Origin: a virus | Length of the DNA: 32,133 bases | Reading direction: 5' to 3' (one strand) | Virus record (IMG/VR): IMGVR_UViG_3300028536_000031 | Coordinates: 1-32,133 of that record | Part shown: positions 1 through 32,133 of the stretch, in pieces | How the letters are laid out: the number at the start of each line of letters is the position of its first letter | Position numbering within the stretch: the stretch's first letter is position 1 | Made by a program: the position numbers and the translations under genes | The notes under the pieces: generated by a model | Told to the model about the DNA's origin: nothing | What the model saw: only the letters and a program-made list of their open reading frames with translations | The model's database searches: none

Positions 1-146
1 GCCGGGATGTTCCAGATTTCCGCCGCCGCCAGCTGGATCGTGTTGGTGAGGCCCGCCGCCACCGGCGGGGTGCCGGCGAAGTTGGGGACAAGGCCCGACG
101 CGACCGAAAGGCCAATGCCGGCGCCGCCGAGACGTGGGAATGCCAT
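1..146 (-). CDS. Virion-module protein downstream of the capsid gene, N-terminal fragment
   Basis: The ATG at 146-144 follows an AAGGAG ribosome binding site, and the frame stays open to the window edge, giving the first 48 residues. It begins MAFPRLGGAGIGLSVASGL and continues as a small-residue-rich sequence without charged clusters. I do not recognise the family. It lies on the same strand as the capsid, portal and terminase genes, after the capsid gene in transcription order, so a structural or head-completion role is an inference from position. The HNH gene on the other strand separates it from the capsid gene. Confidence 0.7.
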   Translation of the reverse strand, partial: MAFPRLGGAGIGLSVASGLVPNFAGTPPVAAGLTNTIQLAAAEIWNIP

Positions 147-216
147 TAGTGTGCTCCTTGAGATGGCGGCTTCGTGCACATATCTGTGCGATCAAGCACG
201 AACCCTCGGGGGGTTG

Positions 217-732
217 ATGCCGCACGCAGACCCGGAAGTGAGGAAGGCGTATCACCGCGCCTGGCACCGCGCGCATCGCGATGAAGTTCTGGCGCGGCTG
301 AGACGTGAATATCAGCGCGACAAGTCCAAGCGCCGCGATTACATGCGCGAGTACTATCGAGAGCATGCCGGATTGCAGTCGAAGTACGCTCGGAAGCGAC
401 GCGCAACTTATCCATGGCGCCACCTCATTAAGGGCGCCAAAGATCGTGCGCTCAAGAAACGGGTGCCGTTCGCCTTAACGGAAGAATGGGGCGCAGCAAC
501 CTGGACCGGTGTCTGCTCAATCACAGGCATCCCGTTTGACTTGGGGAAAGAAACAAATGGGCCAGGACCACGGAGCCCGACCATTGATAGGATCGAGGCG
601 AGCAAGGGATACGTGCCCGAAAATTGCCGTTTCGTGCTCGCGTCCGTGAACTGCTTTAAGCACGGAGGCAGCGACGCCGAGATGTATGAAACAGCAATAG
701 CCATAGTAAAGTCCCGTCCTTCTACAGTCTAG
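217..732 (+). CDS. Free-standing HNH-type endonuclease
   Basis: This 171-residue protein has a basic, tyrosine- and arginine-rich N-terminal half (residues 1-82). The C-terminal nuclease-like core has C100-S-I-T-G, D124-R-I, G131-Y, N136 and N145. The pattern Cx2TG...DRI...GYxxxNxR...N is typical of phage HNH homing endonucleases. The ATG at 217 is preceded by a G-run. An in-frame ATG at 163 is an alternative start, with a TTGAGA element (158-163) and a 5-bp inverted repeat (175-188) nearby, but no convincing -10. The gene lies antisense to the late operon, between the capsid gene and the next structural gene. Its stop interlocks with the capsid stop in a shared CTAG (729-732), as expected for a mobile insertion. 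Confidence 0.8.
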   Translation: MPHADPEVRKAYHRAWHRAHRDEVLARLRREYQRDKSKRRDYMREYYREHAGLQSKYARKRRATYPWRHLIKGAKDRALKKRVPFALTEEWGAATWTGVCSITGIPFDLGKETNGPGPRSPTIDRIEASKGYVPENCRFVLASVNCFKHGGSDAEMYETAIAIVKSRPSTV

Positions 733-1799
733 AAAGCCCCACCGCTAATGTTGACGATGTGCATACCGGACGCTGGTTTAGTACAGGCCACATTGAACGC
801 GACTATTACTACACCAATATTCGCGATCTGCAGGTTCGGGATGGCGGAATAGAAGCCCGAGAAGGCGAACGGCGCGTCCTCGCTCATATAGAACGCGAGG
901 TAGCGCGAGTTGAAGAGATACATCTGCCCCTTCGGGCACCACGGGTCCATGAAGATCGGCGTGTCCTGTAGCATCAGTCCGCGGAATCCGGCGTTCACCA
1001 GCGTGTCGGCGCCGTAGCGCGAGCCCGGCGAGGTGCGGAACTGTTCGACCGTCATGAAGTCAATCAGGAGCGTCGTCCAGTCGCCCGGGTTCATCACCGC
1101 GAAGTCGACCGCCTCGCCGCCGCCGCCGTTCGAGATTCCGTACTTCGGCGCTGACGCACTGCCCGTGGTCGATCCGACCGACGCCTGTGTGATGTAGCGC
1201 GAGAGCGCCGAGCGGGTCAGAATGTTGGCGGCTCCCGTGACATCAACATACTGCCCGCGCCAGAACTGTCCGGTCGTGCCTGTGCGCGGGATGCCGCCAT
1301 AGCTCGTGACGTTGGTGCCGTCGTCATAGGCCTGGAACAGCGAATCCACCTGTGTCGGCTGTGGCTGGTTGTTGGTGAACAGCGCCGACGAGATCGCCTG
1401 TACCGCCACTGTCTTGGCGTCGGCCATGCGCGCCTTGAGGAGCGGGATCACCACCTCGCTCGACTGAATGAGCGCCTCCATCCCCATGAACGGGATCGGC
1501 ACCACGCCGAGCTTCAGGTTGAACTCGGCGTTCTGCAGCGCCGCCACGTCGGCCGGCTGCGGGAACGTGCCCGAATAGTCCGACCAGGAGAACGACACGA
1601 ACGAGGAGTTCTGCACCGGAACGGTGACTTGCGAGACGCCGCCCTTGGCGCGCTGCGCGTTGCGCATCAGCAGCGAGAGCAGCGGAGTAGCTTTATACAA
1701 CTGAACTACTAGCCTAGGAATAAAAGCTCTGCGTGTAACCGAAACCAACTGAGAGCCTATAGCTCCCCCTGGGACGATTCCAACATTGGTCTGGGGCAC
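729..1799 (-). CDS. Major capsid protein
   Basis: This is a 356-residue protein starting at GTG 1799, six bases after a GGAGG ribosome binding site. It has the look of a phage major head protein: an N-terminal arm (SVTRRAFIPRLVVQLYKATP), then long beta-rich stretches containing NAEFNLKLGVVPIPFMGME and MNPGDWTTLLIDFMTVEQF, and a hydrophobic C-terminus. The length fits HK97-fold capsid proteins. The order portal, scaffold-like protein, capsid supports the call. An atypical AT-rich, rare-codon patch covers roughly codons 10-38 (about 1681-1770). The last codons meet the convergent HNH gene. Confidence 0.85.
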   Translation of the reverse strand: MPQTNVGIVPGGAIGSQLVSVTRRAFIPRLVVQLYKATPLLSLLMRNAQRAKGGVSQVTVPVQNSSFVSFSWSDYSGTFPQPADVAALQNAEFNLKLGVVPIPFMGMEALIQSSEVVIPLLKARMADAKTVAVQAISSALFTNNQPQPTQVDSLFQAYDDGTNVTSYGGIPRTGTTGQFWRGQYVDVTGAANILTRSALSRYITQASVGSTTGSASAPKYGISNGGGGEAVDFAVMNPGDWTTLLIDFMTVEQFRTSPGSRYGADTLVNAGFRGLMLQDTPIFMDPWCPKGQMYLFNSRYLAFYMSEDAPFAFSGFYSAIPNLQIANIGVVIVAFNVACTKPASGMHIVNISGGAF

Positions 1800-1823
1800 G
1801 GCGAGCCTCCGATGATCAATCCC

Positions 1824-1842
1824 GCGCAGCCTCGCGCTGCGC
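1824..1842 (-). other. Stem-loop upstream of the capsid gene
   Basis: GCGCAGC (1824-1830) and GCTGCGC (1836-1842) form a perfect 7-bp stem with a 5-nt loop, between the 53-residue gene and the capsid gene. There is no following U-tract on either strand, so it is more likely an mRNA processing or stability element than a terminator. That function is inferred. Confidence 0.4.
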
Positions 1843-1911
1843 AGACATTGAGATCACCGGAGCGTCGATTTTGTATTCAGCGCGAACTTGTCCTCGAAGC
1901 GCTGTTCGCGA

Positions 1912-2073
1912 TCAGGGCGTTGGCGTGACCGGCGGCAGAGGCGTCGGCGACAAGAGCGGCTTGATGGCGGTCAGGACTGGGATCAACGAATCGATCGTTG
2001 GCTGATCCGTGATAGTCGCGGTGATTACCAGCTGCCCGTTCGTCACCGTAAGCGTAAAGGTCGAAGGTCCCAC
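1912..2073 (-). CDS. Small virion-module protein of 53 residues
   Basis: The frame could be opened further upstream, but GTG at 2073 sits six bases after an AGGAG site and lies just past the end of the scaffold-like gene, so I take it as the start. The product is a threonine- and valine-rich beta-type sequence (TFTLTVTNGQLVITATITDQ), then a helix, and a proline-rich tail ending PLPPVTPTP. I do not recognise the family. Its place between scaffold-like and capsid genes suggests a head decoration or assembly role, which is inference only. Confidence 0.65.
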   Translation of the reverse strand: MGPSTFTLTVTNGQLVITATITDQPTIDSLIPVLTAIKPLLSPTPLPPVTPTP

Positions 2074-2098
2074 GTCTCTCTCCTGTTTTACTGCCGGC

Positions 2099-2623
2099 TT
2101 AGCCTTCCCGAATAACCTTGAGGGCTTCCCTTTCCGCCCAGACATCTTCGTTCTCGAATAAGAGTTTTGTGTCTGGCTCGTCGGCGCCCATGCCGCCGAA
2201 ATTCCAGCTCGTCGGCTGGAAGCCGGACGCCGGCATTTCCTTCGCCGGATTGATCTTGTCGAACAGCGCGGCGCCCGCCTCGGGGTCAGGAATCCTGCGA
2301 TCGACCATCAGTTTCTTGATCTTCTCGACGCCTTCCTCGGTGTAGCCCTGGTCGCGCAGCCGGCCGAACGCCGCGTTGAACTCGGCGTCCTGCTCGCGGG
2401 TTTTCCAGCCGTCGATGAAATCGGTCACGGTCTTTTCGAGCTTGCCGAGGCGCTGCACTTCGGGCGCCTCGCTCACGCGGTCCTCGTCCGTGATGGTCGC
2501 CGGGTGCAGCTCCTTGACCGCCTTCTGAAACTGCCGCCGCGTCTTGGGCGAGGTGTGCAGCTGGTCGAGCAGCTTGTGGGCGCCGCGCAGGATCGCCAGC
2601 TCGGTGTCGTCGATTTCCGCCAT
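2099..2623 (-). CDS. Scaffold-like head assembly protein
   Basis: This is a 174-residue, strongly charged, mostly helical protein (DTELAILRGAHKLLDQLHTS near the start, LGKLEKTVTDFIDGWKTREQ in the middle). It has the size and composition usual for phage scaffolding proteins, and it lies upstream of the capsid gene in transcription order, the usual scaffold position. No single diagnostic motif is visible. The start at 2623 follows the preceding stop by four bases and has only a weak GAG site, so translation is probably coupled. Confidence 0.55.
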   Translation of the reverse strand: MAEIDDTELAILRGAHKLLDQLHTSPKTRRQFQKAVKELHPATITDEDRVSEAPEVQRLGKLEKTVTDFIDGWKTREQDAEFNAAFGRLRDQGYTEEGVEKIKKLMVDRRIPDPEAGAALFDKINPAKEMPASGFQPTSWNFGGMGADEPDTKLLFENEDVWAEREALKVIREG

Positions 2624-2627
2624 CGGA

Positions 2628-2816
2628 TCAGCTCGTGTGTTTCACGGTCATCTCGGGCGCGGTCGGCTTCGCCGGCTTGTTGCCCTTGGGGTCGCCGCCG
2701 AGCTGCCCGAAAATGGACTTGCGGGCCCCGATGCCGCACTCGTCCATGCCCACCTTCACAATCTGTGGGTCGGAATTGATGAGCGAGTTGTAGTTGGGGC
2801 CTGGAAACTTGGGCAT
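2628..2816 (-). CDS. Hypothetical head-module protein of 62 residues
   Basis: The start ATG at 2816 is preceded by an AAAGGAG site at good spacing. The product begins MPKFPGPNYNSLINSDPQI and contains single cysteines but no recognisable motif. It is co-oriented with its neighbours and ends just before the scaffold-like gene. No function can be assigned. The ribosome binding site and the close packing support it as a real gene. Confidence 0.6.
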   Translation of the reverse strand: MPKFPGPNYNSLINSDPQIVKVGMDECGIGARKSIFGQLGGDPKGNKPAKPTAPEMTVKHTS

Positions 2817-2827
2817 GTGAATCTCCT

Positions 2828-3235
2828 TTATCCGGCAGCCGCCGGAAGGCCGCCGGGAGGCCCGCCCGAGGACGCGGGTGATGGACCCCCCGACGCACCC
2901 TGTCCCGCTCCGGCGAGCGAGCGCATCAGCGACTGCATCATGCCGCTCGACTGAGCGCCTTGCTGCAGATCGCGTAGGGCGGTCTGTTGCACGCCGGGGA
3001 CTTCCCCCGAAGGGCTGACGTGTTTGGAAACGGATGAGATGGCGTTGAGGACGGCCTTGTACGGCTCTGAGCCGGTGGCGAGCTCCGGCAAGGCTTTCTC
3101 GAGAATCTTGACTGCCTCCCGCACCTGCGCGAGCGCGTTGGCCTGCTGGCCTGGATTTCCCGTAGGCGGACCCATCGGAGAAGCGCCCATCGGCGCGCGT
3201 CCGGTCAACGCGGGAGGCATTCCTGGAATGGCCAT
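2828..3235 (-). CDS. Pro/Gly-rich head-module protein with a central helix
   Basis: This is a 135-residue product. The N-terminus is rich in Pro, Met and Gly (MAIPGMPPALTGRAPMGASP), a central amphipathic helical region spans about 34-65 (LAQVREAVKILEKALPEL), and the tail is Gly/Ser/Pro-rich and probably disordered. The ATG lacks a clear ribosome binding site. The gene follows the portal and the arginine-rich micro-gene. It may be an accessory head or assembly protein, but I do not recognise the family. Confidence 0.6.
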   Translation of the reverse strand: MAIPGMPPALTGRAPMGASPMGPPTGNPGQQANALAQVREAVKILEKALPELATGSEPYKAVLNAISSVSKHVSPSGEVPGVQQTALRDLQQGAQSSGMMQSLMRSLAGAGQGASGGPSPASSGGPPGGLPAAAG

Positions 3236-3272
3236 GGTGCGAAAGCGACCATAGCCGCGGTGAAGAGTCGGA

Positions 3273-3314
3273 CTACTTCCGACGTCCCCGACGCGACCTG
3301 CGACGACGAGCCAT
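3273..3314 (-). CDS. Arginine-rich 13-residue micro-gene
   Basis: The ATG at 3314 follows a GGAG site by seven bases and encodes MARRRRSRRGRRK before a TAG. Nine of 13 residues are Arg or Lys. It lies alone between the portal and the Pro/Gly-rich gene, just after a strong stem-loop. So short a frame could arise by chance, but the spaced ribosome binding site, the extreme composition and a second arginine-rich micro-gene upstream of the terminase support translation. Binding of packaged DNA or of RNA is a possible role and is inferred. Confidence 0.4.
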   Translation of the reverse strand: MARRRRSRRGRRK

Positions 3315-3330
3315 GATGGTTCTCCGGTCG

Positions 3331-3357
3331 GCAGCGAGGCTCTAGCCTCATCGCTGC
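3331..3357 (-). other. Stem-loop after the portal gene
   Basis: GCAGC and GAGGC on one side pair with GCCTC and GCTGC on the other, with a small bulge and a TCTA loop, about 24 bases past the portal stop. It lacks a U-tract on the transcribed strand. It may be a weak terminator or an RNA-processing site that tunes expression of the downstream head genes. Confidence 0.45.
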
Positions 3358-3381
3358 GTGTGGTTGCGTCCTCGAAACGCC

Positions 3382-5049
3382 TCAGCCACGCTTTTTGCCT
3401 TTGGTCATCAGCTCAGGATGTTGTTGCATGAGCTGCGCTTGGGCCTTCTCGCGCGCTTCGGCGTGTTCCATCAAAATATCCTGGTGTGGCGGGCGCGTCA
3501 ACATGATGAGGTCGGTTGGAGAAAGAGCACCAGCCCTGGACAGGACCGCGGCCTTTCTCTCGATATCGTCCTGGAACACCGGCGAGCCGGAATGGCTGTC
3601 GACCGCAATGCGGTAATCGCCCGGCAGCTGCTTGAGCAGGAACTGCTCCTTGAGCTTGGAGATGAACACCTCCGCATCCTTGTTCTGCAGGAGCTTGAAA
3701 CAGAAATCCCCGTGCGCACCGCCCTGCCGCTCGACCAGCAGCGCGCGGTCGCGCATGCGCGGCGAGCCGGTGCGCAGCAAGGTCGCCGCGTGCGATCCGG
3801 CCCGAACGCCTGGCTCGCCCTGCCCCATCATGATCGGCTGGAAGCCCGCCGCCTCGTCGAACCAGTTGAGGATTTTCTCGATCTGCTGGAACATCTCGGG
3901 CGGCACCTCGGGCGCGAGCCGCTCGACCTTGGCGTTGGGCTGATCCTCGGAAATGTAGCCGTCCGGCACGTTGAGTGCCTTGTATTTCGCCTCGGTCAAA
4001 CCCTGGAATCCGATGAACGCCTTGGGCGGACGGGCCTGCAGGCGGGTGATGCGGCGCACGTCGGAGACCGCCTCGTTGAGCATGTCCTGCAAGGGCGCCA
4101 GCGGGCCTATCTCGCTCTGACCCCAGAAATAGTTGTCGAGCCGGTTGGCGCAGACCTCGGTGAACGGGTGCTCGCCCTCGACGCCCGACATGTTGCGGTG
4201 GCGCAGGTTGCCCTCGATCACGATGTCGGGCTCGATCACCCGTATGGTGGTGTAGTCCTCGCGCTCGGTGTTCTGCACCCACAGTTCGTCGATGCGGACA
4301 AGCGACTGCGCGACCTTGGGGTCGAGGTTCGGGGTCGGCGCCGAGCTCACGATCACATTCGACTTGCTGGTCGCCCCGACGTTCATCTGCACCGGCCGCA
4401 TGCCGCCGATCACGATCTGACGGAGCGTGTCCGAGAGCGGGTCGGCTTCCTCGGAGGCTGTTCGTTTCGTCGCCGAGGCGAGCTCCTTCTTGATCTTGTC
4501 GTAGTCGGGGTGGTCGGCGATCTGGCGGTCGAGCTCGCCCGGCGTGAGATAGGCGGTGTGGACGAACGCCTCCTGCCGGTCGAGGCCGTCGATGTCCTCG
4601 CGCAGCACGCCCATGAACTGCGGGTGAACCAGCCAGCTTTCGAGCCCGTTGTGGCCCCACACGGTCTTGATGAAGTTCTTGCCCTCGATGAGCGACCAAT
4701 GCACCGCGTCGGCAAACTCAAGGTCACAGCCGCGCCGGTGATAGTCGCGGTTGAGCACGCGCGCCGCGGCCGCGGCGCGTTCGGTCCATGGCTCGCCGAG
4801 CACGCCGTCGTAGGTAATGGAAAAGCGGATGTCGTCGGCGGAATAGAGAAACGAGGCCAAGCGGTCGATGTGGCTGTAAATCTTGTTGTAGCGCGCCGGA
4901 TCATTGGCATCGTTGCTGCCCGAATAGTAATACGAGCGCCAGCTCCCAAGCTGGCTGATCCGGTCCGGCCGCGACACTTCGCACTGCTCGATCAGGTCGC
5001 GCGCCCACGCGCCGAGGTTCTTCTGCGGTATCTTCACATCGATCCCCAA
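3382..5049 (-). CDS. Portal (head-tail connector) protein
   Basis: This protein of about 555 residues has the length and composition of a podovirus-like portal that forms the dodecameric DNA-entry ring. The N-terminal part has SYYYSGSNDANDPARYNKIYS. The central part has DNYFWGQSEIGPLAPLQDM followed by NEAVSDVRRITRLQARPP, a helix and wing typical of portals. The C-terminal part has AGFQPIMMGQGEPGVRAG and a long helical end rich in Gln and Lys. The longest frame starts at TTG 5049. A GTG at 5037, six bases after GGGG, is an equally plausible start. The gene follows terminase and the zinc-ribbon gene, the usual packaging order. Confidence 0.82.
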   Translation of the reverse strand: MGIDVKIPQKNLGAWARDLIEQCEVSRPDRISQLGSWRSYYYSGSNDANDPARYNKIYSHIDRLASFLYSADDIRFSITYDGVLGEPWTERAAAAARVLNRDYHRRGCDLEFADAVHWSLIEGKNFIKTVWGHNGLESWLVHPQFMGVLREDIDGLDRQEAFVHTAYLTPGELDRQIADHPDYDKIKKELASATKRTASEEADPLSDTLRQIVIGGMRPVQMNVGATSKSNVIVSSAPTPNLDPKVAQSLVRIDELWVQNTEREDYTTIRVIEPDIVIEGNLRHRNMSGVEGEHPFTEVCANRLDNYFWGQSEIGPLAPLQDMLNEAVSDVRRITRLQARPPKAFIGFQGLTEAKYKALNVPDGYISEDQPNAKVERLAPEVPPEMFQQIEKILNWFDEAAGFQPIMMGQGEPGVRAGSHAATLLRTGSPRMRDRALLVERQGGAHGDFCFKLLQNKDAEVFISKLKEQFLLKQLPGDYRIAVDSHSGSPVFQDDIERKAAVLSRAGALSPTDLIMLTRPPHQDILMEHAEAREKAQAQLMQQHPELMTKGKKRG

Positions 5050-5085
5050 GAGACTCGCGCCGGAGCGGGGGATCGGTCGGTTTCT

Positions 5086-5613
5086 CTACGACGCCCTTCG
5101 TATCACGGTCTGTCCAGTTTCAGTCACGAGCCGATAGTTCATCGGCAATTCGCCTTTCTTCCCGGCCGCCGCCATCAGGTCCATGGCGTTGTGCTGGCCC
5201 TTCGTCGCCTTGGCGTCGGCGAACGCGGCGGCCGCGACGTTCGCTCGAGTCTGGTTGCCCGCGAAGAACTCTCGCGCCTGCGGGACCATGTTGCCGGCGG
5301 ATGCCGCAAGCTCCTTGGCGTCGCGCTCCATCTGCTCGATCGCCTCGCGCTCCTCGCGCGGGCGCACCGGCGTCTTGGCGGCGATGTCGCCTTCACGCAT
5401 GTTGTCGTTGAAGTCGGACATGCCATAGTCCTCCTCCATGATCTGCTGGGTGACATCGACGGCCTTGCCCTTGGTGGTGCCGATCGCGAACGACTTGGGC
5501 GTCCACACCAGCACCTGCTTGCAGTAGGGACAATCAGGATCGGGGTCGTTCGACTCGCAGGTGACGTCGAAGACTTCCTGGCACTCGTTGCAGCGGTACG
5601 TTCTCAAAATCAT
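5086..5613 (-). CDS. Zinc-ribbon protein between terminase and portal
   Basis: The product is 175 residues from ATG 5613, which overlaps the terminase stop as ATGA (5610-5613). The N-terminus holds two CxxC pairs (YRCNECQ at about 6-12, DPDCPYCKQ at about 25-33), a four-cysteine zinc ribbon like the FmdB/zf-RINGv class of small regulators. The rest is charged, helical and Ala-rich, with a basic end. An upstream in-frame ATG at 5625 would add four residues but sits inside the terminase coding end. A role in packaging or head assembly is inferred from position. Confidence 0.75.
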   Translation of the reverse strand: MILRTYRCNECQEVFDVTCESNDPDPDCPYCKQVLVWTPKSFAIGTTKGKAVDVTQQIMEEDYGMSDFNDNMREGDIAAKTPVRPREEREAIEQMERDAKELAASAGNMVPQAREFFAGNQTRANVAAAAFADAKATKGQHNAMDLMAAAGKKGELPMNYRLVTETGQTVIRRAS

Positions 5614-8438
5614 CGCATCCCCCACGCCCGCGCCACCTCGTCGTCCGAGCGCTGCTCCTCTTTTTTCTTAAAAAAATTCTGAATGATGGCATCCACGAGC
5701 GTGTGGCCTGGGTTCTCAAGCGCCGCGCGCTCGGCCCGCACCACTGACTCATAGGTGAGATTGTTGGCGATCATGTTGGGCCTGATCCAATCGATGTACG
5801 CCTTGTGGGCGAGCGCGGTCGCAAACACGCGGTCGTCCTTGTTGCGGCCACTCGCCTCGATCGACGAGCCGTCTTGTATCACGGTTTCCATCTCCTGCAG
5901 AAGCGGCACCGAGCGCAGGCGCAGGTGACGCAGCGAGTAGGCGTCGCGCATCTGGTTGAGGATGAGAATCTTGTTGTCAGCGGTGGTGTTGTGGGTCGGG
6001 ATCATGCCATCGCCCGCGAGGTAGAGGTGAGACGGGCTGTCGACCTGGATGCACCTGACGGCGACCGATTGAACCTCCTCGATCTTGACGATGTTGTGCC
6101 AGCGCTTGCGGTGCGGCGCCGTGCTGGCGTTAACGACAGCCATCTTGCGGGACAGCTTGAACACCGGCAGGTCGCCCACGGCGAACCAGAACTGATAGGC
6201 GGGCTCGCACACGCTCTGCCCGCCACCGTAATTCAGAACGCGATGCCGCACGCAGTGTTTTGCCTTCAGGCCCAGCGTTCGCAGCAACTCGGCAAAGCCA
6301 GCGGCGAGCCGCTGGCTCGATGTCGTAAAGGAACACTGCCGACAACCCACCCGCGCGTTGCCGTCGGTGTCCATCAATCCCTGCAGCAACGCGAGCCGCT
6401 GGCCGAATGACGCGCGCAGATAGGCGGGCGGTATGTGCTTGTTTTGCAGGAGGTTGGTTCCCCTCAGGAGGACCGTCAAATCCTGGATGCTCTGCCGACA
6501 ACAGGTCCGGTCCTCCGCAATGCCGCCCAGCACTGCACCTCGCGCGCGCAAGTTGTCGCCAATCTCCTCGATGTCCTCGGCGCACGCATAAAACCGACCA
6601 GCATCCGACGCGCCATCGCCAAGCCATACGCCCAGCACGTAGGGATCGATGGGCAGTGCCCTGCCCGAAAGCGCCAGCGGGCCGGCAATCCGAAGCTTGT
6701 ACTTCCCGACTTTGAGTTGCGAGGTCTTGCGCAGCTTCTGCACGCGCCCGTAGCCCCAGTTCTTCCTGAGGTGGCGATGGACCGGCCACAGGTGATCCTC
6801 ATCGGCCACGATCTGCGTGCCGTCATCGAACGTCAGGCGATAGCACTTGTGGTTGATCTGGATCGGCGACACGCCGGTCACCGTGCAGGGCGATCCGTTG
6901 TCATCAATCAGCGCATCTCCAACGCGGACATCGCCCATCGTGGTCCAGCCGTCCGGCGTCGGTAACGGCGTGTCGAGGCCCAAACACTTCCATCCATACG
7001 CGTAGCCCGCCCCGAGCGAGTCCGGCCGGTGGTAGAGATACCAGCGCGTGGCCGAGAACACGTCGTCCATGCGCCGCTCGGCCGCCTGGTCGCGCAGGTA
7101 GCCAGCGTCCATCAACTGCCGCAGGTGCTGCAGCTCGCGCATCACCGCCGGCCCGGGCCCGTTGATCTCAAGGTTGATCCAGACGTTCTTGTAGGAGCCC
7201 GCCATATGGGCGAGCACCCAGGCCACCTGGTAGGTCTCGGGCACATCAGTCGCGTACTCGGCGACCTGAATGAGCGCGTCGGCATAGCAGCGGTAGAGCT
7301 CGATGCAGTGCCGGTCCTTCAAGTCTGAGCGCCCATAGGCTGGATCCACCCCCACCACGTAGATGCCGTTGGGATGCGGGTCCTCCCAGATGCGCAGCTC
7401 GGTGTCGCGCGCGCGGGTCACCTGCTCCAGCTCGGTCTGCATGAAGTTGTCGGTCATGCGATAGCAGTAGCCCTTGAAGGCGATCTGCTCGCGCCGGATG
7501 AACGCAATGTCGTCCGCCGCGCGCCTGGCCGGAAAGAACGACTTGCCGGACTCGATGAATGCCTGCTCGGCGGTCCAGGGATATTCCTGGTTCATCAGGT
7601 CCTCGTCGCCGATCTTCACCGTGCGCATCCAGCGATGCCACACGATCTGCTCGGGCGCGATCTCGACGCCGTATCGCTTCTTCACCGCGCGCGCCAGCAC
7701 CTCCTCGCCCGGGTCGAGCTTGCCGGTCCAGTATTCCTTGAAGCGCGCATCGTCGCGCGCGACCGCGTAGTCCTCCTTCGCCCACCACCCGATGAAGAAC
7801 GCCTTCTGGGTGTGCACGTCCTCGACCGCGTCGTTCCACATCTCCCAGAACAGGTTCTTGCCGCGTGCCGTACTCTCGAACACGTACAGCCGATCCGGGT
7901 GCTTCTGCGCGAGCGACGCCATCATGGAGGCGACGCCCTCCTCCGAGCCCCAGCTCGAGCACTCGGTGCCGTGCACGAAGTTCCACGCCCGCGACCGCGC
8001 CATGATGGCGGCGCCAGCCTTGCGCGTGCCGGCGACCACGTAGTCGAGCACCGACCCGTTCGCCAACACGAGGTTCGATCGATTGTTCTTGACGACACCG
8101 GCGCGCAGCCGCCGCGGCAACGACGCGATGTAGCGCTCCAGCAGAATCCGGAACTTGTCGCGGTTGCCCTCGGTGTCGGTGATCAGCGCACCCTGCAGGC
8201 CCTCGTGCACCGAGAGCCAGAACAAATCCATCGCGAGCGAGACGGTCGAGATGCCGAGCTGCCGCGCCTTCAAACAAACGAAGTGCCGGACGCCACGGTC
8301 GAGCCCCTCGCACACCTCCTGCAAGAACCGCTGCTGGCTTCCGTACAGCCGCAACGGCGAGACGCCCGTCTCCTTGCTGTCGATGGTGAGATGCTCGATG
8401 AACTCAAGAAACAGCCCGAGCCAGTGCTGCGCAGTCAT
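5610..8438 (-). CDS. terL: Terminase large subunit interrupted by an intein
   Basis: The precursor is 942 residues. Removing the intein (485-817) leaves a 609-residue packaging motor, normal for TerL. The ATPase part has a Walker A-like KARQLGISTV (57-66), a Walker B-like HGTECSSW with E159, and a coupling-type FESTARGKN (188-195). The nuclease part has VVGVDPAYG with D365 and a final acidic pair, D868-D869, in KDDRVFATALAHKAY. TerL cuts the concatemer and pumps DNA through the portal. The start ATG overlaps the stop of the preceding gene (ATGA at 8435-8438), and the stop overlaps the zinc-ribbon start. No small terminase is recognisable nearby. Confidence 0.92.
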   Translation of the reverse strand: MTAQHWLGLFLEFIEHLTIDSKETGVSPLRLYGSQQRFLQEVCEGLDRGVRHFVCLKARQLGISTVSLAMDLFWLSVHEGLQGALITDTEGNRDKFRILLERYIASLPRRLRAGVVKNNRSNLVLANGSVLDYVVAGTRKAGAAIMARSRAWNFVHGTECSSWGSEEGVASMMASLAQKHPDRLYVFESTARGKNLFWEMWNDAVEDVHTQKAFFIGWWAKEDYAVARDDARFKEYWTGKLDPGEEVLARAVKKRYGVEIAPEQIVWHRWMRTVKIGDEDLMNQEYPWTAEQAFIESGKSFFPARRAADDIAFIRREQIAFKGYCYRMTDNFMQTELEQVTRARDTELRIWEDPHPNGIYVVGVDPAYGRSDLKDRHCIELYRCYADALIQVAEYATDVPETYQVAWVLAHMAGSYKNVWINLEINGPGPAVMRELQHLRQLMDAGYLRDQAAERRMDDVFSATRWYLYHRPDSLGAGYAYGWKCLGLDTPLPTPDGWTTMGDVRVGDALIDDNGSPCTVTGVSPIQINHKCYRLTFDDGTQIVADEDHLWPVHRHLRKNWGYGRVQKLRKTSQLKVGKYKLRIAGPLALSGRALPIDPYVLGVWLGDGASDAGRFYACAEDIEEIGDNLRARGAVLGGIAEDRTCCRQSIQDLTVLLRGTNLLQNKHIPPAYLRASFGQRLALLQGLMDTDGNARVGCRQCSFTTSSQRLAAGFAELLRTLGLKAKHCVRHRVLNYGGGQSVCEPAYQFWFAVGDLPVFKLSRKMAVVNASTAPHRKRWHNIVKIEEVQSVAVRCIQVDSPSHLYLAGDGMIPTHNTTADNKILILNQMRDAYSLRHLRLRSVPLLQEMETVIQDGSSIEASGRNKDDRVFATALAHKAYIDWIRPNMIANNLTYESVVRAERAALENPGHTLVDAIIQNFFKKKEEQRSDDEVARAWGMR
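5988..6986 (-). mobile_element. Intein with LAGLIDADG homing endonuclease inside terL
   Basis: The 333 in-frame codons begin with Cys1 (CLGLDTPLPTPDGWT, block A). They contain a block B-like stretch with H65 (VADEDHLW) and end with IPTHN, the block G His-Asn pair, after CIQVDSPSHLYLAGDG (block F). The first C-extein residue is Thr. Two LAGLIDADG motifs, PYVLGVWLGDG (115-125) and LLQGLMDTDG (200-209), show a homing domain that looks intact. All residues needed for class 1 splicing are visible. The insertion point, GWK/TTADNK, lies in the nuclease half of TerL, after the DPAYG motif and before the last acidic pair, not in the P-loop. Confidence 0.95.
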
Positions 8439-8677
8439 GGCCGATGGTCCACCACGAAGTAACCTTCCTTAGCGGTGCCGTCAGGGTTGAACCAATCGTC
8501 CGTGATGGCGCCCGCCGTCGTCTGCCGGCCGACACTACCGTGGAATGGAATTTCCCAGCGGTCGGTGTGCAAGGCACTCTCGACCGGGTAGATGCGGACA
8601 GGCACCAGGCGATCGCCTTTGAGCCACAGCCGGCGCGCGTCTAAGAGCTCGATCACGTTCGCCTTGGTGACCTGCAT
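8435..8677 (-). CDS. Hypothetical protein of 80 residues upstream of terL
   Basis: The product begins MQVTKANVIELLDARRLWLK and has a beta-rich middle and the C-terminal motif DWFNPDGTAKEGYFVVDH. I recognise no family. It overlaps terL by four bases, so the two are translationally coupled. Its position is where a small terminase subunit often lies, but it shows no helix-turn-helix, so I do not call it TerS. Confidence 0.65.
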   Translation of the reverse strand: MQVTKANVIELLDARRLWLKGDRLVPVRIYPVESALHTDRWEIPFHGSVGRQTTAGAITDDWFNPDGTAKEGYFVVDHRP

Positions 8678-8729
8678 CGCCGGTCCCTACCTTCCCGCCC
8701 TCAGCCCGGAGACCTACACAACCGGCGGA

Positions 8730-8846
8730 TCAAAAAACATCCAGCAATCGCCTATCATGCCAGCGAGCCACTTCTCGTTTGATCCGGCGATGTAACAAAA
8801 TCCGCACCGCCAGCGCGATGATCAGCGGAAGCCACGACCAGAACAT
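8730..8846 (-). CDS. Single-pass membrane micro-protein of 38 residues
   Basis: The ATG at 8846 shares a base with the stop of the preceding arginine-rich micro-gene (TGATG), and GGAAG lies just upstream. The sequence starts MFWSWLPLIIALAVRILL, one hydrophobic segment, then a strongly basic amphipathic tail (HRRIKREVARWHDRRLL). That gives one membrane helix with a charged cytoplasmic tail. A longer frame from TTG 8936 exists but would replace the micro-gene. A pinholin-like or membrane-tethering role is possible and is inferred. Confidence 0.55.
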   Translation of the reverse strand: MFWSWLPLIIALAVRILLHRRIKREVARWHDRRLLDVF

Positions 8847-8932
8847 CACTTCCGCCGCGACCGCCGCCCCTTGCGCCGATGACGCTTGCCACGCACATGC
8901 GAACCCTGTGAAGCCTTGCCACCGTACGGCAT
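8846..8932 (-). CDS. Arginine/lysine-rich 28-residue micro-gene
   Basis: The ATG at 8932 directly follows the stop of the upstream gene (TGAATG) and sits five bases after a perfect AAGGAGG site, one of the best ribosome binding sites in the window. The product starts MPYGGKASQGSHVRGK and ends RHRRKGRRSRRK; residues 14-28 are almost all Arg, Lys, Gly or His. Its stop overlaps the start of the 38-residue membrane gene. The tail resembles the 13-residue micro-gene near the portal. Nucleic acid binding is inferred from composition. Confidence 0.6.
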   Translation of the reverse strand: MPYGGKASQGSHVRGKRHRRKGRRSRRK

Positions 8933-9268
8933 TCAACCCTCCTTGCGCTTGCGCTGCCGACCGCTCTTTCTCTCACCACGCCCGCGCGTCGGGCCCGGCG
9001 GCCACGTCAACCGAACCAGCCGATCACCATCAACGCGATACACCGCAATCGTCGTCGCAACGTACACCACGCCCCCCAACGTCACCAAATTAACCACCGT
9101 TTCAGCAGCGTTAACCATCAAACCCGCCGTATTTTTTTCCGGGGTGGTGAGCATGTGGGGGTATCCCAATTCAACCTCGCTGGGGGCCGAGGGGTGGGGA
9201 GCCCCGTACCCCAGAACCATCGTCGGTTTCAGGCTCTGCCGCGGCAGGTTCGTGCCTGTCTTCCCCAA
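8933..9268 (-). CDS. Hypothetical protein with a beta-rich core and basic tail
   Basis: The frame has GC-rich third positions and runs to a TGA directly before the 28-residue gene. The core VTLGGVVYVATTIAVYRVDG looks like beta strands. The tail GRGERKSGRQRKRKEG is strongly basic. The true start is uncertain: TTG 9268 is the first possible start, and ATGs at 9220, 9154 and 9118 are alternatives, of which 9118 has a weak GGCGGG site. The last 70 residues are the best supported part. I do not recognise the family. Confidence 0.5.
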   Translation of the reverse strand: MGKTGTNLPRQSLKPTMVLGYGAPHPSAPSEVELGYPHMLTTPEKNTAGLMVNAAETVVNLVTLGGVVYVATTIAVYRVDGDRLVRLTWPPGPTRGRGERKSGRQRKRKEG

Positions 9269-9560
9269 CCAAGGGAACGCTCACCATTGATATCGTTGGA
9301 CAATCCGTATCCTCCACGTCTGCTCCACGTATCGGTGCGTCGGCTGGGTGGAGGTTCGACGGGCCTTGAGATGTTTCACGGCGGATTCGGCTGTGAAACA
9401 TAGCCAGATCGGAATATGTGGAAGATGGTTCCGGTCTCGCTTGTGGCACATGGAGTGCCTTTTCTTGGTCTTGCGCGGGTGCGCGTAGCATACTTTTGTG
9501 GCTTTTGTATAAACTGTGTGAGTTCAAGATGTTGCGGGTGTTTTCTTGCAGGCCATCTTG
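9269..9560. other. Gap without a convincing gene
   Basis: This 292-base stretch is less GC-rich than its surroundings. A minus-strand frame (9171-9491 from ATG 9491) spans it, but it has no ribosome binding site, mixed third-position bases and a low-complexity end. TTGAAC and TATGCT boxes occur around 9490-9530 on the minus strand without good spacing. The only clear structure is the inverted repeat at 9371-9401. Confidence 0.4.
9371..9401. other. Perfect 9-bp inverted repeat
   Basis: ATGTTTCAC (9371-9379) and GTGAAACAT (9393-9401) are exact inverse copies separated by 13 bases. The repeat stands in the non-coding gap between two minus-strand gene blocks. It could be an operator for a dimeric regulator or an mRNA hairpin. 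There is no U-tract. Confidence 0.5.
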
Positions 9561-9785
9561 CTACCTCTCCGTTGATTTCATTGGGATTTTGGTGATGCGG
9601 TGTTTGAGTGCTGCGTCTTGTGCGAGTTCGCGGAGTGATTGTTTGTCGCCTGGAGGTGTGAGGCCCTTGCGCTTGAGGCGATGGAGGCGTGCGGCACGGG
9701 CGGTCAGTTTGCGGTTGATTTGGAATGGCTGCCAGCGTTTGCCGGATGTGGAGAACGTTGAGCCTGTGCCTTTGAGCTTATCCAT
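9561..9785 (-). CDS. Small basic protein of 74 residues
   Basis: The ATG at 9785 follows a GAGG site by eight bases. The product is rich in Lys and Arg (MDKLKGTGSTFSTSGKRWQP, then RKLTARAARLHRLKRKGL) and resembles a DNA- or RNA-binding phage accessory protein, though I recognise no family. It comes ten bases after the 41-residue gene and is followed by the non-coding gap, so it probably ends the replication/regulation block. Confidence 0.6.
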   Translation of the reverse strand: MDKLKGTGSTFSTSGKRWQPFQINRKLTARAARLHRLKRKGLTPPGDKQSLRELAQDAALKHRITKIPMKSTER

Positions 9786-9794
9786 TGTGCTGCC

Positions 9795-9920
9795 TCACGA
9801 CGCGAGCCTTCCCTTGAACTCGCCGCACCATCCGTGCTCGAGCATGTTGGGGTAGTAGCTCATGATGACCGGCTGTGGTTGCGCGCCTCGCGGGTCTGCG
9901 ACGATCGCTGGTGCGGCCAT
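9795..9920 (-). CDS. Hypothetical protein of 41 residues
   Basis: The frame opens at ATG 9920, three bases after the stop of the DUF1376 gene. It encodes a proline-rich start (MAAPAIVADPRGAQPQP) and the segment SYYPNMLEHGWCGEFKGRL. The neighbouring A-rich sequence has a GGAG at long spacing, so translation is probably by coupling. The stop lies ten bases before the next ATG. I do not recognise the family. Confidence 0.45.
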   Translation of the reverse strand: MAAPAIVADPRGAQPQPVIMSYYPNMLEHGWCGEFKGRLAS

Positions 9921-9923
9921 TTT

Positions 9924-10706
9924 TCATTTTTTCTCCGTGGTTTGTAGTTCCTGTTTTTCCACTGCGTTTGAGGCGGCTGGCGGTGGTGGCTGGCTACGCC
10001 CCCAGGCGCGGCGTGTGCGTTCGGCTGCCGCAGCGTCGCTTGCTCGGCGGCGTTCGAACGTTGCCTCCAGCTCGGCGCGTGTGAGTTCGCTCGGCGGCTT
10101 CGGCGGTGTGGCTGCTGGCTCTGAATCAGGCGGGCGAGTGAGCGCGCCCCCACGCAGCGCTGTAGCGAGCTCGCCCGCCGGTTTGTCTTGGTTTTGCTGG
10201 GTTTCCTCGGGGGTCGCGCGCGCGGCTACAGACTCAGAAGAAGTAAGATTCTTAATGTGGTTGTGGTTGTGTATCCTATTGCTGGGATTTTGCTGTTCGT
10301 TTGCTGGCCCGTTTGGTTGATCATTTGCTAGCGTTTTGCTTGGTGGTTTGCTCACCATTTGCTTTGGTGTTTGCTTGATCTTTGCGACGGCCGAGTGGAA
10401 GCCTCCCTTTGCTCCGGCGATTTTTCGCTTCACGCTCACAGCGTCAGCCTTCGCGAGTTCCTTGCTCACTCGCTTCTGGGTTCCATCAGGGTTGAAGAAC
10501 CGCTCGATCGGCGCCTTGATCGCGTGCCATCGTTTTGCGGTCAGTTTGGCTATGGCGGCCCGCTCATTGTCGTTCAGAGGGATTACGCCCTCGTGCTCCC
10601 AGCAATGGCCAAGCAGAAGGAAATAGGCACCGTGTTGCTCGGTCGTGAGGTGGCCGGTGTCGCGCAGATAGTCGCCGAAATAGAACGGCATGAAGGCGCG
10701 GCTCAC
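9924..10706 (-). CDS. DUF1376 (YdaU-type) replication-associated protein
   Basis: The first 75 residues (FMPFYFGDYLRDTGHLTTEQ, then HGAYFLLLGHCWEHEG) are a clear DUF1376 domain, found in phage proteins next to replication initiators and helicase loaders. The C-terminal two thirds is low-complexity, rich in Asn, Gln, Pro and Ala, and probably disordered. It starts at GTG 10706, five bases after GGAGG and overlapping the stop of the RHH gene. No helicase or DnaC-type loader follows it, so replication presumably uses host enzymes. That dependency is inferred. Confidence 0.85.
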   Translation of the reverse strand: MSRAFMPFYFGDYLRDTGHLTTEQHGAYFLLLGHCWEHEGVIPLNDNERAAIAKLTAKRWHAIKAPIERFFNPDGTQKRVSKELAKADAVSVKRKIAGAKGGFHSAVAKIKQTPKQMVSKPPSKTLANDQPNGPANEQQNPSNRIHNHNHIKNLTSSESVAARATPEETQQNQDKPAGELATALRGGALTRPPDSEPAATPPKPPSELTRAELEATFERRRASDAAAAERTRRAWGRSQPPPPAASNAVEKQELQTTEKK

Positions 10707-10924
10707 TCCTGCCTCCCCTGCGCCGCGAACAATTTGTGGATGAGCCGCCGCACCACCGCCGCCTTGCTGAGGTTGCGCCCCTTCGCGATCGCGTCGAGCT
10801 GCCGGTACTCATCGGGCGTGAGCCAGATCGAGACGGTGCAGCCGCGAGTGCGGTCAGTGGCGGTGACGCTTCTGCCGTAGGGCTGCTCAATGCTGCGGCG
10901 GCCATTGTTGTGGGGCGCGGTCAT
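10703..10924 (-). CDS. Ribbon-helix-helix (CopG-like) DNA-binding protein
   Basis: This is a 73-residue protein with the short beta strand CTVSIWLTPDEYRQLDAIA and the following helix KGRNLSKAAVVRRLIHKLF, the ribbon-helix-helix fold of small dimeric repressors. It overlaps both neighbours by four bases. It may regulate the leftward operon or plasmid-like replication functions. The target is unknown. Confidence 0.75.
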   Translation of the reverse strand: MTAPHNNGRRSIEQPYGRSVTATDRTRGCTVSIWLTPDEYRQLDAIAKGRNLSKAAVVRRLIHKLFAAQGRQE

Positions 10925-11292
10925 GCGGCGGCCCTGTGGCGATGGGTGTCGACGAGAGCAAAGCCGCCGGTCGCTTGTCCGTGTGCGCCGTGGATGTATG
11001 TGCGGATTGCGAGATCGATCGGCATGAGTTTGCGTCGCAGATTGGAGACGTAGGTGTCGATGTTCTTTGCGGTCATCTCGCGCTCGGTGAGACCCCAGAC
11101 GACGGCGACGATCGCAGCACGGCGGACGGGTGACGGCATGCGACTTGCGAGCACGTGCAGGATTTCAGCTTCACGCGGTTGCAGGCGGAGGCTCGCCCCG
11201 CGCACGGTGATTGTGTTCGTGTCGAGCGAAACGATCACGTCGTTGCTCACAGGAATCGGCTGGCCGCAACATGGGCACTGCATCGGGCTCAC
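10921..11292 (-). CDS. Winged-helix (OmpR/PhoB-type) DNA-binding protein with zinc-knuckle start
   Basis: The product is 123 residues from GTG 11292, five bases after GGAGG and overlapping the previous stop (GTGA). Residues 6-9 form a CxxC pair (CPCC), and the rest is a C-terminal effector-type winged helix: VRGASLRLQPREAEILHVL (about 31-49) and AKNIDTYVSNLRRKL (about 75-89), the recognition helix. No receiver domain is present, so it is a stand-alone DNA binder. Its neighbours are all regulators, suggesting a regulatory cassette. Confidence 0.75.
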   Translation of the reverse strand: MSPMQCPCCGQPIPVSNDVIVSLDTNTITVRGASLRLQPREAEILHVLASRMPSPVRRAAIVAVVWGLTEREMTAKNIDTYVSNLRRKLMPIDLAIRTYIHGAHGQATGGFALVDTHRHRAAA

Positions 11293-11663
11293 GCCGCCCT
11301 CCCCTGGTAGGCCATGCGCGCGTGGCAGGCGCAGTACCGCAACGCCCCATCCGCCGGCAGCGCGCAGAACACAAAATGCCTGTCGCCGAATGGCCAGCGG
11401 CAGTCGCTTGGCTCGAGCTCGATCAATCGCTTCCAGACCGTCGGCGGGGTCAGGTGTGGCGGCATGGCCAGCGCGGGCGCCGGCTGGCGTGGCGGTCGTC
11501 CGGTTTTAATCTCGTGGCTTCGAGTCGCCAGTTTGAGCCGCCGCACCTTTCCCATGATGGTGGCGCGTGTCACGTCCAGGCGCTCGGCGATGGTGCCCCC
11601 GCTTAATCCTGCGGTCCAGTCGTCGCGCAGTTGCTGCGTCCGCTTGGCTGTCCACTCGCTCAT
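11289..11663 (-). CDS. gcrA: GcrA-like cell-cycle regulator homologue
   Basis: This 124-residue protein has the two halves of GcrA. The N-terminal helix-turn-helix is GLSGGTIAERLDVTRATIMG (20-39) followed by KVRRLKL. The C-terminal part has a CRWPFGD signature (about 88-94) and the conserved FCALPADGALRYCACHARMA. GcrA in Caulobacter-type alphaproteobacteria works with sigma70 at promoters carrying methylated GANTC sites. The linker is proline-rich. It overlaps rusA and the winged-helix gene by four bases each. A phage copy could redirect host promoters or act on phage promoters. That is inference. Confidence 0.85.
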   Translation of the reverse strand: MSEWTAKRTQQLRDDWTAGLSGGTIAERLDVTRATIMGKVRRLKLATRSHEIKTGRPPRQPAPALAMPPHLTPPTVWKRLIELEPSDCRWPFGDRHFVFCALPADGALRYCACHARMAYQGRAA

Positions 11664-12073
11664 GCTGCCGCCCTCACCTCAATCCGCAGGCGAGGCTTCT
11701 CGCTGTAGATTTTCTCCACCCGGCACGACACCACCTGCTTGTCGTCGCGCCACACGACCTCGTTGAACGCGTCGAGCATCTTGACGAGGTTGTCACAGTC
11801 AGGACGGCTCGTCGGCTTGACCGTGCCTGTGATCGCGTTGGCGCGTTTGCCCTTCGACCAACTCACCGGGATCGGCATGCAAGCGAGCACGTCGACTTGG
11901 AGCGGGCCTTCGATCGGGGTTCGGCCCGCCATCACCTCCTGGGCGGCGAGACGCAGCATCGTCTCATAGGACCGAGTTTGCGCTGGCGTGTAGGCATGGC
12001 CGGTCGAGCGCACGAAGCGCGGTCGACCTTTGCCCCGCGGCTCGCCAGCGAGCTCGATGACGATCGGCGTCAC
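11660..12073 (-). CDS. rusA: RusA-family Holliday junction resolvase
   Basis: The product is 137 residues from GTG 12073, six bases after a GGGAGG site; the longer frame from TTG 12091 lacks such support. Conserved RusA features are GEPRGKGRPRFVRSTGHAYT near the N-terminus and the acidic, metal-binding stretch SRPDCDNLVKMLDAFNEVVW followed by DDKQV. The enzyme resolves branched DNA and would work with the RecT/YqaJ pair of the rightward operon to clean up replication and recombination intermediates before packaging. Confidence 0.9.
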   Translation of the reverse strand: MTPIVIELAGEPRGKGRPRFVRSTGHAYTPAQTRSYETMLRLAAQEVMAGRTPIEGPLQVDVLACMPIPVSWSKGKRANAITGTVKPTSRPDCDNLVKMLDAFNEVVWRDDKQVVSCRVEKIYSEKPRLRIEVRAAA

Positions 12074-12091
12074 GGACGCCCTCCCCGGCAA

Positions 12092-12481
12092 TCAGAATGG
12101 TTGCTGCTCGGCCTGCGGCACGTCGCGCGCCATCGCTGCATCGCCGAGCGGCGTGTCGGCCAGCATGCCGAGCGCGTGCTTGTAGCTGTCGATCGCGTTC
12201 TCGAACGCGTCGCGGGCGTCCTGCTCCATGCGCCGCATCTTGATCACGTGGCGCATGGCCTTGGTGTCGAAGCCCTGCTCCTTGGCGTCCTTGAAGGTCG
12301 CGGTGATGTCGGCCTGGATCGTCTTCATCTTCTCGGCGAGTAACTCGATCTCGCGGACATAGCCGACCATCGCCTTACGCTGCGGCCCACTCAGATTGGA
12401 ATTGTGCCCAATGGCCGGCTCCGGGGGCTGTTGGAAAGTATCGTCCTCGTCGACGTCCACCGCCTTACGTTTCCGTCCCAT
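12092..12481 (-). CDS. gapR: GapR-like (DUF2312) nucleoid-associated protein
   Basis: Residues about 32-105 form the DUF2312/GapR coiled-coil domain (VREIELLAEKMKTIQADITA, FKDAKEQGFDTKAMRHVIKM and a final helix ending SYKHALGM). A 30-residue charged N-terminal extension and a short C-terminal tail are additions to the usual 80-90 residues. GapR binds overtwisted DNA ahead of replication forks and RNA polymerase and helps topoisomerases. The start at 12481 has an AGAGG site. A phage version could serve phage replication or compete with the host protein, which is inference. Confidence 0.85.
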   Translation of the reverse strand: MGRKRKAVDVDEDDTFQQPPEPAIGHNSNLSGPQRKAMVGYVREIELLAEKMKTIQADITATFKDAKEQGFDTKAMRHVIKMRRMEQDARDAFENAIDSYKHALGMLADTPLGDAAMARDVPQAEQQPF

Positions 12482-12492
12482 CGTTTCCTCTC

Positions 12493-12816
12493 CTACTCGT
12501 TGTCTTCCTCCACCACACGCGCAGCCGCCACCAGAACAGGGTCCAGATGCCCGACCGTCGCTTTGGCGATTTCGATTTCATGAGCGAGCTTCCGCATCTG
12601 ACGTTCGCATTCGGCCTGGTACGCGGCGCATAAACGCAGGTAGAGGTCGGCGCAGATCGTCTTGGGCGGCCGGTAGCGCAGCGCCCAGAACGTGCGAAAC
12701 GGCACGCCGTAGCGCCGCGCCAGGCGGTGCCACGCGGACTCGATATCGCCCGGCCCGCGCGCCTCGCGGCGCGTCAACTCACGCGCCCATAGGGCCGACT
12801 GCTCAACCGTGTTCAC
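12493..12816 (-). CDS. Hypothetical helical protein of 107 residues
   Basis: The GTG at 12816 overlaps the stop of the preceding frame (GTGA) and has a GAGG site eight bases upstream, so I prefer it to the ATG at 12846. The product is helical with an apparent helix-turn-helix-like stretch (HRLARRYGVPFRTFWALRYR) and a long coiled-coil end (AYQAECERQMRKLAHEIE). The family is common in Rhizobiales phages in my judgement, but I cannot name it. It probably acts on DNA. Confidence 0.65.
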   Translation of the reverse strand: MNTVEQSALWARELTRREARGPGDIESAWHRLARRYGVPFRTFWALRYRPPKTICADLYLRLCAAYQAECERQMRKLAHEIEIAKATVGHLDPVLVAAARVVEEDNE

Positions 12817-13133
12817 CTGTGTGCCTCGCAAAGGATGTCTGTCCATGACGCGATGATCCCCATGCCATTGTCACTGCGGACGATGCAGCGGTCGCGCCCT
12901 GGCAGGCGCGGCATGGAGAGCTCCCCGAGCCCGGCTGTACTGCGGCGTATGGGCCGGGCCCGGGGCAACGCTCGATCGGAGTCACCAGGGAGGAGAGTGC
13001 GATCGAGCGAAAGGCTGGAGTAACGCACTCGTGTGTGGAGTACCTGCGGTTGTAGAGCGCAGATTGATACCCGTGGATGGGAGCCGGGGAGGTCTCCATG
13101 GGTGTTGTGATTGCGTTTCGGCGCCGCCGTCAT
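12813..13133 (-). CDS. Possible small regulatory-region gene, start uncertain
   Basis: An ATG at 13133 overlaps the HTH stop (ATGA) five bases after GGAGG, and the frame runs 106 codons to overlap the next GTG. Those overlaps look genuine. However, the first two thirds have random-looking composition and contain a strong inverted repeat. The last 33 codons, from ATG 12911 after a GGGGAG site, have GC-rich third positions (MPRLPGRDRCIVRSDNGMG and onward). Either the whole or only the 33-residue part is real. No family is recognised. Confidence 0.4.
   Translation of the reverse strand: MTAAPKRNHNTHGDLPGSHPRVSICALQPQVLHTRVRYSSLSLDRTLLPGDSDRALPRARPIRRSTAGLGELSMPRLPGRDRCIVRSDNGMGIIASWTDILCEAHR
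12969..13009. repeat. Perfect 10-bp inverted repeat with GAGTC in the spacer
   Basis: CGCTCGATCG (12969-12978) and CGATCGAGCG (13000-13009) are exact inverse copies with a 21-base spacer. A GAGTC site, the GANTC methylation sequence of alphaproteobacteria, begins the spacer (12979-12983). The repeat is close to the switch and to GcrA-like and GapR-like genes. It might be an operator or part of an origin. Its function is unknown. Confidence 0.55.
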
Positions 13134-13342
13134 GCGCGCGCCTCCGCTTTGTCGGTGGTTGAGAGGGATTCAAAGGTGATGCCCTCGCGACCCAACTCTT
13201 CAGCTAATTGCACGATAGCCAGCCAGCGCTTAGGCGGAATTCCGCGATCTCGCCAAACGCTGACGGTTGGCGGCTCCAACCCAAGCGCCGCCGCAACTTT
13301 GCCGGTGCCGCCGAGTTCGTCGATGACCGAGTCCCATGTCAT
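13130..13342 (-). CDS. Small HTH regulator (carph-isopro-like), Cro-type candidate
   Basis: The 70-residue product from ATG 13342 contains IDELGGTGKVAAALGLEPPT and VSVWRDRGIPPKRWLAIVQL, a helix-turn-helix with the RGIPPKRW element of carph-isopro domain proteins seen in phage Cro/CI-like regulators. No ribosome binding site precedes the ATG. The -10 of the upstream promoter ends at 13350-13351, so the transcript should begin at or within a base or two of the ATG and would be leaderless. It is the first gene of the leftward operon, divergent from the XRE repressor gene. Confidence 0.85.
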   Translation of the reverse strand: MTWDSVIDELGGTGKVAAALGLEPPTVSVWRDRGIPPKRWLAIVQLAEELGREGITFESLSTTDKAEARA

Positions 13343-13349
13343 GGGCGGC

Positions 13350-13379
13350 AATGTAATTTGCGATTTGCAAATTTGTCAA
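13350..13379 (-). promoter_or_regulatory. Leftward promoter overlapped by operator
   Basis: On the minus strand TTGACA (13379-13374) is followed after 17 bases by TTACAT (or after 18 by TACATT). The spacer contains the operator TTTGCAAATCGCAAA. The element matches the rightward promoter at 13754-13779 in 25 of 26 positions. It should drive the HTH gene and the leftward operon and be shut off by a bound repressor. Confidence 0.75.
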
Positions 13380-13397
13380 GCGTTTGCATCCTGTAAA
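13357..13397. promoter_or_regulatory. Left operator pair
   Basis: TTTGC-GATTT-GCAAA (13357-13371) is a dyad with 5-bp arms lying inside the leftward promoter. TTTGC-ATCCT-GTAAA (13383-13397) is the same dyad with one mismatch, 26 bases away centre to centre. They lie between the divergent HTH and XRE genes. The binding protein is probably one of those two regulators. Confidence 0.7.
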
Positions 13398-13433
13398 GCG
13401 ACCGGCCGGTGCCTTTCTGCTGAAATCCTGGTT

Positions 13434-13712
13434 ATGGCCAAGGCCCGCACCCAGGCGATTGATGCAACCGCCCGCCGTTTGAAGGCGACACGGCTGGCGC
13501 TCGACTACAAGAAGCAGATCGAGTTCGCCAAAATCCTTGGGGTCGACAAAAGCAGCTACAACCTCATGGAAAAGGGCAAAAGGCCAGTGACCTTAGATGT
13601 CGGTCTGGCGCTCAATGAGAAATTTGGCATTAGCCTCGATTGGCTCTTTGTGGGCAATGCCGCCCAGCTACCCGCGCACCTGATCACAAAACTGGTCTCG
13701 CGCGCAGCCTGA
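13434..13712 (+). CDS. XRE-family repressor, CI-like candidate
   Basis: The 92-residue product from ATG 13434 has a basic N-terminus and a helix-turn-helix (IEFAKILGVDKSSYNLMEKG, about 38-57, then KRPVTLDVGLALNEKFGI) in the usual XRE layout, with a short tail that may dimerise. There is no CI-type autoproteolysis domain, so induction would need an antirepressor or another signal. No ribosome binding site or convincing plus-strand promoter is visible upstream. The gene is bracketed by the two mirror-image promoters, which is the layout expected of the lysogeny repressor. Confidence 0.85.
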   Translation: MAKARTQAIDATARRLKATRLALDYKKQIEFAKILGVDKSSYNLMEKGKRPVTLDVGLALNEKFGISLDWLFVGNAAQLPAHLITKLVSRAA

Positions 13713-13730
13713 CCGGGGTTTCACAGTACA

Positions 13731-13776
13731 TTTGCACATTGCAAATATTCTGATTGACAGATTTGCAAATCGCAAA
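13731..13776. promoter_or_regulatory. Right operator pair
   Basis: TTTGC-ACATT-GCAAA (13731-13745) is a dyad with 6-bp arms (TTTGCA/TGCAAA), and TTTGC-AAATC-GCAAA (13762-13776) is the exact reverse complement of the left operator. Their centres are 31 bases apart, about three helical turns, which suits cooperative binding on one face of the DNA. The second lies inside the rightward promoter. Confidence 0.75.
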
Positions 13777-13783
13777 TTATAGT
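13754..13783 (+). promoter_or_regulatory. Rightward early promoter overlapped by operator
   Basis: TTGACA (13754-13759) is followed by TTATAG after 17 bases, or TATAGT after 18. The spacer is the operator. Transcription should begin near 13790 and give a leader of about 17 bases holding the GGAGG site of the first gene (ATG 13807). This is the strongest sigma70-like promoter I see in the window. Confidence 0.8.
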
Positions 13784-13806
13784 GCCCTCCATCAACGGAG
13801 GGCGCC

Positions 13807-14217
13807 ATGCAGCAATCGACCAGCCAAGCCCGTGGAGCGCTTCATTCGGCGCCCCCCTGCGCCACTGTCATAGGCGACGACATCATCGCAGCGCTGGCCA
13901 CGGCTCGGCTGCCGTCGGGCGCTCTGGTGCCGGATTCCCCGGACCTGCGCGCCATCTACCGGCGCATTGATGCGGAAGCCATCCGGCTCGGCGCCGAGAT
14001 GGCCGCAGCTTTCGATATCGACAACCTGCTCTCGCAGTCGGGATCGACGTGGCTGAAGTGCTTTTGCCGCGACATCGGACAGGCGCTAGCGACCGATCCG
14101 CGCCTTGCCGCGCTCCCAGCGCTGCGCAGTTGGGTGCATTCCGAGCGTTCTGGTCCTGTCTGCGGCACGCATGTGAACTGGTACGCCGTCCTGCTCCGCG
14201 CGGTGGTGCGGCCATGA
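13807..14217 (+). CDS. First gene of the rightward operon, hypothetical
   Basis: The product is 136 residues, preceded by GGAGG six bases upstream of ATG 13807. After a short disordered start it is helical (LRAIYRRIDAEAIRLGAEMA) with scattered cysteines and a hydrophobic C-terminus. I do not recognise the family. As the first gene after the repressed promoter it is expected to be among the earliest expressed, where phages often place host-takeover or antirepressor functions. That is inference. It overlaps the next gene as ATGA. Confidence 0.65.
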   Translation: MQQSTSQARGALHSAPPCATVIGDDIIAALATARLPSGALVPDSPDLRAIYRRIDAEAIRLGAEMAAAFDIDNLLSQSGSTWLKCFCRDIGQALATDPRLAALPALRSWVHSERSGPVCGTHVNWYAVLLRAVVRP

Positions 14218-14567
14218 CCGACGGCAAAATCGATCCGACCCGCCCAACATCGTGGCTCGACGTCATCCCTGAACTCGGCGCACCTCAAGGCACCGAAACC
14301 AACGACGCCTCCCTGCTCCCGACCGTGCATTCCTCGCTGCTCGCCGCGCGCACGCAGATCGACAACGCGATTGCGGTGGTCGAGGGCGCGATGGGTTACC
14401 AAAGTCCCGCGCCTTATTGGAAACCAAAGCTTGAAGCGTTCGACGAGATGCTCGCGGCTCTGAAAGAGGCACAGCCGCACCTTTGGCCTGAGGCTTCCAG
14501 CGTCGCGCTGTCCCGAGTTCGGACGCAGGTCCATGAGGCGGTCATCAAGGCGGAGCGGCTGTCATGA
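14214..14567 (+). CDS. Hypothetical early protein of 117 residues
   Basis: The ATG at 14214 overlaps the previous stop. The product is helical and acidic to neutral (MTDGKIDPTRPTSWLDVIPE, later IDNAIAVVEGAMGYQSPAPY). No catalytic motif is visible. It is the second gene of the early chain. I recognise no family. Confidence 0.65.
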   Translation: MTDGKIDPTRPTSWLDVIPELGAPQGTETNDASLLPTVHSSLLAARTQIDNAIAVVEGAMGYQSPAPYWKPKLEAFDEMLAALKEAQPHLWPEASSVALSRVRTQVHEAVIKAERLS

Positions 14568-14641
14568 CCTCCGCCGACTGGTTAGCGCTGGTGTCTGTGG
14601 GCTTCGCGGTCCTGTCGATCCTGATGGCGCTGGAGATGTGA
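14564..14641 (+). CDS. Membrane micro-protein of 25 residues
   Basis: The ATG overlaps the preceding stop (ATGA at 14564-14567), and the stop shares a base with the next ATG (TGATG). The product is a single hydrophobic helix flanked by short polar ends (MTSADWLALVSVGFAVLSIL and a short tail). No ribosome binding site of its own is needed if it is translationally coupled. It could act as a small membrane regulator; function unknown. Confidence 0.5.
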   Translation: MTSADWLALVSVGFAVLSILMALEM

Positions 14642-14748
14642 TGAGCGAGTGGTGGCAAGCATTCTGGCTCGGCATCTTCGTGGCCTACACGCCCGGACTG
14701 ATCGTGCTGGCGCTGCTGCTGGCACGCGCAACGGAGGAACGGAAATGA
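14641..14748 (+). CDS. Membrane micro-protein of 35 residues
   Basis: The start at 14641 is coupled to the previous stop, and the stop overlaps the next ATG. The product begins MSEWWQAFWLGIFVAYTPGL and continues with a leucine-rich membrane segment and a basic end (LLLARATEERK). It is the second of two tandem one-helix peptides. They might pair in the membrane, for example as exclusion or holin/antiholin-like factors, but this is speculation. Confidence 0.5.
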   Translation: MSEWWQAFWLGIFVAYTPGLIVLALLLARATEERK

Positions 14749-15035
14749 TCAAGATAACGCTCCCGAAAGACGAGATGCTGGCCATCCTTGATTCCGGCGC
14801 CGACGTTGTGCGGGACCAAATTGTCAGCCACGGACGATGGACAGTCGGACACGAGCTGATCTTCCGCCGCGATGGGAAGCTGTACCGAACGCATTATCAG
14901 CGCGGCGCAACAGAATCTCAGGACGAGGGCCCTTGGGAATACACAAACCCGGTCATCTGCACGGAAGTGATCGCCGTGGAAAAGACTGTCGTCGATTACA
15001 CCAACGCCCCGGAAGCCGAGGTGTCGGCGTCATGA
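14745..15035 (+). CDS. Hypothetical early protein of 96 residues
   Basis: The ATG at 14745 has GGAGG seven bases upstream and overlaps the previous stop. The product mixes beta strands (HELIFRRDGKLYRTHYQRG) and acidic helices and is probably a small globular protein. No known motif is visible. It belongs to the unbroken ATGA-linked chain. Confidence 0.65.
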   Translation: MIKITLPKDEMLAILDSGADVVRDQIVSHGRWTVGHELIFRRDGKLYRTHYQRGATESQDEGPWEYTNPVICTEVIAVEKTVVDYTNAPEAEVSAS

Positions 15036-15229
15036 TCGACCAGAAACTAAAGACCGCCGCGCTGTGTCTCGCGTGGAACATCCACAACATTGCGAACAAC
15101 GCGCGCACGAACGCCGACTTTGACGATGCGCTTTGGCAGGCGCTTGAGAACTTCCGACTTGAGCTTGAGGGCATGAAACGGGGGGAGAGCCTGCGGCCTT
15201 TCACCGTGATCGACGGAGGCGCCGCATGA
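15032..15229 (+). CDS. Hypothetical early protein of 65 residues
   Basis: The ATG at 15032 overlaps the previous stop. The product begins MIDQKLKTAALCLAWNIHNI and is helical with a short polar end. Its stop overlaps the next start. No family is recognised. Confidence 0.6.
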   Translation: MIDQKLKTAALCLAWNIHNIANNARTNADFDDALWQALENFRLELEGMKRGESLRPFTVIDGGAA

Positions 15230-15591
15230 ACGCGGTGATTGAGTATTTCTTTGGCCGCCCCGCGCCGGAGCCCTTGCCCGAGCCGTTCTGGCGCAACCGC
15301 ATCCCGCAAATGAGGAGGGAGGAGTCCATGAGCGATGTTGAGCAAGCGATCAAACAAATGGGGCGACGCGACTTTGAGCATCCGCGCGACCTGGACCGGG
15401 GCCGCCCGCCGCTCCAGATCCCCGAAACTCCGGACCTGTTCGCCGACGGGCTGGAGATCGCGCAGTCCGTCCTCGACTGGGAGGAGCGCGCCGGGCAGCC
15501 GATCGCGCCGCTGATCGAGCACATCAAGGCGGCACAGCAGTTGCGTAAGAGCATCGTGGCGAAAGCCGAGGATAACGGGAGCACATCATGA
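15226..15591 (+). CDS. Hypothetical early protein with a second in-frame start
   Basis: The full product is 121 residues from ATG 15226, with GGAGG six bases upstream. A second ATG at 15328 stands after GGAGGAG at good spacing, in the same frame, so an 87-residue shorter form beginning [19 protein letters not shown] is possible. The first 34 residues contain [14 protein letters not shown]. The C-terminal part is helical and ends in Lys- and Ser-containing sequence. I do not recognise the family. Confidence 0.6.
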
Positions 15592-16229
15592 AGTTCGACA
15601 TTCTCAACCGCATCACAGGCAAGGTCCAATTCATCGCCGAAATCGACTGCGCCGAAGACACATCGCGTGAAATCAAGGTCGGTCTGGCAGTCAAGTGGGG
15701 CATCAAAGTGTGCGCCGACCTCGCGGACGCCGACCTCGCGCGCGCCAACCTCGCGCGCGCCAACCTCGCGGGCGCCGACCTCGCGGACGCCAACCTCGCG
15801 GGCGCCAACCTCGCGGGCGCCGACCTCGCGGGCGCCAACCTCGCGGACGCCGACCTCGCGGGCGCCAACCTCGCGGACGCCGACCTCGCGGGCGCCCTGA
15901 AAATCAAAAACGAGGAAATCCCTTCGATCCCCAAGATCGACAGCGTCATCCTGGGCGAGATCGAGAAGAAAGGCGGCACGCTCGACATGTCCTGTTGGCA
16001 CGGCCCTGAGGGATGGTGTGGCACAACGCACTGCCGCGCTGGCTGGGCCGTGCATTGTGCCGGCAAACCCGGGAAGGCACTGGAGGACAAGGTCGGCACG
16101 CAGAGCGCAGCGATGCTGATCTATCAGAAATCGCGCCCCGGGCAGCGATTGCCGTGGTTCTTTGCGCCGGAAGAAAAGGCGATGGCGGATCTCCGCAAGT
16201 GTGCTGCCGAGCAGGAGGTCAGCACATGA
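15588..16229 (+). CDS. Pentapeptide-repeat protein with conserved Cys/Trp C-terminal domain
   Basis: The product is 213 residues. Residues 43-102 are 12 consecutive A-(D/N)-L-A-x repeats, which fold as a right-handed quadrilateral beta helix, often a DNA mimic that binds gyrase in the Qnr/MfpA class. The C-terminal domain holds [20 protein letters not shown] and AMLIYQKS, a conserved accessory domain found with such repeats in phages. Whether this one inhibits gyrase is not known; in a phage it might protect or redirect host gyrase. It overlaps both neighbours by four bases. Confidence 0.85.
15714..15893 (+). repeat. 12 tandem 15-bp units encoding the pentapeptide repeat
   Basis: The unit GCC-(G/A)AC-CTC-GCG-(G/C)(A/G)C recurs 12 times without a break. 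Codons at constant positions are identical in every copy. The near identity suggests recent slippage expansion, in contrast to older pentapeptide proteins whose codons have diverged. The tract is open in several frames on both strands because its length is a multiple of three. Confidence 0.9.
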
Positions 16230-16705
16230 TTGATGCTGCGGGCGTTCGCGAGTTGTTGGATTACGACCAAGCCACAGGCGATCTGCGCTGGAGGAAACGC
16301 ACATCTAATCGAGTCTATGTCGGTGATGTAGCCGGCTGGATCGGAGACAACGGCTATCGGCGGATCGAAATCGATAGCACGCCGTACTTGGTGCACCGAC
16401 TCATTTGGCTCTGGATGACAGGCGAGTGGCCCGCGGTTGAAGTTGACCACCGTGACGGCAACAGAGCAAACAACCGATGGGACAATCTTCGCGCCGCCAG
16501 TATCGCTCAGAACAGACAGAACATGCGCGGCCACGCTGCGGTGAAGGGGGCCTATTTCAACAAGCGCACCGATCGTTGGTATTCGGCGATCAGAGCTAAC
16601 GGTAAGCGGAAGCACTTGGGTTCTTTCAACACTCAATCCGAGGCGGCAGCAGCGTATCAGCGCGCTTCCGTTGCCCTACATGGCGAATTTGCGAGGCCAA
16701 CATGA
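16226..16705 (+). CDS. HNH endonuclease with AP2 domain
   Basis: The product is 159 residues. An HNH_3-type core has VDHRDGN (73-79) and NNRWDNLR (82-89). A C-terminal AP2 DNA-binding domain (about 106-157) contains [16 protein letters not shown] and [17 protein letters not shown]. This two-domain layout is typical of phage homing endonucleases. Unlike the antisense HNH near the capsid gene, this one is embedded in the operon with four-base overlaps on both sides, so it is expressed early and does not interrupt the reading of its neighbours. Confidence 0.88.
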
Positions 16706-17157
16706 AGATCGTGATGAGAATTGCAGCCCTCATTTGCGCACTTGCAGCCAGCAGCGAGATAGCGTCCGCAACGATAGCGTGTCGGTCATCGCCTGGAAGC
16801 GACGACTATTACCAATATCGATTGATCGAAGGAAAGCGTTGTTGGTACGCCGGGCACACCAAGCTCGAAAAGTCGGCGCTCGCGTGGAAATTACGAGATA
16901 CCACAGGCAGCGAGAACACGTCCCGCCTCAGCGTGAGGGTCAAAGCTCCAGCCGCGCGGCTTCAGGGGCCTCCCGAGCAACAGCGCAACACCTTGGGCGT
17001 GACAGCCGGAGAGACGGCACCCAACTTCGACGCCGTGTTCAGGCACTTCCGCGCCTACGACGTCGCCCGGCCGGTCGTGCATCTCCTCTATCCGTTGCGC
17101 GTGCAGCAGGCGTACGGCGCGCGGCCGGTCGCAACGATCGCATATCGTCAGCAGTGA
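16702..17157 (+). CDS. Exported protein of 151 residues
   Basis: A Sec signal peptide is clear: [20 protein letters not shown], cleavage likely near ASA. The mature part begins with a Cys-bearing beta motif (DYYQYRLIEGKRCWYAGHTK), which I recognise as a pattern of small secreted proteins common in Rhizobiales; the rest is Arg/Pro-rich. It is the only early-operon product predicted to leave the cytoplasm. It may alter the cell surface of infected or lysogenic cells; that is inference. ATGA overlap links it to the HNH gene. Confidence 0.6.
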   Translation: MKIVMRIAALICALAASSEIASATIACRSSPGSDDYYQYRLIEGKRCWYAGHTKLEKSALAWKLRDTTGSENTSRLSVRVKAPAARLQGPPEQQRNTLGVTAGETAPNFDAVFRHFRAYDVARPVVHLLYPLRVQQAYGARPVATIAYRQQ

Positions 17158-17168
17158 AGGAGAGCGCT

Positions 17169-17759
17169 ATGCAGACCGAGGTTGTGAATGTTGATCGCAC
17201 TGAGGCTCGCCGACTTTATCGCAAATACAAGGAGCATCTGCACTACTCGCCGCCGATCGATGACGAGATCAGGCGCGCCTATCAGCTTATCGCGCAAGGC
17301 AGGACGATCATCAAGGCGCTGGAGAGTATCAGGGTCGCAGGGCTGAACGCACAAGGCTGGCCTAAATTGGCGATCGCGCCGGCCGATGCGCTCAGCGTCG
17401 ACTGCCGGATGGAGGCAAACGGCGCCGCGCGGTTCGATGGCCGTAGGTCCAAGACCTGGATCAGACACGACGCGCCCGCCATGCTGCAGCATCGAAGTGT
17501 GTTCAAGTTTCCTCGCGGCTCGTTCCCGGGCGCGAAAGACATGTGGAGCGCCACCGCGCTCGTGCCGGGCATTCCGCTTCACCTCCGGCCTCAGCGCGGG
17601 CTCGCGAACTATCACATCCTGTGGGAGGCGGAATGGACCAAGATCGTGCCGCGTGATCCGTTCCTGCTTCGCCGTATCGGCAAGGCCGATCTGTGGCTGG
17701 TGGTTGGCGCTTGGGACCTGACTGAGGTCGAGAGAGCCGCCCTCGCGACACGCATCTGA
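17169..17759 (+). CDS. Hypothetical early protein of 196 residues
   Basis: The ATG at 17169 follows an AAGGAG site by six bases. The N-terminal part is helical and charged (DRTEARRLYRKYKEHLHYSP), the middle basic, and the C-terminal part beta-rich (NYHILWEAEWTKIVPRDPFL) followed by LWLVVGAWDLTEVE. It precedes the exonuclease gene. I do not recognise the family; DNA binding is possible but unproven. Confidence 0.65.
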   Translation: MQTEVVNVDRTEARRLYRKYKEHLHYSPPIDDEIRRAYQLIAQGRTIIKALESIRVAGLNAQGWPKLAIAPADALSVDCRMEANGAARFDGRRSKTWIRHDAPAMLQHRSVFKFPRGSFPGAKDMWSATALVPGIPLHLRPQRGLANYHILWEAEWTKIVPRDPFLLRRIGKADLWLVVGAWDLTEVERAALATRI

Positions 17760-17763
17760 GCGG

Positions 17764-18702
17764 ATGACAATGCCTGATCCAACCAAGCAAACGCTCTCGG
17801 CGACGCAGACGCCCGCACTGTTCGGCGCCTCGCCCTATCTCACGCGCTGGATGCTGTTGCGCCATTTCATCCACGGCGACCCGATCGATGGCCCCGCGCA
17901 CAACCGGATGGATTGGGGCAAACGCATGCAGCCGCTCATCCTCGCGCAGGCGGCTGAGGACCTGCACCTGGAGGTCCGGCCGAACGCGGATGACGCCTAC
18001 GTGCGCCGCGGCCTTCTCGGCTGCACGCGCGACGCGATCGTCATCTGCCCTGATCGCGGCCCGGGCGCGCTCGAATGCAAGGCCGTGTTCGATTACGGCG
18101 TATGGATGACGACCTGGGATGGCGGCAAGACGCCGCCCAAGCATGTCGAGATTCAGACCCAGCAGCAGATGATGGTCGGCGATGATTCGCAATCATTCAC
18201 TTGGGGCGTCATCGCGGTGTGGGTGTGCGGCGAGATGAAGTATTTCGAGCGCAAGCCGATCGATGATCTATGGGTCGAGATCATCGAGGCGGCGGCAGAG
18301 TTCTTCGACGACGTCGCCGCGAGGCGCGAAGGTGATCCGTTCGGTGATCCGGTCGAGATGCCGCTGCTCAACGCGCTGTTCCCGATCAAGGCCGGGAAAG
18401 TGATCGACCTGACCAACGAGCCGAACGCCGAGCACCTCGCCGAGGAGGTCAAGATGTGGGCGTGGCACGCCGCCCAGCAACGTGGTCACCAGAAGGGCGC
18501 AGACGCCATAAAGGCAAAGATGAGGGCACTGATCGGCAATGCCCAGGAGGCGCGCCTCCCGCACGGGGTCGTGGTGCGCGCCAAGCAGCAGAGCCGCAAG
18601 GGGTACACCGTCGCGCCCACCACCTTCACCGTGCTTGATCCGTTTGTGCCTGAGGGTGCGTCAACGTCGGCGCCGGGCGCGAACATTCTTGCGGGAGGCT
18701 GA
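17764..18702 (+). CDS. YqaJ-type (lambda exonuclease-like) viral recombinase
   Basis: This 312-residue PD-(D/E)xK nuclease has MDWGKRMQPL (49-58), G86-C-T-R-D90, ECK (E104, K106) and VEIQTQQQMMV (128-138), the ordered motifs of the YqaJ/lambda Exo family. It resects one strand from DNA ends to expose single-stranded DNA for annealing by RecT, encoded next. Together with rusA it supplies a complete phage recombination set. The start is ATG 17764 or the in-frame ATG at 17770; neither has a strong ribosome binding site. Confidence 0.88.
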   Translation: MTMPDPTKQTLSATQTPALFGASPYLTRWMLLRHFIHGDPIDGPAHNRMDWGKRMQPLILAQAAEDLHLEVRPNADDAYVRRGLLGCTRDAIVICPDRGPGALECKAVFDYGVWMTTWDGGKTPPKHVEIQTQQQMMVGDDSQSFTWGVIAVWVCGEMKYFERKPIDDLWVEIIEAAAEFFDDVAARREGDPFGDPVEMPLLNALFPIKAGKVIDLTNEPNAEHLAEEVKMWAWHAAQQRGHQKGADAIKAKMRALIGNAQEARLPHGVVVRAKQQSRKGYTVAPTTFTVLDPFVPEGASTSAPGANILAGG

Positions 18703-18705
18703 GCC

Positions 18706-19701
18706 GTGGCGAACGAGCTTGTCGTCATCGAGCGGCAATTGCAGGCGGTCGAGCCGCGGCTCCACAGTGCGCTCGGCGGCATGATGCCGACCAAGCGGCT
18801 GATCCAAACCGTGCTCGTGTCATGCGAACGCACGCCCAAGCTGCTGGCTTGCCGGCCGCAGTCTATCCTGAATGGCGCGATGACGTTCGCCGTGCTCGGG
18901 CTTCCTGTCGACGGCACGACTGGTCAAGGCTTTCTGCTGCCCTTCAAGGAAACGGCACAGGCGGCCATCGGCTACAAGGGCTACAACACGCTAGGCGCGC
19001 GGGCGAGTCTGACGATCACGGGCGCCGCCGTGCGCGAGGACGACTATCTGTTCGATTATCTGCTCGGCGACAAAGCCTTCGTCTCCCACAAGCCGCGGCT
19101 CGGCAGCAGCGCGAAGATCATCGCATTCTGGGCAGTCGCTGCCGCCGAGGATCGCCCGCCGATCGTCGCCATTCTCTCGATGAGCGATGTGATGGCGATC
19201 AAGGATCGGTCGCCGGCCGTCCGCGGGAACGCCGACACGCCTTGGAACGATCCGCACATCGGCTTCATCGCGATGGGCGAGAAGTCGGCCAAGCGCCGGC
19301 TCGCGCGCTCAACGCCGCTCATCACCGAGGCGCCGCAGTTCATGATGGGGGCGCGCATGGAGGAGGCGTTCGACGAGCAGGGCAAGACGTCGTGGATATC
19401 GCCCGAGCGTGGCGTCGTCGTCGAAGGCGACTATGCAACGCAGCCGACGTATCAGCCAGTCGAGACACCGACCGCACAGCAATTGATTTCGCCGCCCGCC
19501 CCCTCTGCGGCAACGGCCCCCTCTGTGTCCCAGGGTGGGGCGGGCGAGACTCTCTCGTTTGAGGCGATGGCGCGCGAGGCCGCAACACGTGGCCGCGATG
19601 TGTTCAACGGCTTCTATAAGGCGCGCACGGGCCCCGAGCAAAAACGCCTGCGTGAGATGAAGCCGGAGCTTGAAGCGCTTATGCCGGAGGCAACGCCATG
19701 A
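18706..19701 (+). CDS. recT: RecT-family single-strand annealing protein
   Basis: The product is 331 residues from GTG 18706, seven bases after GGGAGG. The core shows RecT features: ERTPKLLACRPQSILNGAMT (about 41-60), LPVDGTTGQGFLLPFKET, AIGYKGYNTLGARASLTITG and a central FWAVAAAEDRPPIVAILSMS. The C-terminal 80 residues are low-complexity and then helical. It binds the single strands made by the preceding exonuclease and anneals them, supporting recombination and concatemer formation. Confidence 0.9.
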   Translation: MANELVVIERQLQAVEPRLHSALGGMMPTKRLIQTVLVSCERTPKLLACRPQSILNGAMTFAVLGLPVDGTTGQGFLLPFKETAQAAIGYKGYNTLGARASLTITGAAVREDDYLFDYLLGDKAFVSHKPRLGSSAKIIAFWAVAAAEDRPPIVAILSMSDVMAIKDRSPAVRGNADTPWNDPHIGFIAMGEKSAKRRLARSTPLITEAPQFMMGARMEEAFDEQGKTSWISPERGVVVEGDYATQPTYQPVETPTAQQLISPPAPSAATAPSVSQGGAGETLSFEAMAREAATRGRDVFNGFYKARTGPEQKRLREMKPELEALMPEATP

Positions 19702-19904
19702 CCGTGAACCTCGATCATCAGATCGCCGAGGTAGCGCGCGAACTCGCTTTGCGCTCGCGAGTCTATCCGGGCCTGGTCGCCAAAAAGAAGATGCACCAGA
19801 GCGAGGCCGACGAGCACACGCGGCGCATGGAGGCGGTGCTTGAGACGTTAAAGTCTCTGATGCCCAGCCCAAATTGGCCGGCCCCGAAGGGAGACAAGAA
19901 ATGA
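19698..19904 (+). CDS. Small helical phage protein of 68 residues
   Basis: The ATG overlaps the recT stop. The product (MTVNLDHQIAEVARELALRS and onward) is a charged helical protein with a proline-lysine tail. Similar small proteins follow recombination genes in many Rhizobiales phages in my judgement. The function is unknown. It overlaps the next gene. Confidence 0.65.
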   Translation: MTVNLDHQIAEVARELALRSRVYPGLVAKKKMHQSEADEHTRRMEAVLETLKSLMPSPNWPAPKGDKK

Positions 19905-20149
19905 CCGACGAGCCAAAGAAGATTGATCGAGACACCTACCTCAAGGCGCTTGGACTATTCACGTTGGCGCACCAGCACAGTCTGAAGACATACGAGTTTG
20001 AAGCCGCCATGTTGGCCATGATTGGGCTTGACGCGGAGGACGCCAGGATCGGCGGAAGCCATATCTCCGCTGCAATTTACTCCACCGACGAAAAGGTCGA
20101 CTTCAATGAAGTGCTGAAACGGGACGGTTACATCGTGGAATCTCCTTAA
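19901..20149 (+). CDS. Hypothetical protein of 82 residues
   Basis: ATG 19901 overlaps the previous stop. The product begins MTDEPKKIDRDTYLKALGLF, is mostly helical and acidic, and has a C-terminal stretch STDEKVDFNEVLKRDGY. No family is recognised. Confidence 0.6.
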   Translation: MTDEPKKIDRDTYLKALGLFTLAHQHSLKTYEFEAAMLAMIGLDAEDARIGGSHISAAIYSTDEKVDFNEVLKRDGYIVESP

Positions 20150-20192
20150 CTTCCGCCACAGGGCAGCAACCAATGAAATCAAAGGCTGAATA

Positions 20193-20660
20193 GTGACCGT
20201 CACCCTGTACACGATGGAGGAGACCGCCGCGAAGCTGCGGATGAGCCGCCGCAGCCTGCAGGCGTGGCTTGCCGAGCACCCGACCGATGAGGCAGGTTTG
20301 CCCTTCTACGTGCCGAATGGAAATCGCAAGCTATTCGCCGATACCGACATCGCCCGCATCGAGGCAGCAAAGCGGGAGCAGGAGGCGCGTCGCCTCAGGG
20401 AGGCAGCACAGGAGGCAGCACAATGCCGTGGAAACTCGTCCCGCCCCGCCCGCCGAAGACACGTGTCTACTACATCCGGGGGAAGTACCTGGGAATCAGA
20501 CTTAACCACAGCACGGGAGCTAGCGAGGCGAACGCGGCGCGGCGGATCATCGCGACGTGGCGCAAGCAAGCCGAACGCGGCGAGTTCAAGCTCCCCGGAA
20601 AACAGCCAGACCAGGAACGTAGTGCCCCTACCTTCGCGAACGCAGCCACCGCGTACATGA
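20193..20660 (+). CDS. Excisionase-like MerR/AlpA-type HTH protein
   Basis: From GTG 20193, the first 77 residues (YTMEETAAKLRMSRRSLQAW, then PFYVPNGNRKLFADTDIARI) form a small winged helix-turn-helix like Xis/AlpA. The frame does not stop there: it runs on for about 78 more residues into the integrase gene, giving 155 residues and a 238-base overlap. That tail is Ser/Arg/Thr-rich and looks like a by-product of integrase coding. A lost stop or an unusually overlapped xis-int pair is likely. Its place directly before int supports a directionality-factor role. Confidence 0.65.
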   Translation: MTVTLYTMEETAAKLRMSRRSLQAWLAEHPTDEAGLPFYVPNGNRKLFADTDIARIEAAKREQEARRLREAAQEAAQCRGNSSRPARRRHVSTTSGGSTWESDLTTARELARRTRRGGSSRRGASKPNAASSSSPENSQTRNVVPLPSRTQPPRT

Positions 20661-21553
20661 GGGCGAACGGCGATGGGACGTATCTCGATCCGATCCTGGC
20701 GGCGTGGCCCAACAAGCTGTTGGCGGACATTGATCAGATTGAGATCGATGCAGTGGCGGACAAGCTCTACCCCTTGGGCACGCCTCAGACCCGGAACCGT
20801 CAAGTCTACACCCCGATATCCGCGGTCCTCAAGCACGTCGGGATCGAGAAGAAGATCAAGCGCCCCAAGGGCTGGGCCGGGAATAAATCAACGTCGTGGC
20901 TCGAACCCGATCAAGCGTTCGCGGTGTTCGAGGCAGCAGACAAGATCGATGCCGAGTTCGGGTTACTGTGCCGCTTCCTGCTCTACACCGGATTGCGCCT
21001 GGGCGAGGCGCTGTCCCGGCGTCTGCGTGATCTGCGGCTGATCCGCTCCTACCTCTACCTCCCGGACTCAAAGAACGGCGAGCCGCGCGGCTGCCACCTG
21101 CCGCCGTTCCTAGTAACCGCCTTCTGTGCGCAGCCGCCGCGACCGTTGGCGCCGCCGATCATCCGAGACGAGAGCGGATGCTTCGTCAACGGAGGATGGA
21201 ACCTTGAAGATGGCGGCGTGCCGTTCCTTGAGCGCAGCCCAGATGCGAAGCTATTCCGTTTCCACAAGGGCAGCGTGCTCTACGCCATGCTCAGGGCGAC
21301 CTGGAAGGCGGCGGGCCTCAGTTTCCCGCGCCGACAGGCCGGGTTTCACCTATTCTGTCATACGTACGGATCATGGATGCACCGCTATGGCGCTCTCGAC
21401 ACGCATGGGCTTACGCGCACCGGGCGCTGGGTCGATCCCGATTCCGCCGACCGCTATGTTCACACGCAGCAGAGCGAGGAGGCGCGCCGCGCGGATCGAC
21501 TCCCGACGCCGAATGGCGGAGTCCTCGTCGAGTTCAAGCCGAAAACGGGCTAA
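20423..21553 (+). CDS. int: Tyrosine integrase with altered box II arginine
   Basis: The product is 376 residues with an N-terminal arm/SAM-like part and a C-terminal catalytic domain. Box I is TGLRLGEAL with R192, and the nucleophile is Y345 in RYVHT. The central box reads H309-L-F-C312-H: the arginine of the usual HxxRH is a cysteine, TGT instead of CGT, a single C-to-T change. Start ATG 20423 follows GGAGGCAGCACA. The gene lies next to the tRNA-derived att site and is the last gene of the rightward operon. Activity may be reduced or lost. Confidence 0.9.
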   Translation: MPWKLVPPRPPKTRVYYIRGKYLGIRLNHSTGASEANAARRIIATWRKQAERGEFKLPGKQPDQERSAPTFANAATAYMRANGDGTYLDPILAAWPNKLLADIDQIEIDAVADKLYPLGTPQTRNRQVYTPISAVLKHVGIEKKIKRPKGWAGNKSTSWLEPDQAFAVFEAADKIDAEFGLLCRFLLYTGLRLGEALSRRLRDLRLIRSYLYLPDSKNGEPRGCHLPPFLVTAFCAQPPRPLAPPIIRDESGCFVNGGWNLEDGGVPFLERSPDAKLFRFHKGSVLYAMLRATWKAAGLSFPRRQAGFHLFCHTYGSWMHRYGALDTHGLTRTGRWVDPDSADRYVHTQQSEEARRADRLPTPNGGVLVEFKPKTG

Positions 21554-21581
21554 GGCGTTGATGCTGCAAAACCTCACGACA

Positions 21582-21628
21582 CCTTGGTAAGGGGGAGGTC
21601 GTAAGTTCAATCCTTACCGGCAGCACCA
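21582..21628 (+). other. attP core: 3' half of tRNA-Thr(GGT)
   Basis: The sequence reads as a tRNA 3' half: anticodon loop TTGGTAA with GGT (21586-21588), variable region AGGTC, T-stem GTAAG (21601-21605) pairing with CTTAC (21613-21617), T-loop TTCAATC, acceptor strand CGGCAGC, then ACCA. The 5' half with D-arm is missing. A tRNA 3' half directly after an integrase is the usual form of a phage attachment core, so the host target is predicted to be its tRNA-Thr(GGT) gene. Confidence 0.8.
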
Positions 21629-21746
21629 GATATCAAGCACTTAGCCCACGTCACTCAGAACAAGTCGGCAACGCTTTGTCACAGGTGTGCACGCCGAGAC
21701 GTGGACTGGGCGTGGAGAGAATTCTCATTTCGTTCTGGGAGGAACC

Positions 21747-21839
21747 ATGAACGTCACCGAGGCACAGACCGCGACCTTTCGGGCGCCGGCCACTTCACCG
21801 GCGCCCGTCTCCTTCCCCCGAAGGCAATTCTATAGGTGA
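21747..21839 (+). CDS. Possible 30-residue reading frame after the att site
   Basis: ATG 21747 follows an excellent GGGAGG site and encodes a Thr/Ala/Pro-rich peptide (MNVTEAQTATFRAPATSPAP and onward) to TGA 21839, running across the terminator-like hairpin and into the antisense end of the beta-barrel gene. No family is recognised. It may be a remnant or chance frame. Confidence 0.25.
   Translation: MNVTEAQTATFRAPATSPAPVSFPRRQFYR
21780..21807. terminator. GC-rich hairpin at the convergent junction
   Basis: CGGGCGCCGG (21780-21789) and CCGGCGCCCG (21798-21807) form a perfect 10-bp stem with an 8-nt loop between the converging integrase and beta-barrel genes. The plus strand continues with a pyrimidine run (TCTCCTTCCCCC) but few T residues. 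It is probably a terminator for one or both transcription units. Confidence 0.5.
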
Positions 21840-22591
21840 TAGCTTAGCCCGAGCATCAGCAGATGCTCGGTCGTTGCTTTGAACGGGACGGCGTTGAAGA
21901 TCGCCGGACCACTAGAGGCGGGAATGAAGTTTTTGTTCCAGTTGATGTACAGATACTTTGCGTCCAGCGACCAGTTAGAGGCGACAGAGGCTTTGATCTC
22001 AGGGCCGATGGTCCATCCGACAAGCCATTCCTTCTGGCAACCTGCAGGATCGATACAGGCTTCAAGCCGGCGCTCGGCGACTCCTCCGGTGAGGCCTACC
22101 ATGAGGTTGCCCGCGTAGAGAGTTGGCGGCGATGCGACCGGGACGTTGGTTGGGGCGGAGCGGGCCAGCGCCTTCTGAGCCACGCCCGTGATCCCCGACA
22201 GGGTCGCGCCAACGATCACGCGCTGGGTGAAGAGGAACCCGGATTTGACCTTGCAATTGACATCGACGAAACAGGTGACGTTCTGCTTCGTGAAGTCGTA
22301 ATCGCCATCGACCTCGATGCCAAAATAAGGGCCGGTGGGAGACCAGAACCCCCAGCCAGCAGTAAGGCCTGCAAGACCTGCGGAGGGTCGGAGATTGCCA
22401 GTGCCGGGGAGTTCGATAGTCGAATCGAACTTGTTGCCAAGCATGGCACCGCCGCCGTTGACGCCAAAGTAGAGACCGGACCATGCCGTCGAGGTCGTGA
22501 CCGCGGGCTGGACCGGCGATTTCACCGGCATGTCGGCCGCGATGGCGGGGCCGGCGAGCAGCAGCATGAGAGCAGCAAGGGTACGCTTCAT
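21830..22591 (-). CDS. Outer-membrane beta-barrel protein (Omp25/31-like)
   Basis: The product is 253 residues. A signal peptide (MKRTLAALMLLLAGPAIA, cleaved before ADMP) is followed by WSGLYFGVNGGGAML, the usual first strand of Rhizobiales Omp25/31-like porin-family barrels. Glycine/aromatic strands alternate through to WSLDAKYLYINWNK and a C-terminal LMLGLSYHL ending in Leu. The start is seven bases after AAAGGAG, which lies at the end of the holin candidate, so the two are co-translated. A surface-modifying or receptor-blocking role after infection is possible. That is inference. Confidence 0.82.
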   Translation of the reverse strand: MKRTLAALMLLLAGPAIAADMPVKSPVQPAVTTSTAWSGLYFGVNGGGAMLGNKFDSTIELPGTGNLRPSAGLAGLTAGWGFWSPTGPYFGIEVDGDYDFTKQNVTCFVDVNCKVKSGFLFTQRVIVGATLSGITGVAQKALARSAPTNVPVASPPTLYAGNLMVGLTGGVAERRLEACIDPAGCQKEWLVGWTIGPEIKASVASNWSLDAKYLYINWNKNFIPASSGPAIFNAVPFKATTEHLLMLGLSYHL

Positions 22592-22595
22592 GACA

Positions 22596-22880
22596 TCACT
22601 CCTTTGATACGACCACGCTGTCCGGCGTGACCTCGTTGAGCGCTTTCGATTCCGGGCTCTTGTCCAGCTCGATCCTCTTCACCTCGGGGATTGCGGCGGC
22701 CGTCGTCAGGATCGCGGCCTTGCGGTTCGACCACCACCCGTAGGCGGCGCTGCCGCCGCCTACGATCAGAAGGACGAGATCAGGCGTGAGTGATTGCCAC
22801 TGGCTCGACGCCTTCGCGAGCGTATAGGTGATGGCAACGGTCAGGATGCGCTCGATCGAGCCGGTGAGCTTGGGGTCCAC
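22596..22880 (-). CDS. Holin candidate
   Basis: The product is 94 residues from GTG 22880, with GAGG seven bases upstream. An N-terminal hydrophobic segment (IERILTVAITYTLAKASSQW) and a second (TPDLVLLIVGGGSAAYGWWS) are followed by a basic turn and a charged cytoplasmic tail. This two-segment layout with a basic C-terminal half resembles Pam3-gp28-type putative phage holins. No endolysin is recognisable in the window; it may lie in the part of the genome outside it. Membrane permeabilisation is inferred. Confidence 0.6.
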   Translation of the reverse strand: MDPKLTGSIERILTVAITYTLAKASSQWQSLTPDLVLLIVGGGSAAYGWWSNRKAAILTTAAAIPEVKRIELDKSPESKALNEVTPDSVVVSKE

Positions 22881-23081
22881 GTTGCGCCTCGAATTGCTAA
22901 GGCGCCCAGCCGGAATGGGACGGCCGGTATGATACGGAGAAGTGCAAAGACTTCAACGGGTCAGCGGCGTTTCTTGATCTGGTGTGGCAAGTTTATCGCA
23001 CAGTGCTGCGGGTACCGCACGGCGGGTTGATCTGCGTCTATGCGCGGTTGCACAATACTCCCATTGCCATGGAGGCTTGTG

Positions 23082-24074
23082 ATGTTCGGAACAGGGCTTT
23101 TCGCGCCGATCTATCGGCGGTTTGTTTCCAACTGGCGCGGCGCTGCGTCAGGGCTGCCGGTAGGCGGTGGCATCACCGACGACACTGCGGCGATCAAGGC
23201 GTGCAATGCATCGACCGTGCAGGCTGAGGGGGGGACCATGCTGCTGAACATAGGCGGGCAAGACTTCACATTCGCTGGCGAGCCGGGCGATTTTTATTTC
23301 GACAATCTGTCCGCGTTTAGCCAGGGGGCCGGTGAGCAGCAACTTGGTCGTTACGCTACGCGCCATCTCCGCACGGACAGCACCTGCCTTGATGTAGGTG
23401 CGAATATCGGCCTCACCGCCGTAATGCTGTCATCCAGTTGCCCCCGGGGGCACGTCTATGCCTTCGAGCCGTCACCAAAAAATGCCGCCTATCTCCAGCA
23501 GAACATCACTGGCAATAAAATCACCAACGTTTCCGTCATTGAAGCTGCGATAGGGGCGACCGCTGGCCGCGTGAGGTTGAACATGCCAACCGTTGGAGCA
23601 AATTCAACCGTGATTCGCCGTCCCCAAAACGGCTCCTCACAAGGCAGTGAGGTGCCTATGATTACGCTCGACGCATGGAGCGCCGGCCTTGATCGCAAGA
23701 TTGATTTTATCAAGCTCGACGTGGAGGGTTACGAGGCCAATGTCCTGGCTGGTGCTGCCGATCTCATCGCACGCTGGCGGCCTCCGATCTTCATGGAGTT
23801 CAATTCCGTGACGATCGCTGGGGAAGCTCGCAGAAGCCCTGTTTGTTTCGCTGAAACGCTCTGGCGGGTCTTCGACGTGTCGTCGGTCAATTCAGAAGGA
23901 AATCTTGAGCCGGCCGGCGGCGGCGCAGTGGGGCAGTTTGTGCTCCAAAACATGGTTCACCACGGCTGCATCGACGATGTCATGCTGGTGCTGAAGCCGG
24001 ACGTTGACGCCACCCAACTTAGAGCCGCGCTGCTGCACGAAGTCGAGGCGTCAGCCGCGGCACAGCCTCACTGA
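23082..24074 (+). CDS. FkbM-family methyltransferase with a tailspike-like N-terminus
   Basis: The product is 330 residues from ATG 23082, six bases after GGAGG. Residues 102-116 (CLDVGANIGLTAVML) are the SAM-binding motif, followed by AFEPSP (127-132), IDFIKLDVEGYE (207-218) and an FMEF motif, all typical of FkbM O-methyltransferases that modify sugars. Residues 28-41 read GGGITDDTAAIKAC, the DDTxAI opening of pectate-lyase-like phage tailspikes, so the N-terminus looks borrowed. The gene runs against the late operon between tailspike and holin, like a morphogenesis-independent moron. Modification of surface polysaccharide is inferred. Confidence 0.85.
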   Translation: MFGTGLFAPIYRRFVSNWRGAASGLPVGGGITDDTAAIKACNASTVQAEGGTMLLNIGGQDFTFAGEPGDFYFDNLSAFSQGAGEQQLGRYATRHLRTDSTCLDVGANIGLTAVMLSSSCPRGHVYAFEPSPKNAAYLQQNITGNKITNVSVIEAAIGATAGRVRLNMPTVGANSTVIRRPQNGSSQGSEVPMITLDAWSAGLDRKIDFIKLDVEGYEANVLAGAADLIARWRPPIFMEFNSVTIAGEARRSPVCFAETLWRVFDVSSVNSEGNLEPAGGGAVGQFVLQNMVHHGCIDDVMLVLKPDVDATQLRAALLHEVEASAAAQPH

Positions 24075-26176
24075 CTCTCATAGACGCCGCCGACAATGAC
24101 GCGCGACGTGCCCGTGTAGTTGGTTCCATCCGCAGGCACACAATTGGCTTGAGTGAGCCCACTTGCGCGGATACCACAACCTACCGCTTTTCCGGTTCCG
24201 GTGTCTTGTCCGGCCAATGCGGAAGCGGACTGTGCAGTCACAGGCAAATTCCAAAGCAGTGTATTGGTGCAAGTGCCTAAGGCCGTGAACGATATGTCGG
24301 CCTCAAGGTACATGATCTTGCCGACGACCTGGCGCCGCGCAGAGTTGACTGTGAAAGTCGCGGTGCCACAGCTTGGCGATGGCGTGAATGTCGTCCATGC
24401 CGGGGCCGGTAGATTGAGCAGGTTATTGCAACCGGTGTTGTCGGTGAGTGCAGTGCCGTTGCCAGTAAGGTGGTTGCCGACGATCGAGCAGTCCGTCATG
24501 CCTGCAATGACATTGATCCCACTGCTGACGTTCCCCGCTACGCCGCCGTAAGCGCCCGAGAAGTTGCCGGAAATGTCAAGCCCGTTGACCACCGCATTGA
24601 TGAAAATGCCATTCGCACCGTTGTTCGCGAATAGCGAACGTGAGACTGACAGTGCAGAAATCGGGCCGCTCGCAACAGACAAGCCATTAGTAGTGTTGTT
24701 AATTGAGTGGTGATTAGTAAATGTGATGCCACTGACGGTTCCTGAAGCACGGGAAATGCCCGCGCCGAAGCCCGTGTTGCTCGATGTCCAAGTATTGACG
24801 AATTGCAGCCGTGTTACATTGCCAGTCCCAGATGGAGCAATGTTGATGCCGTTGATCGCGCTATCAAAGAATGTATTCGAGACATAAATCGACGAGGCGG
24901 TTTCTCCATTGCCGGGACCAATGAGCAGGTTAGTACCTTGCTGAATGATGTCACTGTCGCTGATTTGAACACACCCACTATTCCCTATCAAGATGCCTGC
25001 GTTGGGCTGATTAGCCGGACCCGGCGGGAACATTTCGATATCGTGGAGCACATCGCATCCAGCGTTCCCGTGGATCGTAATGCCCGTGCCGTTGGTTGGT
25101 ACTGGAGTCCAAAATAGCGCATGATCGACGGTGCCGTTGTTCCAGCCAAGATCGAGGCCGGTCCAGTAGTGGGAGAATGAAACGTTGCGGATGAGATTGT
25201 TGTTGTCGCTGTTAGCGACAGAGAGATAGGCGCCTCCAGTTCTCGTGACCGAGGCGTCAAACGCGATATTCTCGACGTAGGCCCCACCGCTCGATGTGAT
25301 GTTGAGAATAACGGCCGTGGCACTAGACGAGACTAGCCGCGTGCCCGATGTCCCACCTGTTGCATTGTCCGGGCCGTAGCCCACGAATTTGCAGAACGCC
25401 GTTCCCGAATGCGCGACCGTGCTGGCGATCTTGAACTGGCCAGTCCTGATGAGGATGACCCCGCCACCTCCAGACTGGCATCCGGAAACAGCATTGTTGA
25501 TCGCGGTCGTTGCATCGACGACGCCGGAGGGATCGGCGCCATAAGTAGCGACCACGTCATAGATCGCCACCGCGGGGCCATTAGGACAATCTTGCGGGGC
25601 CGCCGTGCCCGCGGTCGGATTGCACTTGACAGTGTTGGCCGCCATCGTCGCCATGTCGGCGTTGGCGACTGCACCGAATGAAGGTCCGCCCGCCGCATTG
25701 CCGTGCAGCACGGTCGTGGTGGTGCCGAGAGTGCCGAGCGTGGCGGGCGCACCGCCTGCACCGCCGCCAAGCATGAGCTGATTGGCGCCGAGTAGCCCAG
25801 ACGACAGCATCGTGCTGGTGCTATTGAAGTACGGAATGCCGCCACTCGTGCCCGAGCCGATGCCGGTGCCACCACGCGCGACCGACAGCGTGCCTGCCCA
25901 TCCCATCGTGATGGAGGTGGCTTTGAGCAACGCCGTCGCGGGCGAGCCGCCGAGCGTCACCGTGACGTTGGTGTCGTCCGCCTTGGTGAGCGGCGACGGC
26001 GTGATGGTCGCGCCGCCGATGGCGGTGTTCACGAACTCTGTGGACGCCGCCTGGTTGTTGCTCGTGCCCGCGGGCGCTGTCGGCACGATGCAGTTCGGAT
26101 TCTGCGGCCCGCAACCTTGCGCGAACGCGGCGGTACCGAACAGAGAGAAGGCGAGCGCAAGCAGTATCCGTCGCAT
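24068..26176 (-). CDS. Tailspike/beta-helix protein with Sec signal peptide
   Basis: The product is 702 residues from ATG 26176, coupled to the previous stop (TGATG). It begins with a signal-peptide-like start (MRRILLALAFSLFGTAAFAQ), then a tail-fibre style stretch (GTSNNQAASTEFVNTAIG), Gly/Thr-rich linker repeats, a pectate-lyase-type start (YGADPSGVVDATTAINNAV) and a long Asn/Gly/Ser-rich right-handed beta helix, ending in a small beta domain. It should recognise or degrade surface polysaccharide at the tail tip. A Sec signal on a virion protein is unusual. The stop converges on the methyltransferase stop, overlapping by seven bases. Confidence 0.8.
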   Translation of the reverse strand: MRRILLALAFSLFGTAAFAQGCGPQNPNCIVPTAPAGTSNNQAASTEFVNTAIGGATITPSPLTKADDTNVTVTLGGSPATALLKATSITMGWAGTLSVARGGTGIGSGTSGGIPYFNSTSTMLSSGLLGANQLMLGGGAGGAPATLGTLGTTTTVLHGNAAGGPSFGAVANADMATMAANTVKCNPTAGTAAPQDCPNGPAVAIYDVVATYGADPSGVVDATTAINNAVSGCQSGGGGVILIRTGQFKIASTVAHSGTAFCKFVGYGPDNATGGTSGTRLVSSSATAVILNITSSGGAYVENIAFDASVTRTGGAYLSVANSDNNNLIRNVSFSHYWTGLDLGWNNGTVDHALFWTPVPTNGTGITIHGNAGCDVLHDIEMFPPGPANQPNAGILIGNSGCVQISDSDIIQQGTNLLIGPGNGETASSIYVSNTFFDSAINGINIAPSGTGNVTRLQFVNTWTSSNTGFGAGISRASGTVSGITFTNHHSINNTTNGLSVASGPISALSVSRSLFANNGANGIFINAVVNGLDISGNFSGAYGGVAGNVSSGINVIAGMTDCSIVGNHLTGNGTALTDNTGCNNLLNLPAPAWTTFTPSPSCGTATFTVNSARRQVVGKIMYLEADISFTALGTCTNTLLWNLPVTAQSASALAGQDTGTGKAVGCGIRASGLTQANCVPADGTNYTGTSRVIVGGVYESQ

Positions 26177-26493
26177 CACAGAACCTCGAAGATGGTGAGC
26201 TGGCCGCCGGCGTTGTTGCTGATCGCGTTGAACGCGCTGGTCGGCTGCTGATCGAAGATCAGAGTCGAGAGCGGCAGGATCACGAACGAGCCCTTGCCGT
26301 TCATCACCGCCGGTTGGTTGGCGCCGGTGGAATCCTGCGCGCAGCACACCGCGATCTGGAACGTGCCGTGCGGGTTGTGAAATATCAGTTGCTTGCGGTT
26401 GCTGTTGGCGCCGATCACCGCAATCGAGCTCGTCCCCACCGCCACCGCGTAGTTGACGGGGTTGGGGCCATAGAACGGGCTGCCCACCGTCAT
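26176..26493 (-). CDS. Small beta-rich virion protein of 105 residues
   Basis: ATG 26493 shares a base with the previous stop (TGATG). The product has beta strands and small-residue loops (IAVIGANSNRKQLIFHNPHG, then FVILPLSTLIFDQQPTSAF), a composition typical of phage head-tail or fibre-attachment proteins. The motif RKQLIFHN recurs in proteins of this kind. It precedes the tailspike, so an adaptor role is likely but inferred. Confidence 0.6.
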   Translation of the reverse strand: MTVGSPFYGPNPVNYAVAVGTSSIAVIGANSNRKQLIFHNPHGTFQIAVCCAQDSTGANQPAVMNGKGSFVILPLSTLIFDQQPTSAFNAISNNAGGQLTIFEVL

Positions 26494-26804
26494 CAGGCGA
26501 CCCCGTTGTCGATGACGGTCAGCGAGGTCGTGGCCACCAGCGATATCGCCGTGATGGCGTTGGCCGGACAGCCTGCATTGAAAACGATGCGCGACGCGGA
26601 GCCGCCGCCGCTCGGGAGGAAGATGCAACCGGAGCCCCGCGGGGCCGCGGGGCCGCCCGTCAGGTTCACCCAAATGCCGTTCGTGGCGTCCGTGTTTTCG
26701 AGAAGCAGGAATGAGCGCGCGCTCGACGCCGGCAAAATTTGCGTGCTCGACGTGGGCAGTGCCGCTTGCGACGCGTCCCGAAGAAAATAGCTATTAACGC
26801 CCAT
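26493..26804 (-). CDS. Small beta-rich virion protein of 103 residues
   Basis: The product begins MGVNSYFLRDASQAALPTSS and contains RSFLLLENTDATNGIWVNLT and a Gly/Ser-rich loop. It parallels the next gene in length and in its FLLLEN versus LIFHN strand, so the two may be related adaptor proteins. ATG 26804 has a G-rich upstream sequence. Overlap TGATG couples it to the following gene. Confidence 0.6.
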   Translation of the reverse strand: MGVNSYFLRDASQAALPTSSTQILPASSARSFLLLENTDATNGIWVNLTGGPAAPRGSGCIFLPSGGGSASRIVFNAGCPANAITAISLVATTSLTVIDNGVA

Positions 26805-26862
26805 GCCCAGCCCCCGTGACTTCGCCGGAGCGGGGCGGGACGCCGCGAAAGATATCCTCTAA

Positions 26863-27219
26863 TCAACCGCGCTGCAAATACAGCCACACCATCGGGCAGA
26901 CCACGAGCACGTCATACGTCCCGGCCGCGATCAGCGCCGTCGTCGTCCCCTGATTGATCGCCAGATAGGTCAGCGTGAACGCCCCCACCGTCGCCAGAAA
27001 TAGGATCATCCTCGCCGCCAGCATCATCGCTATCGTCGTCATCACCGCCAGCATCTGCTCGAGGAAGGCGGGCCTTGAGGGCTGCGAGGTCGGCGCCGTC
27101 GTCGTCGCGGAGGTCTTGGGGTCTTCGTCCATAGCGGTGGGTGACGAAGTCTCCGGGGCGTTCGCCAAGGGCCTTTCGCTGAGTAGCGTTACTCGACTTG
27201 AGCTGGTTGCGGATGCCAT
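26863..27219 (-). CDS. Two-helix membrane protein overlapping the preceding gene
   Basis: The product is 118 residues from ATG 27219 (AAAGGGG site four bases upstream). A polar, Thr/Ser/Pro-rich N-terminal half is followed by two membrane segments (MMLAARMILFLATVGAFTLT and AAGTYDVLVVCPMVWLYLQR). Similar proteins occur near virion genes of Rhizobiales phages. It shares about 308 bases with the 188-residue gene in another frame. The clear membrane segments make this the better supported frame in the shared region. It is a second holin candidate. Confidence 0.65.
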   Translation of the reverse strand: MASATSSSRVTLLSERPLANAPETSSPTAMDEDPKTSATTTAPTSQPSRPAFLEQMLAVMTTIAMMLAARMILFLATVGAFTLTYLAINQGTTTALIAAGTYDVLVVCPMVWLYLQRG

Positions 27220-27478
27220 CGAGCCCCTTTCCTTCCAGTTCTTCGCCAGCCGCCGCAAGCTTATTGCGCACCGCGACCCATCTGGCCAGCTTGTCGAGCA
27301 CCTCTAGTTTCGTGCCAAGCGACAGGGGCGGCTCCTGTTTGTCATCGCTCGCCTCCTTCAGAATCGCGGTCGCGAATACGTCTATACGCTTGACCAAAAA
27401 GGCGTTTTCCTGTGTCACTACCATGCGGTGGTTGTGCTTTTTGCCGGTGAGGCGATCACGAGAGAGGGCTTGGCCCAT
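26912..27478 (-). CDS. Hypothetical virion-module protein, overprinted at its end
   Basis: ATG 27478 shares a base with the stop of the large ejection protein (TAATG). Residues 1-115 look like a normal charged helical protein (VVTQENAFLVKRIDVFATAI, SLGTKLEVLDKLARWVAVRN). Residues 116-188 are Asp/Gly-rich (DDDDSDDAGG and repeats), and that region overlaps the membrane protein in another frame, so this tail may be real overprinting or an artefact of a lost stop. No family is recognised. Confidence 0.55.
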   Translation of the reverse strand: MGQALSRDRLTGKKHNHRMVVTQENAFLVKRIDVFATAILKEASDDKQEPPLSLGTKLEVLDKLARWVAVRNKLAAAGEELEGKGLDGIRNQLKSSNATQRKALGERPGDFVTHRYGRRPQDLRDDDGADLAALKARLPRADAGGDDDDSDDAGGEDDPISGDGGGVHADLSGDQSGDDDGADRGRDV

Positions 27479-30474
27479 TACTCACCCTCTTTCGGCAACC
27501 ATGACGGCCATTGCGGCGGTTTCTTCATGAAGCGGCCACCGCCTGGCTGCCCTGCTTTAACGCGCCAGCCGGAGCTGGTAAGCTCATAGGTGATGCCGCT
27601 GCGAACCATTGTGGGAGGGCCTGATGAGCCAGACGGAGACGCGCTTGGTGCAGGCGATACTGGCGGTGCAGTTGGTGGCGACACTGGCGCTGGTGGCGTG
27701 GGCGGACTTGGCAACTCTCCCGTGGGTGATTTGGGCGGCGGGAAGTGCTGCGGGCCTAGTTTGGGCCTCATGGAGAGATTCTTCCGACCCGCGCCAAGAC
27801 CTCCTGCCAGAGCGTTCGCTCCCACAATCGGAGCAACTTCAGTAAGCCAGTAGAGCGGGTCTCGTACACGCGCCTGCGCGGCCTCCTTGTCGGCTCCGCT
27901 CGGCAGTTTCAAATCCAAGTAGGTCGGAGCATAGGCCGCGCCGAACCCTTCGACCGCGCCACCCAAACCACCGACAGCAGCCGCGCCTGCAGCGTTCTTG
28001 ATCCTCGATCCTGGCATTTTCCCCGTCAAATACGAGAACACAGGACTTGCGAGCGCGGCGCCGCCGAAAACGCCAGGATACTTTTTGCTCAACGATGTCT
28101 CGCGCTGGCGCCGCTCCATCTCGTCGGCGAGCGCCTGCTCGCGATCCGACTTCTGTTCTGCCCGGAGTTGCACAAGGCGCAGGGTGTCTGGCGCATCTGG
28201 AGCATTGAGTTTCGTGAGGTTTTCGATCACCTGTTTTTGTGTGCCGGGAGGAGATTTCGTGGTTGTCGTGCCAAGCTGAGTGATCTTGTCGGCGCGATCC
28301 TGAATGCGCTTCTCGATCGCGGTTATCTCTTTGGTGCGATCCTTGTTGTTGTCTTCCCAGTTGAATGGTTTATCGCCCGCTTGCGTCCCGACCGTGAGCC
28401 CGAGCGTGGTGAGCAACCCGGCCATCGTCTTGGGCGCCGCCGCGATGGCGCGCGCCAAGAGTTGTTCCGGCGCCGCATAGGTCCCGCCCGCCGCGAGCAG
28501 CATTTGTGCCGCGTGCTCGGGCGTGATGTCGGCACGGCCGCGGGTCGGGCGGGTCGCCTCCTGCGTGCGGATCATCGCGAGCTCGCCGGGGCTCCTTTGC
28601 TCGTAGCCCGGCAGCGCGCGCGTCATCGGCTCGGCTTCCGGCGGCGCCGGCCCCGATCCCATCATGCGCAACAACGAATCGATATCGTGGTTCGGAACGA
28701 CTTCCGAGCCCGGGGGCAGGTTCACGATTTCAGGGCCGCTCTCACCGACCACGGCCTGCCCTCCCGGTGACACGCCGCCCTCCTGATAGTGCGGCACACC
28801 CTGTTGACCTTGGCTCAAGAGTAGCGAGCGCAGGGTTTGCTCTTTGACCCCTGGCATCGCATCGAGAGCATGAACGAGCCAGTCCGGCTGCCAGTCACCA
28901 CGCTTCGTCCCCTGCACGGGCTTTGAGAGAAGCGCGCGACCGGCCAGTCCGGGCGCGAATGGAGCTCCAGCCAGACCGACAGCGCCGGGAATGTCTCCCG
29001 CCGCCAGGTGGCTGGCGCCCAGCCCGAGCCCGAGCGGGATCGACGATATCAGGGCCCGCTCCGCGGTCTGCGATGTCGGGATCGGGGCGAGGATTTCGTT
29101 GGCCGCATGCGCCAGTTCCGACAAATCGCCACGGCCCGCCGCATATTGGATTTTCCGGTCGTCACTGCTGGTTAGTATCTGTCGGAGCTTTTGCGGAGAG
29201 ATATGACCGGCCGCCGCGCCCTCACCGGGGCCCGAAACAGCACGGCTGATCACCAGCATGTTGTACCATTGGCGCCGCGCCTCCTTGAGTTCGCCCAGCG
29301 CCTTTCTCATCCCCTTTCCTTCCTGGGTCCCGCGGCCAGTTGCTGTGTGCTCCAGCGCATCGTCCAGAATCGATCGGAGCCGCGTTGCGTAATAGCCCAC
29401 GTTCGGGTCGGGATCGTCGATCGCGCGCGCAAGCGGTGTCTCGTGCCGCGTGAGCGCCTGATAGGTCTTTCCAGGCATCACTGGGACTTCGCCCGGCTTT
29501 CCGGCCACAAAGCCCTGCGCCAGGTTTCGCGCTTGTTGAATAAGGCGGTTGGTCGTCTCGTTTGGGAGTCCCTCCTTGAGCAGGTCCTGCGTCCACGCCT
29601 GGATATCGTCGAAGTACTTCTGGTTGGCAGACGTGGTGCCGCCAACGCGCAAGTCGCGGGCGGTCCGTTCAAACGCACCACCGATCCTCGCTCGCGCTTC
29701 TTCAATCACCTCTGGCGTGGCGCGCGTCGCCTTGGCGCCCATGCGCCGATTGACTGCGGCGGTGAACTCGTCGGCGATCCGATCAATCTCGCGCCGTCCG
29801 GCACCGCCCGCGCCAACCGCTGTGCCCAGCGTCCCTTCGGCGCGGCGCATCGCTTCGCTGCCGGTCACTTGCCCGACCGTCGGCTTGATGCCCTCTTTCT
29901 TGAGCACATCGAGCGCACGCTGCCGCTCTGGTGCGACGACCGATGGGTTGAGCATGCGCAGGATCGACGGGAAAGAGCCGCCAAGAATGCCCCCGAGAAA
30001 GCGGGCTACCCCCTCGCCTTTGCCGCCCGCGAAAGCCTGCCCGGCCGCTTCCGACCCGACCGCAGCCGCCGTGTTCCCGATGACTTTGCCGACAGGGCCG
30101 CCTGGGCCGACATAGCCGAGCGGATTGCCAAGAAACTCTCCGATTGTTTCGCCAAATCGGCCGGCGCGCGTCTCCGGTTTATGAAGGGGGCCGGTCACGC
30201 CTTCCACCGCACCGACGATGCTCTCCCTTCCCGGAAGGCCGAGCGTCTGCCCAAGGGTGCGACTACTCGCGCCAGCGGCTTGAGCAGCTTTGGTGGCACC
30301 AGGTATCGCCAGGTCGTCAGGCAACGACTCAATCCCGGCGCCAAGGCCGCCGACCGCACCGCGTGGAAGAGACTTGAAAAAATCGGCGGTGCCGGACGGC
30401 TTCTTGACCTCAGCCGCGCCCCAGTCTTCGGGCGTCGACTTCGGCACAGCACCCCATGCTTCTGGATCGGCCAT
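27478..30474 (-). CDS. Large internal virion (DNA-ejection) protein candidate
   Basis: This is a 998-residue protein. Short DP.AWGA-type repeats at the N-terminus (EAWGAVPKSTPEDWGAAEV) are followed by Gly/Ala-rich helices, a long charged helical region, the motif VVGESGPEIVNLPPGSEVVP (also seen in tape-measure-like virion proteins), glycine-zipper hydrophobic segments (AAAVGGLGGAVEGFGAAY) and a Pro-rich linker before a small beta domain. The length, zipper segments and place beside other virion genes suggest an ejected internal protein that helps DNA cross the envelope. The start at 30474 has a weak ribosome binding site. Confidence 0.7.
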   Translation of the reverse strand: MADPEAWGAVPKSTPEDWGAAEVKKPSGTADFFKSLPRGAVGGLGAGIESLPDDLAIPGATKAAQAAGASSRTLGQTLGLPGRESIVGAVEGVTGPLHKPETRAGRFGETIGEFLGNPLGYVGPGGPVGKVIGNTAAAVGSEAAGQAFAGGKGEGVARFLGGILGGSFPSILRMLNPSVVAPERQRALDVLKKEGIKPTVGQVTGSEAMRRAEGTLGTAVGAGGAGRREIDRIADEFTAAVNRRMGAKATRATPEVIEEARARIGGAFERTARDLRVGGTTSANQKYFDDIQAWTQDLLKEGLPNETTNRLIQQARNLAQGFVAGKPGEVPVMPGKTYQALTRHETPLARAIDDPDPNVGYYATRLRSILDDALEHTATGRGTQEGKGMRKALGELKEARRQWYNMLVISRAVSGPGEGAAAGHISPQKLRQILTSSDDRKIQYAAGRGDLSELAHAANEILAPIPTSQTAERALISSIPLGLGLGASHLAAGDIPGAVGLAGAPFAPGLAGRALLSKPVQGTKRGDWQPDWLVHALDAMPGVKEQTLRSLLLSQGQQGVPHYQEGGVSPGGQAVVGESGPEIVNLPPGSEVVPNHDIDSLLRMMGSGPAPPEAEPMTRALPGYEQRSPGELAMIRTQEATRPTRGRADITPEHAAQMLLAAGGTYAAPEQLLARAIAAAPKTMAGLLTTLGLTVGTQAGDKPFNWEDNNKDRTKEITAIEKRIQDRADKITQLGTTTTKSPPGTQKQVIENLTKLNAPDAPDTLRLVQLRAEQKSDREQALADEMERRQRETSLSKKYPGVFGGAALASPVFSYLTGKMPGSRIKNAAGAAAVGGLGGAVEGFGAAYAPTYLDLKLPSGADKEAAQARVRDPLYWLTEVAPIVGANALAGGLGAGRKNLSMRPKLGPQHFPPPKSPTGELPSPPTPPAPVSPPTAPPVSPAPSASPSGSSGPPTMVRSGITYELTSSGWRVKAGQPGGGRFMKKPPQWPSWLPKEGE

Positions 30475-30477
30475 CGG

Positions 30478-31971
30478 TTATTTCGGCTTCGTGTAGACTT
30501 TGCCAGTCTCTGAAATGAATTCCGTTCCGGGCGCCAGCTTGTCGTAGTCCGACTTGTTGATGATGCGGGGCAGCGCCCCGGGCACTTCGCCCTTGTGCTC
30601 CATGACTTTTCCAAGCTGGGTTTCTAGGTCCGTCTCGTCACGCACTGCGGCAATCGCGCGCTTGGACGCCGCGACCTCGCGAAGAATCTGCTCAACCACA
30701 GTCTTGTACGCTGTAAAGCTCGTCGCGTTGTCCAGCAATCCGTCCGCTGCAATTTCTGCCCGCTCTGCGATGCGCGGCACGCCGGTCGGGTTCATGGCGC
30801 GCACGTAGGCCGTCTTGAGGGCGTTGTTGTTAGCAGCGAACTTGTAGTATGTCGGATCGCTGGTGCCGCGCTCGTATTGCCGAATCAGCCTGTTGATCGG
30901 AACCCACTCCGCTCCTTGGCCCATCAACTCTTTTGCGCTTTCAAGCGCCATTGGGGCGTTCTGAAGGACTTCGTTCGAGGCTGTCTCGACTCTCGCCGCA
31001 TAGGTGCCGGCTGTGCGCTGATATGCCTGCTCGCCGCCGAACTTTGAGATGCGCGCCGCTTGCTCTTGCGGCGAGACTTTCAGCTCCTCCTGCCAATGGG
31101 CGATGCGATCATTGAGCCGCGCGAGATTCGCCCCGGACGCCGCGCCGCGACCAACGTTCTGCTTTACGGTCCTGTCGCCGGCTTCCACATACTGACGCGC
31201 CATGCGGTCAACCGCATCGTCGCTCAGATATCCGGTTTCCAGTTGCTGCTTCGCGATGTCCATCCGCTCGCGCTGCATATGCAACCGTTCCTGACGGTCC
31301 TTCTCCTGCGTCTGGAATTGCACGAGCTTATCCATCGCGGTCTGCCGCTGCTCGAGCGTCTTCCAGATCAGATCGAGGTTGCCGGTCTTGAGCCCCGACA
31401 GCATCACCTCGTCTTTGACGCCCGCCGCGATTGCCTGCATCTTCGCGAACCGTTCACTGACGTTATGCTCGGTCTCCTTCCAGGCGGCCTGATACTTTTC
31501 CAGCTCCATCCTGTTCTGGTTGACCGCGGCCTCGGTCGCCTCCTGCCAGTTTTTCTGCTCGAGCTCGGCCTTCTCCTTGTCGCCCTTGTGGAAGCCGTCG
31601 ATCGCCGCGGCGGCGGAATCGAACGCGACCTTGAGCGGATGGCGCGTGAACAGCGATCCGAGCGTTGCCAGGATCACGGCCGGCGAGCCGAACGCTTTCA
31701 TGGGGTCTTCGTACTGCTGGCGCGGCGCCGGCGGCACGCTCTGAAGGTTCGGCGCGGCAGGCGGCTTGATCGGCGCGGCGGTGAGCTTGTCGCGCTCGGT
31801 GCGTGCTTTCTCAAGCGACTCGATCGCGGGCCGCGTCGCCTCCTCATACTTCGGGACTAGTTCCTCCTGCCGCTTCTGCACCTCGCCGTAGGTCTGCATT
31901 CCGCGCGAGCGAAAGAAGGCGTCGATGTCGGAGTCGCCGCCCGTGCCATTGATGGGGGTGGGATCCACCAT
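30478..31971 (-). CDS. Coiled-coil internal virion protein candidate
   Basis: The product is 497 residues from ATG 31971 (GGCGG six bases upstream); a longer frame from 32034 would begin inside the preceding gene. Features are a disordered start, a hydrophobic helix (GSPAVILATLGSLFTRHPLK), and long charged coiled-coil stretches rich in Glu, Lys and Gln (LEQKNWQEATEAAVNQNRME and RQERLHMQRERMDIAKQQLE). It is followed by the 998-residue gene. Such pairs of long helical proteins form the internal core of short-tailed phages. That role is inferred. Confidence 0.65.
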   Translation of the reverse strand: MVDPTPINGTGGDSDIDAFFRSRGMQTYGEVQKRQEELVPKYEEATRPAIESLEKARTERDKLTAAPIKPPAAPNLQSVPPAPRQQYEDPMKAFGSPAVILATLGSLFTRHPLKVAFDSAAAAIDGFHKGDKEKAELEQKNWQEATEAAVNQNRMELEKYQAAWKETEHNVSERFAKMQAIAAGVKDEVMLSGLKTGNLDLIWKTLEQRQTAMDKLVQFQTQEKDRQERLHMQRERMDIAKQQLETGYLSDDAVDRMARQYVEAGDRTVKQNVGRGAASGANLARLNDRIAHWQEELKVSPQEQAARISKFGGEQAYQRTAGTYAARVETASNEVLQNAPMALESAKELMGQGAEWVPINRLIRQYERGTSDPTYYKFAANNNALKTAYVRAMNPTGVPRIAERAEIAADGLLDNATSFTAYKTVVEQILREVAASKRAIAAVRDETDLETQLGKVMEHKGEVPGALPRIINKSDYDKLAPGTEFISETGKVYTKPK

Positions 31972-31972
31972 G

Positions 31973-32133
31973 TCACGCCGCCTTGCGGCTCGAAATGGCT
32001 GACGCCATCGCGGCCGATCCGGCAAATCGCGCAATCGATTGCTCGAGCGCGCTGTCTTGCGCGATCTGCGCGTTCATCAGGTTTGTGAAGATACCCGACT
32101 CGATACCAAGGTCCTGGTTCGCAAGTTGGAGCA
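31973..32133 (-). CDS. C-terminal fragment of a virion-module protein
   Basis: The last 52 residues of a minus-strand gene that begins beyond the window end in TGA 31975-31973, one base before the next ATG. The visible part (LQLANQDLGIESGIFTNLMN and onward, ending SRKAA) is helical and Ala-rich. It is probably another internal virion or tail protein. It cannot be told from the window whether it continues the fragment at the left edge or is a different gene. Confidence 0.6.
   Translation of the reverse strand, partial: LQLANQDLGIESGIFTNLMNAQIAQDSALEQSIARFAGSAAMASAISSRKAA

Follow-up and report, generated by a model that had tools for sequence, protein, structure and literature searches.

In phage lambda, the immunity region is ordered cro-OR-cI-OL, with outward promoters that carry embedded operators, a leaderless cI and an OR2 site at about -42. 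The number of operators varies among phages with a lambda-type switch. A bench-tested switch has been described in CP-933P, a cryptic prophage of E. coli O157:H7, in which PaaR2, a short CI without the peptidase motif, and YdaS, the Cro of the system, bind overlapping operators between their genes (PMC8630535). The paaR2 mRNA was shown experimentally to be leaderless, as is lambda cI mRNA. A further promoter beyond the repressor operon, PL933P, shares identical -35 and -10 sequences with PR933P; it also carries operators of a similar kind, and PaaR2 and YdaS each repress it (PMC8630535).

Here, we describe a locus that, as far as its sequence tells, is closely similar to the PaaR2/YdaS switch of CP-933P (PRM933P, PR933P and PL933P), the closest system tested at the bench. 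The DNA analysed, hereafter the window, is a virus record of 32,133 bases, which, judged by its gene content, is a temperate tailed phage. The leftward arm (minus strand, 9924-12091) encodes a RusA resolvase, a GcrA-like protein and a DUF1376 primosomal protein, with terminase and head genes next, and the rightward arm (plus strand, 17764-21553) encodes a YqaJ/RecE-like exonuclease, RecT and a tyrosine integrase. The presence of a GcrA-like cell-cycle regulator (11289-11663, minus strand; 6e-23) within the leftward arm suggests an alphaproteobacterial host. Additionally, the early right arm encodes a protein with pentapeptide-type repeats (ADLAxANLA; 15588-16229, plus strand), and the gene of the terminase large subunit (5610-8438, minus strand) contains a putative intein, whose insert starts with CLGLDTPLPTPDGW and ends in HN before the second terminase part.

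Predicted operator-bearing promoters flank the repressor gene on both sides

The features assigned to the control region and to the rightward arm, with regulatory roles predicted, are as follows.

13130-13342, minus strand: cro-like gene, 70 aa, opening the leftward operon (replication/RusA, then packaging)
13350-13379, minus strand: P_cro (PR-like) promoter, TTGACA, 18 nt, TACATT, then 7 nt to the cro ATG
13357-13371: outer-left operator (OR1-like), within the P_cro spacer
13383-13397: inner-left operator (OR2-like), one mismatch
13398-13426, plus strand: predicted repressor promoter (P_RM-like), GCGACC, 17 nt ending in TGC, TGAAAT, 7 nt, ATG
13434-13712, plus strand: XRE repressor gene (CI-like), 92 aa
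13731-13745: inner-right operator (OL2-like)
13754-13783, plus strand: P_right (PL-like) promoter, TTGACA, 18 nt, TATAGT
13762-13776: outer-right operator (OL1-like), within the P_right spacer, 31 bp from OL2
13784-13803, plus strand: hairpin GCCCTCC-ATCAAC-GGAGGGC, directly after the P_right -10, its 3' arm being the Shine-Dalgarno sequence of the next gene (13807-14217)
13807-14217, plus strand: first gene of the rightward operon, 136 aa, with no PHROG match
17764, 18706 and 20423, plus strand: the YqaJ exonuclease, RecT and integrase genes, on the same strand as the gene at 13807-14217

A preliminary description of this DNA had pointed out a 26-bp element in two inverted copies facing outward from an XRE gene. 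Sequence comparison bears this out: the minus-strand copy (13379-13354, TTGACAAATTTGCAAATCGCAAATTA) and the plus-strand copy (13754-13779, TTGACAGATTTGCAAATCGCAAATTA) are identical at 25 of 26 positions, the likeness extends to 30 of 33 beyond the core, and the 92-codon XRE gene lies between them. No other inverted pair of such quality occurs within the window. The dyad TTTGC-N5-GCAAA is found once in each copy, and a dyad scan recovered the two further sites already reported at 13383-13397 and 13731-13745. Across the whole window, five sites with at most one mismatch were counted against 1.04 expected from shuffles; besides these four, the sole additional one, also with one mismatch, lies at 30019.

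The element had also been read as a promoter ending in 'TTA'. A promoter scan independently ranked both elements top in the region, as strong outward promoters with 10 of 12 (TACATT) and 11 of 12 (TATAGT) consensus letters. However, the scan prefers an 18-nt spacer followed by TACATT on the minus and TATAGT on the plus strand, so that 'TTA' is no more than the beginning of the -10. Because the XRE gene spans 13434-13712, the segment between the elements also contains the repressor's own promoter.

The repressor and Cro belong to known families

The 92-aa XRE protein matches HTH_3 (3.9e-9) and Phage_CI_repr (2.3e-5), and its best profile match is the 434 repressor. In line with this, its predicted structure (mean pLDDT 86) best matches a 434 repressor variant, and the P22 c2 repressor is among its ten best matches. 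No Foldseek E-value was below 0.001, as is usual for small, common folds. Domain search and predicted structure reveal a helix-turn-helix DNA-binding domain only, with no peptidase (C-terminal oligomerisation/autocleavage) domain. On the minus strand, profile matches identify the 70-aa protein as a Cro of the P22-Cro/YdaS family: it scores above the cut-off for Pfam YdaS_toxin and at 1.4e-5 for P22_Cro, and it matches the Cro proteins of Xylella prophages (3bd1, 5w8y) and P22 Cro (1rzs). Thus, by profile and predicted fold, the closest solved relatives are the 434 and P22 repressors and the P22 and Xylella prophage Cro proteins, a likeness restricted to the DNA-binding domain.

In each of the seven loci compared below, the repressor frame stays open for about 300 nt further upstream (13077-13433, plus strand, in the window), traversing the operators and lying antisense to cro; this opening is probably a side effect of base composition and operator conservation.

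Related loci keep the four-site array at fixed spacing

Searching viral DNA with the promoter/operator pattern retrieved five loci with the same four-site array (L021 to L025), and a sixth, L115, was added through a repressor alignment, giving seven loci with the window. L021 and L023 are closely related, so these amount to six fairly independent lineages, window included. Some loci are fragmentary, and arm genes were checked in part of them. The array is kept in all six relatives, whose repressors share 38-44% identity with that of the window. Specifically, every locus has two operators per side; the pair beside cro is spaced 25-26 bp and the right pair 31 bp (32 in L115). Relative to the repressor ATG, the centre of the outer-left operator lies at -70 (-69 in L115) and that of the inner-left operator at -44 throughout. 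P_cro likewise shows TTGACA, 18 nt, a -10, 7 nt and ATG in all seven, the -10 of L115 being poor in this register (AATGTC), and P_RM follows the pattern NNGACN, 17 nt, TGn-TNNNAT, 7 nt, ATG in each of them. These 7-nt distances between -10 and ATG predict that the cro and repressor mRNAs begin at AUG, without a leader.

Protein searches of viral contigs with the window's own XRE or Cro sequence alone returned no matches, and the repressor alignment widened with L115 yielded zero additional loci. A paired-operator scan of a genome collection returned 64 stretches, none with the four-site array; judged by the surrounding sequence, most of them seem to be chance occurrences or repeats of an unrelated kind. 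XRE relatives were also examined in whole genomes of a single bacterial order, the one to which a Rhizobium locus belongs, and most lacked mirrored elements detectable by a simple test; these negatives mean little because the same test failed to pick up L024 and gave borderline results for L025 and L115. Mirrored elements of different sequence were found at L127, the locus of one XRE relative, and in the phage record L034.

Two of the loci have peculiarities of their own. The repressor gene of L023 (1884-2030) carries an in-frame 52-codon gap relative to L021, which removes the helix-turn-helix while all operators are intact; the gap reflects either a naturally occurring, virulent-like variant that lacks a repressor or a mistake in the assembly. 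L024 carries an extra gene (5973-6416) between the repressor and the right operators, in the place that rexAB occupy in lambda; its small lipoprotein-like product has a signal sequence and LLCGCAS, and no PHROG match.

A lambda-like immunity switch is the probable reading

Divergent CI-like and Cro-like genes with shared predicted operators between them, and a second operator-bearing outward promoter past the repressor gene that heads the recombination/integration arm, place the region, with a probability of about 0.92, among temperate-phage immunity regions on the lambda plan, the 92-aa XRE protein being the CI-like repressor. The order, as predicted, is cro reading leftward from OR, the repressor reading rightward from it, and then OL leading into the recombination/integrase arm. 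The mirrored pair, judged by its sequence, is two repressor-controlled promoters around the repressor gene, the classic lambda layout.

In the proposed mechanism, the XRE repressor would bind the TTTGC-N5-GCAAA dyads. The outer dyads fall between the predicted -35 and -10 of P_cro on the left and of P_right on the right, so that binding there would block both the replication/lytic and the recombination/integration arms. The repressor's own promoter appears weak, with an extended -10, and the inner-left dyad abuts its -35; by analogy with lambda CI acting from OR2, the repressor therefore probably also activates its own leaderless mRNA from this site. The 70-aa Cro would oppose the repressor, made from a leaderless mRNA starting at the cro ATG. 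From sequence, conservation, geometry, the concerted operator change and the family assignments, we infer binding, activation, transcription starts and a role in lysis and lysogeny.

Operator letters change together in L115

In L115, three of the dyads, the outer-left one and the two on the right, have the sequence TTGGC-N5-GCCAA, and the inner-left one has TTGGC-N5-GCAAA. Compared with the TTTGC-N5-GCAAA of the other loci, the change is complete at three sites and half made at the fourth. The recognition helix of the repressor differs as well (DKGDYTKFE in L115 versus DKSSYNLME in the window), with no obvious matching change in the Cro recognition helix. The predicted operators, which overlap the promoters, thus change jointly with specificity, in one event. 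Because the letters to the left and to the right of the repressor gene are altered in concert, one repressor would read all four sites; this joint change is the best sequence evidence for a single protein there, and, being a single evolutionary event, it supports that reading rather than proving it. The earlier proposal that one repressor silences both outward operons thereby gains support, both from the array geometry in six relatives and from the operator change in L115.

An alternative is that the dyads are used by Cro alone, or that Cro and XRE use different, overlapping sites. The footprints of YdaS and PaaR2 in CP-933P do overlap, and two repeat types are seen there (PMC8630535). Use by Cro alone is nevertheless improbable, as is the split arrangement: it is the XRE recognition helix that changes along with the operators in L115, and the inner-left site keeps exactly 44 nt from the XRE ATG in all loci.

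The mirrored copies give no support to an invertible cassette

It had also been suggested that recombination between the inverted copies flips the repressor gene, which would make the segment an invertible switch. The copies are indeed inverted and nearly identical, and the phage encodes RecT and an exonuclease. Yet the repressor points away from cro in every one of the seven loci, the operator pair next to cro is always the one spaced 25-26 bp and the pair beyond the repressor the one spaced 31-32 bp, and, where arm genes could be checked, RusA falls on the same side as cro, with YqaJ or integrase downstream of the repressor. Additionally, the outer elements of the relatives differ at several positions, which recombination would keep alike, the repeats are only 26 bp long, and no dedicated recombinase gene lies between or adjoining the copies. 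Inversion would also switch nothing, since an equivalent promoter would stand at each end after flipping. With neither both orientations nor a dedicated invertase among the seven loci, the flipping proposal finds no support, and we consider such a cassette very unlikely.

The idea that the element has no bearing on the control of these genes, being a chance or dispersed repeat such as the common genomic repeat foreseen as an objection in the preliminary description, is hardly credible even though single operator pairs turn up in unrelated genomes, mostly by chance: within the window it occurs only here, inside near-consensus promoters, and it belongs to a four-site array conserved at fixed spacing around the repressor genes of six relatives.

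A predicted hairpin follows the right promoter

At the equivalent place behind P_right, L021-L025 and L115 also have a hairpin, with letters differing by lineage. When the Shine-Dalgarno sequence and the part downstream of it were held fixed, the chance values for the six lineages ranged from 0.0005 to 0.09 with shuffles and from 0.004 to 0.18 with random draws, combining to 1.6e-8 and 2.5e-5, respectively, in tests that are post hoc and assume independence. With a normal start about 7 nt after the -10, the 5' arm would be absent from the P_right mRNA and retained in the read-through repressor mRNA. The Shine-Dalgarno sequence has a predicted exposure of 0-0.25 when the RNA is a read-through product and mostly of 0.2-0.6 when it comes from P_right, with L023 as an exception at some start positions.

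The hairpin, with its 5' arm between the -10 and the predicted start of P_right, may act as an RNA lock. In a lysogen, P_RM mRNA that reads through would be the only one in which the first right-arm gene has its ribosome site hidden, while P_right mRNA, starting inside the hairpin, would be translated; this folding-based suggestion is tentative, and we hold it somewhat doubtful. In the T4 lysozyme gene e and B. subtilis sigG, a hairpin hides the ribosome site in a long read-through mRNA and the proximal promoter starts inside the hairpin (PMC3014915, PMC5942855). Unlike in those genes, the hairpin here is predicted only and would be coupled to the lysogenic repressor transcript. Such a lock is possibly a new feature, put forward as a plausible hypothesis rather than a finding.

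Discussion

As in CP-933P, a short CI-like repressor without peptidase stands opposite a divergent Cro of the YdaS family (gap of 91 bp here versus 97 bp). The promoter geometry in all seven loci fits a leaderless repressor mRNA. Given the likeness of PL933P and PR933P, the mirrored pair is an expected feature of this known kind of switch. CP-933P, in contrast, has more repeats per side, of other sequence, and encodes a CII-like YdaT as well as a toxin-antitoxin pair located behind the repressor gene; no such pair and no YdaT was seen at this locus, which has two dyads per side and a cro that also looks leaderless. With lambda, it shares the cro-OR-cI-OL order, operator-embedded outward promoters and an inner-left site at -44, close to OR2 at about -42. 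Lambda differs in its three operators on each side, against two here, in its CI, which has an oligomerisation/autocleavage domain where the repressor here is short, and in having rexAB.

Taken together, the locus is a well-formed new example of a known switch type and not a DNA-flipping switch. The switch is clear and compact, its operator code can be read from the sequence (TTTGC-N5-GCAAA versus TTGGC-N5-GCCAA), and the phage group to which it belongs seems to have received little study. From its geometry rules, transcription starts, superinfection groups and perhaps leaderless control genes can be predicted, and the conserved leader hairpin provides a testable case for translational silencing of read-through transcripts in lysogens.
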